A DNA stretch of 55,798 nt, from positions 1-55,798 of the forward strand of contig DAHXNH010000331.1 of NCBI GenBank assembly GCA_027365485.1. The letters are read 5' to 3'. A program made the position numbers and the translations under genes. The notes beneath the pieces were generated by a model, which saw nothing but the letters and a program-made list of their open reading frames with translations, had not been told where the DNA came from and did no database searches. Shown here in pieces: positions 1-55,798 of this stretch; the stretch's first letter is position 1, and each line of letters starts with the position of its first letter. Origin of the DNA: Clostridiales bacterium (GTDB lineage Bacteria > Bacillota > Sulfobacillia > Sulfobacillales > Sulfobacillaceae).

Positions 1-56
1 AGAGTGACGGACTTCGAATCCGGAGGTCGTAGGTTCAAATCCTACCGGGCGCACCA
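1..56 (+). tRNA. tRNA-Arg (anticodon TCG), 5' part outside the window
   Basis: Only the 3' two thirds are present. The anticodon loop reads CTTCGAA with anticodon TCG at 14-16. The T arm is GTAGG-TTCAAAT-CCTAC, followed by acceptor strand CGGGCGC, discriminator A and an encoded CCA ending at 56. The top pair of the anticodon stem is an A-G mismatch in my folding. It is the first of three tRNAs in a row, one base before tRNA-Leu. Confidence 0.93.
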
Positions 57-57
57 T

Positions 58-141
58 GCGAGGGTGATGGAATGGCAGACATGCGAGACTTAGGATCTCG
101 TGCCGCAAGGCGTAAGGGTTCAAGTCCCTTCCCTCGCACCA
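58..141 (+). tRNA. tRNA-Leu (anticodon TAG)
   Basis: This is a class II tRNA. Acceptor GCGAGGG (58-64) pairs with CCCTCGC (131-137), and ACCA follows. The anticodon stem CGAGA/TCTCG closes the loop CTTAGGA with anticodon TAG at 91-93, which reads CUN leucine codons. The long variable arm (TGCCGCAAGGCG) is the Leu/Ser type. CCA is encoded. Confidence 0.97.
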
Positions 142-152
142 CAAAGTTTAGT

Positions 153-227
153 GCGGAAGTAGCTCAGTGGTAGAGCATCGCCTTGCCAAGGCGAGGGTCG
201 CGGGTTCAAATCCCGTCTTCCGCTCCA
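153..227 (+). tRNA. tRNA-Gly (anticodon GCC)
   Basis: Acceptor GCGGAAG (153-159) pairs with CTTCCGC. Anticodon stem TCGCC/GGCGA holds the loop TTGCCAA with anticodon GCC at 185-187. The T arm is CGGG-type with TTCAAAT, and the gene ends with encoded TCCA at 227. The three tRNAs are closely spaced and probably cotranscribed. Confidence 0.97.
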
Positions 228-319
228 GTTTTTGGGGGGCAGGCAAAGCTGCCCCATTGCTTGTCTTTTATGACATTGAGCCGATGACGAGTGATTCCGG
301 GAGTGGCTCGACCTAGTCA

Positions 320-350
320 TTGAAACTCGTTACGAGCGCAATGGTATAAT
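320..350 (+). promoter_or_regulatory. Promoter of tig-clpP-clpX
   Basis: TTGAAA (320-325) and a perfect TATAAT (345-350) are separated by 19 bases. The spacer is long, but TGG just before the -10 gives an extended -10 element that can offset this. The tig ribosome binding site starts about 17 bases downstream. Confidence 0.7.
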
Positions 351-384
351 AGATTGACAGGGTTTTGAGGAGGAATTGAGTTTA

Positions 385-1782
385 ATGCAAGTGGTGACAG
401 AACGATTGCCCAACGCAGTAGCCAAGATTTCGGTGACGGTGGATCAGACAGAGGTCACCCAAGCGATGGATCGGGCATTTAAGCGAGTAGTCACGAAGTA
501 CAATGTGCCTGGGTTTCGTCGCGGAAAGGTGCCGCGACCAATTTTTGAACGCATGGTCGGAGTGGGTGTGATTTGGGAAGCAGCCGCCAAAGACCTTGTG
601 GATGTTCGATATCCGGTTGCTTTAAAGATGGCCGGAGTTGAGCCGCTGACCGAACCGCAGATTGATATCGAGTCTCAGGGGATTGAGCCTGATGAACCGT
701 TTCGCTTTGTGATTGCGGTAGAAACCAAACCCGAGATCGATCTGGGAGACTATCATGACTTGTTGACCAGCGAACTCATCATTCCTGAGGTTACCCCAGA
801 ACGATTGGAAGAAGAAATGGTTCAGGTGGCCAGGTCGCAAGCACAATTGGTGCCAGCGGACGATGAGCCGGTGGCTTCCGGTAATCAAGTGGTGTTAGCC
901 TTAAAAGGCTATTTGGAAGAGCCTGACGAGGACGACGAAGATCTAGGGCTATTTGCGGAAGATGATGACTACACCGTGCAAGTGGGCAGTGGAACCACGG
1001 TCGAGGGGTTAGAAGACCGATTAATCGGTTTAAAAGTGGGAGAGCCGGCCACCATTCACTTAACCTATCCAGCGGAGCACCCCGACGTCGATTTGAGAGG
1101 TAAAGCCGTTCGCTTCGAGGTGACTGTCACTCAGAACAAACGTCTGGATATTCCAAGCATCGACGACGAGTTGGCTAAGGCGCTAGAGTTTGATTCTCTG
1201 GAAGCGTTACGGGCAGAAGTGGCCGCGCGTTTGGCTGACCAATTGGAGGCCCAGGCTAAGGATGAACGACTGCAGCACATTTTGGGCAAACTGAAGGAGC
1301 GAGTCAGTTTTGATCTGCCCGAAAGGTTAGTGGAAGAAGCCGTGAGTCAACGAGTGGCTGAGGTTCAGAACAGTCTAGCCCGGCTGGAGATTACTTTTGA
1401 CCAGTACTTGGAAAGTCGGCAGATTGGTCGCTCCGAGCTGGAGGCTGAACTGCGTCCGCAGGCAGAGATGGTCGTGCGCGATCGTCTAATCTTGGAGACG
1501 GTGGCGCAACGGGAAGGGCTTAACGTGAGCGACGAAGAGATGGTAGCTCCGATTAGACAGCTAGCCCAAATCTATCGTCAGACGTTGGAAAATATGGTCC
1601 AACTGTTGCATCAACAAGGAGATTTTGAAAAAATGCGCGGTGAGTTGCTGGCTCACAAAGCTAGTGAATTTCTAGCGTCGACCGTATACCCAATAGACGA
1701 AGTCTATGCGAAGGAGGATGAACGAGGATATGATCAACAATTACCTGATCCCGATGGTAGTGGAGCAGACCAACCGGGGTGA
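385..1782 (+). CDS. tig: Trigger factor (ribosome-bound chaperone, peptidyl-prolyl isomerase)
   Basis: Trigger factor docks at the ribosome exit tunnel and shields nascent chains. The 465-residue product has the usual order: an N-terminal ribosome-binding domain with the signature GFRRGKVP (about residues 43-50), a central FKBP-type isomerase domain (about 160-245) containing an acidic insert, and a long helical C-terminal chaperone domain. ATG 385 is chosen over TTG 376 because GAGGAGG (367-373) lies 11 bases before the ATG but only 2 before the TTG. The last 53 bases overlap the start of clpP, so the two genes are translationally linked. The tig-clpP-clpX order is classical and couples folding of new chains to their proteolysis. 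Confidence 0.96.
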
Positions 1783-2350
1783 ACGATCGTATGACATATA
1801 TTCTCGCCTCTTAAAAGAGAGAATCATTTTTTTGGGTAGTGCCATTGACGATGACGTGGCCAATCTGGTCATTGCTCAGTTGTTGTTTTTAGAAAGCGAC
1901 GATCCTGAAAGGGATATTCACCTTTACGTCAACTCTCCCGGAGGCTCGGTTAGCGCCGGTCTAGGGATTTACGACACGATGCAGTATATTAAGCCTGATG
2001 TGTCTACGATTTGTGTGGGGATGGCGGCCAGCATGGGAGCTTTATTGCTGGCTGGAGGTGCTGCCGATAAGCGGTACGCACTGCGCAACGCTCGAGTGAT
2101 GATTCATGAGCCGTGGATCAACAATCTGGGTGGGAAGACGACCGATGTCGAGATTCAGATGAAGGAATTGCTCCGTAGTCGCGAGGCTTTGGCTCAGATT
2201 TTGGCTGATCACACGGGCCACTCCATTGAGCAGGTGATGGAGGAGACCCAACGAGACTACTGGATGACTGCTAAAGAAGCGCAAGAGTATCATATTGTTG
2301 ATCAGGTCATGGACCCGCGAGGCAAGTCCGCCGCCACCGCCGGTCAGTAG
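1730..2350 (+). CDS. clpP: ATP-dependent Clp protease proteolytic subunit
   Basis: ClpP forms the tetradecameric serine protease chamber used by ClpX and related unfoldases. The product is 206 residues, the usual size. The catalytic Ser is in GMAASMGA (about residue 101), His in MIHEPW (about 126) and Asp in RDYWMTA (about 176). The N-terminal stretch [17 protein letters not shown] is diagnostic. Start ATG 1730 is preferred: AAGGAGG (1711-1717) is at usable distance from it, while the in-frame ATGs at 1706 and 1718 lie before or against that site. The gene begins inside the 3' end of tig and is followed 13 bases later by clpX. Confidence 0.96.
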
Positions 2351-2363
2351 GGAGGGAACCCCG

Positions 2364-3647
2364 ATGTTCAAGTTCACCGACGAAAAAGGACAGTTGAAAT
2401 GCTCGTTTTGCGGCAAGTATCAGGACCAGGTCAAACGGCTGATCGCAGGGCCGGGAGGCGTCTACATTTGCGACGAGTGTGTCGAGTTGTGCTCCGAGAT
2501 TATCGAAGAGGAGCTTAATGACGACGTCGAATTTGAACTAAAGGACATTCCCAAGCCGCCAGCAATCAAGTCCATTTTGGACCAGTACGTTGTGGGTCAA
2601 GAGCGGGCAAAGAGGACGCTAGCGGTGGCCGTTTACAATCACTATAAACGGATTAACGTGGGCAATAAGGTTGACGACGTAGAACTGCAAAAGTCTAACA
2701 TCTTGATGTTAGGACCCACCGGTTCTGGCAAGACGCTGTTGGCTCAGACCTTGGCCAAGATTTTAAATGTGCCCTTTGCCATAGCCGACGCGACGTCGTT
2801 AACGGAAGCCGGGTATGTCGGAGAAGACGTAGAGAACATTTTACTGAAGCTTATCCAGGCTGCCGATTACGACGTGGAGAAGGCGGAGAAGGGGATTGTC
2901 TATATCGACGAAGTCGATAAGATTGCCCGCAAGTCAGAAAACCCGTCGATTACTCGCGACGTCTCGGGTGAAGGCGTGCAGCAAGCTTTGCTGAAGATTT
3001 TGGAAGGCACGGTGGCTTCTGTGCCTCCACAGGGCGGGCGCAAGCATCCACATCAGGAGTTCATTCAAATTGATACCACCAACATTTTGTTTATCGTGGG
3101 TGGAGCGTTTGATGGTGTGGAAAAGATTATCAAGCAGCGGATTGGCCGCAATGGACTTGGGTTTAATGCCGAGATTCAGAGCGCCGAGAGTACCAATATC
3201 GGGGATATGCTCGCTCGAATCATGCCCGAGGATTTACTGAAATTTGGGCTTATCCCTGAATTCGTCGGGCGGTTGCCGATTATGGTCACTCTCGACGCAT
3301 TGGATGAAGAAGCCTTGGTGAGCATCTTAACCGAGCCGCGCAACGCTTTGGTTAAGCAGTATCAAAAGATGCTGGCTCTAGACAGCATCGAACTGGAGTT
3401 TAAAGAAGACGCGGTGGCTGCCGTGGCGCGGGAAGCGATGCGGCGCAATACCGGCGCTCGTGCTTTACGAGCGATTATCGAAGACATCATGTTGAACGTG
3501 ATGTATGAGATGCCCACACGGACGGATGTGGCCAAGTGCGTAGTGACCAAAGAAGTAGTCGAAAATCACGAAGAGCCTATTCTGGTCACCAGCCAGGACC
3601 GCACCAAGCCGCGTCCGGGCAAGAAGCCCAAAGAAGAAACGGCGTAG
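2364..3647 (+). CDS. clpX: ATP-dependent Clp protease ATP-binding subunit ClpX
   Basis: ClpX is the AAA+ unfoldase that feeds substrates to ClpP. In the 427-residue product the zinc-binding domain uses Cys13, Cys16, Cys36 and Cys39. Walker A GPTGSGKT lies at 117-124, the pore loop GYVG at 150-153, and Walker B has Asp-Glu at 182-183. GGRKHPHQE matches the RKH substrate loop. GRNGLGF lies where the ClpP-contacting IGF loop is expected. The start ATG 2364 has GGAGGG eight bases upstream; an open frame extends upstream into clpP but has no such site. A rho-independent terminator follows, closing the operon. Confidence 0.97.
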
Positions 3648-3666
3648 CGTACAGCTGATTTGGGTG

Positions 3667-3697
3667 GTCCGCCTTCCTAGCGAAGGCGGACTTTTTT
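3667..3697 (+). terminator. Terminator after clpX
   Basis: A 10-bp perfect stem GTCCGCCTTC/GAAGGCGGAC with loop CTAGC is followed by six T. It ends the tig-clpP-clpX transcript. Confidence 0.93.
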
Positions 3698-3742
3698 ATG
3701 GGCTGGACAAAGGAGCTTCGTTCGGCTTTGACCAGAGCCTAT

Positions 3743-3771
3743 TTGCTGAAAACGACCTATTAGTCTATACT
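3743..3771 (+). promoter_or_regulatory. Candidate promoter of the pirin gene
   Basis: TTGCTG (3743-3748) and TATACT (3766-3771) are separated by 17 bases. The pirin ribosome binding site GAGGAGG lies about 20 bases downstream. The clpX terminator just upstream makes a separate promoter here likely. Confidence 0.55.
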
Positions 3772-3802
3772 TCCTTTTAGTAAGTACTTAGAGGAGGAAC
3801 CG

Positions 3803-4795
3803 ATGCCAGCACTCAATCCCGATCAATGGACGACCCTGCCGAGAATCGAAGAACCAGATCTAGACCGGATAGAACGTCCCGTCATCCGCCTGGTCACCGC
3901 GCCGTCGTTGCTGGAAGGGGCCGGCTTTCCTGTGCGCCGCCCCTGGCCCAGTGCAGACCTAGGTTTTCGCCAGGCCGACCCATTTTTGTTGTTGGATCAT
4001 TTGGGAGCGGTAGAATACGCCCCGGGTGAGGCCAAGGGGGCACCCTGGCATCCCCATCGAGGATTTGAAACCGTCACCTATATTATCGACGGGGCCATGG
4101 CCCACCATGACTCGCAGGGTGGTGGAGGGTTGATTCAAAATGGTGATACTCAGTGGATGACCGCAGGTGCCGGAATTTTGCATGACGAAATGCCTCCGGA
4201 AGAATTAGTGCGGACCGGCGGACTATTTCATGGGGTCCAGATCTGGGTCAATCTGCCGAAACGTCTTAAATGGACGCCGCCTCGCTACCAAAGTTTAGAG
4301 TCGAGTCGGGTCACCCTCCTGGCTTCCGCTCAGGGCGATGTTTTGTTGCGTGTCATTGCCGGCGAGGTTGGAGGACATCAGGGTCCGGGAGCCACATGGA
4401 TCCCGGTCACCGTCATCCATGCCAGCCTAGAACCGGGGGCGAGGCTCCGCTTGCCGTGGCCTGAGGAGTTTAATGCCTTGGCCTATGTGTTGGAAGGGGC
4501 CGGGACCGTGGGGCCTGAGGCGGTTTTGATTCACGAAGGTCAGGGGGCTCAGTGGGGCATCGGCCAAGTTTTGACCGTCAGCGCGAGTCCGGTGGTCAGC
4601 GGCCCCAGCGGCCGCCTTGAGATCCTGCTCTTGGGCGGGGTGCCATTACGAGAACCTATTGCCTCCTACGGCCCGTTTGTGATGAACAGCCATGCGGACA
4701 TTGTCCAAGCCTTCGAGGATTACCAATCAGGGAAAATGGGAGCGGTCCCCGCCGCCGAATTTAATCCTGATGCCGAATCGGCACCCCATGGCTGA
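3803..4795 (+). CDS. Pirin family protein (cupin)
   Basis: Pirins are two-domain cupins that bind a metal, usually iron; some are quercetin dioxygenases and others regulators. The 330-residue product has the N-terminal pirin signature: HPHRGFETVTY with metal ligands at His83 and His85, then AHHDSQGG (about 100-107) and an EMPPEE segment. The second cupin domain (about 190-290) lacks a clear metal set, as is usual. ATG 3803 has GAGGAGG about 6 bases upstream. Neighbours do not reveal a substrate. It is followed by a small overlapping ORF. Confidence 0.9.
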   Translation: MPALNPDQWTTLPRIEEPDLDRIERPVIRLVTAPSLLEGAGFPVRRPWPSADLGFRQADPFLLLDHLGAVEYAPGEAKGAPWHPHRGFETVTYIIDGAMAHHDSQGGGGLIQNGDTQWMTAGAGILHDEMPPEELVRTGGLFHGVQIWVNLPKRLKWTPPRYQSLESSRVTLLASAQGDVLLRVIAGEVGGHQGPGATWIPVTVIHASLEPGARLRLPWPEEFNALAYVLEGAGTVGPEAVLIHEGQGAQWGIGQVLTVSASPVVSGPSGRLEILLLGGVPLREPIASYGPFVMNSHADIVQAFEDYQSGKMGAVPAAEFNPDAESAPHG

Positions 4796-5051
4796 TCTGA
4801 CGATACGCCTGAACATCGGAGCGCATCAGTTGGCCGCCGGACCCGTTTTTGCGGTGAACAATGGATGGCGCCCTGCGAAGGTTCGGGTCGTGTCTTCTTC
4901 GAGCAACGACCAAGACGTGATCGCGGCTCCCTTGCCGATGCCGGGGGGAATGCGCATAGTTGCGTATAATCGCTCGGACCGTCGGGTCGAGGTGTGGCTG
5001 TCGATGGCGGTGGGCGATCCGGGTCCCATGGCGCCTGACTCGTCAGGGTGA
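4788..5051 (+). CDS. Small hypothetical protein overlapping the pirin gene
   Basis: A possible 87-residue product starts at ATG 4788 and overlaps the pirin stop codon by 8 bases, an arrangement typical of translational coupling. It begins MADLTIRLNIGAHQL and contains PMPGGMRIVAYNRSDRRVEVW, which looks like a short beta-rich domain. I recognise no family. No strong ribosome binding site is visible, so it may depend on coupling to the pirin gene. An antisense frame covers the same stretch, so coding status is uncertain. Confidence 0.4.
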   Translation: MADLTIRLNIGAHQLAAGPVFAVNNGWRPAKVRVVSSSSNDQDVIAAPLPMPGGMRIVAYNRSDRRVEVWLSMAVGDPGPMAPDSSG

Positions 5052-5110
5052 AATCTGGAGGCAACATGCAAATTGACTCACCTTCTTGGGCAGGTTAGGT
5101 CGGGACGGGG

Positions 5111-6031
5111 GTGAGCCAGATGAATGGGGTAAAAAGCCCTCCCACGTGCTTTTTAGCGAATCCCCATTCGCGGTACGGACGATCTCTATATCAAGCTGGG
5201 AAAAAAAGACTAGGAGCTCTCTGTGACGTGCGCGATTGGGTGATGCCAAATGACCCGGCAGCATTTCGTTCCGCCATTCGCCACGGCCTCGGTCAAGGAA
5301 TCCAGTGGTTTGTGGTGGCTGGAGGCGATGGGACCCTGGCCTTGGCCGCCGAAGAATTGATGGGACGTTCGGCGGTGATGATCCCGTTGCCGGCAGGGAC
5401 GGGCAACACGTTTGCCTGGTCGCTTAAACTACCCAGGGAATGGAAGCGCTGGGAATCCATGGTCCGCCGGGCTTGGGTGCGGGAATTTGACCTCGGCGTG
5501 GTGCAAGCCCAAGGTCAACAGCGCGTCTTCTTGAATACGGCGACGGTGGGGGTCACTAGTACCTTGGTCGATTTGGTTAACGAAAGAGATAAGCGCAGAT
5601 ACGGCTTGGCCGCTTGGGCTGTCCATCTCCGAAATGCGATGGAGCGTGCTCCAATCTTAGAATCCTTTCTCATCAATCCTCAAGGCGGCGGCGATCATTT
5701 TTACACCCGGCAGATCGTTGTCGTCAACGGCAAGGGGCTGGCGGGTCCCTTGTCTTCCGGTCAAAACAGCGAATCGGGTCGGGATGGCGCTTTAGAAATT
5801 TTTGCTTTAGGGGATCCTACGGCGGCTTCCATGATTCGGGTGGCGGCCAGAGTCTTGGTTTCGCGACACCGTCAGGACCCGACAGCCCATTATCAAAGGT
5901 GGCGAACGTTTGATTTGTATACCCGGCCGGCATTGACCATCGACCTGGATGGCGAGGCTTGGCAAAGTACTCCGGCAAGGTTTTCGGTAAAGCCTTTGGC
6001 GCTTAGGGTTATGGTGCCGCCACCGATCTAG
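5111..6031 (+). CDS. Diacylglycerol kinase-family lipid kinase (YegS/BmrU type)
   Basis: The 306-residue product belongs to the family that phosphorylates diacylglycerol or related lipids at the membrane with ATP. The catalytic-domain motif GGDGT is at about 71-75, with the partner segment PLPAGTGNTFAW some 25 residues later. The C-terminal beta domain ends with DLDGEAWQ, typical of the family. The start is GTG 5111; ATG 5120, three codons in, is an equal alternative, since only weak purine-rich sequence precedes both. The exact substrate cannot be read from sequence. Confidence 0.87.
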   Translation: MSQMNGVKSPPTCFLANPHSRYGRSLYQAGKKRLGALCDVRDWVMPNDPAAFRSAIRHGLGQGIQWFVVAGGDGTLALAAEELMGRSAVMIPLPAGTGNTFAWSLKLPREWKRWESMVRRAWVREFDLGVVQAQGQQRVFLNTATVGVTSTLVDLVNERDKRRYGLAAWAVHLRNAMERAPILESFLINPQGGGDHFYTRQIVVVNGKGLAGPLSSGQNSESGRDGALEIFALGDPTAASMIRVAARVLVSRHRQDPTAHYQRWRTFDLYTRPALTIDLDGEAWQSTPARFSVKPLALRVMVPPPI

Positions 6032-6111
6032 GATTCGTGCGAATTGCTATGAATTGGCGCGTTAGGCTGAGGAAAAACGGTCACACTAAGGCCCGAGAGG
6101 AGAGGATGTTG

Positions 6112-7815
6112 ATGAACCTCGCCAACGTAGTGACCTTAGTGCAGTTTTTCTTTGCGGTGATCATCGGGTTATATTTTTTGAACATGCTGAAGTCTCAGCA
6201 GGGCAACAAAGTGGCTGTCGAGCGCGAGTCGCGCAAGGAGATCGAAAAACTCCACCGGCTGCGGGCCATTCGTTTGAGCGAACCGCTGGCAGAGAAGACG
6301 CGACCTAGTCGCTTTGATGAGATCATCGGTCAAAGCGATGGAATTCGTGCGCTCCGGGCAGCGCTTTGCGGACCCAATCCTCAGCATGTTTTGATCTATG
6401 GACCGCCAGGAGTGGGGAAGACGGCCGCGGCGCGATTGGTGTTGACTGACGCCAAGGCCAATCCATTGTCGCCCTTTCGTCCGGATGCCAAGTTCATCGA
6501 ATTGGACGCGACCACCGCCCGATTTGACGAAAGGGGCATTGCCGATCCTCTGATTGGGTCGGTTCACGATCCCATTTACCAGGGGGCCGGACCGTTAGGG
6601 ATGGCAGGCATCCCTCAGCCTAAACCTGGAGCTGTGACCAAGGCTCATGGAGGCGTCCTGTTTATTGACGAGATCGGGGAATTGCACCCGATTCAATTGA
6701 ACAAATTGCTCAAAGTGTTGGAAGATCGCAAGGTCTATCTGGAATCGGCGTATTACAACAGTGAGGACAATAACATTCCTCTGCATATTCAAGACATCTT
6801 CGACAATGGGTTGCCGGCCGATTTTCGCCTAGTCGGTGCCACCACGCGTCAACCGCAGGAAATTCCTCCGGCTATTCGTTCGCGGTGTCTTGAAATCTAT
6901 TTTCGTTCGCTGTTGCCTGATGAAGTCTCGACGATTGGAGGCCATGCGGCCAATAAAATGGGCATCGCGATGGGACAGCCGGCGGTAGATGTTCTGAAGC
7001 GATATGCCACCAATGGCCGCGAAGCGGTGAACATGGTCCAGATTGCGGCCGGGCTGGCCATTACGGAAGGACGGCAGGAAATCACCCGCGAGGACGTGGA
7101 ATGGGTCATCAATTCGGGCCAGTACAGCCCCAGACCCGACCGCAAGGTCGCCGAGCAAGCCCATGTTGGCGTGGTCAACGGGTTAGCAGTGTATGGTCCA
7201 AATTTGGGCACCATGCTCGAAGTGGAAGCGGTGGCGGTTCGGCGTGCAAGTGGGGAGGGAAAAATCTGGGTGACAGGAGTGGTGGATGAGGAAGAAATGG
7301 GGGCGATGGGCCGAACCTTGCGCCGGCGATCGACCGCACGGGCGTCGGTTGACAATGTATTGACCGTACTCAGAAATACCGTGGGAGTGGAACCTGAATG
7401 CTATGATTTGCACGTCAACTTTCCCGGGGGTATTCCCTTGGACGGCCCGTCGGCGGGAGTGGCCATCGCCACCGCCGTGTACTCCGCGTTGAAGGGACGT
7501 CCGGTCGACAATCGGGTGGCCATGACCGGTGAAATCTCGATCCGGGGCACCGTCAAACCGGTAGGGGGCGTGACTGCCAAAGTCGAGGCGGCCCGCCAAG
7601 CGGGATGCCAGCGGGTATTGATTCCCCGAGACAACTGGCAAGACGCTTTTGATCATATCGAAGGGATTGCCGTTATTGCCGTAGATACCTTGAACGAGGT
7701 GCTGGATCTGGCTATTCAGGCGAGTGAACCTCAAGAGAAGGCCGTGGCGATGGTGGAAACGGACCTCTTAACCGCTAGCTCGGATGGCGTGGCGCCGGGG
7801 AGCACCGCCCAGTAG
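6112..7815 (+). CDS. lonB: ATP-dependent protease LonB, membrane-anchored sporulation type
   Basis: LonB is the second Lon-like protease of sporulating Firmicutes, expressed in the forespore in Bacillus. The 567-residue product has a single N-terminal membrane segment (about 5-26) in place of the large Lon N domain. Walker A GPPGVGKT is at 97-104 and Walker B is in GVLFIDEIGEL. The protease domain has Ser447 (GPSAG) and Lys490 (GGVTAK), the Ser-Lys dyad. ATG 6112 is chosen because AGAGGAGAGG ends six bases before it and the family begins with this membrane segment. Classical lon follows 115 bases later, a pairing also seen in Bacillus. Confidence 0.93.
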   Translation: MNLANVVTLVQFFFAVIIGLYFLNMLKSQQGNKVAVERESRKEIEKLHRLRAIRLSEPLAEKTRPSRFDEIIGQSDGIRALRAALCGPNPQHVLIYGPPGVGKTAAARLVLTDAKANPLSPFRPDAKFIELDATTARFDERGIADPLIGSVHDPIYQGAGPLGMAGIPQPKPGAVTKAHGGVLFIDEIGELHPIQLNKLLKVLEDRKVYLESAYYNSEDNNIPLHIQDIFDNGLPADFRLVGATTRQPQEIPPAIRSRCLEIYFRSLLPDEVSTIGGHAANKMGIAMGQPAVDVLKRYATNGREAVNMVQIAAGLAITEGRQEITREDVEWVINSGQYSPRPDRKVAEQAHVGVVNGLAVYGPNLGTMLEVEAVAVRRASGEGKIWVTGVVDEEEMGAMGRTLRRRSTARASVDNVLTVLRNTVGVEPECYDLHVNFPGGIPLDGPSAGVAIATAVYSALKGRPVDNRVAMTGEISIRGTVKPVGGVTAKVEAARQAGCQRVLIPRDNWQDAFDHIEGIAVIAVDTLNEVLDLAIQASEPQEKAVAMVETDLLTASSDGVAPGSTAQ

Positions 7816-7930
7816 TGGGTGAGCGGAGCTAGGCTCAGCCAAGGGAACTGGGTTCTTTTCCCGAGTCTTTGCCTCTTAGGCGAATCCAGAGTACGATTGA
7901 GAAAGGTTGACAGCGAAGGGAGGCATCGGG

Positions 7931-10258
7931 ATGACCGGATTACCGTTGTTGCCCTTGCGAGGGGTGTTGGTCTTTCCGTCGATGGTGGTGCCGTTGGAGG
8001 TGGGGCGGGAAAAGAGTTTGACTGCCCTGGAAGCTGCCATGTTGCATGATCGGCAGTTGGTGTTTGTGGCTCAACGAGAGACGCGCCTGGATAATCCTGG
8101 GCCCACCGACCTATATCAGGTCGGTATTGTCGGCGAGGTCAAACAATTGCTGAAAATGCCCAGCGGTGGATCCAAGGTGGTGGTAGAGGGACATCGCCGG
8201 GCTAGGATTTCTGAAATTCACGAAGCCGAAGGTTATTTGCAGGCCTTGGTGGAAGAGGTGGAGGAAGACGACACCTTTGATACCGAGACCGAAGCGCTCA
8301 TGCATTTAACCGTCCAGCTTTTCGAACAGTATGTGAAAAGTGCCAGCCGGATGCCCGGCGAGGCGTCTTTGAGCATGAATTTGGATGACGCCGGACGATT
8401 GGCCGACACTATCACCAGCTATCTGGATGTACGGACCCAAGACAAGCAGGACATATTGGAAGCGTTTTCGGTGAATGACCGTTTGACCCGGGTCTCCGAT
8501 CTGCTCTCTCATCAAATTGACCTCTTGGAGGTCGAGAAGCGGATTAACATTCGGGTGCGAAAACAGATGGAACGTACCCAAAAGGAATACTATTTGAGGG
8601 AACAGTTAAAGGCTATTCAAAAAGAGTTAGGGGAATCGGAAGAGGTAGAAGATGAGATCCAGGAATTCCGAGACCGCCTAGCCGCCGTCACCGACTTGCC
8701 CGAGGCGACCCGAGACAAGGTGACCCGGGAGATTGAGCGCATGGCCAAAATGCCCCCGATGTCGGCGGAAGCCGTGGTCGTTCGCAATTACGTGGACTGG
8801 ATTTTGTCCCTGCCGTGGGACGTGGCGACGTCAGAACGCTTGGATTTGGATGAGGCCGAAGCGATTTTAGCCAGTCAGCATTACGGATTAGATCGGGTGA
8901 AGGAACGAATCTTAGAATACCTAGCCGTCCGTCAGATGTCAAAAAGTTTGAAGGGGCCGATTTTGTGCCTGGTTGGGCCGCCCGGTGTGGGCAAGACGTC
9001 GTTGGCTCAGTCGATTGCGGAGGCTACTGGGCGGCAGTTTGCTCGGGTTTCGCTCGGTGGCGTGCGTGATGAAGCTGAGATTCGCGGCCATCGGCGCACC
9101 TATGTCGGGGCGATGCCGGGCCGAATCATCCAGGCGCTCAGGCAATCTGGGTCGAGAAATCCCTTGTTTCTTTTGGATGAAGTGGACAAGATGGCTCAGG
9201 ACTTTCGTGGCGATCCTGCAGCAGCCTTGTTGGAAGTGCTCGACCTGGAACAAAACGCGCATTTCTCTGACCATTTTATTGAAATCCCGGTCGATCTCTC
9301 TCAAGTGATGTTTATTACTACCGCGAATGTGGCTCATACCATCCCGGCTCCGTTGTTGGACCGGATGGAGGTCATTTCTTTACCTGGGTATACCGAAGAG
9401 GAGAAGCGCGAAATAGCGCGAAAGCACTTATGGCCAAAGCAGCGGGATGCCCACGGCTTAGGTGAGGATCAGGTGCAGATTAGCGATAATGCTTTGGCTG
9501 CCGTGATCCGAGGTTATACCCGAGAAGCCGGGGTACGCCAGCTAGAACGGCAGTTAGAGGCCATTTTGCGCAAGGTGGCGAGGGAGATCTTGCAGGGGCG
9601 GGCGACAACCTTTCCTGTGCGGATTAGCAAGAACCGCGTCGATCATTATTTGGGACGGGTTAAGGTCAGGCACCAAGCGGCTTTGGAAGGCTCCCTGGTG
9701 GGCACTGTGACCGGGCTGGCGGTTACGGAGGCCGGAGGCGATGTGATGCCTATCGAGGTCACGACCATGCCTGGCCGGGGTAAATTGAGCTTAACCGGGA
9801 AGCTCGGTGACGTGATGCAGGAGTCCGCGCAAGCCGCCTTTAGCTACATTCGTGCCCATACCAGCGAATTGGGGGTGGCCGAAGACTTTCATGAACATGT
9901 CGATGTCCACGTGCACGTGCCAGAGGGGGCCATTCCCAAGGACGGTCCTTCGGCCGGAATTGCCATCGCCACCGCGATCATTTCTGCTTTGACCAAGATT
10001 CCCGTGGCTTCGGAGGTGGCGATGACGGGCGAGATTACCCTTCGCGGCCGGGTGTTGCCAGTCGGCGGGATTAAGGAAAAAACCTTGGCGGCGCATCGTG
10101 CCGGCATTAGGATGTTGATTCTGCCCGAGGATAACGAGCCCGATTTGGAAGATATCCCCGAAAACATCGTGCGGGATCTCTCGATCCATTGGGTGGATAC
10201 ATTAGATAAGGTGTTGCATCTAGCGCTGAATGTGGAGGGAATGCATGGCTCATCATAA
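7931..10258 (+). CDS. lon: ATP-dependent protease Lon
   Basis: Lon degrades misfolded and regulatory proteins in the cytoplasm. The 775-residue product has the N-terminal LON domain ([13 protein letters not shown] at the start), a coiled-coil linker, the AAA+ module with Walker A GPPGVGKT at 349-356 and the segment [16 protein letters not shown], and a protease domain with Ser674 (GPSAG) and Lys717 (GGIKEK). ATG 7931 is used: AAGGGAGG (7916-7923) is seven bases upstream, while the in-frame TTG 7907 has no such site. The 3' end overlaps engB by 14 bases, so these two genes are coupled. Confidence 0.96.
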
Positions 10259-10838
10259 GCCGGATAAGCCTACGGTAGGCACTCTCGCCGCCTCCGCCCT
10301 GGAGGCAGGTGAGATGCCTTCAGGGACCTGGCCGGAAATTGCGTTTATGGGACGGTCGAATTCCGGAAAATCCTCGTTAATTAACGCCTTAGTGAAGCGA
10401 AAAATTGCCCATTCGAGCGCTAGCCCGGGCAAAACAGTTCGCATTCACTTCTATGCCATGCCCGCTTGGTATCTCGTGGATCTACCGGGATTTGGCTACG
10501 CGAAGGTATCCAAGCAGGAACGGGAGCGCTTTGGTCAGGCGGTGGAAACCTATCTGACCACCCGTCAGCAATTGTTGGGCGGAGTATTGATTCAAGACTG
10601 CCGGCGCGATCCTGAGCCTGACGAAGCGATGGTGGTGGCCTGGGCTGATGCATCCAATCGCTTGCTGGTCATTGTGGCCAATAAGATGGACAAGCTTAAT
10701 CGGAGTGAACAGGCGATACGCCTCAAGCGATTGCAGGAGGCGTATCAGCGGCCGGTGATGATGGTGTCAGCCAAAACCGGGGAGGGGCTCACAGCCGTTC
10801 ATGCCTCAATCATGGGTCTGGGATTGCAACTTCCCTAG
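10245..10838 (+). CDS. engB: GTPase EngB/YsxC, 50S ribosome assembly factor
   Basis: EngB is an essential GTPase for maturation of the large ribosomal subunit. The 197-residue product shows G1 GRSNSGKSS (36-44), a G2 threonine in [11 protein letters not shown]3 [10 protein letters not shown]4 NKMD and G5 SAKTGEG. ATG 10245 lies within the end of lon and has TGGAGGG six bases upstream. The lon-engB pair is conserved in Firmicutes. Its last 33 bases overlap the 3' end of the convergent phosphatase gene. Confidence 0.95.
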
Positions 10839-11429
10839 CCATTGGTAGCCTGTGGGCCGACCAAAATCGATCGAAGGCAGGAAGGGACCCGCGATCTGAT
10901 GCTGGCGATGCATTTGGTTGACCACGATTAACAAAAAGCCCGAGTGGGAAACCACGGCCATTTGCCGGGATTGGCCGCGGTGAGCTTCGATGAACTCCAC
11001 CGCGGCCCGAGCCCGTTTGCGACTGAGCGCTGGCGACTCTGCTTGCAAGCCGCGGAACCAGGCGGCTCTAAGGTAGCTCCACCACACTCGCTTCGGCCAT
11101 CTGCCATTGAGAAACCAAGTGGACTGGGGCGGCAGTTCTACCGGGACCTCGCGGAGGATCGGGTCGGTAAAAATCTGGGTGCCTCGGGCATACAATTTGG
11201 CGGTCTCAAGAGCTCGCGGCAAATCCGAAGCCAAGACCAGGTCGGGCTGAGGATACGCTTGGTATTGCAGGCGAAGGCGCTCCGCCTCCGCCTGACTCAA
11301 GCCCGCCTGGTCATATGCGAGGAGATAGTGATTAAATTCGTCCCGGGTTATTCTCCGGGAATTCATCGGAACGTCCGGTTCCCCATGACGGATGATCCAT
11401 AAGTCTTTGTGTGCAACGCGTGCTAGCAT
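10806..11429 (-). CDS. Histidine phosphatase superfamily protein (phosphoglycerate mutase-like)
   Basis: This 207-residue protein has the catalytic signature RHGE at 14-17, where His15 would carry the phosphate, and the second catalytic His in AVVSHSGF near residue 165. The ASDLPRALETA segment holds the conserved arginine. The superfamily includes phosphoglycerate mutases, cobalamin pathway phosphatases and many phosphatases of unknown substrate. Nothing here fixes the substrate. No strong ribosome binding site is seen before ATG 11429. The gene lies downstream of the permease operon on the same strand and may be read with it. Confidence 0.8.
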   Translation of the reverse strand: MLARVAHKDLWIIRHGEPDVPMNSRRITRDEFNHYLLAYDQAGLSQAEAERLRLQYQAYPQPDLVLASDLPRALETAKLYARGTQIFTDPILREVPVELPPQSTWFLNGRWPKRVWWSYLRAAWFRGLQAESPALSRKRARAAVEFIEAHRGQSRQMAVVSHSGFLLIVVNQMHRQHQIAGPFLPSIDFGRPTGYQWLGKLQSQTHD

Positions 11430-11469
11430 ATCAAAACCCTAATAGATCTCGGCACTAGGGTCAAGCCTC

Positions 11470-12387
11470 TTATCCGATGCGTTGCATTCCCGCAGTAGAC
11501 CGCGGGTCGAGAGCGTCGCGAAGGCCATCGCCGACAAAATTGATGGCGACCACGGCGATAGTGATCGTCAATCCCGGAGCCAAGATCATAATCGGGTTGG
11601 TCACGATGTAGTTTTGCGCCGAGCTTAACATGTTGCCCCATGAAGGAATCGCCGGTGAGAGGCCGAAGCCTAAGAAATCCAGCGAGGCTTCGGCCAGCAT
11701 GTTACCGCCGATGCCAAAGGCCGCGGAAACCCAGACCGGGGCCATCGCTCCGGGCAAGACGTGACGAAAGAGAAGGCGCATACGACCCGATCCGAGAGCG
11801 CGGGCCGCCTCGACAAATTCTTGGTGCTTGAGCGACAGTACTTGGGAGCGCACAATTCGGGCCAAGCCGCCCCAGCCAAACAATCCTAGATAGAGCACCA
11901 TAACCAGCACCGATGCTTGTCCGCCTAATAAGTTGAGGACCACTAGCAAGAGAAAAATGGCCGGAAAAGACAAAATGAGATCGACAAACCGCATCATCAA
12001 ACGGTCGGTCCAGCCGCCGAAAAACCCAGACACGGCTCCGTAGACCGTGCCAATGGTGGTGGCGATAGCGGTTGAAGCGACGCCGACGATAAATGAAACC
12101 CGTCCGCCATAGAGAAGACGTGTAAATACGTCTCGACCCAATTCATCTGTGCCGAGCCAATGCTGTGCGCTGGGTGGCAACAGCGTTTGGAACAAGTTGG
12201 GCTCAGTCGGGCTCTGATGGGTAATTAAGGGAGCGAAGACCGATGCCAGGACCATAATGGCTAATACAATGAAGCCCAATAAGGCCAAACGATGACGAAA
12301 CAGCCGTCGAAAAAAGCCCGCACCTTGTCGGGAGCTTGCGACTAGATCCCCTTCTGGGGAGGGATTGGGTTCGGGCGTCAAGACCAA
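11470..12387 (-). CDS. Peptide-type ABC transporter permease, DppC/OppC family
   Basis: This 305-residue membrane protein has the OppC-type N-terminal segment (LALLGFIVLAIMVLASVF), a periplasm-facing loop with GTDELGRDVFTRLLYGGR, and about six membrane helices. The coupling motif EAARALGSGRMRLL contacts the ATPase. TTG 12387 is chosen as start because AAGGAGG ends eight bases before it; the in-frame GTG at 12405 lies upstream of that site. It pairs with the DppB-type permease and the binding protein upstream. No ATPase gene adjoins, so one must be supplied from elsewhere. Confidence 0.9.
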   Translation of the reverse strand: MVLTPEPNPSPEGDLVASSRQGAGFFRRLFRHRLALLGFIVLAIMVLASVFAPLITHQSPTEPNLFQTLLPPSAQHWLGTDELGRDVFTRLLYGGRVSFIVGVASTAIATTIGTVYGAVSGFFGGWTDRLMMRFVDLILSFPAIFLLLVVLNLLGGQASVLVMVLYLGLFGWGGLARIVRSQVLSLKHQEFVEAARALGSGRMRLLFRHVLPGAMAPVWVSAAFGIGGNMLAEASLDFLGFGLSPAIPSWGNMLSSAQNYIVTNPIMILAPGLTITIAVVAINFVGDGLRDALDPRSTAGMQRIG

Positions 12388-12488
12388 CAGATTATCCTCC
12401 TTCACAAATGATGGCGCTGGCGCCGGATCTGGAACTGACTGGAGCGAGACTAGGGGACTAGACGAGCCGGTGGATCGGTTGGCCCTGC

Positions 12489-13442
12489 CTACCGATATTG
12501 AATCCGCGGATCGAGAAAACTATAGGCCAGGTCGGCGAGCAAATTGCCCACGACCAAGAGGGCTGCACTAATTAAGAGACCGGCCATTTCCACGGGGTAG
12601 TCGCGGTTGTTGAGGGCGCTTAAAAACAAACGGCCCATGCCGGGCCAGGCGAAAATCTCTTCGGTAATCACGGCTCCGCCAAAAAATCCGGGAAGATCCA
12701 AGCCCAAAATCGTGACAATGGGCAACAACGCGTTTTTGAACGCGTGTTTCCAAATCACCGTGCGTTCGTTTAACCCTTTGGCGCGCGCCGTTCTGACATA
12801 ATCTTGGCGAATGACCTCCAAAATACCGCTGCGCATATATCGGCTCCATCCTGCCAGGCTCCCTAAGCCTAAGACCGTCGCGGGCAGGACCAAATGCCAT
12901 AACAACTCAATCAGGCTAGGGGGCGCGTACACCGAGTACATCCCAGATACCGGGAACCAGCCCAGCTTGACCGCAAACAGGGTTTGTAAAAGCAGGCCAA
13001 AAAAGAAGCTGGGCATGGCCCAAGCAAAGAATGACAGAAAGGAAAAGGCGTGATCTTGAAAAGAGTATTGATGGGTGGCGACATATACCCCAAGAGGGAT
13101 GCCAATGACCAGCGCAATCAAAAAGGAAGAGCCCATCAAAATCAGAGTGTTGGGCAGACGCTGACCAATCAGCGAGATAACCGATTGTCCGGAAAAGTAG
13201 CTATAACCCCAGTTTCCGTGCAAAAGCGCCCACAGCCAAGAAAAGTAGCGCGCATACCAGGGTTGATTAAGCCCCAGTTGGATCGAGAGGCGGTGCAACG
13301 TGGCTGGCGTGACTTTAGGGTTATGCAAATAGACGGCCAGCGGCCCTCCAGGGGCCAGATTCATCAAAAAGTAGGTCACGATCGTAATCAACAAAAGCAA
13401 CGGCAAGGCCTCAAGCACGCGTTGCAGGATATATCGGGACAT
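12489..13442 (-). CDS. Peptide-type ABC transporter permease, DppB/OppB family
   Basis: This 317-residue membrane protein begins MSRYILQRVLEALPLLLL, the classic DppB start, and continues with NLAPGGPLAVY. The ATPase-coupling loop is RTARAKGLNERTV. ATG 13442 has AGGAGG five bases upstream; the open frame extends a further 28 codons without such a site. It lies between the binding-protein gene and the second permease in one operon. Substrates of this family are di- or oligopeptides, nickel or other small solutes; the sequence does not decide which. Confidence 0.91.
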   Translation of the reverse strand: MSRYILQRVLEALPLLLLITIVTYFLMNLAPGGPLAVYLHNPKVTPATLHRLSIQLGLNQPWYARYFSWLWALLHGNWGYSYFSGQSVISLIGQRLPNTLILMGSSFLIALVIGIPLGVYVATHQYSFQDHAFSFLSFFAWAMPSFFFGLLLQTLFAVKLGWFPVSGMYSVYAPPSLIELLWHLVLPATVLGLGSLAGWSRYMRSGILEVIRQDYVRTARAKGLNERTVIWKHAFKNALLPIVTILGLDLPGFFGGAVITEEIFAWPGMGRLFLSALNNRDYPVEMAGLLISAALLVVGNLLADLAYSFLDPRIQYR

Positions 13443-13510
13443 GAGACCTCCTAATTTTAGGACAGTCAATCGGATTCGGGGGAACAGGTTCTCCCGAATC
13501 CGACCGCGAT

Positions 13511-15118
13511 TTATTGGAGGGACCAATCCCAGACCGGATTGGTAGCAAAGGTGGTTTGGTCATAGCCTTTGAGATGTACCGAATACGCAAAATCGGATTT
13601 GTCCCAGAAGAGAAAAATGATGGGGACGGTTTGGATTTCCAACTTTTGGATGTCCCAATAGACTTGACGGCGTTTCAGGTTAGACGTAAAGGTCGTGCCT
13701 TCGACGGTGAGCTTGTTCATCAAAGGATCGCTGTAGCGCTCGACATTCTCCCCTGGAGACGTCGGCGAGGTCACCGCGTACGCCGAGTTGAAGTCGATAG
13801 TATCGTCGGGGAACACGCCTTGACCCCAAGAGAAGATCAAGGCTTCCATTTTGCCGTTGAACTGCGGACCCTTGGCACCAAATAAGAGGGCAGCGCCCGC
13901 GGTGTGAACCGGAGCATAGACCCCAATCTTCTCCCATTCTGCAGAGACCACTTGCTCAATATCGTCATCAGTAGGATCGTTGGAAAGGGCCCAAATGGGC
14001 ACGGCCAACTTCTTGCCGTCTTTGTACAGCCAGCCTCCCTTACCCTTTGTGAACCCGTCTTCTTTCAGTATTTTAGCGGCTTGGCTGAGATTGAACGACG
14101 GTGCATGCAAGTGGGGATCGTACCAGTAGCCTCCAGGCACCTGGTCTCCAAAAGCCACCTCAGCCTGACCCTTCATGACGTACTTAACAATTTGCTGCTT
14201 CGGGGTGGCCAAATTGAGCGCTTGCCGTACCCGCACGTCCTTCAAGAAACCGACCTCAATCGGTGTAATCTGGTCGTAGGTGGCGGAAAGTGGCTCGATG
14301 ACCCGATCTTTGCCTTTGAGCTGGCTCATCTGCGACAGATCTTGGGGCGGCACGGAAGCCATGGTCAGGTCGCCAGCTAACAAGTCATTGAACTGCGTGT
14401 CCTGGTTGGGAATGATGCTGAACACGATTTTCTTAATATGCACTGGCGGCCCCCACCAATTGGGATTGGGAACATAGGTGAGTTGCTGGTCGGGAACCCA
14501 TGACTGCAGAACATAGGGCCCAGCGACTACCGAGTGCGCATCGTAATAGCCGTGGTTTAACTGAGATACCGTCCATTTTGAAAATACGTGTTCGGGAACA
14601 ATACTGGATAACGCCACGCTTGACATGAAGGGTGCGTAGGCGTGAGACAGGGTGAAGATCACTTGATGCGGGCCGTTAGCGACTACACTCGCGACGTCGC
14701 TCCATCCGGTGACGTAGGTGAGTTCGATTTTAGGGTTGGTGTAATAGTGCCAAGAATACACCACATCAGCCGATGTGAGCGGTTGGCCATCCGACCACTT
14801 GGCGGCAGGATTCAAATTAAAGGTGTATTTCAGCCCGTGGTCGGCGATCGTCCAATTGGTCGCTAATTCGCCGACAAACCGGTCAGCAGTGGTCAACCGT
14901 ACCAGGGAGACATTCATCAGACTCGAGGGCCCGTCATCGGCGGCCAATGAGCCCATGCCAGGAGTTAAATTATCGGGGTTTTGGGAAATGGCCTCTACCA
15001 GCGTGCCCGACGGAGCCGCCGCTGAGGGCACCACATGAGCACTGGCTAGCGCACCATAGCCCATAAGCGAGAGCGACAAAATTCCCGCTGCGGTAATACT
15101 TCCAAGTTTATTCGCCAT
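13511..15118 (-). CDS. ABC transporter substrate-binding protein, peptide/nickel family 5
   Basis: This 535-residue exported protein has a signal peptide (MANKLGSITAAGILSLSL...ALASA) without an obvious lipobox cysteine. It carries the family-5 features: an N-terminal SQNPDNLTPG segment, ATNWTIADHGLKYTFNL and the downstream motif KWSDGQPLTSADVVYSW. The start is ATG 15118, with GGGAGGC about 6 bases upstream. It heads the operon with two permeases. Lack of a lipid anchor is unusual for a Gram-positive binding protein, and a wall-retention mechanism is not apparent. The ligand is unknown. Confidence 0.88.
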   Translation of the reverse strand: MANKLGSITAAGILSLSLMGYGALASAHVVPSAAAPSGTLVEAISQNPDNLTPGMGSLAADDGPSSLMNVSLVRLTTADRFVGELATNWTIADHGLKYTFNLNPAAKWSDGQPLTSADVVYSWHYYTNPKIELTYVTGWSDVASVVANGPHQVIFTLSHAYAPFMSSVALSSIVPEHVFSKWTVSQLNHGYYDAHSVVAGPYVLQSWVPDQQLTYVPNPNWWGPPVHIKKIVFSIIPNQDTQFNDLLAGDLTMASVPPQDLSQMSQLKGKDRVIEPLSATYDQITPIEVGFLKDVRVRQALNLATPKQQIVKYVMKGQAEVAFGDQVPGGYWYDPHLHAPSFNLSQAAKILKEDGFTKGKGGWLYKDGKKLAVPIWALSNDPTDDDIEQVVSAEWEKIGVYAPVHTAGAALLFGAKGPQFNGKMEALIFSWGQGVFPDDTIDFNSAYAVTSPTSPGENVERYSDPLMNKLTVEGTTFTSNLKRRQVYWDIQKLEIQTVPIIFLFWDKSDFAYSVHLKGYDQTTFATNPVWDWSLQ

Positions 15119-15378
15119 CGTAAGCCTCCCAGTGCATATTGGCAATCGATCGGATCTATTCGGAGCCTAGGGCAAAATTCCTGCTAGCTTTCCAACTTAA
15201 TAAGGGCATTGAGACACCAATTTTCTCGGAGACCCTAAAATAGAGGAAAGATCGCTAAAATCGGTTGGCGACGATCCCATCATTTCCAATACCTACCCTG
15301 GTTCATCGACAGGATTTGGCCGCTTCGATGTCGAAATCAGGCGAGCCGTGCGCGGACAACTTGTGAGGTGAAGCCATA

Positions 15379-15951
15379 ATGATCATTACTTTGAACGGGG
15401 ACGAGAAACGAATTCGGTCGCTTAGGCGAGACGATTTGGACATATTGAGGGAGTGGGACAGTGACCCCGAATTGCAACAACTGACCGGACGTAAGTTTGA
15501 CGCGGACGAGGAAATGACAGGGTGGTGGGCCTCTGTCGAACGAGATCGTTCACGATTGGCGGTGGCGATTGTGGATAACGAAGGCCGTTTAATTGGTGAT
15601 ATCGAATTAGAAAACGTGTCCTGGAGAGCGCGAGAAGCAGAGTTGCGCATCGCCATTGGCGACAAAACCTGCTGGAATCGGGGATTTGGCACGGAAGCTT
15701 TGACCGAGATGGCGAACGTAGCTTGGGCACAGTTAGGTCTTAAGTCTTTATATCTGAGAGTGTCGGAAAAAAACGTGCGCGCCATTCATTCCTACCGCAA
15801 GGTAGGATTTCGCAAAGTGGGACGATTGTCAGCGACCGGCCGCTTGCAAGGACGACAGAATCTGGTCTTGATGCGACTGAACCTTGCCTCATCGAGTCAG
15901 GGCGTAAGCGACAGGGCAGCCAATGATGGCCTGGTGTCCACCGCACGATAG
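15379..15951 (+). CDS. GNAT family N-acetyltransferase (RimJ/RimL-like)
   Basis: The 190-residue product matches the RimJ/RimL-type GNAT fold: an N-terminal IRSLRRDDLDILREWDSD segment, a core ELRIAIGDKTCWNRGFGTEA with the acetyl-CoA pyrophosphate loop, and SEKNVRAIHSYRKVGF near the end. Such enzymes acetylate protein N-termini, antibiotics or small amines; the target here is unknown. The ribosome binding site GTGAGGTGA is eight or so bases before ATG 15379. Its last 55 bases overlap the convergent lipoprotein gene, so the C-terminal tail beyond about residue 172 may be a loose extension. Confidence 0.87.
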   Translation: MIITLNGDEKRIRSLRRDDLDILREWDSDPELQQLTGRKFDADEEMTGWWASVERDRSRLAVAIVDNEGRLIGDIELENVSWRAREAELRIAIGDKTCWNRGFGTEALTEMANVAWAQLGLKSLYLRVSEKNVRAIHSYRKVGFRKVGRLSATGRLQGRQNLVLMRLNLASSSQGVSDRAANDGLVSTAR

Positions 15952-16802
15952 TAATCGGGCCATTTTACGCCCAGCGTGCGCCAGAACAGGGCGCCGCGTT
16001 GGTAATCTTGACGAGTCGGGACGGTGCTGGCAGCATACCACTGATAACGTTCGGCCAATTGAATGAATAACCGAGTTTGAGGGGTGCGCAAGCGACGGGG
16101 CAGCAGTGGCAGGATATTTTTGGGGCGGTGGGTGGTTAGATACCACAGGCTGAGATTAAGGGCCGCTAGAAACTGAGGCAAACTCCGGTTCTGTCCGCTC
16201 ACTGTGACGGTTGGCATCGGCCCCATGGAGGCTGACAGCACCGCTAAGAGAGTCGCTGATGGATCGGTGCGATGGAGGCGCTGCCATAGAGCAGCGTCGA
16301 CTAACACATAGGCGAGGTGATGTGCCTGCCACAGCCGGATTATCGCCTCGGTACCCAGAGGTTCCAAAAGGTAATCCCTGACTGCATGAGTACGCATCAA
16401 TCCGCGAAATGCCAAGGCCAAACTGGGCTCGCTTTGGGGATAAGCGATGGGCACTTGTTCGAGTCCGGCCAGGCGAAAGCCGGGGTCGGGTTCAGGAGAC
16501 ACCACCAATCCATTGATGCCTTGGCCGATCACCCCGAAGATAGGCCAGCGACGGCCGGCTGGGCCAATGACAATATCCGATGGCGTGTGCTGGCTAATCA
16601 GGACTTGGATGCCTTGTTGATGAAAAAGTCCCAGCGATTGGGCGAGGTCTAGGGGGATTTGAGCCAACGGACCCGTACAGCCGATATTTACGGTGATCGT
16701 GGTTGCTCTTGCATGGGTTTTGGGTTGGGCACCGCAGGCGCTGAGACCTAGACAGAGCAGCACACTGGCTAAGATGCGAAGGCTCGTGGTTTTTAGGGTC
16801 AA
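15897..16802 (-). CDS. Lipoprotein resembling NMT1/SsuA-type ABC substrate-binding proteins
   Basis: The 301-residue product has a lipoprotein signal ending LGLSACG, so the mature protein would start at a lipidated cysteine around residue 23. It continues with TVNIGCTGPLAQIPLDLAQSLGLFHQQGIQV, the pattern of binding proteins for nitrate, sulfonate or thiamine-precursor importers, where a ligand-binding loop precedes a helix. IVIGPAGRRWPIFGVIGQG matches the next conserved block. No permease or ATPase adjoins it here; the ATPase and permease at 53709-55798 are of the right family but far away. Annotated as a solitary binding protein by inference. Confidence 0.7.
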   Translation of the reverse strand: MTLKTTSLRILASVLLCLGLSACGAQPKTHARATTITVNIGCTGPLAQIPLDLAQSLGLFHQQGIQVLISQHTPSDIVIGPAGRRWPIFGVIGQGINGLVVSPEPDPGFRLAGLEQVPIAYPQSEPSLALAFRGLMRTHAVRDYLLEPLGTEAIIRLWQAHHLAYVLVDAALWQRLHRTDPSATLLAVLSASMGPMPTVTVSGQNRSLPQFLAALNLSLWYLTTHRPKNILPLLPRRLRTPQTRLFIQLAERYQWYAASTVPTRQDYQRGALFWRTLGVKWPDYYRAVDTRPSLAALSLTP

Positions 16803-16972
16803 AGTCGCTAACCCCTTTCTTCTAAGTACGGGTGTGTCCTTTTCATGGATATGCCATCGGGACGAGACTAGACCCTCATGGTGACAAGTTAAGAGACCCT
16901 ATGCACAGAGCGAAGTTACGGAATTATTTGGCTAGCTCAGGGACCGGAATGTGAACTTTTTGGACCACTTTT

Positions 16973-16980
16973 GCTATAGT
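16973..16980 (+). promoter_or_regulatory. Possible extended -10 promoter before the IS607-type element
   Basis: TGC followed by TATAGT forms an extended -10. No good -35 lies 17 bases upstream. A strong GAGGAGGG site follows at 17002-17009 but no sensible start codon sits behind it, which could mean that a gene start was broken here when the element inserted. Confidence 0.35.
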
Positions 16981-17050
16981 GGCCTGCCATCTCAATATAT
17001 CGAGGAGGGTTTGAACAGTTTGCTTAAATATTGCCTACACTTATCTAATA

Positions 17051-17695
17051 ATGCAAGATATGGATATGGATCGTAACTTGGTGAATATTCACGAAGCGGC
17101 TCAATTTTTGGGGGTTACCCCGACGACCTTCTGTTGATGGGAGCGGGAGGGGTGGCTCTTACCGGATGCACGGACTCGCGGCAGGGATCGGCGCTATGAT
17201 CCGAGTCGCTTGGGATCCGAGTTTCAAGGCTCGGACCATCCCGACCGGAAAACCGTGGCCGATGCGCGGGTGTCAAGTCCTGACCAGAAAGACGATCGGG
17301 AGCGGCAAAAGCAGGTACTGGCACGCTATTGCGCCCGTCAAGGCTGGACGTTGGAGGTCGTGGCCGACCTCGGGTCGGGGATGAACGACCACAAAAAGGG
17401 CCTCAAACGTCTCTTGAATGACATCCTCGCCGACCGGATCGGCCGGCTGGTCGTGACCCACAAGGATCGACGGTTACGGTTTGGGGCCGAGTGAGTCTTG
17501 GCCATCTGCGAGGCCAAGCAGGTGGAAGTGGTCATTCTCAACCAAGGGGAGGACCCCACGTTTGAAGAGGAATTGGCCCAAGCCGTGCTGGAAATCATCA
17601 CGGTCTTTTCGGCCCGACTCTACGGGAGTCGATCCCGAAAGCATCAAAAATTGCTGGAGGGCGTGAAACACGTGGGGGAGGAGGCGTCGTCATGA
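17051..17695 (+). pseudogene. tnpA: IS607-type serine recombinase TnpA, with two nonsense codons
   Basis: Read straight through from ATG 17051, a single frame gives a complete TnpA of about 214 residues: a MerR-like DNA-binding start (VNIHEAAQFLGVTPTTF), then ARVSSPDQKDD with the catalytic serine, GSGMNDHKKGLKRLL, VVTHKDRRLRFG and the C-terminal FSARLYGSRSRKH. The frame is interrupted by TGA at 17135-17137 and TGA at 17492-17494. Both could derive from CGA arginine codons by one C-to-T change, since arginine fits both places in the family. No frameshift is needed. The stop overlaps the tnpB start as ATGA, as in intact IS607 elements. Confidence 0.85.
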
Positions 17696-18833
17696 TTCTG
17701 GCTCATAAAATTGCCCTCGATCCCAACGATGGGCAGGAGACGTATTTCCGCAAGGCGGCGGGGACGGCGCGCTTTGGGTACAACTGGGCCTTGGATCCAT
17801 GGTAGCAACCGTATGATGCCTGGAAAGCCAACCCCTCCTTGCCGAAGCCTTCGGACGCCGCCCTGCGGCGCCAATGGAACGCGATGAAACGCGACCAATT
17901 CCCGGGGATGCTGGAGGTCACCAAAACGCCGTGCATTTGCTGGTCGCGCCGAGTATCCCACCTTTAAAAAAAAGGTCAGCATGATAGGTTTACGCTCACG
18001 AATGATCAATTCAGCATCAAAGGCCGCAAAGTGCATATCCCGAAGCTGGGCTGGGTGCCCGGCACGAACCGTTGCGGTTTATCGGAAAAGTGGTCGAAGG
18101 CACGGTCTCTCGGACCGCGGACCGCTGGTTTTTGAGCGTCACCGTCGAAATCCCCGATCCCCCCAGTGTCCGCCGTGAAAGCCAAGCGACGGTCGGCGTG
18201 GACTTGGGCGTTTCGGCGCTGGCCACACTCTCAACCGGCGAAAAGATCGTGGGACCGAAAGCCTAGGCGGCGGCCTTGACCCAGCTTCGTCGGTTATCGA
18301 AACCATTCAGTCGCCAGATGGAAGCCGCCAAAGTGCGTGCCGGGCTAAAGCCCGGCCAGCCGATCCCCAAAGGCATGCCTATTCCCTGGTCGAAGAACAT
18401 GCAGAAAACACAGCGCCGTCTGGCCCGGCTGCATGCCCGGATTGCGAATATCCGGGCGAATGCCTTGCACCAGTGGACTACCCTGCGCGTTGAGCGATTT
18501 GATGTGATCGCCATTGCGGATCTCGACGTGGCCGGGATGCTCAAAAATCACCAGCTCGCTCGGCAGATTGCGGATATGGGCTTTGGCGAATTCCGGGGGC
18601 AGTGAGAATACCAGGCGGCACAGCGGGGAAAGACGGTCATTGTAGTGAACCGTTGGTATCCGAGCAGCAAGATCTGCTCCCAGTGTGGATAGCAAATGCC
18701 GCGCATGCCGCTCTCGGTGCGGGAGTGGACGTGCCCGCAGTGCCAGGTCCATCACGATCGGGACATCAACGCGGCGATCAATCTAAAAAAAGTGGCCGAG
18801 ACGAGTTGTCCGGCGAGTCCTGGGGCGCCATGA
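17692..18833 (+). pseudogene. tnpB: IS607-associated TnpB nuclease, degenerate
   Basis: TnpB is an RNA-guided nuclease related to Cas12. Recognisable parts are the N-terminal FRKAAGTARFGYNWALD, the RuvC segment GVDLGVSALATLSTGEK with its aspartate, a second RuvC block IAIADLDVAGM, the zinc-ribbon half CSQCG plus CPQC, and the last RuvC block [12 protein letters not shown]. It is broken by TAG 17803, a frameshift or small deletion near 17935, a shift in the run of eight A at about 17967, a shift near 18065, then TAG 18264, TGA 18603 and TAG 18690. The second RuvC block normally has Glu where Ala stands here, so even a repaired protein would lack a catalytic residue. Confidence 0.85.
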
Positions 18834-19787
18834 CGCGATGAACCAGGAAGGTGGGGACAGGATAATCATTCGCATAGCGATGATCAGACTGGGATAAGTC
18901 CATCAGAACGGTGAATGGTATCCTGAGTCCCCTCAGGTGAAAAGCCGGGGCAATGAGCCTGGCCGAATGACCATCCAGCGGCCAGTAGCCGGTCGTGGAA
19001 AGCGAGAAATGCTTGCGCTGGTACGGTTGGGACTGAATGGCCGATTAGCCGCTGACCGGCTGACCGCAGAGAGAAGGGCCAAATGGGGCATTTGGGTGGG
19101 AAGCTAAGACTTGGAATGACACAAAGCAGGAGACTATCGCGCCCTTAGACGGCCATGGTGGACCGCGACCGATATGAAGGGGCCTTGATTGTGCGATGGC
19201 TTGGATGCGAGGCAAACACTAGCGGGATAGCGAATTCCCGTCGGTTGGGAGTATAGCCGCTTTATCACCGAGAAAACCGCCTTTCCCAAAGAGGCTCTCT
19301 TAAAGATTCTACCCAACGGCAGCGCCAATTTGCGCTGAGCCTACCCCATTTCTTTCCGACGCTGAGGCTCCAAAAAAGTGCTGACTCTCTTCGGAGCCGT
19401 GTCAAACTCCTTGGCGCGACGAGGGCGGCCGAGACGAGGGAAAGGCTGGAGTCAAACCGGAGCGCTAAGGAAAAGCTAAGTGGGAGGGCGCCCGAGCTGC
19501 GTTCTGAGCGCTATCTCTAACAGAAAGCGCTCCGTACTACCAAACTGCATGGACGAAAAACAGAGGCGTTCGGACTGAAAGAGGTCCCGGGAAGGGCTGG
19601 CGGATGAATCCAGCCGGTGAGTAGTTCGACTCAAATTGTGGTAGGGAGGCCAGGCTTTTGCTGACTAGGAGGCCCTGCCAGCTACACTGCCAACACGCAT
19701 GGTTAGCCAGGCTAACACCATCAAACGCGGATCCGAGTCTTTAGCGCCAAACACCTAGTGACTCCCCTAATTTGGTATGATAAACGG
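18834..19787 (+). other. Gene-free stretch between the IS607 relic and groES
   Basis: About 950 bases hold no frame I can support. The first 200 bases follow tnpB directly, where IS605/IS607 elements encode the TnpB guide RNA and carry the right end; several short GC-rich inverted repeats (for example around CCGGCCAGTAGCCGG at about 18981) would fit a decayed structured RNA but do not prove it. From about 19150 to 19650 weak protein-like frames appear on both strands, none intact. This is probably accumulated mobile-element debris. Confidence 0.4.
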
Positions 19788-19824
19788 GTTCGGTGGCCCG
19801 AAGGTCAACGACCGGAGACCGAAC
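19788..19824 (+). repeat. Inverted repeat upstream of the groES promoter
   Basis: GTTCGGT (19788-19794) and ACCGAAC (19818-19824) can form a 7-bp stem, with a second small stem GGTC/GACC inside the loop. It ends 26 bases before the -35 of groES. It is not a CIRCE element. It could be an operator or a terminator relic without a T run. Confidence 0.4.
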
Positions 19825-19850
19825 AGAAGCGACAAGAATCTGAAACCCGA

Positions 19851-19878
19851 TTGACAGACCCTGTAGACAGGTTATAAT
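19851..19878 (+). promoter_or_regulatory. Promoter of groES
   Basis: Perfect TTGACA (19851-19856) and perfect TATAAT (19873-19878) with a 16-base spacer make this the strongest consensus promoter in the window. The in-frame ATG at 19877 lies inside the -10 and so cannot be the groES start. No CIRCE repeat for HrcA is visible between promoter and gene. Confidence 0.9.
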
Positions 19879-19936
19879 GAGTGATGCTCCCAATTATGGG
19901 CTACTCTTGAATTGTTTGACTCGAGGAGGATACGGA

Positions 19937-20203
19937 ATGCAGGTGCAACCGTTAGGTGATCGTGTATTGGTAAAACTAGTTCAGGAACAAGAGAAGACTC
20001 AGGGGGGGATTTTTATCCCCGACACGGCAAAGGATCGGCCCCAGACTGGGTTGGTCGTTGCGGTGGGTGATGGTGAAGAAGTGAAGGTTAAGGCTGGGCA
20101 AAAGGTTTTGTTTGCCAAGTTTTCTGGAACGGAAATCAAGATTGACAACGAAGACCATTTGATTTTGGCCGTTGATGACGTTTTGGCAGTCGTAGAAGGC
20201 TAA
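19937..20203 (+). CDS. groES: Co-chaperonin GroES (Cpn10)
   Basis: GroES caps the GroEL folding chamber. The 88-residue product has the family start VQPLGDRVLVKLV, the mobile loop QEKTQGGIFIPDTAKDRP and the ending VDDVLAVVEG. ATG 19937 has GAGGAGG seven bases upstream. It has its own strong promoter. groEL does not follow: the next gene is valS behind its own T-box leader. The chaperonin pair is thus separated here, or this is an extra groES copy. Confidence 0.95.
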   Translation: MQVQPLGDRVLVKLVQEQEKTQGGIFIPDTAKDRPQTGLVVAVGDGEEVKVKAGQKVLFAKFSGTEIKIDNEDHLILAVDDVLAVVEG

Positions 20204-20221
20204 GAGTTACGACACACATAT

Positions 20222-20452
20222 AGAGCCTATCGCCGATGATTGGGATGAAGCCTTCGATCGTGTGGAAATAGCGAGCCGGGTTTGGTGAAAGCCGGTGCCA
20301 GCGTGAGGGCGGGTGAACCTGGAGGCGTTTGAATGTGAGTTCAAACGGTGGGGCCCGTTATCGCCTGGCAAGCCGGGGGAGATTTCTCTCGGAAATTAAG
20401 GTGGTACCGCGAAAACGACTTGTTTCGCCCTTATGGCAAACAAGTCGTTTTT
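20222..20452 (+). promoter_or_regulatory. T-box leader of valS
   Basis: The T-box sequence AAGGTGGTACCGCG lies at 20398-20411 and is followed by a terminator, the classic arrangement in which uncharged tRNA stabilises the antiterminator. Stem I elements are visible upstream (GAGCCGGG, GGTGAAAGCCGG, GGTGAA...TGGAGG and the later CCCGTTATCGCC). Context gives tRNA-Val as the effector. I could not place a valine specifier codon with confidence; the specifier region looks shorter than in the leuS leader. The 5' border is approximate. Confidence 0.88.
20415..20452 (+). terminator. T-box terminator before valS
   Basis: An 11-bp perfect stem ACGACTTGTTT/AAACAAGTCGT with a 12-base loop is followed by T residues. 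It is mutually exclusive with the antiterminator formed by the T-box sequence. Confidence 0.88.
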
Positions 20453-20569
20453 GTCGTTTCTGGATACTGCGTTCCGAATCGGGCGGTGAACCGGAAAACA
20501 CCGAGGAGCTAAGGCAGGAATCTAGTCCTTTGGCGGCCGAGCAAAACCACCCAGTGAAGGAGAGTCAAT

Positions 20570-23197
20570 ATGGCATTGGAACCGCGTTATCAGCCTGCCC
20601 AAGTAGAACCTAAATGGGACGCCTATTGGCGGGCTAAAGATCTGTTTACGCCGACTTACCAGCCGGATCGGCCTACGTTCAGCGTCGTGCTGCCTCCTCC
20701 CAATGTGACCGGCGTGCTTCATGTCGGCCACGCCTTAAATCATACCTGGCAAGATATTCTAGTTCGCTACCACCGAATGCGTGGCGATAACACGCTGTGG
20801 CTGCCGGGCAGCGACCATGCTGGCATCTCGACCCAGATCAAAGTGGAGGAAATGTTGCGTGCCCAGGGAGAGGATCGATTCAGCGTCGGCCGAAAGGCTT
20901 TTGTGGAAGCAATCTGGACCTGGAAAGACCAATACGGCGGCGAAATCTTGCGACAGTTGGCCCGTCTTGGCAACTCAGTGGATTGGACGCGTCTGCGGTT
21001 TACCCTGGACCCTCAATTGTCCCAGGCGGTGACGGAAGCTTTTGTTGAGCTCTATGACCAGGGGCTGATCTATCGAGGCTTTTATATGATTAATTGGTGT
21101 GTATCCTGTCGCACGGCCTTATCGGATATCGAAGTGGAGCATCAGGAACAAGCAGGGCAACTCACCTATATTCGTTATCCTTTCAGCGATGGCAGCGGAT
21201 TCATTACCGTCGCGACCACGCGGCCTGAAACCATGCTCGGCGACAGCGCAGTGGCGGTACATCCTGAGGATTCCCGCTATCGCCAGTGGGTGGGTCGGAC
21301 GGTGCGCCTTCCCTTAACCATGAGGGACATTCCGATTATTACCGATGCTGTGGTGGAGCTAGAGTTTGGCACCGGAGCGGTGAAGGTGACACCGGCCCAT
21401 GACCCCAACGACTTTGGCATCGGCCAACGCCATCAGTTGGAGTCCATCCAAGTGATAGCCGAAGACGGCACGATGACTGCGGCCGCCGGTGCGTATCGAG
21501 GGCTTGACCGTCTGGTGGCACGTCAGCGGGTGATCGAGGATTTGATGGCGACCGGAGCGATAGAGCGGCAAGAGCCTATCGTGCATGCCGTGGGTCACTG
21601 TGAAAAGTGCGACGCGGTCATCGAGCCCTTGGTATCCAGGCAATGGTTTGTTCGCATGAAACCATTGGCCGCACCGGCCATGGCCGCGGTCGATCGCGGA
21701 GTCGTCCATTTCACGCCCGCACGGTACGAAAAAATTTATCGCCACTGGTTGGAAAATATTCACGACTGGTGTATTTCTCGACAAATTTGGTGGGGCCATC
21801 CGATACCGGCCTATTACTGCACGTGTGGCCAAACGGTCGTATCGGCTACGGTGCCGGAGTCTTGTTCGGAGTGCGGCGGCGAGATGACTCAGGATCCTGA
21901 TGTGCTCGACACCTGGTTTTCGTCAGCGTTGTGGCCGTTTTCTACGATGGGTTGGCCGGAGGCCACGGAAGACTTGGAACGCTACTATCCGACCTCTGTG
22001 TTGTGCACAGGCTGGGATATTATTCCATTTTGGGTTTCCCGAATGATGATGCAAGGCATTCATTTTACTGGGCAGGCGCCTTTTCACACCGTGCTGATTA
22101 ATGGCTTGGTTAGAGACAGCCAAGGTCGCAAAATGTCCAAGTCTTTGGGCAATGGTGTGAACCCGGAGGACATGATTCAACGCTATGGCGCGGATGCGCT
22201 CAGAATGGCGTTAGTTTTGGGCAGTGCCCCAGGCAACGACATCCGCTTTTCGGAAGAGAAAGTGGAAGCGGCCATGCATTTTGCCAATAAGGTGTACAAT
22301 GCCGTTCGGTTTGTCCTGATGAATCTAGACGAAGACTTTGTCCCCGAGGCCGATTCCGTTCCTGAGCATCCCGCAGACCAGTGGATTAGCGCTCGTCTCA
22401 ACCGGGCGGTTGAGACGGTGTCGGGTTTCATCGATCAATACGAATTCGGTGAGGCCGGGCGCGCCATCTATGACTTCTTTTGGGATGAATTGTGCGACTG
22501 GTACATTGAATTGGCCAAAGTGCGGTTGCGCTCTGAACAAGCTTTGGATCGCGGGCCGGTACAACGCACTTTGGTCCGTGTGATCAAAAGGGCTTTGCAG
22601 CTTTTGCATCCCTTTATGCCGTTTGTGACCGAAGAATTGTGGCAGGCCTTGCCCGACCCCGGTCCAAGCATCATGATCGCGCCATGGCCCACTCCGGAAG
22701 AGTTAACACCGGGACCGGGAGAATGGACGGTGGAGCGTCTCATCACTTTGACCCGCACGATTCGAAACCTGAGAGCCGAAGTGAATTTACCGCCCGCTCA
22801 GAGCATTCAGCTGGAAGTGCTGGCGGACGATGCTAAAACCCTGGATGCCTGGGGGGAGATGACCTCCGAACTGCGAGTGTTGGCTAAAATTGAGACTTTG
22901 ACCCTGAACCTTAGCGGGCAAAAAGAACGACCGGGCCGAGCGATAGCGGGAGTGACGGAAGGGGGTTTGGTCTTCCTGCCCTTGCAGGGTGTGGTCGATC
23001 TCGACCGGGAGCGCGAACGCTTAGAAAAGTCGTTGGCCGGGACCCGACAGGAATTAGGACGGGTTCAAACTCGCTTACAAGACCCAAACTTTGTAGAGCG
23101 TGCCCCTGCGGATGTCGTCGAGTCTTCGCGGATGCGGGTGAATGAACTTCAGGCTCGACTGCGCCGTTTGGAGGAGCGGCTTGACGATCTGCGATGA
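20570..23197 (+). CDS. valS: Valine-tRNA ligase
   Basis: The enzyme charges tRNA-Val. The 875-residue class I synthetase has the HIGH-type motif HVGH at 51-54 in PPPNVTGVLHVGHALNH, a zinc-like CEKC and CSEC pair in the insertion, the editing-domain segment TTRPETMLGD, and KMSKS at 521-525. The C-terminal coiled coil (RERERLEKSLAGTRQELGRV...) is typical of ValRS and binds the tRNA corner. ATG 20570 follows GGAGAG. It is controlled by the T-box leader upstream. Its stop overlaps the folC start as ATGA. Confidence 0.97.
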   Translation: MALEPRYQPAQVEPKWDAYWRAKDLFTPTYQPDRPTFSVVLPPPNVTGVLHVGHALNHTWQDILVRYHRMRGDNTLWLPGSDHAGISTQIKVEEMLRAQGEDRFSVGRKAFVEAIWTWKDQYGGEILRQLARLGNSVDWTRLRFTLDPQLSQAVTEAFVELYDQGLIYRGFYMINWCVSCRTALSDIEVEHQEQAGQLTYIRYPFSDGSGFITVATTRPETMLGDSAVAVHPEDSRYRQWVGRTVRLPLTMRDIPIITDAVVELEFGTGAVKVTPAHDPNDFGIGQRHQLESIQVIAEDGTMTAAAGAYRGLDRLVARQRVIEDLMATGAIERQEPIVHAVGHCEKCDAVIEPLVSRQWFVRMKPLAAPAMAAVDRGVVHFTPARYEKIYRHWLENIHDWCISRQIWWGHPIPAYYCTCGQTVVSATVPESCSECGGEMTQDPDVLDTWFSSALWPFSTMGWPEATEDLERYYPTSVLCTGWDIIPFWVSRMMMQGIHFTGQAPFHTVLINGLVRDSQGRKMSKSLGNGVNPEDMIQRYGADALRMALVLGSAPGNDIRFSEEKVEAAMHFANKVYNAVRFVLMNLDEDFVPEADSVPEHPADQWISARLNRAVETVSGFIDQYEFGEAGRAIYDFFWDELCDWYIELAKVRLRSEQALDRGPVQRTLVRVIKRALQLLHPFMPFVTEELWQALPDPGPSIMIAPWPTPEELTPGPGEWTVERLITLTRTIRNLRAEVNLPPAQSIQLEVLADDAKTLDAWGEMTSELRVLAKIETLTLNLSGQKERPGRAIAGVTEGGLVFLPLQGVVDLDRERERLEKSLAGTRQELGRVQTRLQDPNFVERAPADVVESSRMRVNELQARLRRLEERLDDLR

Positions 23198-24441
23198 TTA
23201 GCTGGGAAGCGCACTTCGATCCCACGATTCGTCCCGGGTTGAAGCGAATCGCCCAACTGTTGGGGCGAATGGGAGATCCTCAACGGAAAATCCCGGTAGT
23301 GCATGTGGCCGGAACCAATGGCAAAGGTTCGACAGCGGCCATGATCGGGCAAGCCCTAGCGGGCAATGGTCATCGCGTGGGGATGACGGTTTCCCCCGAT
23401 TTGGGCCATCTGAACGAACGCGTGTTGCTCAACGGAATTGCCATCTCTGACTCGGAACTACGAGTCCTGATTGACGCCGTAGACCAAGCGGCTTCAGGCA
23501 TGGACGAAGTGCCGACGTTTTTTGAGGCAATGATTGCGGTCTCATTTCTGGCTTTCGAGCGTTGGCAAGCGGATATCGCCGTAGTCGAAGTGGGGCTTGG
23601 CGGCCGACTGGATGCGACCAACGTGGTGCCGACTCCGTTGCTCACGGTGATTACACCGATTCACTACGATCACATGGAGTATTTAGGGCGAGACATCCGC
23701 CAGATTGCCGGCGAGAAGGCGGGGATTCTGAAAGCCGGTTCGCACTTGGTGTTGGCGGTTCAGACCTATCCAGAGGCCGAACGAGTGGTTCTCGAGCGGG
23801 CGGCTGGGTTGGCTATCCCCGTCAGCCGGCCGCTGGGAGTGGCTCAGATCGACGGGTCAGGGGTGCGTTATCAAGATGAAGACGGCTTAGTCGTGCGCAC
23901 CGGACTCTTGGGGAACTATCAGGCGGAAAACTTGGCTACGGCTTGGACTGCCGTGCGCCAATTAGCCCGACTCGGTTGGATCTCGGACCTCGCCAGGGCC
24001 GGTGAAGAGATCGCCCAGACCCGCTGGCCGGGAAGGTTTCAAGTCATCGCGCGGTCTCCACTCTTAGTCATTGATGGGGCTCATAATCTCGAAGCGGTCC
24101 AAAAGCTGGCAGAAACGCTCGCGACCCATCCCTGGTCTCAGTACCGCTGGCACTTATTGTTTGCGGCGCTAAAAGATAAGCCAGCGGTGAGAATGCTTCG
24201 GATTCTGGCTCCGTTGATGGATTCGATGACCGTGACTCAGGTCCGAGGTCCGAGACGACTAGACCCCGCGACTTTGACCGATAGCTTGAAGGAATTTTCC
24301 TATACGGTGGTGGACGACCAAGCTCAAGCGTTTGCCCAGGCTTGGTCGTCCACCGAAGAGGATGCGAGCCGACAGGCGTTGTTGGTGACCGGGAGTCTAT
24401 CGTTTCTGGCCGAGTTGCGACAAGCAAAAATTATTCCATGA
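23194..24441 (+). CDS. folC: Folylpolyglutamate synthase / dihydrofolate synthase
   Basis: FolC adds glutamate to dihydropteroate and to folates using ATP. The 415-residue product has the P-loop VHVAGTNGKGST at about 37-47, the segment VVEVGLGGRLDATNVV with catalytic residues, ITPIHYDHMEYLG and the C-terminal domain with IDGAHNLEAV. The ATG overlaps the valS stop, so translation is coupled; the valS-folC pair is conserved in Firmicutes. Synthesis therefore falls under the valS T-box as well. Confidence 0.94.
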   Translation: MISWEAHFDPTIRPGLKRIAQLLGRMGDPQRKIPVVHVAGTNGKGSTAAMIGQALAGNGHRVGMTVSPDLGHLNERVLLNGIAISDSELRVLIDAVDQAASGMDEVPTFFEAMIAVSFLAFERWQADIAVVEVGLGGRLDATNVVPTPLLTVITPIHYDHMEYLGRDIRQIAGEKAGILKAGSHLVLAVQTYPEAERVVLERAAGLAIPVSRPLGVAQIDGSGVRYQDEDGLVVRTGLLGNYQAENLATAWTAVRQLARLGWISDLARAGEEIAQTRWPGRFQVIARSPLLVIDGAHNLEAVQKLAETLATHPWSQYRWHLLFAALKDKPAVRMLRILAPLMDSMTVTQVRGPRRLDPATLTDSLKEFSYTVVDDQAQAFAQAWSSTEEDASRQALLVTGSLSFLAELRQAKIIP

Positions 24442-24469
24442 AGTGGTCATATCTTCCATGTCGGAGCGA

Positions 24470-24498
24470 TTGCTCGAGCCTTAGAGACAAGGTATGCT
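24470..24498 (+). promoter_or_regulatory. Candidate promoter of the maf-radC-mre cluster
   Basis: TTGCTC (24470-24475) and TATGCT (24493-24498) are spaced by 17 bases in the 240-base gap after folC. A short palindrome, AAAACGG-G-CCGTTTT (24570-24584), lies between it and maf. Both hexamers are only fair matches. Confidence 0.4.
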
Positions 24499-24681
24499 AT
24501 TCATGCGTGACTTCGTCGGTTGCTATCCGATGGTGGTGTCTTGATACGCCAATAGATGATTAAATGTCGAAAACGGGCCGTTTTAGGTTCGAACCCGACA
24601 GTTTGATTGTTGGCATAACCGGCTGTCAGCGAGGAGCTTTAGCCGCATGCTTGGAATAGACCATCCCGTGGAGGGGAAGAT

Positions 24682-25284
24682 GTGCAGTATCCTTTTTCAG
24701 TGGTGTTAGCTAGTGCTTCACCCCGGCGGATCGCTCTGCTGCAGTCTATGGGAGTTGACGCCCTGGTCTATCCCGCGGATATTGATGAATCACCGCGAAA
24801 CGGCGAAGAGCCTGAGCGCTTGGTGCGAAGATTAGCGGCCACTAAGGCGATTACCAGTGCGTTAAGTCATCCCGAGGCGGTGGTGCTGGGGGCAGACACG
24901 GTGGTGGCGTTAGGCCAAAAAATTCTCGGTAAGCCCGGCGATGCGGAGGATGCGGCAGCAATGTTGGCGCAGCTTTCAGGGAAAAGCCATCAAGTGTATA
25001 CCGGGATGGCTGTCTATCGGCAGCGTTCGGGGATCGGCTTTGTTGATGTCGAGGTTGCTACCGTCACTTTTCGGACGTTGACGGGGGTGGAAATCGCGCG
25101 CTATGTCGACACCGGCGAGCCCATGGATAAAGCCGGGGCTTACGCGATTCAAGGCGGAGCGGGACCGTGGGTAAAAACCTTCGAAGGCAACCTGGAAACG
25201 GTGATTGGGTTGGCTACGGGTTCGGTGCGGTCTCTGTTTCACCGGTTTGCTAGGAGCCTCGAAGGAGCGGGGAGTCATGTCTGA
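24682..25284 (+). CDS. maf: Maf-like nucleotide pyrophosphatase
   Basis: Maf proteins hydrolyse non-canonical or regular nucleoside triphosphates (dTTP/UTP or m7GTP types) and are linked to septum and cell-shape genes. The 200-residue product has LASASPRR at 9-16, the KA motif (LAATKA) and VVLGADTVVALGQKILGKP with the catalytic aspartate. The GTG start at 24682 has GGAGGGG six bases upstream; the ATG that overlaps it at 24680 is out of frame. It overlaps radC by 8 bases. The maf-radC-mreBCD-minCD order is well known in Firmicutes. Confidence 0.93.
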   Translation: MQYPFSVVLASASPRRIALLQSMGVDALVYPADIDESPRNGEEPERLVRRLAATKAITSALSHPEAVVLGADTVVALGQKILGKPGDAEDAAAMLAQLSGKSHQVYTGMAVYRQRSGIGFVDVEVATVTFRTLTGVEIARYVDTGEPMDKAGAYAIQGGAGPWVKTFEGNLETVIGLATGSVRSLFHRFARSLEGAGSHV

Positions 25285-25951
25285 ACGCTTAAAGGAACTG
25301 CCTGCCGATGAGCGGCCGAGGGAGAGGCTTTTAACCCATGGGGTGGCTGCATTGGCCGATGCCGAGGTTTTGGCGATACTGCTGAGGACCGGAGCGGGAG
25401 GGTCTTCAGCCCTTAGTTTAGCTCGGAGTTTGTTGGCGGAGGGATGGGTGCGGCTTGGGAGCTTGACGGCCCCAGAGTTGAATCGCTATCGCGGAATGGG
25501 CCCGGCGAAAACGGCCACCGTGCTGGCAGCCATTGAAGTAGGGCGGCGGATGAACCGGCAACGGTCCTTAGAGGTGATCTCCGGACCTATGGATGTGGTG
25601 AACCTGGTCGATGATATGAGGTCTTTGAATCAAGAAGAGTTCCGGGTGATATTTTTGAATACCAAGCATCGTGCTTTGGCCGTAGAAACGGTTTTTCAAG
25701 GAGGCCTCGACAGTGTTGAGGTGTATCCGCGAGAGATCTTTCGCAGAGCGGTAGCTCGGTCGGCCTCGGCAATTATTGTGGTCCACAATCACCCTAGCGG
25801 CGAGCCGACACCGAGTGTGGCCGACCGTGGGTTAACTGACAGGCTGGAGGCGGCGGGCGACCTCTTGGGCATCCCCGTCTTAGACCATGTGATTTTGGGG
25901 CAGCGACACCACGTGAGCATCCACCAACAGCAGATTGCCGAGTTTAGTTAG
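25277..25951 (+). CDS. radC: RadC family JAMM-domain protein
   Basis: The 224-residue product has a helix-hairpin-helix region (NRYRGMGPAKTATVLAA) and a C-terminal JAMM/MPN+ metalloprotease-like core with HNHPSG, His170, His172 and Asp183 as predicted zinc ligands. Despite the name, a DNA-repair role is not supported for the family, and the true function is unknown. ATG 25277 overlaps the maf stop; AGGAGCGGGGAG precedes it. It belongs to the maf-mre transcription unit. Confidence 0.93.
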   Translation: MSERLKELPADERPRERLLTHGVAALADAEVLAILLRTGAGGSSALSLARSLLAEGWVRLGSLTAPELNRYRGMGPAKTATVLAAIEVGRRMNRQRSLEVISGPMDVVNLVDDMRSLNQEEFRVIFLNTKHRALAVETVFQGGLDSVEVYPREIFRRAVARSASAIIVVHNHPSGEPTPSVADRGLTDRLEAAGDLLGIPVLDHVILGQRHHVSIHQQQIAEFS

Positions 25952-25966
25952 GAGGATTTTAACAGC

Positions 25967-26995
25967 ATGCGGACGTTTTTTGGATCATTGACACGCGATA
26001 TGGGCATCGATTTGGGCACCGCCAATACCGTGGTGTTTGTCAAAGGCAAAGGGATTGTTCTACAAGAACCTTCGGTGGTGGCGGTCGATCAGATGAGCGG
26101 AGAGATCATCGCGGTCGGGCAAGAGGCCAAGCAAATGGTCGGGCGCACACCGGGAAATATTCGAGCCGTGCGTCCGCTTAAAGATGGTGTAATTGCTGAT
26201 TTTGACATTACCCAGGCGATGCTCAAATACTTTATTCAAAAGGCGGCGGCAAGTCGCCGGTTTTTGCACCCGTTAGTCTTGATTGCGGTGCCGTCAGGCG
26301 TTACCGGGGTGGAAGAACGAGCGGTGAAGGATGCTGCCGTGCAGGCGGGCGCTCGTGAGGCGTTGGTGATCGAAGAGCCCATGGCGGCGGCCATTGGCGC
26401 GGGTCTGCCGGTGAATGAACCGACCGGCAACATGATTGTGGACATTGGTGGCGGTACCTGCGAGGTAGCGATTATTTCCCTGGATGGCATCGTGACCGCC
26501 AAGTCAGTTCGGGTGGCCGGCGATGAGATGGACGAAGCGATCGTAAATCACATCAAGCGCACCTATAATATGATGATTGGCGAGCGTACGGCGGAAGGCA
26601 TCAAAATCACCATCGGCTCTGCCTATCCTCCTGATCACGAGGAGAGCATGGACGTTCGCGGCCGCGATTTGGTGACCGGATTGCCAAAAACGTTAAAGGT
26701 GAATGCGACCGAGATCCAACGCGCCTTGTCGGAGACGGTCAATGCGATCGTGGAAACCATTAAGGCTACGTTGGAAAAATCTCCGCCAGAATTGGCGGCT
26801 GACATTATGGACCGCGGGATTGTCATGACCGGTGGGGGGTCCTTGCTGAGGAATTTCGACCGATTAGTTAGTTCAGAGACGGGAATGCCGGTGCATCAGG
26901 CGGACGAACCGCTACTCACTGTGGTCCGGGGCAATGGCATCGTGTTAGAGGATGGGCCTCACTTAGAAGCCCTTCGGCGCAGGAATCGGCGTTAG
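25967..26995 (+). CDS. mreB: Rod shape-determining protein MreB
   Basis: MreB is the actin-like filament that guides lateral wall synthesis. The 342-residue product has the phosphate-1 motif DLGTANT at 15-21, phosphate-2 [10 protein letters not shown] near 160 and the adenosine motif MTGGGSLL near 290. TTAGGAGGA precedes ATG 25967. It is followed by mreC and mreD. Length and motifs are normal. Confidence 0.96.
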
Positions 26996-27041
26996 TTTTG
27001 AAACTAGCGGCCGTCTCAGCAGGCAGTAGGGAGGTTTCGGT

Positions 27042-27911
27042 TTGAGCGATTGGGGGCAGCGGCTTCGTCGGCTTTTGCTGGCAGCGGTGATTATTGCGTT
27101 GGTGGTGACCAGCATGAGCTTGACGGCAGCGCCTCGGGTGCGCGTGGTGCGGGTAAGCAACTGGCTGGCTAGTGCTGTTTCTCCGATTTCGTTCAGTCTG
27201 TCGTGGATCGGTGACAAGGTGGGAACGGTGGTCACTAGCGTGGGTCAATTATATACGTTGGAGAAAGAGAATAAAGCCCTTAAGAGCCAACTCCTCCAGT
27301 ATAATGCGATGAAACTGGAATTGACTGAGGTTTTGGATGACAACGGCCAATTGCGAAGCCTTCTTGGGTTAAAGCAAGCCTTGGGTGGGTGGACTTTAGT
27401 GTCAGCCAGTGTCATTTCACGCAGTCCGAGCACGTGGTTTGATACCGTCGTGGTGGACCAAGGCAGCAGTGCCGGTGTGGAGCCGGGGCAGTCGGTGATT
27501 GTGGCGCAAGGGGTGGTTGGCCGGGTGGTCGGGGTATCGCCCTCGACGGCCACAGTCATGTTGATTTTGGATCCTAAGTCCGGAGTGGGTGCGGTCGATG
27601 CTCGATCGCAGGCGGCTGGGGTGTTAAGTGGGAACGATCCCGTAACCGGGGATCTGACGTTCCAATTGTTTGCCCATCGTCCTGATGTCGAGCCTGGAGA
27701 TGCGGTAGTGACGTCTGGATACAGCCAATATTATCCGAAAGGCCTCTTGGTGGGGCAAGTAGTAAAGGTGGTTAAGACCCAATACGGGCTGACCGAGACC
27801 GCTACGGTGGTTCCGTCGGTGGACTTTAACAGTCTCGATCGGGTAATTATCGTGATTCATCATCCCAGCCAGACGGGACTTCCGCCTATCTTTGGGGGAG
27901 GGACGCGTTAA
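27042..27911 (+). CDS. mreC: Rod shape-determining protein MreC
   Basis: MreC links the cytoplasmic MreB filament to the extracellular wall synthesis machinery. The 289-residue product has an N-terminal membrane segment (about 10-32), a coiled coil (LEKENKALKSQLLQYNAM) and the beta-rich MreC domain with GVVGRVVGVSPSTATVMLILDPKSGV. TTG 27042 is the start, with TAGGGAGG seven bases upstream. Its last base is shared with the mreD start codon. Confidence 0.94.
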   Translation: MSDWGQRLRRLLLAAVIIALVVTSMSLTAAPRVRVVRVSNWLASAVSPISFSLSWIGDKVGTVVTSVGQLYTLEKENKALKSQLLQYNAMKLELTEVLDDNGQLRSLLGLKQALGGWTLVSASVISRSPSTWFDTVVVDQGSSAGVEPGQSVIVAQGVVGRVVGVSPSTATVMLILDPKSGVGAVDARSQAAGVLSGNDPVTGDLTFQLFAHRPDVEPGDAVVTSGYSQYYPKGLLVGQVVKVVKTQYGLTETATVVPSVDFNSLDRVIIVIHHPSQTGLPPIFGGGTR

Positions 27912-28420
27912 TGGCGGCATGGCAGCGACCGATCTATTGGGTGGTCTTGTTTGCTTTGGGACTGATGGTACAGACCGCGTTGTTGCCCAAGGTATTCCCT
28001 GTCGGCTATGTTCCCAGTATCATGCTGTCTCTAGTGGTGGTCTTGGCTTTGTATGAGACGCCTCGCGGCGGGCTGGCTTTGGGTCTAGTCGGAGGGGCAC
28101 TGACCGATTTGCTGGGAGGCCGTTTGATCGGATTGAATACCTTGACCTTCGGCGTCTTGGGTTATGTCATTGCCAGCTACCAGCCTCGGTGGCGCCACGA
28201 CCAGATTGTTCTTCCCGGGGTGGTGGGGGCTTTTAGTCAACTGGTTATGGGTCCGGCGCAATGGCTGTTGCTCCACGTCATCGGGTACCCTGTGGCTTGG
28301 CAGATGGTGAGTGCTCCCTTGCCCTATTTGGTGTTGTTTAGCCTGCTGTTTACTCCGGCAGTTGGGGCCATTTTAGGTCTTCGCCCGGAATCGTCAAGGA
28401 GCCGTCGAGGAGGTCGATGA
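27911..28420 (+). CDS. mreD: Rod shape-determining protein MreD
   Basis: The 169-residue product is an integral membrane protein with about five or six helices, as usual for MreD, which binds MreC. Sequence is poorly conserved across the family; VQTALLPKVFPVGYVPSI near the start, GLVGGALTDLLGG in the middle and its place after mreC support the call. Its ATG shares a base with the mreC stop. The C-terminal tail is arginine-rich. Confidence 0.88.
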   Translation: MAAWQRPIYWVVLFALGLMVQTALLPKVFPVGYVPSIMLSLVVVLALYETPRGGLALGLVGGALTDLLGGRLIGLNTLTFGVLGYVIASYQPRWRHDQIVLPGVVGAFSQLVMGPAQWLLLHVIGYPVAWQMVSAPLPYLVLFSLLFTPAVGAILGLRPESSRSRRGGR

Positions 28421-28423
28421 AGT

Positions 28424-28558
28424 GTGAGGGTCGGATGGGGTCGAAGTGTGGAAGAATTTGCTCGCGAAAACTTGCTGCTCGGCGTGCGGATTCGGCAGGA
28501 GTTCGTCAGCGGAGGGAGAATCTGTAAGATGCTGACATCGTGCGAAGGAGATGCGTGA
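28424..28558 (+). CDS. Candidate 44-residue ORF between mreD and minC
   Basis: GTG 28424 lies ten bases after a strong GAGGAGG (28407-28413). The frame encodes 44 residues including RSVEEFARENLLLGVRIRQEF, which looks like an amphipathic helix, and its stop shares one base with the minC ATG. An alternative frame from ATG 28417, overlapping the mreD stop as ATGA and only three bases after the same site, gives 36 residues rich in Cys and Arg. I recognise neither. The strong ribosome binding site says something is translated here. Confidence 0.35.
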   Translation: MRVGWGRSVEEFARENLLLGVRIRQEFVSGGRICKMLTSCEGDA

Positions 28559-29055
28559 TGGGTCGACGCACCGCGAAATTAGCATCGGACGGATTGCCGC
28601 AAGGTTCTAGCCTGGGGCATTCGGGAACTGAGATGGAATCCGAGCCAAGTTCTCACAGCACTCAGGTGGTGGGGGATGACTGGGAGTATGAAGCTTTAAA
28701 GAATCCGACGCTCATGATCCGTCGGACGCTCCGTTCAGGCCAGCGTGTGCATTTTCACGGCAATGTGGTCGTCGTCGGTGACGTCAATCCAGGGGCGGAA
28801 ATTACCGCCGCTGGCGACATCGTGGTGATGGGATGGCTTCGAGGGGTAGCTCATGCCGGTGCGTATGGCAATGTTCGATCGATGGTTAGTGCATTCCGAT
28901 TAAATCCCACGCAATTGCGTATTGCGCATTTGATAGCGAGGGCACCCGATGATGTGGATGAGCAACTGCCCGAGGTGCCGGAATTTGCTGAAGTGCGTGA
29001 AGGGCATTTGGTTATCGACCAGTGGCAGACAAGCCAACTGGGACCTCGATCGTAA
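28558..29055 (+). CDS. minC: Septum site-determining protein MinC, C-terminal domain only
   Basis: MinC with MinD blocks FtsZ ring formation away from midcell. This 165-residue product has the C-terminal beta-helix domain: LMIRRTLRSGQRVHFHGNVVVVGDVNPGAEI, GDIVVMGWLRGVAHAGAYGN and RIAHLIARAPDD. That domain dimerises and binds MinD. The first 50 residues are a low-complexity stretch, so the roughly 100-residue N-terminal FtsZ-inhibiting domain is absent; typical MinC is about 220 residues. ATG 28558 has AAGGAG seven bases upstream. minD follows after 15 bases. Confidence 0.87.
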   Translation: MGRRTAKLASDGLPQGSSLGHSGTEMESEPSSHSTQVVGDDWEYEALKNPTLMIRRTLRSGQRVHFHGNVVVVGDVNPGAEITAAGDIVVMGWLRGVAHAGAYGNVRSMVSAFRLNPTQLRIAHLIARAPDDVDEQLPEVPEFAEVREGHLVIDQWQTSQLGPRS

Positions 29056-29070
29056 GGAGGAGCAGAGAGC

Positions 29071-29868
29071 ATGGGAGAAGCGATCGTCATCACGTCGGGC
29101 AAGGGTGGCGTGGGAAAAACGACGACGACCGCCAATATTGGAGCTGGATTGGCACAAGCGGGAAGCAAAGTGGCTCTGATTGACGCAGATATCGGTTTAA
29201 GGAATTTGGATGTGGTAATGGGTCTCGAAAATCGTATTGTTTATGATTTGGTCGATGTGGTGGAGGGGTTTGCCAAGCTGCGCCACGCCCTGATTAAAGA
29301 CAAGCGCTTCGAAAACTTGCAGTTGCTGCCAGCGGCGCAAACGCGGGACAAGACCGCGGTGAGTCCAGAGCAGATGAAGGATTTGGTCGAGACGATGAAG
29401 GAGGAGTTTGACTATGTCCTCATCGATTCACCGGCAGGGATTGAACAGGGCTTTAAGAACGCGGTGGCTGGAGCAGACAAGGCTTTGGTCGTGGCTACTC
29501 CCGAGGTCTCTTCAGTGCGCGATGCGGACCGCATCATTGGACTCTTAGAAGCGTACGAAAAGCATAAACCGTATCTCATTATCAATCGGATTCGGCCGGC
29601 AATGGTCAAGCGTGGCGACATGATGGATATCGATGATATGATTGAAATCTTGGCGATTGAATTGATTGGGGTCGTCCCCGAGGACGAAGCCATCGTGATT
29701 TCTACCAACCGTGGCGAGCCGGCGGTGATGAACCAGAACTCGCGGGCAGGTGAGGCCTATCGGCAAATTACTCGAAGGCTTCGCGGAGAAGAGGTCCCGT
29801 TTCCCAAATTAGAGGAGGAGTCTTCACTCTTTGGACGAATTCGTCGTATGATGGGGTTGAAAGGGTGA
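29071..29868 (+). CDS. minD: Septum site-determining protein MinD
   Basis: MinD is the membrane-cycling ATPase that recruits MinC. The 265-residue product has the deviant Walker A GKGGVGKT at 10-17, the DADIGLRNLDVVMGLE segment, VLIDSPAGIEQGFKNA and a C-terminal amphipathic helix (LFGRIRRMMGLKG) for membrane binding. AAGGAGGAG precedes ATG 29071. It is complete and ordinary, in contrast to the short MinC next to it. Confidence 0.96.
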   Translation: MGEAIVITSGKGGVGKTTTTANIGAGLAQAGSKVALIDADIGLRNLDVVMGLENRIVYDLVDVVEGFAKLRHALIKDKRFENLQLLPAAQTRDKTAVSPEQMKDLVETMKEEFDYVLIDSPAGIEQGFKNAVAGADKALVVATPEVSSVRDADRIIGLLEAYEKHKPYLIINRIRPAMVKRGDMMDIDDMIEILAIELIGVVPEDEAIVISTNRGEPAVMNQNSRAGEAYRQITRRLRGEEVPFPKLEEESSLFGRIRRMMGLKG

Positions 29869-29885
29869 GCCGGGGAGGGCACGCC

Positions 29886-30143
29886 ATGTTTGATTTGTTC
29901 GCACGAGTGTTCGGGCGAGAGGATGCGAGCAAAGACGTGGCTAAAGAAAGGCTGCGCCTAGTGCTGATGCATGATCGTGGCAGTCTGTCGCCGCAAGCGC
30001 TTGAAGATCTGAAAAATGATTTGCTGACTGTGATCTCGAAATACTTGGATATCGACCAAGAGGGATTTCAGGTGGACTTTTCTCGGCATGACGAGTCGAT
30101 GGCACTGGTGGCCAACATCCCGATTAAGCGCCGCAGAGTGTAA
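29886..30143 (+). CDS. minE: Cell division topological specificity factor MinE
   Basis: MinE stimulates MinD ATPase and sets the Min oscillation. The 85-residue product has the N-terminal membrane and MinD-binding part (MFDLFARVFGRED, then AKERLRLVLMHDRG) and a C-terminal dimerisation domain ending in IPIKRRRV. ATG 29886 is preferred over the upstream GTG 29865 since GGGGAGGG lies six bases before it. Presence of MinE rather than DivIVA-only control suggests pole-to-pole oscillation, a family inference. Confidence 0.94.
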   Translation: MFDLFARVFGREDASKDVAKERLRLVLMHDRGSLSPQALEDLKNDLLTVISKYLDIDQEGFQVDFSRHDESMALVANIPIKRRRV

Positions 30144-30247
30144 TTCCTGGTAGATCTTTGCAGGTGCGCAAGATCTTTCGAGTCGCTTGCGGCGGAATTT
30201 GCCGTTATACTCATTAGAGTAGGTAGACTCGGAGGGGCTGGTACGCG

Positions 30248-31426
30248 ATGAGCACACGAAGTGTTTGGCGCCATTTTGACTACGTCAGCCTGGCAATCAT
30301 GTTGTTGATTGCGGGGCTGTCTATTCCCATCATCGCATCGGGCTCGGCCCCCTACAGCCCGAGTCCGGGCTATTATGTGGAGCGTCAACTGGTGTGGATT
30401 GGCCTCGGACTAATCACGGTGTTCGTGGTCGCCGCGGTTCCGTATGAACGATTTAAGCGTTTTGCTCCTTACGTCTATTGGGGGTCGGTCGCTCTTTTGC
30501 TGTATGTGGTGGTCAAAGGACATACGGCTTTAGGCGGGCAGCGGTGGATTCAGGTCGGCCCGTTTCAGTTGCAGCCCTCGGAATTTGCCAAAATTGCTAT
30601 TATTGTGGCCTTGGCGACTTTGCTTGACAGCAAAGTGTCGATGACGCACTGGCGGGATTTAGTCACACCGTTTTTGCAAGTCGTGTTGCCGATGGCTTTG
30701 ATTCTCAAACAGCCGGACCTGGGTACGACCCTGGTGTTTGTTGCCATTACGTTCGGGATGTTGCTGATGGCTGGCGTTCCCATTTGGCGACTTTTGTTGA
30801 TTTTCGGCGGAGGCCTGGCTTTAGTGGTGGGTTGGATTTATTTGCATCTGACTTATCCCCATCTGATTCCCCTGCCCATGCATCACTATCAGTTGCAGCG
30901 CCTTTTAATCTTTTTACATCCTGGTAGCGATCCCACCGGGGCGGGATACAACGTGATTCAATCACGGATTGCCGTGGGTAGCGGAGGCCTATTTGGCAGT
31001 GGGCTATCCTTGTCGCATTCGACCCAGCTTAGTTACTTGCCCGAGTCCTATACGGACTTTATCTACGCGTTGGTCGGGGAAGAGCTGGGGTTTGTCGGTA
31101 GTATTGCGGTACTCTTTCTCTATCTCTTATTGATTGGACGTGTGATGTATATTGCGGTCAAAGCTCGGGATCGTTTTGGATTGCTGCTGGCGTCAGGGTT
31201 TGCCTCCTTGCTGGCCTTTCATGTGCTCGAAAGCGCGGGCATGGCCACCGGAATCATGCCGGTAGCCGGGGTGCCTTTACCCTTTTTCAGTTACGGGGGT
31301 TCAGCGTTTTTGGCTGACTCGGCAGGGATCGGGATGATTATTAACGTCTATATGCGTCGCCAACACCCTATCTCTGCGGCCGGTTCGCCATCGGCTAGTG
31401 TATACTCGAAGGAAAATGCGTCCTAA
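30248..31426 (+). CDS. rodA: SEDS-family peptidoglycan polymerase RodA
   Basis: RodA polymerises glycan strands from lipid II in the elongation machinery. The 392-residue product has about ten membrane helices, the conserved LKQPDLGT segment and YTDFIYALVGEELGF carrying the catalytic aspartate, then PLPFFSYGGSAFLAD. GGAGGGG precedes ATG 30248. Its partner penicillin-binding protein 2 gene, often near mreD, is not present in this window. It lies downstream of minCDE after a 104-base gap. Confidence 0.95.
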   Translation: MSTRSVWRHFDYVSLAIMLLIAGLSIPIIASGSAPYSPSPGYYVERQLVWIGLGLITVFVVAAVPYERFKRFAPYVYWGSVALLLYVVVKGHTALGGQRWIQVGPFQLQPSEFAKIAIIVALATLLDSKVSMTHWRDLVTPFLQVVLPMALILKQPDLGTTLVFVAITFGMLLMAGVPIWRLLLIFGGGLALVVGWIYLHLTYPHLIPLPMHHYQLQRLLIFLHPGSDPTGAGYNVIQSRIAVGSGGLFGSGLSLSHSTQLSYLPESYTDFIYALVGEELGFVGSIAVLFLYLLLIGRVMYIAVKARDRFGLLLASGFASLLAFHVLESAGMATGIMPVAGVPLPFFSYGGSAFLADSAGIGMIINVYMRRQHPISAAGSPSASVYSKENAS

Positions 31427-31450
31427 TCTTGAATCTATGGAGGAGCCTAG

Positions 31451-32080
31451 GTGCATCGTCAAACGATTGGCATCACCGCGTTCGATAAGCACTGGTTTCA
31501 TATTGTGAACGGATGGACCCAGATTAGCCCGGTGTTGAATGATCTTGGAAAAGTCTTGGCCAGGTTTGCGCCTGAAATTTGGGTAGTGGTGTTTGTTCTG
31601 CTATGGTTTTGGCCTCCGCGGGTCCAAAGCCAAACCCGCAAGGCTGTGGTCTATGCGGTGGTGGCGGGCGTCTTGGCGTTAGTGATTAACGTGATTATTG
31701 GGCACTTCTACTATCGTCCGCGTCCGTTCGTGTATGAACCGCTCCTGGTCCATCAGTTGTTGCAGCACAAACCTGACACGTCGTTTCCGAGCGACCATGC
31801 GGCTGGAAGCTTCGCGTTTGCCGTCGGCTTGTTTTATGCGAGTAAAAAGCGGGAAGGGATTTTTGGGCTCATCTTTGCCGCCGCGATTGCCGTCGCCCGC
31901 GTCTTCGTTGGTCTGCACTGGCCTACCGATGTCTTAGCGGGAGCTGCCATTGGGGTGATTTCAGGTTTGATTGTGCTCGCTTTAAGGCGACAGTTAGAGT
32001 GGCTGGTGAACCTCGGTTACGCCATCTTTAGGATTCGTCCGGACCGAAGTCGCTACCGGAGCCGAATGCGGATGGATTGA
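31451..32080 (+). CDS. PAP2-family membrane phosphatase, BcrC-like (undecaprenyl diphosphatase)
   Basis: The 209-residue membrane protein has the three PAP2 motifs: FYYRPRPF near 85, SFPSDHAAGS near 112 and ARVFVGLHWPTDVLAG near 147. The overall pattern matches BcrC, which recycles undecaprenyl diphosphate for wall synthesis and resists bacitracin. The GTG start at 31451 has GGAGGAG five bases upstream. Position just after rodA supports a wall role. Substrate is inferred from similarity only. Confidence 0.88.
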   Translation: MHRQTIGITAFDKHWFHIVNGWTQISPVLNDLGKVLARFAPEIWVVVFVLLWFWPPRVQSQTRKAVVYAVVAGVLALVINVIIGHFYYRPRPFVYEPLLVHQLLQHKPDTSFPSDHAAGSFAFAVGLFYASKKREGIFGLIFAAAIAVARVFVGLHWPTDVLAGAAIGVISGLIVLALRRQLEWLVNLGYAIFRIRPDRSRYRSRMRMD

Positions 32081-32105
32081 AGGTGGATGGATTGAAGGTG
32101 GATGG
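32070..32105 (+). repeat. Tandem 15-bp repeat at the end of the PAP2 gene
   Basis: GGATGGATTGAAGGT occurs twice in a row (32070-32084, 32085-32099), then GGATGG. The first copy contains the PAP2 stop codon. The next small ORF begins four bases after the repeat, so the second copy changes the distance to its weak ribosome binding site AAGGTGG. Confidence 0.9.
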
Positions 32106-32108
32106 TCG

Positions 32109-32261
32109 GTGCGATCGTGGATTGTGATTTTGCTATCCGTAGACGGTGCGGTGCTGGTTGCAGTGTTTGCGCAGTTGTCGCGGATTGAACGTCGTTTAAG
32201 CCGCCTGGAAACGCGTCCTAAAGCTAAAAAACGGTCGAAACAAGAACCCCGTAAGCAATAA
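32109..32261 (+). CDS. Small single-pass membrane protein
   Basis: The 50-residue frame from GTG 32109 encodes an N-terminal hydrophobic helix (WIVILLSVDGAVLVAVFA), then a basic amphipathic tail (RIERRLSRLETRPKAKKRS). That is a membrane anchor with a cytoplasmic basic tail. No family is recognised. The ribosome binding site AAGGTGG is modest and lies in the tandem repeat. Its TAA stop is part of the terminator stem. It is probably cotranscribed with the PAP2 gene. Confidence 0.55.
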   Translation: MRSWIVILLSVDGAVLVAVFAQLSRIERRLSRLETRPKAKKRSKQEPRKQ

Positions 32262-32296
32262 CCCCAGGCGAATCCTTGCCGATTCGCCTGGGGTTA
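32259..32296. terminator. Long perfect hairpin between convergent genes
   Basis: A 16-bp perfect stem TAACCCCAGGCGAATC/GATTCGCCTGGGGTTA with a 6-base loop lies between the small membrane gene and the convergent lysine-rich gene. The stem includes the TAA stop of the former. T runs are short on both sides. It probably serves both strands. Confidence 0.8.
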
Positions 32297-32312
32297 TTGG
32301 TGAGTCGGTTTC

Positions 32313-32624
32313 CTACTGCTTCTTTGCTGCTTTTTTGCTGGTTTTTTTAGCCTTGGTCGTTTTGGCCTTTTTGGTTACTTTGACCTTCTTCGACTTGGCC
32401 TTCACTTTTTTGGCCACTTTCTTCGCTTTGGTGGTGCTCTTCGCCTTCGCCTTGGCCTTGGCTTTGGTGGTCGTCTTCGCCTTGGTGGCGGATGACTTGG
32501 TCTTAGCGGCAGCAATTTTGGCCGCCGGTGCGCTGTGAGCAAAGGTCATTGCTGGAGCGGCAACAAACAATAGACCGCCAGCCACTGCGGCTACGGCTAA
32601 TAGGGTACGCCAACGTTCTTTCAT
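32313..32624 (-). CDS. Exported lysine/alanine-rich, histone H1-like small protein
   Basis: The 103-residue product starts with a signal peptide (MKERWRTLLAVAAVAGGLLFVAAPAMTFA, cleavage probably before HSAP). The mature part of about 74 residues is almost only Lys, Ala, Thr, Ser and Val, with 30 lysines and no acidic residue, in repeats such as TKAKAKAKAK and KKVKAKSKKVK. Histone-H1-like tails bind DNA or other polyanions, but export points to wall teichoic acid, extracellular DNA or the spore surface as possible partners; this is inference. ATG 32624 is chosen because AAGGAGG is six bases upstream; another ATG two codons earlier abuts that site. Confidence 0.8.
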   Translation of the reverse strand: MKERWRTLLAVAAVAGGLLFVAAPAMTFAHSAPAAKIAAAKTKSSATKAKTTTKAKAKAKAKSTTKAKKVAKKVKAKSKKVKVTKKAKTTKAKKTSKKAAKKQ

Positions 32625-32788
32625 AAACATCCTCCTTGGTCAATTAAGTCTTCAGCCAATCTTAAGGTTCGCCATCCGCGGTCAAACTCCTGCTACGGTC
32701 TAAAACTTTATTGGGCATCGATCGTTTTCCATAGAGCGGTCATGGCCGAGCACTTTAGGGCATACCTTCTGGGGGCGGGAGGTGGACT

Positions 32789-33400
32789 TTGGACAAACCC
32801 ATGGAGGATCATTCGCAATGGATGTCGCGACTGGCGAGGCTCTCGGGCCAAGTGGCGGTAGCGGCTGCTATAGGTGTTGTGCTGCGTGGGGGCACTGTCT
32901 ATCACTGGCGTTGGACCAAATCGCTAGACACCTTCGCTGAAAAGTGGACGACGATTTCCACCTTTGGACCGTTAAGACTCCGTCTGTCTTCTAAGCCCCG
33001 AGTGATCGCCAGTTGGCCCGCGGTAGTCGAGTTCGGCCAGGTTGAGCATAGATTTGGTTGGAGCGGATTGGGGACGAATGCGCAATTTCATTCGGGGGTT
33101 TTGGTCCGCACCAGGGTTGAGGAGCCAGTATCAGCCGGGCCGGGGGGCCGAGTCCGTGCCATCGATAGGTTCGATGGTGTAGGCCGGGTGGCTTTGGTGG
33201 TCAAGCCGGACTGGACGCTGACGCTTTCAGACCTGGGGACGATCCGCGCCAGGATAGGTGAAGAGCTAGGGCCGGGTGTAGTCATTGGCCAAGCCCGGTC
33301 GGACCAGATTCAGATTGTTCTTAAGGACCACGGCTATCCGGTCAATCCCGAAGAACCCGGTCTCTTTGCCCAAGGCTTGGTCGGAGGCGGCCTAAAGTGA
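32789..33400 (+). CDS. SpoIVFA-like protein with degenerate LytM (M23) domain
   Basis: In Bacillus SpoIVFA anchors and inhibits the SpoIVFB protease until the forespore signals. This 203-residue product has a likely membrane segment (about 18-36) and a C-terminal LytM-type fold: FHSGVLVRTRVEEPVSAGPGGRV, ALVVKPDWTLTLSDLG, GPGVVIGQA and VNPEEPGLFAQG. The zinc-binding HxH of true M23 peptidases is missing, so it is not expected to be a peptidase. TTG 32789 has GGGAGG six bases upstream. The stop overlaps the spoIVFB start. The call rests strongly on this position. Confidence 0.72.
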   Translation: MDKPMEDHSQWMSRLARLSGQVAVAAAIGVVLRGGTVYHWRWTKSLDTFAEKWTTISTFGPLRLRLSSKPRVIASWPAVVEFGQVEHRFGWSGLGTNAQFHSGVLVRTRVEEPVSAGPGGRVRAIDRFDGVGRVALVVKPDWTLTLSDLGTIRARIGEELGPGVVIGQARSDQIQIVLKDHGYPVNPEEPGLFAQGLVGGGLK

Positions 33401-34272
33401 GCGCCAGCGCATGGTGGCGAAGGTTTTATATTCATCCGCTCTTTTTGTTGGTTTTATTGGCGTACGCCCTGACAGGCCATCTCTCGCGCATGTTGATAGC
33501 CTTCATGGTGGTGTTTATGCATGAACTGTCGCATGCCCTGATTGCCGAAACCTATGGACTCCGCGTGGACCGGATTGAGATTTGGCCGTTTGGCGGCATC
33601 GCTCGGATCGATGGGTTAGGCAGTCAAGACCCGGACGTGGAAATGATGGTGGCCATGGCCGGTCCCATTCAAAACTTTTTGTTGGCGGCACTGGCATGGT
33701 CCTTAGAGGGCAAGGTGGGAGTGCCAAGCCCCCTCGTCCGAGAGTTTATTACCTTGAACCTGGGGTTAGGGGCGTTGAATCTCTTGCCCGTCGCCCCTCT
33801 TGACGGCGGTCGCTTGGCTCGAGTGTACCTGGGTCGCCGCCTGGGCCACGCCCGGGCGGAGCGCGTGGTGACCGAGGCGGGGTTATGGATGGCGCGGGGA
33901 CTGATCGGCATCGCCTTGCTCTGCCTCGCTTTTGGAAGGCTGCCTTTTAATCTGGCGATTTTCTCCGCCTTTTTATATTGGGGGGCGCGGGGGCAACGCT
34001 CCCAATCATCGTATTGGATCATTAGAGATTTGGCGGTGCGTCCATCGCGTTTCCAGCAGCGACCGATTTGGAGAGTCGACGATCTGGCGGTACGGGAAAG
34101 CACTTCGGTGGGCAAGGTCTTGGAAGTGATGCGACCCATGCATTATCATCGGGTGTCGGTCTTAGACAGCGAACTTCGACCTTTAGGAGTGCTTTCGGAA
34201 GAAGACCTGATAGCGGGTCTACATCACCATGGGCCGTCGATCACAGTGGGCAATCTGTTGGTGGTGCGTTGA
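33397..34272 (+). CDS. spoIVFB: Site-2 protease SpoIVFB-like (M50 metalloprotease with CBS domain)
   Basis: SpoIVFB cleaves pro-sigma-K within the mother-cell-side membrane in Bacillus. The 291-residue product has several membrane helices, the zinc motif HELSH (42-46), the second motif LLPVAPLDGGRL with Asp136, and a C-terminal CBS domain (about 225-290) that in Bacillus senses ATP. GTG 33397 overlaps the upstream stop as GTGA. Location before rng and rplU matches the Bacillus spoIVFAB-rplU neighbourhood. Its actual substrate here is inferred. Confidence 0.87.
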   Translation: MSASAWWRRFYIHPLFLLVLLAYALTGHLSRMLIAFMVVFMHELSHALIAETYGLRVDRIEIWPFGGIARIDGLGSQDPDVEMMVAMAGPIQNFLLAALAWSLEGKVGVPSPLVREFITLNLGLGALNLLPVAPLDGGRLARVYLGRRLGHARAERVVTEAGLWMARGLIGIALLCLAFGRLPFNLAIFSAFLYWGARGQRSQSSYWIIRDLAVRPSRFQQRPIWRVDDLAVRESTSVGKVLEVMRPMHYHRVSVLDSELRPLGVLSEEDLIAGLHHHGPSITVGNLLVVR

Positions 34273-34366
34273 CGAAGCCCAGTCTATTCTCTATGATGGG
34301 CTCAGGATACCGAAATCTGGTGTATCCGATCAATGAATTCCGAATCATCGGGAAAGGGGCTTAGGA

Positions 34367-36238
34367 ATGACACGGCGAAAGCGTCGCCGTTGGGGGATTC
34401 TTCCGGCAGAAACGGTCCAAGTGGCCGCCGAGGTGACCGGCGCCGAATCCCCGGAGGAGGAGGAAGAGACGGTATTGCCTCCTTCAGTGCCGGAACCAAA
34501 GGTTTTTAAAGAGATTTTGGTAAATTTTGGGATTAGAGAGAGCCGGTTGGCAATTATCGAGGATGGGCAATTAGTTGAATTTTATACGGAGCGAGCCGAG
34601 GAGGACCAAGCGGCTGGGAACATTTACAAGGGTCGAGTTGAAAACGTGTTGCCAGGGATGCGTGCCGCTTTCGTGAATCTCGGTCAGGAAAAGAACGCTT
34701 TTTTATACGTAGACGATGCACATGCCGAAGAGCGCGACCATAGTCGGGGTCGAAGTATTCAAGATGTGTTGAAAGTGGGGCAGGAGGTGATTGTTCAGGT
34801 CTCGAAGGAGCCTATCGGTTCCAAGGGGGCTCGGGTGACCACCAATGTCAGCCTGCCGGGACGGTATTTGGTCTTAACGCCCTATGCGGACACGATCGGG
34901 GTTTCGCGGCGGATAGCGAGAGAATCTGAACGAGAGCGGCTTCGAACCCTGGCCGAAAGGATGCGCCCGCGGGGCATGGGCATCATTGTCCGCACCGTGG
35001 CAGAGGGCGTTCCGCAACATACCTTGATTCGAGATTTGGCCTACTTGCGACGGTTGTGGAGTCGGATTAAGGCGCGAGCGCGAACGGCGCATTCGCCGGC
35101 ATTGCTTCATCGAGAAGCTAATTTGGTGTTTAGGACCATCCGGGACCATTTCGACGAGTCGGTGGATCGATTTGTGGTTGATGACGCCCAGGCGTATCAG
35201 CGGGCTCGGGAAATTGCCGGCACCTTGTCGCCAAAATTAAAGCAACGCATTGACTTGTATACGGGAGCGGTGCCTCTGTTCGAAGCGCGGGGCGCCGAGG
35301 CCGAATTGGACCGTGCGTTAAAGCGCAGAGTGTGGCTCAAGTGTGGCGGGTATTTAGTGGTCGACGAAACTGAAGCTTTAACCGTGATCGACGTCAATAC
35401 GGGCAAGAATGTCGGCACCACCGACTTATCCGATACGGTGCTGAGCACCAATAAAGAGGCGGCCGTGGAAATCGCGCGGCAGATGCGTCTTAGAGACTTG
35501 AGCGGCATTATCGTGGTCGACTTTATCGACATGGAAGGCGACGATGATGAAGGCGAGTTGATCAAGACTCTGCATGGAGCGTTAAAGAGCGATCGCACGC
35601 GAGTGACGGTGTTGGGCATGACTCGCCTGGGACTCTTAGAGATGACTCGAAAGAAAGTGCGCGAATCCCTTTTGAGTCAGATGACTCGGGTTTGCCCGTC
35701 GTGTGAAGGCCGGGGGCACGTGTTGTCCGAAGAGGTGATTGCGAGGCGGCTTCGCCAGCGGATCGTGGACCGACTGAGGGAAACGGGAGCTGAGGCAATT
35801 TTGGCCGAGGCTCACCCACAGATCGCGGCCCACTTGATTGGTCCTGGGGGGACCAATCTGAAAGAATTGGAACGAGAAAGCCATCGCTCCGTGTTTGTTC
35901 GCGGATCTCAGGAGTGCGCTATGGATGAACTCAAGATTCGAAAAATTGGCACTCGAGCAGCGGTAGAGGCATTGGCCCTGCCAGTCCACGAAGGAATGTC
36001 CTTGGAGGTGTTGGTGGAAGAACGGCATCAAACCAACACCAAAGACGGCATCAGTCGTTTGGCTGGTTACGTGATTGATATTGAGGGAGCAGGTCAACGG
36101 GTTGGAGAGAGGGTTTGCATTGAGATCCAGCGTGCGTTTAGAACCTTTGCCACCGCGCGCATTGTCGCCGACTCTGACCGAAGACCCAGCTTGAACTCCG
36201 AACAGATAGGGGCGGTAGAGGAGTCTCACGCAGGTTGA
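34367..36238 (+). CDS. rng: Ribonuclease G/E family endoribonuclease
   Basis: This 623-residue enzyme cuts single-stranded RNA in rRNA maturation and mRNA decay. An S1-type domain is inserted early (GNIYKGRVENVLPGMRAAF), followed by the catalytic domain with TVIDVNTGKNVG and VVDFIDME supplying metal-binding aspartates, and the zinc link CPSC (443-446). A C-terminal extension of about 170 residues contains a KH-like segment (HLIGPGGTNLKELE). The first 45 residues are basic, then acidic. AGGAATG is the start context with GGAAAGGGG upstream. It reads into the rplU promoter at its end. Confidence 0.92.
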   Translation: MTRRKRRRWGILPAETVQVAAEVTGAESPEEEEETVLPPSVPEPKVFKEILVNFGIRESRLAIIEDGQLVEFYTERAEEDQAAGNIYKGRVENVLPGMRAAFVNLGQEKNAFLYVDDAHAEERDHSRGRSIQDVLKVGQEVIVQVSKEPIGSKGARVTTNVSLPGRYLVLTPYADTIGVSRRIARESERERLRTLAERMRPRGMGIIVRTVAEGVPQHTLIRDLAYLRRLWSRIKARARTAHSPALLHREANLVFRTIRDHFDESVDRFVVDDAQAYQRAREIAGTLSPKLKQRIDLYTGAVPLFEARGAEAELDRALKRRVWLKCGGYLVVDETEALTVIDVNTGKNVGTTDLSDTVLSTNKEAAVEIARQMRLRDLSGIIVVDFIDMEGDDDEGELIKTLHGALKSDRTRVTVLGMTRLGLLEMTRKKVRESLLSQMTRVCPSCEGRGHVLSEEVIARRLRQRIVDRLRETGAEAILAEAHPQIAAHLIGPGGTNLKELERESHRSVFVRGSQECAMDELKIRKIGTRAAVEALALPVHEGMSLEVLVEERHQTNTKDGISRLAGYVIDIEGAGQRVGERVCIEIQRAFRTFATARIVADSDRRPSLNSEQIGAVEESHAG

Positions 36239-36263
36239 CAATCGTGCCATTAGGTGGTAACAT
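36235..36263 (+). promoter_or_regulatory. Promoter of the rplU-prp-rpmA operon
   Basis: TTGACA (36235-36240) overlaps the rng stop codon, and TAACAT (36258-36263) follows after exactly 17 bases. The leader of roughly 85 bases contains small hairpins (GCGG...CCGC, GGCGAG/CTCGCT), so L21-type leader control is possible but not shown. Confidence 0.72.
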
Positions 36264-36354
36264 GCGTTGGGCAAATTGTGCGGACTTCCCCGCTTAGGCG
36301 AGTTGGATCTCGCTTCAAATGTTGTGCCGATAGTTTGATCAAGGAGGATTTTTA

Positions 36355-36675
36355 GTGTACGCAGTCATGGAAACCGGAGGTCGGCAGTATCGAGTCGCTC
36401 CCGGCGAGGAACTGTTGGTCGAGAAATTACCGGGCGAGGCTGGCGACGAATTTAGCCTTGACCAAGTATTGATGGTGGTGGACGAGTCGGGGGAAACCAT
36501 AGTTGGGCGGCCTTACGTGGCTGGTGCGCGTGCAGTGGCTACTGTGGTGGGACAAGAACGCGGACCGAAAATCTTGGTTTTCAAGTACAAGGCGAAGAGC
36601 AATTATCGTCGCCGGCGCGGCCATCGCCAGGATTTAACTCGGATTCGGGTGGAGCGGATTGAAATCCCTTCGTAG
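36355..36675 (+). CDS. rplU: 50S ribosomal protein L21
   Basis: The 106-residue product starts MYAVMETGGRQYRV and ends with KYKAKSNYRRRRGHRQ...VRVERI, both typical of L21, which binds 23S rRNA. The GTG start at 36355 has AAGGAGG (36341-36347) at good distance. It heads the conserved rplU-prp-rpmA group. Confidence 0.97.
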   Translation: MYAVMETGGRQYRVAPGEELLVEKLPGEAGDEFSLDQVLMVVDESGETIVGRPYVAGARAVATVVGQERGPKILVFKYKAKSNYRRRRGHRQDLTRIRVERIEIPS

Positions 36676-36678
36676 ATC

Positions 36679-37017
36679 ATGATTCAGATGATCGGTTGGG
36701 TGGATGAACACGACCAGATAACCAGATTGCGGATTGATGGTCATGCGGATTCAGGCCGATACGGCGAAGACGTAGTATGTGCTGCCGTCAGCGCTTTGGT
36801 GGAAACGTTAGCGTTGGGCCTCAAGGAATTTGGGGTCGAGGGCGCGCACCATCGGGTGCTGGTCGAGGAAGGTCGAGCCGAATTCTGGATTGAAACGGTG
36901 AGAGATCCGGATGCGGAGCGGGCTGCACGTTGGATTGTTGCAGGGTTAAAAGATTTGGCCCGATCGCATGGGCGTTTTGTACACTGGCAGGAAATTAGAG
37001 TGAAGGCGGATCCCTGA
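36679..37017 (+). CDS. prp: Ribosomal-processing cysteine protease Prp
   Basis: Prp removes the N-terminal extension of ribosomal protein L27 in Firmicutes and relatives. The 112-residue product has the catalytic GHA (His22) and DVVCAAVSAL (Cys34). It sits between rplU and rpmA as in Staphylococcus and Bacillus. No strong ribosome binding site is seen; it starts three bases after rplU and is probably translated by coupling. The L27 encoded next has the matching cleavage sequence. Confidence 0.94.
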   Translation: MIQMIGWVDEHDQITRLRIDGHADSGRYGEDVVCAAVSALVETLALGLKEFGVEGAHHRVLVEEGRAEFWIETVRDPDAERAARWIVAGLKDLARSHGRFVHWQEIRVKADP

Positions 37018-37058
37018 GTCAGGGAATGCCAGAACTATGATAAAGGGGGTGTGCGAGA

Positions 37059-37346
37059 GTGCGTCTTCAGTTATTCGCTCACAAGAAGGGCGGCGGCAGT
37101 TCCCGAAACGGCCGCGATTCCAACCCCAAAATGCTGGGAGTGAAACGCCATCAAGGACAGTTCGTCACTGCCGGCAGCATCATTGTCCGACAACGGGGGA
37201 CAGAGTTTCATCCTGGACGCAATGTAGGGCTGGGCCGGGATTATACGTTGTTTGCTAAAATCGATGGACATGTGAGTTTTGTTCATCGCAGTCATAACCG
37301 TCGCGAAGTCGACATTGTTCCGGCGACGGAGCAAGAGTTGTCGTAG
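37059..37346 (+). CDS. rpmA: 50S ribosomal protein L27 with cleavable N-terminal extension
   Basis: L27 lines the peptidyl transferase centre with its N-terminus. The 95-residue product begins [15 protein letters not shown]: the first six residues match the extension that Prp cuts just before AHKK. The body has [19 protein letters not shown] and [14 protein letters not shown]. The GTG start at 37059 has AAAGGGGGT eight bases upstream. Without cleavage the extension would block the active centre, as shown in Staphylococcus. Confidence 0.96.
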
Positions 37347-37363
37347 GCGTTGGTGGCTGGGGG

Positions 37364-37972
37364 ATGCCGATGAGGCCAGTGGTATTTGGCTGGTTAACGG
37401 TGTGTGCCATGGGGGCGGGGAGCTATATGACTCCCCGCCCTTGGCGTATTCTGTTTTTGGCCGGACTCATCTTAAGCGTAGTCGTCGTCGGGCATTGGCA
37501 ACATCGAAAGCTCACCGTGTCCACTTTGCGCCGGCTCCGGCATCGGCAAGCCAATCACCTGCAGGTGATTCAGGGCTGGCTGCAGCTAGGGCGCCTGAAT
37601 CGCGCCGAAGACTACGTGGGCCGCCTTAGCCAGAAAATTTCCGAGGAAGGGGCGTGGTATCGCGACCTGCCTCTGTCATGGCTCTATGCGGTCTTAATGC
37701 TCGACGCGATGGCTGAATCGCGCGGTGTCCGTTGCCAGTGGCACATTGCTAAAGTCGATCCGGCTTGGATCCGACTGTTTCGGTTCGAGCGGACGGTGGC
37801 TCGGGCATTGGCTAGCGCCGGGACGGCCATGGACATTCATTTAGATGACCAGGGATTTGTGGTGTCGCTGCTCGATCCCAAGACGATGCCGCGAGGCCGT
37901 TTCGGTGTGAGGGTGTGGCAGCAGGGTGATACTATCGTTCTAGTATGGCATCCAGGCTCAGGGACTGAATAG
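37364..37972 (+). CDS. spo0B: Spo0B-like sporulation phosphotransferase
   Basis: Spo0B passes phosphate from Spo0F to Spo0A. This 202-residue product has two hydrophobic segments near the N-terminus (about 5-45), then RHRQANHLQVIQGWLQLGRLNRAEDYV, which lines up with the Bacillus helical hairpin whose RHDWMN histidine carries phosphate. A degenerate kinase-like domain follows. Membrane anchoring is not a feature of Bacillus Spo0B. Location between rpmA and obgE is exactly the Bacillus position. ATG 37364 is used; ATG 37370 is equally possible, with only GGCTGGGGG upstream. Confidence 0.8.
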   Translation: MPMRPVVFGWLTVCAMGAGSYMTPRPWRILFLAGLILSVVVVGHWQHRKLTVSTLRRLRHRQANHLQVIQGWLQLGRLNRAEDYVGRLSQKISEEGAWYRDLPLSWLYAVLMLDAMAESRGVRCQWHIAKVDPAWIRLFRFERTVARALASAGTAMDIHLDDQGFVVSLLDPKTMPRGRFGVRVWQQGDTIVLVWHPGSGTE

Positions 37973-37997
37973 GGCGCGAGAGTGGAGGGGAGAGCCA

Positions 37998-39278
37998 ATG
38001 TTCATTGATGAGGCACGGATCTATCTGCAAGGAGGCCAGGGCGGAAATGGAGCCATTAGCTTTCTGCGGGAAAAGTATGTCCCCAATGGAGGGCCGGCAG
38101 GGGGGGACGGCGGCGACGGCGGCGATGTGATTTTTGAAGTGGACAGCGGGCTCAGCACGTTGATGGACTTTCGTCATCAGCGCCACTACCGGGCACCGTC
38201 GGGAGAAAACGGCGGGAATAACAACAGCTACGGCAAGGGAGGCCAAGACATCGTCATTCGGGTGCCGCCGGGGACCTTAGTCTATAACGATGAGGAGGGC
38301 ACGTTGATGGCGGACCTGGTGGAACCAGGCGAGCGCCAAGTCATGGCTAAAGGGGGTCGGGGTGGTCGCGGCAACAGCCATTTTGTGAACTCTGTCCATC
38401 GCAGTCCGCGGGTTGCCGAAAAAGGGCAGCCCGGCCAAAGTTGGTGGGTCCGTTTGGAACTGAACCTGTTGGCCGATGTAGGGCTGGTGGGATTTCCTAA
38501 TGCCGGCAAGTCGACATTAATTAGCCGGATCTCGTCGTCAAGACCGCGGATTGCCGACTATCCATTTACCACCTTGGTGCCCAATTTGGGGGTGGTAGGA
38601 GGGTATGGAGAAGCCTTTGTGGTAGCCGATGTGCCCGGTTTGATTGAGGGAGCCCACGCCGGCCTGGGGTTGGGCCACGCGTTTTTGCGCCATCTTAAAC
38701 GCACTCGGGTTTTGGTGCATCTGGTGGATATGGACCCGATGACCACCCGTGATCCTCTGACTGACTATCGGATTATTGAGCACGAACTCAGCGCATTCTC
38801 TCCAGACTTGGCCGCTCGGCCCCGGTTGGTGGTGGCGACCAAAGCAGACTTGGAAGGGAGTGCGGAACGGATTAGGGCTTTAAAAGCCGCGGTCGCACCG
38901 ATTGTGGTCTATCCGCTGTCGTCCGTAACCGGATATGGACTGGATGATTTGATGTGGGACCTTCGGAAAGTCTTGGATCGGACGCCGAAGCCGAAGACGG
39001 CCCCGGAGCCCGAATCCACCCTCCGGCCAACCGTACATGGATTCGACCTAGTGCAGGAAGACGCTGCGGTGCGGGTGGTCGGAGATGTCGAAGAACGAGC
39101 AGCCATGACGTATTGGGGAAACCCCGAGGCCGAGGAATACTTTGCGGAATATTTGCGACGAAGAGGCGTCCCGCAACTATTGCGCAAGCGCAATATTGCC
39201 ACCGACACGGCGGTTTTGGTGGGGGAAGGGCGATTGGTGTGGAAGCAAGGGGATCTCATTGTGGAGTCGTTGGAATAA
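37998..39278 (+). CDS. obgE: GTPase Obg
   Basis: Obg is an essential GTPase tied to 50S assembly, the stringent response and sporulation onset. The 426-residue product has the glycine-rich Obg fold (GGQGGNGAISFLREKYVPNGG, GGDGGDGGDV), then the G domain with GFPNAGKST at 165-173, DVPGLIEGAHAG and TKAD, and a C-terminal OCT domain (about 345-425). GGAGGGGAG precedes the start. It follows spo0B as in Bacillus. Confidence 0.96.
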   Translation: MFIDEARIYLQGGQGGNGAISFLREKYVPNGGPAGGDGGDGGDVIFEVDSGLSTLMDFRHQRHYRAPSGENGGNNNSYGKGGQDIVIRVPPGTLVYNDEEGTLMADLVEPGERQVMAKGGRGGRGNSHFVNSVHRSPRVAEKGQPGQSWWVRLELNLLADVGLVGFPNAGKSTLISRISSSRPRIADYPFTTLVPNLGVVGGYGEAFVVADVPGLIEGAHAGLGLGHAFLRHLKRTRVLVHLVDMDPMTTRDPLTDYRIIEHELSAFSPDLAARPRLVVATKADLEGSAERIRALKAAVAPIVVYPLSSVTGYGLDDLMWDLRKVLDRTPKPKTAPEPESTLRPTVHGFDLVQEDAAVRVVGDVEERAAMTYWGNPEAEEYFAEYLRRRGVPQLLRKRNIATDTAVLVGEGRLVWKQGDLIVESLE

Positions 39279-39296
39279 GCGCTGGGGGAGAAATTT

Positions 39297-39971
39297 TTGG
39301 AGAAAGCAGGAATTGAGAGAGCGACAGCGAATACACAGCCAATGGGTAAAGTACGTCGAGCTGTAGGGCTCATGGGGGGAACGTTTAACCCGATTCATTA
39401 TGGTCACCTGGTTACGGCGGAGGCTGCACGGGACGCATTTGATTTGGACCGAGTGGTATTTATTCCTGCTGGACAGCCGCCGCATAAGTCGGATAAGTAT
39501 GTGGCGGACGCCAACCATCGCTACCTAATGACTTTTTTAGCTATCGCCCCGAACGTACATTTTGAAATCTCCCAGGTTGAAATTGATCGGGACGGCCCAT
39601 CCTACACTAGCGAGACACTAAAGTACTTTCACAGCTTGGACGCGGCCACAGAGTGGTATTTCATCACAGGTGCCGATGCAATCTTAGAAATTGCATCGTG
39701 GCATTCGCCCGATAAGATTTTGTCGTACGCACACTTGATTGCTGCTAGTCGTCCCGGTTATTCGCTTTCGCGGCTTAAGGCCTTAGAGAGGAAGATCGGG
39801 GGGGACACGAGCAAGCATCGCGTACATCAGTTAGAAGTTCCGGCTCTGGCGATTTCATCCAGCGACATCCGAGAACGCTTGCGCCAAGGTCTGTCGATTA
39901 AGTACTTGGTTCCGGAGGCAGTCGAGCAGTACATTGCCAAACAGCATCTGTATGCGGCAACGTCACCGTAG
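39297..39971 (+). CDS. nadD: Nicotinate-nucleotide adenylyltransferase
   Basis: NadD makes deamido-NAD from nicotinate mononucleotide and ATP. The 224-residue product has GGTFNPIHYGH (HxGH at 34-37), PAGQPPHK, EWYFITGADAILEI and the ending ISSSDIRERL. TTG 39297 is used because GGGGGAG lies six bases before it; ATG 39342 just ahead of the core has no such site. The resulting 15-residue extension is unusual. Position after obgE and before yqeK-rsfS is standard. Confidence 0.94.
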   Translation: MEKAGIERATANTQPMGKVRRAVGLMGGTFNPIHYGHLVTAEAARDAFDLDRVVFIPAGQPPHKSDKYVADANHRYLMTFLAIAPNVHFEISQVEIDRDGPSYTSETLKYFHSLDAATEWYFITGADAILEIASWHSPDKILSYAHLIAASRPGYSLSRLKALERKIGGDTSKHRVHQLEVPALAISSSDIRERLRQGLSIKYLVPEAVEQYIAKQHLYAATSP

Positions 39972-40125
39972 CATACACATAGGCTTGATTCAAGTGCTTA
40001 TACTAGTGTCAGAGGTGCCCTGGCTCCGCGGTCGTGTCTGTGTCCTGGTCGATGGGATCTAGATTCATCTGGCGGTTGCCTCGTTCCCTGACTAGGTACC
40101 GAAGTTTCCCAGGGAGGTGGACCAA

Positions 40126-40383
40126 TTGTCAAAGACTTTATATGTCGGTAATTTACCGTGGTCAATGAGCGAAGAGGAACTCGCCCAAGCATTTAGCGCA
40201 CACGCGCAGGTGGTTGGCGCTCGGATTATTACCGATCGCGAGACAGGGCGTTCGCGAGGTTTTGGATTTGTTGAAGTGCAAGATGAAGATGTCGATCCGG
40301 CGGTGGAGGCGATGAATGGCACCCAGTTAGATGGTCGCGATATCATCGTCAACGAGGCCAGGCCGCGTCAAAATCGCTATTAG
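40126..40383 (+). CDS. RRM-type RNA-binding protein
   Basis: The 85-residue product is a single RNA recognition motif, with RNP2 LYVGNL near residue 5 and RNP1 RGFGFVEV near 46. Such proteins in bacteria resemble the cyanobacterial Rbp family and may act in cold response or RNA metabolism. TTG 40126 is chosen: GGGAGGTG ends seven bases upstream, while GTG 40117 lies inside that site. A 150-base leader with no gene precedes it and a strong terminator follows, so it is probably a single-gene transcript inserted between nadD and yqeK. Confidence 0.9.
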   Translation: MSKTLYVGNLPWSMSEEELAQAFSAHAQVVGARIITDRETGRSRGFGFVEVQDEDVDPAVEAMNGTQLDGRDIIVNEARPRQNRY

Positions 40384-40389
40384 TGTCAG

Positions 40390-40418
40390 AAAAGAGCCCC
40401 CGTGTAGGGGGCTCTTTT
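40390..40418 (+). terminator. Terminator after the RRM gene
   Basis: A 12-bp perfect stem AAAAGAGCCCCC/GGGGGCTCTTTT has a 5-base loop GTGTA. The T run is part of the stem, so the hairpin may act on both strands. Confidence 0.92.
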
Positions 40419-40452
40419 GCGTGGATTAGAGCATAGGAGTCTTAGGTGAGAG

Positions 40453-41019
40453 GTGATAGGACTGGAGGCTCAGACCCTTTTAGAGCGCTTTCATCAATTG
40501 ACCGAGCATCGGCAAAGCCATATTATGCGAGTCATTGGGGTCATGGAAGAGTTGGCCGGCCGCCATGGCTTGGATCCGGATCTGGCAAGATGGGCGGGGT
40601 TTGGCCACGATTTAGCTCGGGAATTTTCCCGGCCGTGCCTGTTGGCCGAATCAAGGCGGCTTAACTTAGACGGGGACGAGTTCATGACTTCGGAACCGAT
40701 TTTATGGCATGGTCCGATAGCGGCGAAGTGGCTTCAAAATCAAAACATCGGTGATTCTTCGGTTTGGCAGGCTATTCGTTATCATACGACGGCGGCCCCA
40801 GGGCTGGGGCCTATGGCCAAGGCCCTTTTTATTGCCGATGCGGTGGAGCCAGGCCGAAGCTTCCCAACCCGGGAAGCTTTGCAGGCATTAGCGCTAAAGG
40901 ACTTAGAATCGGGTTACCGTGCAGTCCTCGAAGCGACGGTAAGCTATACTCAACAAAGAGGGTTGGCTTTGCATCCGGATACGGTAAAAGCCATGAGGGA
41001 AAGCGACAATCGCGGCTGA
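40453..41019 (+). CDS. yqeK: HD-domain hydrolase YqeK (symmetrical Ap4A hydrolase)
   Basis: YqeK cleaves diadenosine tetraphosphate. The 188-residue product has the HD metal site with His23, His52-Asp53 (GHDLARE), the HG segment in LWHGPIAAKWL, IRYHTTAAPGLGPMAK and IADAVEPGR. The start is GTG 40453 with AGGTGAG upstream. It is found between nadD and rsfS in Firmicutes, as here, though an RRM gene with its own terminator intervenes. Confidence 0.9.
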   Translation: MIGLEAQTLLERFHQLTEHRQSHIMRVIGVMEELAGRHGLDPDLARWAGFGHDLAREFSRPCLLAESRRLNLDGDEFMTSEPILWHGPIAAKWLQNQNIGDSSVWQAIRYHTTAAPGLGPMAKALFIADAVEPGRSFPTREALQALALKDLESGYRAVLEATVSYTQQRGLALHPDTVKAMRESDNRG

Positions 41020-41023
41020 GAAC

Positions 41024-41413
41024 ATGGGCGATAAGACTGGCAAGGAGGGACCGCTTACGACAGATTCCTTAAGGTGGGCCGAAGTCATTCGAGAGACGCT
41101 TCTCGATCATAAGGGTGAGCAGGTGGTCGTGCTTGACATGGCCGAAGTGACCCTGATTGCCGACTATTTTGTGATTGCTACCGGCCATAATTTTATTCAG
41201 GTGCGGGCGTTGGCGGATTATGTCCAAGACGCGATGGCTGCCGTTGGAGCTAGATTGTTAAATCCGCAACGCTATGATCGCGCGCATTGGATCTTGTTAG
41301 ACTACGGTCCGATTGTCGTGCACATCTTTACGGAGGACGAGCGTGAGTTCTATGACCTCGAACGGTTCTGGGGAGACGCTCAAGTAGTGGAGATGGAATC
41401 GGCGGCACCCTAA
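41024..41413 (+). CDS. rsfS: Ribosomal silencing factor RsfS
   Basis: RsfS binds L14 and keeps 50S subunits from joining 30S under starvation. The 129-residue product has VVVLDMAEVTLIADYFVIATGHN and the closing HWILLDYGPIVVHIFTEDEREFYDLERFWGDA, both family hallmarks. ATG 41024 lies five bases after the yqeK stop without a strong ribosome binding site, suggesting coupling. The first 15 residues are poorly conserved. Confidence 0.95.
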   Translation: MGDKTGKEGPLTTDSLRWAEVIRETLLDHKGEQVVVLDMAEVTLIADYFVIATGHNFIQVRALADYVQDAMAAVGARLLNPQRYDRAHWILLDYGPIVVHIFTEDEREFYDLERFWGDAQVVEMESAAP

Positions 41414-41555
41414 ATGGTGGGATCGAGCGGTATCGCCGAGTCTGCTCTTCTGCTGGGGGTTATGGCCCACATTCGGCACGGTTTTTCCAAATGGCGTAAC
41501 GGTGCAGGGGTTCAAGGCCGGACGGCCAAAGGTAGTCACTAATAAGGAACCGAAA

Positions 41556-41580
41556 ACCCAATCCCTACAAGGGATTGGGT
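41556..41580 (-). terminator. Terminator of the unknown minus-strand gene
   Basis: A 10-bp perfect stem ACCCAATCCC/GGGATTGGGT has a 5-base loop. Read on the minus strand it is followed by TTTTCGG, so it best serves the gene at 41660-43009. It may also stop rsfS transcripts from the other side. Confidence 0.75.
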
Positions 41581-41659
41581 AGGTTTCATCTAGCTACGAA
41601 TAGATGGACGGTGCAGATCACAAGCCATGGTCGCACTTTCTCCCGATACCACAGATAGT

Positions 41660-43009
41660 CTAACTGTTGCGCTTTTTGCGAGGCTTGGGCTTTTTCTTGG
41701 GTTTAGGCTTTTTCTTTGGTTTGGGCCTGGGGTTTTTTATGCCCTGGGTTTTTTGGGGCCACTCGTCTCGATCCGGACGAAGAGCCGCAAATAACTTAGG
41801 AGATATTTTTCGTTTCAATGCCAACGTCGATTTTTCGAGCGGATGCGGATGATCCACACTTTCAGCAAAAATCCGAGATTCCTCGGCCACTTGCTCCTGG
41901 TCGAGGATTTGGCACCGAGGCCAGCGATGCACAAAGTCATATTTCCACAAGCAGTGGGGATCTCTAGCCATGATCGTGGCTTTAAATTCGGCCACTAGAC
42001 GATTCATAGCTTGGACTTCTTCTGCCCTTATCCAGCCGTATTCCTGCAAAAATGCTAAGACGTAGGGGATGCCCCAGACGGTAACGATGAGGGCCTCCAG
42101 ATCATGGGGGTCGGGACTATCTAATTCCTCGAAGTGATGGTTGAGGTCATCAGCGTCGAAAATCCAGTCTCCTTTGCCCTCCGGCATCGTTCGTGAATCC
42201 AAGACGGCAAAGTAGGCGATGAAGATTTGGCAGGCAGTCATAAAAGGCATACGATCCCGATCATACATGTAGCGCAGGAACTTCCATAGGCTGTCCATTT
42301 CACCGTTTCGGACTGAGTCTCCCATGGTCCAGTCAATGCTTGGTTGGACGCTTAATGGGTCCGTCAGTCGACCGACCAATTCATCACTGAGCAACCCCTC
42401 GTCGTACAAGGCTATTTTGCTTTCTAGGGCTCTGACTTCCCTGAGATCGGGAGTTTCACCGCGCTTCAAGGCATCGTATAGCAATTGCCATCGATTGAAT
42501 AGTAGGGCGTTGGCAAGAGGATCGTTTGGGGCCCAGAGACTGACCGTGATCCCGTCGTAATCTTGGAGCCATTCGAGTTCGTCATTCGCTAAACGTTCGG
42601 CAAGCTCGACCTTTTGATATAAGACCAGATGACGGCCGACATCAATCCAAGGTGAGAAAAATTCTTTATCCTCCGCCTGACGATAGTAGGCTAGTGTCCG
42701 TTCTAGCCCGTCGTCGTCGCCTTGAAACAACTGCCAATCGACGACCAGATCCTCCAAAGCTTCGAGGTCGTCGAGATGGAGATGGGGGGCTATCTCTCGA
42801 ATTTTTTGCACCAGCCGAACAAAAGACGTCGGGGGCATATACGCTTTGAGATCTTCCAAATCAAACAAGAGATCTATCGAATCCAAAAATTTTTCCGTAG
42901 GCAAACCGTCTAAGGTCTCTTCCATGACGGAGACATACTCGTCCATCGGAAGGGACATGGTATATTCGACCCAGTCTTTGGGATCGTCGAGCAAACGACG
43001 AGTCAACAT
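41660..43009 (-). CDS. Unknown 449-residue protein with Pro/Lys-rich tail
   Basis: I do not recognise a family. The product begins MLTRRLLDDPKDWVEYTM and is acidic and helical, rich in Trp, Asp and Glu, with segments such as LDSIDLLFDLEDLKAYMPP and ALEDLVVDWQLFQGDDDG that resemble helical-repeat proteins. It ends in a tail of PKPKKKPKPKKK type. There is no signal peptide or membrane segment. ATG 43009 is chosen: AGAGGAA precedes it and a good promoter lies only 46 bases upstream, so the longer open frame to 43189 cannot be the gene start. It has its own promoter and terminator, a stand-alone unit between rsfS and prfC. Confidence 0.8.
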   Translation of the reverse strand: MLTRRLLDDPKDWVEYTMSLPMDEYVSVMEETLDGLPTEKFLDSIDLLFDLEDLKAYMPPTSFVRLVQKIREIAPHLHLDDLEALEDLVVDWQLFQGDDDGLERTLAYYRQAEDKEFFSPWIDVGRHLVLYQKVELAERLANDELEWLQDYDGITVSLWAPNDPLANALLFNRWQLLYDALKRGETPDLREVRALESKIALYDEGLLSDELVGRLTDPLSVQPSIDWTMGDSVRNGEMDSLWKFLRYMYDRDRMPFMTACQIFIAYFAVLDSRTMPEGKGDWIFDADDLNHHFEELDSPDPHDLEALIVTVWGIPYVLAFLQEYGWIRAEEVQAMNRLVAEFKATIMARDPHCLWKYDFVHRWPRCQILDQEQVAEESRIFAESVDHPHPLEKSTLALKRKISPKLFAALRPDRDEWPQKTQGIKNPRPKPKKKPKPKKKPKPRKKRNS

Positions 43010-43054
43010 CTGCACGTTCCTCTTTTCGAATTTAGGCGGTGATGGTATGTCTAA

Positions 43055-43083
43055 AGTGTACGACACCCAGGCTTTCGTGTAAA
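43055..43083 (-). promoter_or_regulatory. Promoter of the unknown minus-strand gene
   Basis: On the minus strand TTTACA (43083-43078) and TACACT (43060-43055) are exactly 17 bases apart. Transcription would start near 43048, about 40 bases before ATG 43009. Confidence 0.65.
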
Positions 43084-43369
43084 AGATCTTGGGTTTTTGG
43101 CAAAACCTGGCAGGTTGGAAAAAATTGCGCCCGGGTACAATCAGTGTAAACCCTTTTGCATCAACCGTCGGTCGTGCCTGGTCCGCCAAGGCGGAAAACC
43201 ACCCAAAACGAGCAAGTGAGGAGCACTAGGCAGTCTAAACTGTCGCCCCAGAACCCTGACCCAATGGCACTCTGCGTTTTCCATGCCCGGAAGGAAATCT
43301 GTTGCAAGCGGCGCAGGCATGACTAAGCACATCACCCGGAAGTTTGGGCATAGACGGTCGATAGGGGGT

Positions 43370-44929
43370 TCACGGGGACACTTCCACGGATTCAGGGGAG
43401 AGTTGGTGGGACGTGGGAAACCACTCGATTCCCGGGTTTTTCTCTTGAGTCCAACGAACCGAAAACTCGTCCGGAAAGAGCATCACCAGCCTATCGTCGG
43501 CGTCTCGCACCAAACTCGTGGTGTGGCTTCGCTGCACCAAGTCGGGGTTCTGGACGGAAAGCCAACGGGCATGCTCGTAGGGCAATGACGTTTTATTGAA
43601 GGTGGCGCCGTACTCGGATTGCATTCGATATTCGAACACTTCGAATTGGAGGCGGCCGACAAAACCCAGGACGATATCCTCGGTGCGGTTGACCACACGA
43701 AAGACCTGCACGGCTCCTTCTTCGGCAAGTTGTTGTAAGCCCTTGTGAAATTGTTTGTGTTTTAACGTATCGGTCACTGAGACAGCCACGAAATGTTCGG
43801 GGGAAAATTGAGGCAAGGGATCGTAACGGAAACTACCCCCTTCGGAAAGCGTATCTCCGATCCGAAAGTAGCCGGGATCAAAGAGCCCGATGATATCGCC
43901 GGGATAGGCCACATCCACGATGGCTCGCTCCTGAGCAAAGAAGTGTTGCGGTTGGGCCATCGTAATCGTTCGGCCCAGCCGTTCATGACGGACGCTCATG
44001 CCCCGTTCGAAACGACCGGATCCGACTCGGAGAAATGCCACCCGATCTCGATGTTGAGGATTCATATTGGCTTGAATTTTGAAAATGAAACCAGAAAATT
44101 CTTTGCTCTCCGGATCCAGCATCCCTTGGTTGGTGTGTCTAGCTCCCGGACACGGGGCCAGCGCTAAGAATTGGTCGAGAAATGCGGCCACGCCAAAGTT
44201 TGCTAAAGCGCTACCGAAGAAGACCGGGGTGAGTTCGCCGCGGCTCACGTGATCGAGATTAAATACATCCCCAGCTTCTTCTAACAGTTGCAATTCTTCG
44301 CTCACCCGGTCCGGAATTGGGGAGAGATCCGATTCGGGTTTTGGGTAGCGTTCCCAGAGGCCTCGGCCGCGGTCATAGATGCCGAGAAAGTCGTGTCCCA
44401 TACCCGAAGGCCAATTCATCGGATAGGTGTGAATGCCCAACACCGACTCGATTTCTTGGAGCAACTCAAAGGGGTCTCGACCGTCACGATCCAATTTGTT
44501 GATAAACGTGAAAATAGGAATGTGGCGCATGCGACACACTTGGAATAATTTTAAAGTTTGCGGCTCGATGCCTTTAGCCGCATCGATGAGCATGACCGCG
44601 CTGTCGGCGGCGGTCAAGGTGCGATAGGTGTCTTCGCTAAAATCTTCATGGCCCGGGGTGTCAAGCAGATTCACCTGATAGTGGCGATACTCGAATTGGA
44701 GGACAGTCGACGTCACCGAGATCCCACGCTTTTTCTCGATTTCCATCCAATCGGAAGTCGCCTTGCGGCTGAGTCGCTTGCCCTTCACTACGCCCGCTTG
44801 ATGGATTGCGCCTCCAAACAAGAGCAGTTTTTCGGTCAGCGTGGTCTTGCCTGCGTCCGGATGTGAGATGATAGCAAATGTTCGCCTTCGCGCTATTTCC
44901 TCGCGAAGCGATTGAGAACTGGTATCCAT
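43370..44929 (-). CDS. prfC: Peptide chain release factor 3
   Basis: RF3 is the GTPase that removes RF1 or RF2 from the ribosome after termination. The 519-residue product has G1 SHPDAGKTT (22-30), the family-specific VKGKRLSRKATSDWMEIEKKRGISV, G3 DTPGHEDFSEDTYR, G4 NKLDRDGRDP and C-terminal translation-factor domains. GGAAGGAA precedes ATG 44929. It has its own promoter. RF3 is patchily distributed in Firmicutes, so its presence is informative but not odd. Confidence 0.95.
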   Translation of the reverse strand: MDTSSQSLREEIARRRTFAIISHPDAGKTTLTEKLLLFGGAIHQAGVVKGKRLSRKATSDWMEIEKKRGISVTSTVLQFEYRHYQVNLLDTPGHEDFSEDTYRTLTAADSAVMLIDAAKGIEPQTLKLFQVCRMRHIPIFTFINKLDRDGRDPFELLQEIESVLGIHTYPMNWPSGMGHDFLGIYDRGRGLWERYPKPESDLSPIPDRVSEELQLLEEAGDVFNLDHVSRGELTPVFFGSALANFGVAAFLDQFLALAPCPGARHTNQGMLDPESKEFSGFIFKIQANMNPQHRDRVAFLRVGSGRFERGMSVRHERLGRTITMAQPQHFFAQERAIVDVAYPGDIIGLFDPGYFRIGDTLSEGGSFRYDPLPQFSPEHFVAVSVTDTLKHKQFHKGLQQLAEEGAVQVFRVVNRTEDIVLGFVGRLQFEVFEYRMQSEYGATFNKTSLPYEHARWLSVQNPDLVQRSHTTSLVRDADDRLVMLFPDEFSVRWTQEKNPGIEWFPTSHQLSPESVEVSP

Positions 44930-44971
44930 ACTTGAGGTTCCTTCCGTTCAGGAGCGTACGTTATCTTGCCT

Positions 44972-45000
44972 TTTATAACATAACTTGAGGTCAGCGGCAA
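44972..45000 (-). promoter_or_regulatory. Promoter of prfC
   Basis: On the minus strand TTGCCG (45000-44995) and TATAAA (44977-44972) are 17 bases apart, about 43 bases before the prfC start. Confidence 0.65.
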
Positions 45001-45026
45001 GCTAGCATGGCTGAGCCCGACGGTTA

Positions 45027-45055
45027 CTGACGTACGGCGGACGTTTCGTTATAAT
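45027..45055 (+). promoter_or_regulatory. Promoter of the frameshifted membrane gene
   Basis: A perfect TATAAT lies at 45050-45055 and CTGACG at 45027-45032, 17 bases apart. An open frame continues upstream from 45213 to an ATG at 45054, but that ATG is inside the -10 and cannot be used. Confidence 0.65.
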
Positions 45056-45205
45056 GGGCCCCAGAGTCCGCCTCTCTGGAGCCGAAATGGCGGGGATTGG
45101 CCGTCGGGCCGTCGTGGATGAGGGTTCGGTGGGGGCCTTAACGGGTAGTTGGGATCCAGAGGCACCCTTTGACTCGCCAAGACCGTTATCGTGGATAATG
45201 GGAGG
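45056..45205 (+). other. Structured 5' leader of unknown type
   Basis: About 150 transcribed bases precede the membrane-protein gene. They contain hairpin CCAGAG/CTCTGG (45061-45066 with 45074-45079), a long-range pairing GGCCCC/GGGGCC (45057-45062 with 45132-45137) and further GC-rich repeats (GGCCGTCGGGCCGTC). I match it to no riboswitch class I know. It could be a riboswitch or simply GC-rich leader. Confidence 0.4.
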
Positions 45206-45212
45206 ACACTTG

Positions 45213-46168
45213 ATGACGAGTACAGAATTGACAAATATGCCTATGTCATTTCGACCCCGTATTGGACGGTGGCTGGCTGTCCTTCTTCTCATGATCGCGA
45301 TGGCCGCGGTCGCTCAAATATTTCATGTCCGAACGATTATTTTCCCTGAGACGGCGGCCATGGCGCTGGGCGTTTGGGTGCTGCGCGACCCGGAGTGGCT
45401 CAAAAGGCCTTGGCATATTGTGGTGCTACCCAGCGTGTGCGCAGCGCTGAGTGTTTCTTTGAACCATTCGGACCTTCCGGCGATGGTGCGCGAGCTTCTC
45501 ATCTTATGGGTCGTGATGGTCATCCTAACCGTCACGCGGTCCTTTTTGAGTCCGGCAATTTCCGCGGGGATTCTTCCTATTGTTCTGAACATCCATGCGT
45601 GGGTCTTTGTCTATTCGGTGTTTGTGGCGACCGGGGTGATCTGGATCAGTGTGCGCCAACGCGGCGTGGGAGCGAACTGGCCCCCCGAATGGGCCTTCCC
45701 GCCCTGGCGGGCTAATATGGTCTTCGCTATCGTGGCAACCCTCTGGATTGCAGCCGCGGGAATCTTCGGGATTCGCGACGCCGTGCTTCCACCTATCATG
45801 GTATTTTTGTATGGGTCGATGAGGGCTCAACCGAAGGGATGGGGAAATGTTTCCCGAGAGATTGCGGTTTTAATCGTGGCTGCCCTAATGTCGTCGTGGG
45901 GTGTGGCGGTCCTTCATTACCCGATCGCGAGGTAGCCACCCTCTCGCTGACGGCCACGACATTAGCCATGCGAGCCCTTAAGACGTGGGTTCCTCCGGCT
46001 GGTGCGGTCGCCTTGCTTCCGCTCGTCCTTCGGATATCGCCCGTCAGCAAATTTCCCATACTCGTGGCGATATTGACTTTAATTGCCGCGGTGATGGGGT
46101 TTCTCAGTCAACGATGGTCGCCAATCGTAAAGTCGATACGTCCTTCGGACCTCCGGATGGATGGCTAA
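45213..46168 (+). pseudogene. Multi-pass membrane protein, HPP-like C-terminus, split by a frameshift
   Basis: From ATG 45213, with GGGAGG seven bases upstream, 241 codons run to TAG 45935 and encode about seven membrane helices with IIFPETAAMALGVWVLRDPEW. In the frame shifted by -1, open from before 45839 to 46168, the sequence continues as a membrane protein: REVATLSLTATTLAMRALKTWVPPAGAVALLPLVL, which carries a PPAGA...LLP block as in HPP-type membrane proteins. Joining the two near 45905-45935 gives one protein of about 317 residues. A single-base deletion explains it. Function is unknown; transport is a guess from the fold. Confidence 0.7.
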
Positions 46169-46473
46169 AAACCAAAAAGTTAGAAATATCAAGAGAAATG
46201 AAAAATAGTGTGGGAGTGGTAACGGTGGGGTATACGCTATAGAGAATTGGCTGTCGAATGACGACGGATGGCGTTAGCAGGCAGGTACGTGCCTGAATCC
46301 CATGGATTTGCGGCGCCTCCGTTGATCCTGCACGCAGGGCACATTTGACGGATTGGCGCTAAAGCTGTGAGCGTCTCAACACCTTGCTGCATAATAGTTT
46401 CCGAACACCATGGTGTTCTCCTAAAACGCAAACCATGCCCCGCGCACACGATAGGAAACGTGTCGACATTGTG

Positions 46474-46548
46474 GGTGGCCGAGCGTGGCAGCCTGCCGCC
46501 ACTTCGTTAAGGGAGAAGGCTCCATGCCACCCTGGTGCTCGGTTCACC
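46474..46548. repeat. Large imperfect hairpin
   Basis: GGTG+GCCGAGC+GTGGCA (46474-46490) can pair with TGCCAC...GCTCGGT...CACC (46525-46548), with one internal loop, one bulge and one wobble pair, and GCCT/AGGC continues the stem upward. It ends ten bases before the triple 13-mer. Confidence 0.7.
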
Positions 46549-46557
46549 TACTAGTAC

Positions 46558-46596
46558 TTTATTCCATAAGTTCATTCCATAAGTTTATTCCATAAG
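46558..46596. repeat. Three tandem copies of a 13-mer
   Basis: TTTATTCCATAAG, TTCATTCCATAAG and TTTATTCCATAAG follow each other without gaps; the middle copy differs by one base. The stretch is AT-rich in a GC-rich window. It looks like a small iteron or a slippage product. Confidence 0.92.
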
Positions 46597-46844
46597 GTCG
46601 TTGCCTTGCCGTACCATGGATTTTCGATGGTGTGAGTGGGCTAATTCATATTCGGTTCTTCAGAGTGGGGCTGAATCGGCGACAAGAGAAGGCTGGGGCC
46701 GCGCCGGTGGCCAGTGGGATTCAAAAAGAGAGACGGCATCGGGAGAAGGTCTCCGTCAAACCGTCTGTCTTTTGGTGACTAGTGGCTAAAAGGCCTGTGT
46801 TTGAAACGGACCCTGAGCGGGTTCAGCTCCTCGGATGAGGATTC

Positions 46845-48635
46845 CTACTCGTCCTCGTCTTCCGTAGCGGGGGGCTCTACGGCAATGCCCGCGAGTTGCT
46901 GCAACGCCGCTAGGATGCCATCCGGTTCGGTGACCGGAGCGGAACAAGTTTGACCTCGACACAGGTAGAGAGCCGGTAACGGCACTTCCGGAAACTGACT
47001 TTCGTCAAAGGCGGAGGTCCCAATCCGCAAAGTCCGAATGGCGCGGTTTCGGTCGTACACTCCATAGATGGCCTGACGCAACTGATTTCCGGAATGATGG
47101 GAGGATTCCACGACGTTCGCTTCAAACAGTGGGGCCAGGGTTTGATCAGCGACCAACGCCCAACCAGCACCAAACACTCCGTTTTCTTGGGCCACCTGGG
47201 TAAACGTGCCCAATAGCGCTTGAGCGCGAAGACGTAAGCGCTCATCATCTTCAATCGCACCCAGACGCCAAAGTGCTCGGGCCATCTGTACATTATCTGG
47301 CAAGGGCGTCTGCCGATGCTGTAAGCGTCCGGCAGCCTCCTGGGAGTCAGGCTGGTCGTAAAAGCATTGAGGGCCGGCCAGGTGGCGATCGGCAAAGTCG
47401 ACGAGAAGGTGTGCTCGTTCTAAAAAGATGGGGTCGCCGTTAAATTCAAAGGCGTCGATGAGCACATTGGCCATGGCCACCAAATCGGTCAATAACCCTG
47501 GGAGCTTAGATTCCCGGTCGGCGTAGTGAAACAAGCCGAGTTCGTCGTCCCACATCCGGTCCCACAAGGCCTCCAACGCGGTCAAAGCGACTGCAGTATA
47601 GGCACCAGGGTTGATCAGCGCAGCTCCCAAGAGTTGAGCCGAAATCATTTGAGCATTCCAGTTTGTGTGGATGACCGGATCGATGTGGGGTGCGGGTGCC
47701 TTTTCGCGTTCTTCTGGAGGCAGTTGGTAATAGGCTTCATCGGCATCCTGCGAACCACCCCATAAACCATCGGCGGTGAGCAGAGTGCGGTTCGACCACG
47801 TCAAGACGGCATCGGCGACCTGGCGATACGATTCATCACCTAAGATTTGGTAGGCCCGAAGATATAATTTCACCATCAGGGCGTTGTCTTCCAAAATCTT
47901 TTCGAAGTGAGGGATGGTCCACTCGCGGGTCGTGGAGTATCGGAAGAATCCTCCGCCCGCGGGGTCATAAAGATTGCTCCCGGCCATGGCGTCTAAAGTA
48001 CGCACTACCATGCCCGCCGCCCAACCGTCTTGACCACCAGAGGCGGCAAATCTCGCGAGGCAAAGCTCCCAGACATCAAAATGAGGGAATTTGGGCGCAA
48101 CCCCAATTCCACCATAAGCCCGGTCAAATTGCTGACGAATGGTGTCTAAAATCTGCACGACGATGGCCTCTTGGGGAGTCGGTGCGGCGGGATCGAGTTT
48201 TAGGGCAGCAGGAGGCGTAAGTTTTTGCTGCAGCTCGCCTTGGTGTTCCGCCCAGTATTGAATCACCTGGTCAAAGAGCGGCAAGAGCTGCTCCGGGGGA
48301 ATGTAGGTTCCGCCGGTGAGGGTTTCCCCTTCTGGGCTTAAGACCGCTAAGGTAGGCCATCCTCCCATGTTGTAGCGTTGGTTAATATCCGGCCGCTGAT
48401 CACTGTCCACTCGGATTGGAATAAACTGCTGATTGATCCGTTGGATGATCGTGGGATCGGAGTAGGTGGTCTCATCCATGACGTGGCACCAATGGCACCA
48501 TACCGCAGAAATGGAGAGCAATATGAGTTTGCCCTGTTCTCGGGCTTCGGAAAACGCCTCGACTCCATAAGGCCGCCAAGCGATCTGGTGGGCCTGGTTG
48601 GGGCGAGGGCTAAAGCGAAACGTTGCTTCCGGCAT
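46845..48635 (-). CDS. DUF255 thioredoxin-domain protein (YyaL/spermatogenesis-associated 20 type)
   Basis: The 596-residue product has an N-terminal thioredoxin-like domain with WCHWCHVM (CxxC-like, about residues 46-53) and IRVDSDQRPDINQRY, then an alpha/alpha-barrel typical of glycan-processing enzymes. The first domain usually keeps AVWCHWCHVMDETTY almost unchanged. The biochemical function of this widespread family is not settled. The start used is the ATG at 48635; the ATG four codons upstream directly abuts AAAGG. The C-terminus is acidic (EDEDE). No operon partner is adjacent on this strand. Confidence 0.9.
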   Translation of the reverse strand: MPEATFRFSPRPNQAHQIAWRPYGVEAFSEAREQGKLILLSISAVWCHWCHVMDETTYSDPTIIQRINQQFIPIRVDSDQRPDINQRYNMGGWPTLAVLSPEGETLTGGTYIPPEQLLPLFDQVIQYWAEHQGELQQKLTPPAALKLDPAAPTPQEAIVVQILDTIRQQFDRAYGGIGVAPKFPHFDVWELCLARFAASGGQDGWAAGMVVRTLDAMAGSNLYDPAGGGFFRYSTTREWTIPHFEKILEDNALMVKLYLRAYQILGDESYRQVADAVLTWSNRTLLTADGLWGGSQDADEAYYQLPPEEREKAPAPHIDPVIHTNWNAQMISAQLLGAALINPGAYTAVALTALEALWDRMWDDELGLFHYADRESKLPGLLTDLVAMANVLIDAFEFNGDPIFLERAHLLVDFADRHLAGPQCFYDQPDSQEAAGRLQHRQTPLPDNVQMARALWRLGAIEDDERLRLRAQALLGTFTQVAQENGVFGAGWALVADQTLAPLFEANVVESSHHSGNQLRQAIYGVYDRNRAIRTLRIGTSAFDESQFPEVPLPALYLCRGQTCSAPVTEPDGILAALQQLAGIAVEPPATEDEDE

Positions 48636-48738
48636 ACTGTAAGTCATCCTTTCATCTTGGCCGTGGACAATACACGTGCACTCCGTTATCTATTCTATAC
48701 TTACGTATCATATCAGTCTCGTCTACGGGGGGATAGCC

Positions 48739-49482
48739 ATGAATCCTAAGCGACCCAAGATCTTATTGGCGACCGGTCTTAGCTCTAGTATCGGAACCGC
48801 TTTAGTGGCCGGACTTAGCAGCGAGGAGAGCCCTTGGCGTATTATTAGCACTAGGCGTTCGCCTATGCACGAGGAAGCGAACGCCCTCGGCCCCGTCGAA
48901 TGGCTCGACCTTGATCTAAGACGACCAGCGGAGGACGTGCTTACTGCGTTGGAAGACGCCTTGGCTGACCGTGGGATAGAGGGTGTAGATGGAGTCGTAC
49001 ATTTGGCCGGGGTGGTCTATAGCGATCAGTTCAAGGCAACCACGCTTGGGGAGTGGCGTGACACCATGGCGGTGAATCTTGATGGCGCCATGGTCTTAAT
49101 GAAGGTGGTCAGCCATCGACTACGGGCGGGAACCAGCGTCGTCTTGGTGAGCAGTGTCGATGCCAAAATGGCATCGACACTGGGCCCAGCCGCAGCCTAT
49201 GGGGCAAGTAAAGCAGGGTTGGCGGGGCTGGCGCGTCATCTGGCGGCGGAATGGGGGGGCCAGGGGGTTCGAGTCAACGTTGTGGCACCAGGCGCACTGA
49301 GAGCCGGGGCGGGCCCCCAAGACGCTGAAGCGATGGAACAAGTAGCGAAACGGTGTCTGCTCGGCCGCCTGGGCCGAGCAGACGAGGTCGCTGACGTGAT
49401 TCGTTTTTTACTCGGCCAGGCCTCTTCGTACGTGACCGGCGCGGTAATCCCGGTGGACGGCGGCCTCGGATTGCGCTACTGA
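48739..49482 (+). CDS. Short-chain dehydrogenase/reductase (SDR)
   Basis: The 247-residue product has an atypical cofactor loop TGLSSSIG (usually TGxxxGIG), HLAG in place of NNAG, a serine in LVSSVDAK, the catalytic YGASK, and GALRAGAG plus VTGAVIPVDGGLG at the end, as in FabG-like enzymes. ATG 48739 has GGGGGGA six bases upstream. Substrate is unknown. The coding sequence contains two strong perfect hairpins described separately. It is divergent from the DUF255 gene, with a shared upstream region of 100 bases. Confidence 0.9.
   Translation: MNPKRPKILLATGLSSSIGTALVAGLSSEESPWRIISTRRSPMHEEANALGPVEWLDLDLRRPAEDVLTALEDALADRGIEGVDGVVHLAGVVYSDQFKATTLGEWRDTMAVNLDGAMVLMKVVSHRLRAGTSVVLVSSVDAKMASTLGPAAAYGASKAGLAGLARHLAAEWGGQGVRVNVVAPGALRAGAGPQDAEAMEQVAKRCLLGRLGRADEVADVIRFLLGQASSYVTGAVIPVDGGLGLRY
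49152..49182. repeat. Perfect 13-bp hairpin inside the SDR gene
   Basis: CAGTGTCGATGCC and GGCATCGACACTG form a perfect 13-bp stem with loop AAAAT. It encodes the region just after the catalytic serine segment. Confidence 0.95.
49355..49383. repeat. Perfect 12-bp hairpin inside the SDR gene
   Basis: GTCTGCTCGGCC and GGCCGAGCAGAC form a perfect 12-bp stem with loop GCCTG, about 170 bases after the other hairpin. Confidence 0.95.
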
Positions 49483-50037
49483 TGATGGATTCGATACCGC
49501 CGGGTACTCGCGCATTTTTCGCAGCAAATTGCCTATCCCCATCGAGCGTTCACCGATCGCTTTTATGCTGGTGAGTAAAGAGACGACATTGACGGTTGGT
49601 GGAATCATCCCGAGATCCATCGTCAATAAGTCGATCCCAATACGCGTACCTTGCTATCGGCTGGCCGCCGTCTTTTTGGGGGCGGGAAACCGCAACCCAT
49701 CGTCGGCAACGTTTTCTACGAGGAGGAGAAAAACCCCTACGGAACAGTTCGCGGCATTACGGTCCAACCAAACCGATCAGGTCACAAACATCGGGAGTTT
49801 TATGGTCGACCTGGAGCCACGATGGCGAGTCTCATCATAAAGAGTGATACACGGGTCGCACATGGGGTGGGGATGGGTGCTGAAACCAGCGGCTGTCGAG
49901 TTGCCGGGGTCCTGATAAGCTACCCGGCACTCACCTGTGATGTGCTTAAAGACGCCAAACGACCCTGGGATGGACTGCGGCCAGGTTCCGTGGCGCTTTT
50001 TGGCGGGAGGACAATACCATAATTTATTCAGTCGGAT
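49483..50037. other. Gene-poor region between SDR and the leuS leader
   Basis: No complete gene is supported. A minus-strand frame within 49483-49620 encodes GMIPPTVNVVSLLTSIKAIGE and further protein-like sequence to REYPAVSN, but no ribosome binding site is convincing and nothing recognisable lies upstream. A plus-strand frame from 49651 to 50022 is open for 123 codons with unconvincing composition. These may be remnants of a lost gene. Confidence 0.4.
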
Positions 50038-50065
50038 TTGCTTTTTTTTTGGTGCGGCATACAAT
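50038..50065 (+). promoter_or_regulatory. Promoter of the leuS leader
   Basis: TTGCTT (50038-50043) and TACAAT (50060-50065) are 16 bases apart, placed directly ahead of the T-box leader. Confidence 0.65.
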
Positions 50066-50071
50066 AAAAGG

Positions 50072-50300
50072 GTGAAGCACGATAGCACGGTGAAGTCGAA
50101 GAAGCGGAATATTAGGCCAATCTGTCGGGTCAGAGAGTCGGCGTTTTAGTGCGAGCCGAACCGAAAATTAGCCGAACTCGCCGCGGAGACGTGAGGGTGT
50201 GGCCCCGTATAGCCGCAGTGAGTGGGTGGCGACCTTTGGTCGTCATCAATGAGGGTGGTACCGCGGTTTTCCGTCCCTAGGGCTTAGGGGCGTTTTCTTT
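50072..50300 (+). promoter_or_regulatory. T-box leader of leuS
   Basis: The T-box sequence GAGGGTGGTACCGCGG lies at 50251-50266. The terminator CGTCCCTA/TAGGGGCG (50272-50279 with 50285-50292, one wobble pair) is followed by a T-rich run. In stem I, GAACTCGCC places a CTC leucine codon at 50177-50179 as the probable specifier, which agrees with the downstream gene. The 5' limit is approximate. Confidence 0.88.
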
Positions 50301-50397
50301 TCATAACCCGGACCTACAGGCAGTGGGTCAGGTTGGCCTTTTTGGAAAGACGTGGAGATAACGATCAAAAAGTATGGTTAAGGGGAGCGAGGCCAGG

Positions 50398-52863
50398 ATG
50401 CAAATCGAGAGCGATGCCCTCGTGCGCTCTCAGCGCCCGGACCGATATGATGTCAAGGCGGTTGAGAAGCGTTGGCAAATGGAGTGGGAGCGCCAGAATA
50501 TTCATGGCGTGGACAAAGCGGACGAGCGTCCGAAATTTTACTGTCTAGAGCAGTTCCCTTATCCTTCTGGGCATCTGCATATGGGGCATGTGCGGGTGTA
50601 TACCTTAGGTGACATCATTGCTCGCTATCGCCGCATGACCGGTCATCGGGTGCTGCACCCCATGGGCTGGGATGCTTTTGGTCTGCCGGCAGAGAATGCA
50701 GCGATTAAAAGCGGAGTGTCCCCAAGAGTGTCGACCTTGGCCAACATCGCCTATATGAAGACCCAAATGCGCCAAATGGGATTGTCTTTCGACTGGACCT
50801 ATGAGGTCACGACGTCCGAGCCCGACTACTATCGTTATACGCAGGAATTGTTTCTCTTGTTTTTCGAGCGCGGATTGGCGTATCAAAAGGCCGGTGCGGT
50901 CAATTGGTGTCCCTCCTGCGAAACCGTGCTGGCCAACGAACAGGTCGAAGAAGGATTGTGCTGGCGCTGTGAGGCGCAAGTGGTCAAGCGGGATTTGACT
51001 CAATGGTACTTTCGGATCACCGCTTATGCCGAAGCGTTGCTGCAAGATTTGGACCAGTTGCAATGGCCAAATGAAATTATTACGCAGCAACGGCATTGGA
51101 TTGGCAAGAGTGTTGGCGCCGAAGTAGTGTTTAAAGTGCCATCGATCGATGAGGCGATTACGGTCTTTACCACTCGGCCCGATACGCTCTATGGGGCTAC
51201 CTATGTGGTCTTGGCACCGGAGCATCCACTGGTGGAGTCGTTGATTGCGGGACGAAGTGAAGCCGAGGCGGTTCGCCATTTCGTGGCCGAGCAGCGTCAG
51301 ATTAGCGATATCGAGCGAACCGCAGAAAACGGCGAGAAGCAGGGGATCTTTACCGGGGCCTACGCAGAGCATCCATTGACCCAAGAGTTGTTGCCGGTTT
51401 GGGTGGCCAACTATGTGCTTGGCGATTACGGCACCGGTGCAGTGATGGGGGTGCCCGCACACGATCTGAGAGATTATCGTTTTGCCCAGAAATATGACTT
51501 GCCGATCCAATGGGTCATCGATCCGGGCAACGAGGTAGACTATCTGCCGGAGGGAGCCTACGCCGGCCCAGGCCGAATGATTAACTCTGCCATCTTTACC
51601 GGAATGGACAGCAGTCACGGGAAGACCGCCATTGGACAGCTTTTGGCCGAACAGGGTCGAGGTGGCCCCAGAATTACTTACCGGATGCGCGATTGGTTGA
51701 TTTCTCGGCAACGCTATTGGGGAGCGCCCATCCCCATCGTACACTGTGCTGAGTGCGGCCCGGTTCCGGTGCCGACCGACCAGTTGCCGGTGCTGCTGCC
51801 AGAAAATGCCCGGTTTACCGGGCGGGGGCAGTCGCCGCTAGCCCAGTTAGATGAGTGGGTCAACACGCCGTGTCCCCAGTGCGGGCGGCCTGCCCGTCGG
51901 GAGACGGACACCATGGATACGTTTGTCGATTCCAGTTGGTATTATTATCGCTATACGTCACCGGCGAGCACTGAGCCCTTCGATTCAGCCAAGGTGGCCT
52001 ACTGGATGCCGGTGGACGAATATGTGGGTGGCAAAGAGCACGCGGTCTTGCATCTGCTGTATTCACGGTTTTTTACCAAGGTGCTTCATGATGCCGGGTT
52101 GGTTGCGGTGAATGAACCATTTCGCAGATTGCTCTCCCAGGGCATGGTGGTGTATCGCGGAAAAAAGATGTCGAAGTCCAAGGGCAATACTTTGAGTCCA
52201 GAGTCGATTTTGGCCCAATGGGGTGCCGATGCTACGCGCGTATTCATGCTATTTGCGGCTCCCCCGGAAAAAGACTTTGAGTGGTCGGAGCAAGGGGTGG
52301 AAGGTGCGTTTCGCTTTTTGCAGCGGGTCTATCGTCTGGTGGTGCGCGCCGATTTGGCGGAGTCAGCGCAGGCCGACAGTGATCCAGAAGTGGCTCGCAT
52401 CCGGGCACGCACGGTGCATAAGGTGACCGAGGATTTGGAACGCAGGGCATTTAATACCGCGGTGAGTGCGCTTATGGAGTATACCAACAGTCTATATCAG
52501 CATTGGGAGCATATGAGCTCCGAGGCCAGAAGAATCGGGCTGAACACCCTGATCTTGTTGCTGGCACCTTATGCGCCCCACCTAGCGGACGAACTCTGGC
52601 ACGAACTCGGCCATGAAGCAAGCGTTCATTTGGCTCCGTGGCCGACCTACGATCCTGAGCTGTTGGTCGATCCGGAAGTCGAGATTGCGGTGCAGGTGAA
52701 TGGCAAGGTCCGCTTGCGGCTGGTGGTGCCGGTCGAGTGGAAGGCGGATGAACTGGCTGAACGAATTATGGCCGATGATCGCCTTTTGGCGCACGTAGAT
52801 GGTCGCGAGGTGGTCAAGGTCATCGCCATCCCCGGGCGCTTGGTCAACGTGGTGGTCCGTTGA
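50398..52863 (+). CDS. leuS: Leucine-tRNA ligase
   Basis: The enzyme charges tRNA-Leu. The 821-residue class I synthetase has HMGH at 61-64 in YPSGHLHMGHVRVYT, zinc-type CPSC and CWRC, the editing domain with TTRPDTLYGATY, the catalytic WGAPIPIVHC, and KMSKS at 590-594. ATG 50398 is preferred: AAGGGGAG lies ten bases upstream, whereas ATG 50374 has no ribosome binding site. It is controlled by the T-box leader. The stop overlaps the next small ORF. Confidence 0.96.
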   Translation: MQIESDALVRSQRPDRYDVKAVEKRWQMEWERQNIHGVDKADERPKFYCLEQFPYPSGHLHMGHVRVYTLGDIIARYRRMTGHRVLHPMGWDAFGLPAENAAIKSGVSPRVSTLANIAYMKTQMRQMGLSFDWTYEVTTSEPDYYRYTQELFLLFFERGLAYQKAGAVNWCPSCETVLANEQVEEGLCWRCEAQVVKRDLTQWYFRITAYAEALLQDLDQLQWPNEIITQQRHWIGKSVGAEVVFKVPSIDEAITVFTTRPDTLYGATYVVLAPEHPLVESLIAGRSEAEAVRHFVAEQRQISDIERTAENGEKQGIFTGAYAEHPLTQELLPVWVANYVLGDYGTGAVMGVPAHDLRDYRFAQKYDLPIQWVIDPGNEVDYLPEGAYAGPGRMINSAIFTGMDSSHGKTAIGQLLAEQGRGGPRITYRMRDWLISRQRYWGAPIPIVHCAECGPVPVPTDQLPVLLPENARFTGRGQSPLAQLDEWVNTPCPQCGRPARRETDTMDTFVDSSWYYYRYTSPASTEPFDSAKVAYWMPVDEYVGGKEHAVLHLLYSRFFTKVLHDAGLVAVNEPFRRLLSQGMVVYRGKKMSKSKGNTLSPESILAQWGADATRVFMLFAAPPEKDFEWSEQGVEGAFRFLQRVYRLVVRADLAESAQADSDPEVARIRARTVHKVTEDLERRAFNTAVSALMEYTNSLYQHWEHMSSEARRIGLNTLILLLAPYAPHLADELWHELGHEASVHLAPWPTYDPELLVDPEVEIAVQVNGKVRLRLVVPVEWKADELAERIMADDRLLAHVDGREVVKVIAIPGRLVNVVVR

Positions 52864-53135
52864 AGGATATACTTTCCTTGCTGTTGGCCGGGTCTGCCAG
52901 CGTGATTGGGGTGGTCGTGGGGCGCTGGATTCGGCCCATGAGCACCGTGGCTTTAGCCATCGTGGTCGGAGTGGCGGTGTTGGCTGCCCTGTTGGCCGAA
53001 GGCGCCGCCTTGGTCATCGTAGGACCGCCAAGGTTGTCCCTGGAACCCACGCTTGCCGGCTTTGTCTTGGGGGGGGTGTCATCGTTCTTTTCGGGCAAGA
53101 AGCCGCCCGATGGCGATCAAAAGGAACGGCCGTAG
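52860..53135 (+). CDS. Small hypothetical membrane protein
   Basis: The 91-residue frame starts at TTG 52860, overlapping the leuS stop, so coupling is likely. It has about three hydrophobic segments (LLLAGSASVIGVVVG, VALAIVVGVAVLAALLA, TLAGFVLGGVSSFF) and a charged tail (KKPPDGDQKERP). No family is recognised. No independent ribosome binding site is seen. The hairpin after it ends the leuS transcript. Confidence 0.6.
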   Translation: MKDILSLLLAGSASVIGVVVGRWIRPMSTVALAIVVGVAVLAALLAEGAALVIVGPPRLSLEPTLAGFVLGGVSSFFSGKKPPDGDQKERP

Positions 53136-53155
53136 TCGGGTTCGCTAGTCTAGCC

Positions 53156-53192
53156 CTAAAGCGAGCCAGGGGGGGCCCCTGGCTCGCTTTAG
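53156..53192. terminator. Long perfect hairpin between convergent genes
   Basis: A 17-bp perfect stem CTAAAGCGAGCCAGGGG/CCCCTGGCTCGCTTTAG with loop GGG lies between the leuS unit and hsp20. The stem includes the hsp20 stop codon. Neither side has a proper T run. Confidence 0.8.
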
Positions 53193-53596
53193 GTTCGTTG
53201 ACTGATAGGGATTTGGCGACGTTTGGCCTGAGTGCGATGGGTGCGGACGGAAAGCAAGCCGTGGCGATATTCGGCTTCAGCCGAGTCGGGGTTGATTTCT
53301 GTAGGAAAGTTAATCACGGCGGAAAAGCTTTCCCCGGCCCGCTTATCTTGTTCCAGCGGCGAGGCCGGAAATTGGCCGCTGACAGTAATCGAGTCCAAAT
53401 CGACTTCAATCTCGACTGCGTTGGGATCGACACCGGGGAGCTCAAACTCGACCAAGTATCCATCATCGGTGCGATGCAGGTGGCTTTTGGGACGAGTCTG
53501 GTCTAGATTCCAATCTTCGCGCATACGATTCCAGAATCGGTTGACATCGTCACGGAAATGGTCAAAATCGTTGGGTTCAAACCGAACCAGGGGCAT
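53189..53596 (-). CDS. Hsp20-family small heat shock protein
   Basis: Small heat shock proteins hold unfolding proteins in refoldable form. The 135-residue product has the alpha-crystallin domain from about residue 40 to 125: HRTDDGYLVEFELPGVDP, VEIEVDLDSITVSGQF, FSAVINFPTEI and the closing YRHGLLSVRT. The usual C-terminal I-x-I appears as IPI. GAGGTGA precedes ATG 53596. It is a single-gene unit as far as can be seen. Confidence 0.92.
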   Translation of the reverse strand: MPLVRFEPNDFDHFRDDVNRFWNRMREDWNLDQTRPKSHLHRTDDGYLVEFELPGVDPNAVEIEVDLDSITVSGQFPASPLEQDKRAGESFSAVINFPTEINPDSAEAEYRHGLLSVRTHRTQAKRRQIPISQRT

Positions 53597-53708
53597 TCAA
53601 CTTCACCTCTTAGCCATAGTGTGGGAATACCCTGCGAATACCTCGCTGCCTGTGGACAGCGTGTTAGCGGCAACCGGCAGGCTACCCTGAGTATGTCCCA
53701 ATCGCCGG

Positions 53709-55109
53709 CTATTCTATGCGTTCTGAGTGATCTCCGCCGGTTCCGTTTTCGATGATTGCGGCGTCGTCGATTTGATCGTCCGCTAAATACAAAAGCTCCG
53801 TGTCGGTATCATAATGAAATAGGTCGGCGAACCGAGCCCAGTTAATCGCCAACATGAGTTGGCGTTCCGCCTGCTCTTTGGAGAAATGCTCTTCGAGAAT
53901 GTCCAAGAAAAAGTCGAGGGCCATGGCGTGATTGCTTTTAGATGCCAACACCCGTTCGATCAGTCGAAAGATAGGAATTGCTATCAGTTCGCGGCGGATG
54001 ATGTCTTTGCGTTCGGCGACATCAACATCGGCAAATCGTCGCCCTTGCTCGGTAAGAATCAGATCGCCTTCATCCACCCGGGCTAGATGAAACAGCTCGG
54101 CGGTATCGGTGACCGGTAGCAGGTCATCCACTTCGAGCAGCAGTTCAGCACCCAGACGATACATATCGTCCCGGCCGCCGCGGTCACTGACCAATTCCAA
54201 AAGCCCAGTGAGCATAGAAAGATGACCATAAGGGATGGGGCTCAGGCGGGCTCTCTCGCCCTCGGGGGTCTGGTTTTGTCCATGCTGGGGACCGAGTTGA
54301 ATCGGCCCGGCCTTTTTATCCTCATCGCTGCCCGTGACGATCTTGTACACTAGGTCCACCAACTGGACGAATTCTGCCGATTTCCGGTTTCGCGGATAGG
54401 GAAGAGAAATGGCGAGGTCCTCCGCGATGCGTGCCGGATTTTTGGACAGAATGATGATCCGGTCGGCCATATAAACCGCCTCTTCGATGCCGTGGGTGAC
54501 CATCAAAATCGCTTGCAGGGGAAATTTTGCATCGACCCACAGGTCCAATAACTCGGAGCGCAGATTTTCTGCGGTCAAAAAATCAAGGGCGGAGAAGGGT
54601 TCGTCCATGCACAACAGTTCAGGATCCACGGCAAGAGCTCGAGCGAAGCCCACCCGTTGGCGCATGCCACCCGACAGCTCTTTAGGAAAGGCGTCTTCGT
54701 ATCCATTGAGCCCAATTAAATCGATGAGGCGAACGGCTTTTTCCCGCCGAGCCGCAAGGTTCACGCCTTTGGCGGTCAGACCGAGTTCCACATTTTGTTG
54801 GACCGTCAGCCACGGATACAGGGCGAAGGATTGAAAGACCATGGAGGCCTGGGGATTGGGCCCGGTGACGGGCCGGCCGCGATAGAGGACGGTGCCAAAG
54901 GAAGGCTCGGCAAGTCCGGTAATGATGCGCAGCAGGGTGGACTTGCCCGAGCCCGACGGCCCCAACAAGGCCACGAATTGGCCGCGCTCAATCGTAAGAT
55001 TAATGTCATCGAGCACCAGAATGTCGTAATGGTCGGGTTGCGAATACATTTTACTGACACCGAGAATCTTTAGCAGGGAAGAATCCCGCTCGCTTGCGGT
55101 TTTGCCCAT
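53709..55109 (-). CDS. ABC transporter ATPase, nitrate/sulfonate family, with C-terminal AAA-associated domain
   Basis: The 466-residue product has an N-terminal NrtD/SsuB-type ATPase: Walker A GPSGSGKST at 50-58, Q-loop in MVFQSFALYPWLTV, signature LSGGMRQRVGFARAL, Walker B LLCMDEPFSALD and the switch histidine in VTHGIEEA. About 200 extra residues form a C-terminal domain of the AAA-associated type (PYGHLSMLTGLLELV..., ELIAIPIFRLIERVL), found in a subgroup of these importers. ATG 55109 is used with GGGGGG eight bases upstream. The permease gene precedes it. Confidence 0.9.
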   Translation of the reverse strand: MGKTASERDSSLLKILGVSKMYSQPDHYDILVLDDINLTIERGQFVALLGPSGSGKSTLLRIITGLAEPSFGTVLYRGRPVTGPNPQASMVFQSFALYPWLTVQQNVELGLTAKGVNLAARREKAVRLIDLIGLNGYEDAFPKELSGGMRQRVGFARALAVDPELLCMDEPFSALDFLTAENLRSELLDLWVDAKFPLQAILMVTHGIEEAVYMADRIIILSKNPARIAEDLAISLPYPRNRKSAEFVQLVDLVYKIVTGSDEDKKAGPIQLGPQHGQNQTPEGERARLSPIPYGHLSMLTGLLELVSDRGGRDDMYRLGAELLLEVDDLLPVTDTAELFHLARVDEGDLILTEQGRRFADVDVAERKDIIRRELIAIPIFRLIERVLASKSNHAMALDFFLDILEEHFSKEQAERQLMLAINWARFADLFHYDTDTELLYLADDQIDDAAIIENGTGGDHSERIE

Positions 55110-55178
55110 GCATGATGCCCCCCAGCAGAAGATGTGGCCCATTGCCGCGACGAAGACACGGGTCAGGGTTGCTCAAGC

Positions 55179-55798
55179 TTACGACAGAGAATAGCGCTCG
55201 GTAGCCTGACGGTAAAGCGGTCGCCAGATCAATCGATTGATAATCACCACGGTTAATGAAAGGACGGCCGTGGCCAGTAGCAAGGCCGCAAAGTGGCCGT
55301 CGGTGGAGTCCTTAGCAATCAGGGCGCCCACCCCAAAAGTCGTGTAGATGTGGTTGCGAAAACTCACGTATTCGGCGACGATACTGGCGTTCCAGGCACC
55401 GCCGCCGGCGGTGATGATGCCGGTAATTAAGTAGAGAAAGATGGCTGGCAAAATTAACGTCCGCCAGATATTCGAGCCTTTGAGACCAAACATCCGGGCC
55501 GCTTCTTTGAGGTCTTCGGGGATGGCAGATGCGCCCGCAATCACGTTAAACAAAATGTACCATTGGGTGCCAAGAACCATCAACAAGACCGAAGCGACGG
55601 TGAGTCCCCCGCCGACGACAAACAGCAGGGCGACCAAGCCCGGAAACAGCGCGGTGGCCGGCACGGACGCGGCAATCTGACTGATTGGCGTCAGAGATTT
55701 GGCATAGCGTGGATTGAGTCCGATCCATACTCCGACGGGCACGGTCCAGGCGACCGAAATGGCCAAGGCGGCGACGACTCGAAGCAGAGTGGCGGCGG
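55179..55798 (-). CDS. ABC transporter permease, nitrate/sulfonate family, 5' end outside the window
   Basis: The frame is open to the window edge, so the N-terminal part is missing; the frame beyond ATG 55766 reads AATLLRVVAALAM and is clearly coding. About 205 residues are visible with several membrane helices, the coupling motif KEAARMFGLKGSNIWRTLILPAIF, and GGGAWNASIVAEYVSF near the C-terminus. That last block is typical of the C-terminal half of two-part permeases in this family. It forms one importer with the ATPase downstream. Confidence 0.9.
   Translation of the reverse strand, partial: AATLLRVVAALAISVAWTVPVGVWIGLNPRYAKSLTPISQIAASVPATALFPGLVALLFVVGGGLTVASVLLMVLGTQWYILFNVIAGASAIPEDLKEAARMFGLKGSNIWRTLILPAIFLYLITGIITAGGGAWNASIVAEYVSFRNHIYTTFGVGALIAKDSTDGHFAALLLATAVLSLTVVIINRLIWRPLYRQATERYSLS

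Follow-up and report, generated by a model that had tools for sequence, protein, structure and literature searches.

A broken HPP-type gene as a probable decayed cassette in an integron-like system that lacks a canonical IntI

Main

The broken HPP-type membrane-protein gene described here is probably a captured and decayed cassette of an integron-like system of its bacterial family, a system without a canonical IntI and with directly repeated site cores; we assign this reading a probability of roughly 70%. The gene lies in a stretch of 55,798 nucleotides from Sulfobacillaceae, hereafter the window. The genome carrying the window (G000) was compared with a sister genome of the same genus (G001) and with further genomes, designated likewise; contigs and loci carry the prefixes C and L.

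In the scheme that we propose, an Xer-like tyrosine recombinase without the IntI-specific insertion would join DNA modules at TTAACGGGC-(about 7 nt)-GCCYTAAG. A platform would consist, in this order, of the recombinase gene, a promoter with a hairpin, and a site. Cassettes would follow, separated by paired sites A (TTAACGGGGGCG...) and B (TTAACGGGCAGG...) that lie mostly 35 or 56 bases apart in direct orientation, and the platform promoter would drive expression of a cassette inserted at the first site. Action of the recombinase on the sites, movement of the cassettes and the order of events are what we infer from these arrangements. The platform in the window is without a recombinase gene, stands beside prfC and has one recognisable cassette (45138-46273), which is broken in both sister genomes. 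Its features, all on the plus strand, are as follows.

45018-45137, plus strand: 'attI-like' promoter module with homologous copies; elsewhere it starts right after the stop codon of a tyrosine recombinase
45027-45055, plus strand: sigma-70-type promoter CTGACG-17-TATAAT within the module (one occurrence, against 0.2 expected from shuffles)
45058-45082, plus strand: hairpin with 9-nt arms and a 7-nt loop, 8 of 9 pairs formed in the window copy
45138-45162, plus strand: putative head site TTAACGGGTAGT..., a degenerate form of TTAACGGGCAGG, at the end of the homologous module
45200-45206, plus strand: ribosome binding site GGGAGGA ahead of the ATG at 45213, by eye
45213-45935, plus strand: ORF1, first half of the HPP-type membrane protein (240 aa), with its stop behind the frame shift
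45839-46168, plus strand: ORF2, the second frame, with its HPP-like part at 45935-46114
46122-46199, plus strand: putative cassette 3' end, with a second copy (76%) at G000:C80:4826-4895
46219-46238, plus strand: putative tail site A, 16 of 20 positions matching the A consensus
46274-46298, plus strand: putative tail site B, 17 of 20 positions matching the B consensus, 55 bases after A where 35 or 56 is usual

Results

The HPP gene is broken at different places in two genomes

A sequence-only reading of this locus had proposed that two overlapping frames encode halves of one membrane protein behind an intact promoter and ribosome binding site, and this was borne out: the frames are related by a -1 shift and overlap by 97 bases, the promoter matches at 10 of 12 positions, and the ribosome binding site is complete to the eye. 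ORF1 can start at 45054 or at the ATG behind the ribosome binding site, and its stop codon occupies 45933-45935. The half encoded by ORF2 gave an E value of 8.6e-5 against the Pfam family TM_HPP (PF04982), at 22.6 bits and so below the cut-off of 27.2, and the first half of the gene had no match in the PF04982 profile search. That first half does resemble a 172-aa open frame of G047 (E 1.2e-5, 32% identity), which itself reaches 28.7 bits to TM_HPP, above the cut-off, at nearly the same place as the first-half match. A weak hit in G020 appears spurious, since the frames there resemble cytochrome oxidase by eye. The window gene, which is broken, remains under the curated TM_HPP cut-off, with its second half below that threshold and its first half unmatched. 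Compared with the HPP family, its second half is a weak profile match and its first half is like an HPP-like frame, whereas the whole gene is about twice the length of the profile, with two HPP-like halves.

The same locus is present in G001, beside the same prfC, at 94% identity (896 of 956 aligned columns). The earlier reading had recommended a comparison with orthologues for an intact frame; the G001 frame is not intact and is broken elsewhere than in G000, by small gaps and by a deletion of about 200 bases that covers most of the frame overlap. Across 207 comparable codons of the HPP gene, the two genomes differ by 19 synonymous and 25 non-synonymous changes (pN/pS 0.053/0.124), compared with 21 synonymous and 7 non-synonymous changes over 406 codons of the neighbouring prfC (pN/pS 0.007/0.075). 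By these counts, the HPP gene is under weak constraint, with lesions that differ between the genomes. Together, this speaks for decay and against a frameshifting mechanism. Decay, one of the options that the earlier reading had offered, is thus supported by the comparison of the two loci. The single lesion in G000 may be a one-base assembly or base-calling error in that genome alone.

The leader is a repeated promoter-hairpin module

The same reading had assigned the gene a structured RNA leader and suggested a covariance search of it against RNA families. Rfam families matched nowhere in 44920-46250, even at E values up to 5, and the fold of 45055-45215 is ordinary (z = -0.49, with 63 of 200 shuffles folding at least as well); with no Rfam family and an unexceptional fold, an RNA leader or riboswitch was rejected. 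What stands of the claim is the short hairpin at 45058-45082, which is kept in ten module copies; the leader as a whole does not fold unusually. Instead of belonging to the HPP gene, the leader is a repeated promoter module, probably of the cassette system, a feature invisible from the window alone. Over the window, Rfam gave three tRNA matches only, all at 1-224, the first being cut by the contig end.

Searching 61 genomes with 45020-45215 returned two copies in G000, four in G001 and a single match of 22 bases in G035. The module copies lie on C58 of G000 and on C166 (the same locus), C234, C187 and C242 of G001; the best copy outside the same locus has an E value of 5.7e-25 and 84% identity, and the sequence behind the module differs from copy to copy. 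Modules stand behind recombinase ends or relics in G000 (C343, C256, C345, the last a relic by eye, and C58), G001 (C234, C187 and C242) and G013 (C139). In L007, L008, L003, L016 and L017, the C-terminal or decayed end of the recombinase is directly followed by the module, in full or in a shorter form; in L009 (G001 C242), an insertion of about 390 bases separates the two, and in L019 (G001:C121) the recombinase end is present and the module absent.

In ten module copies, a TATAAT-like element is followed at once by the hairpin. Over 8 distinct copies, 64 of 72 hairpin pairs are formed, with two copies set in another register with an 8-nt loop; this count was reached by 63 of 10000 right-arm shuffles, relatedness of the copies being ignored. 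The module ends in TTAACGGGCAGG or a variant thereof.

Paired, directly repeated sites recur across the family

G000 has 46 copies of the 12-mer TTAACGGGCAGG, G001 has 13 and G013 has 7, and the reversed control is absent from all three, on which basis a chance origin was rejected for these genomes. It was matched in 20 of the 61 genomes; the other 17 have one to three copies, about the control level. At up to three mismatches, the companion A-type 20-mer TTAACGGGGGCGTATATGCC has 47 copies in G000, against 1 for the control, and 23 in G001, against 0 for the control. With the same tolerance, the longer variant TAACGGGCMGGWTAGCGACCTAGCA is present in 15 of the 61 genomes, all of the window's family (8 copies in G025, 5 in G028), with a control of 0 in all 61. 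All three assemblies with the abundant 12-mer are in hundreds of contigs each.

By the pattern used, a companion A core was found for only 34 of the 64 listed 12-mer copies. In these pairs, the start-to-start distance from A to B is exactly 35 in 12 cases and exactly 56 in 16, the other six falling within two bases of 56, and the A and B cores repeat TTAACGGG in direct orientation. One place departs from this in an attC-like manner, L052:4914-4964 (G000:C80), where two A-type cores are inverted around a hairpin. Several contigs have runs of 12-mer copies on one strand, 1.4-3.5 kb apart; larger gaps and mixed strands are found too. Among named genomes, 41 stretches matched the site pattern, including six in JAMCVM01, one in JAJZZH01 and two in other Bacillota assemblies (L137 and L163); the remainder, single matches in varied taxa, are taken for chance. 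Five viral stretches match the pattern as well.

A weak head site and a degenerate tail pair flank the HPP gene

The head site of the window was recognised from its position, where the homologous module ends, its score of 18.8 being no better than the background elsewhere in the window (up to 19.5). At the thresholds used, neither strand of the window holds another pair like the tail pair. The tail pair scores 33, where 60 Markov sequences of equal length reached 30 at best, under a spacing tolerance (the usual distance plus or minus one base) that was set after the pair had been seen at 55. Upstream of the tail pair, the 78 bases from 46122 on recur on C80 of G000, where the copy runs into a well-kept A-type site. 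Because the HPP gene lies between the end site of a module and a tail pair, and its 3' end is shared with another stretch, it is best read as a captured cassette, probably acquired before G000 and G001 parted and decaying since.

Flanking sequences switch at the sites

In all, 29 stretches of 0.7-4.2 kb (median 1840 bp) are bounded by sites with a score of 22 or more. These putative cassettes are long, with one to four ORFs of at least 100 aa each; missed sites inflate the lengths. A scan of 58 cassette ORFs of at least 95 aa met 17 Pfam families, among them MFS, NUDIX, HicB, Phd/YefM, peptidase S11, ADP-ribosylglycohydrolase and aspartyl protease. Relative to site direction, 29 ORFs of at least 100 aa run with the site and 27 against it.

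Comparing 82 sites in all 3321 pairs, we found 17 pairs with matching left and unrelated right flanks; two pairs share the right flank only and one shares both. One of the right-only pairs (L093/L114) had to be set aside because 3 bases lie to the left of L114, which leaves one usable pair. The 17 left-sharing pairs form nine groups by our own count, two of which look related by eye. Fourteen pairs were viewed base by base (13 left-sharing and one right-sharing) and 12 were aligned with gaps (11 left-sharing and one right-sharing). Eight of the 12 aligned pairs match on the left over 123-341 bases at 83-100%, up to 0-2 bases before the site, and on the right the match ends after 11-24 bases; G000:L052 and G001:L127, for example, share 189 bases at 99.5% on the left and 12 bases on the right. 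In L104/L126 and L096/L110, the switch falls at site A, suggesting that either core can serve for recombination. The remaining aligned pairs are the one sharing its right flank (128 bases, 84%) and L051/L111, which has no clean switch. The repeated sites and the flank switches at them are strongly supported. Near cassette genes on C234 of G001, L055:2677-2706 gave a single Rfam CRISPR-DR2 match (41.3 bits, cut-off 37), which may be chance.

A distinct Xer-like recombinase accompanies the sites at some loci

Among 154 genomes of the class, a query of 71 C-terminal residues found relatives of the recombinase at E 1e-14 or better in 13, of which all but one belong to the window's family. With this query, G000 and G001 yielded relics or contig-end fragments only, and no intact gene. 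Full-length open frames are present in G028, G025, G014 and G022; the G006 frame is cut by the contig end. For the two recombinases scanned, TIGR02224 (XerC/D-like) was the best NCBIfam profile at 204 and 172 bits, under its cut-off of 335, and the integron-integrase profile TIGR02249 gave 94 and 81 bits in two separate stretches, under its cut-off of 265. The IntI-specific insertion, present in the IntI of G053, is absent from the three recombinases aligned, and in the G028 and G025 proteins the positions R, K, HxxR, H and Y are conserved (judged by eye from the alignment). TIGR02249 was exceeded in none of the 34 family genomes and in one of all 61, namely G053, of another family of the same class, whose integron integrase (G053:C62:9506-10441, L179) scores 373 bits against the cut-off of 265.

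In a tree, five of the recombinases group together with full support, on a long stem and separate from the Xer proteins encoded in G000 and G001; the looser grouping with Xer (81/93) is drawn open, joins between long branches being uncertain. Full-length Xer-type recombinases are encoded in G000 on C201 and C395. On C413 of G000 (L032, L033 and L123), two large tyrosine recombinase frames of 417 and 379 aa lie near each other on a contig that also has cassette sites.

Behind the recombinase end, a TAACGGG site is present in 4 of 12 loci of other genomes (G013, G028, G025 and G008), with a lead-in other than the promoter-hairpin module in G025, G028 and G008. It is absent from about 330 bases behind the frame in the other 8, among which the L044 frame ends elsewhere than at the recombinase's own end. 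The link between recombinase and site is therefore correlative at the sequence level. In a plasmid search with the recombinase end, relatives among the matches listed are all under 60% identity. The truncated recombinase ends of L017 (G000:C256), L018 (G001:C187) and L019 (G001:C121) start at nearly the same point; the sequence there (TTAGCCAC, TAGCCAC or TTATCCAC) resembles the site core, and the bases upstream look alike in L017 and L019. There may be a second crossover point within the recombinase gene. L045 (G129:C193), from another family of the class, has two recombinase ends in a row, each followed by a much-alike stretch of about 330 bases.

Discussion

Alternative readings of the HPP locus itself differ in what they leave unexplained. 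Programmed -1 frameshifting, which would yield a full-length HPP protein from the 97-base overlap of the two frames, is extremely improbable: the sister genome has lost most of that overlap by deletion and has other frame breaks, pN/pS is raised, and no slippery heptamer was seen by eye. The mechanism, which the sequence-only reading had left open, was rejected on the evidence of the sister locus. An ordinary pseudogene, or a one-base error of assembly, in a single-copy HPP gene that has a promoter of its own and coincidental site matches around it would suit the one G000 lesion in an otherwise open 240-codon frame and a head site that is weak on its own. We consider it quite improbable, as copies of the leader (E down to 5.7e-25) precede unrelated genes, the tail pair scores above all 60 controls, the 3' end is common to another stretch running into an A site, and the sister gene is broken at other places.

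Two further alternatives accept the sites and question the system. Host XerC/XerD could use them in trans, as in the pdif modules of Acinetobacter, with the nearby recombinase ends as bystanders; G000 does encode full-length Xer-type recombinases where the platform recombinase survives only as relics, the cassette recombinase groups loosely with Xer, and toxin-antitoxin genes are mentioned in pdif papers. This is unlikely, given that the site lies behind the cassette recombinase in several genomes and that several site runs keep one orientation whereas pdif sites alternate. Alternatively, the TTAACGGG repeats could be transposable element ends or REP-like repeats with a preference for certain places and without any cassette system, which would fit the shortness of the common left segments (123-341 bases) with their different neighbours and the unbiased ORF orientation. 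That the switches fall at the same cores, that the A-B spacing of 35 or 56 is kept (exactly in 28 of 34) and that the 17 Pfam families from the 58 cassette ORFs include no transposase make such repeats a distinctly doubtful explanation.

The decayed-cassette reading places the locus near, and outside, known systems. As in integrons, a tyrosine recombinase gene, a promoter and an attachment site precede site-bounded cassettes that include toxin-antitoxin genes, and exchange takes place at a short core. Of the features that define integrons, site-bounded stretches with flank switches correspond to a tandem array of putatively mobile cassettes, and promoter, hairpin and site behind recombinase ends or relics in G000, G001 and G013 correspond to attI and promoter beside an integrase. 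Unlike in integrons, however, the recombinase is without the additional IntI domain and far below the TIGR02249 cut-off, the A and B cores are direct and not inverted in the 34 copies with a companion (the one inverted place being in L052), and cassette ORFs face both ways. On these three differences, we describe the system as integron-like in its working and not as a member of the integron family.

The pdif modules of Acinetobacter have 28-bp dif-like sites on which host XerC/D act and which alternate in orientation. They share with the present system an Xer-type enzyme and small modules that carry accessory and toxin-antitoxin genes, whereas here the sites form one-orientation runs, have another sequence and are accompanied by a promoter platform. 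As for XerC/XerD dimer resolution, TIGR02224 is the best NCBIfam profile for the cassette recombinase, yet the score is below the 335-bit cut-off and in the tree the protein falls, on a long stem, into a clade of its own next to the Xer proteins from G000 and G001. Integrons are very rare in Firmicutes: the IntegronFinder 2.0 report gives one complete case, Limnochorda pilosa, and a few integrase-less clusters (PMC9024848). The parts of the PMC literature covered, including PMC8618304, PMC9024848, PMC9668308 and PMC8138268, hold no account of the system described here.

Taken more broadly, the data could represent a second, independently assembled gene-capture platform, in which a dedicated Xer-like recombinase and an attachment site with promoter and hairpin are combined with tens of cassette sites per genome, directly repeated sites take the place of folded attC, and variants exist across several genera of one family; we see the odds for this wider claim as about even. 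If true, it would be an unusual route of gene collection in bacteria, integron-like without the integron enzyme, with a compact pair of recombinase and site that is directly testable. A cassette system with tens of sites per genome and no IntI would point to more than one origin of cassette capture, or else to the IntI insertion and folded attC sites being dispensable for it.
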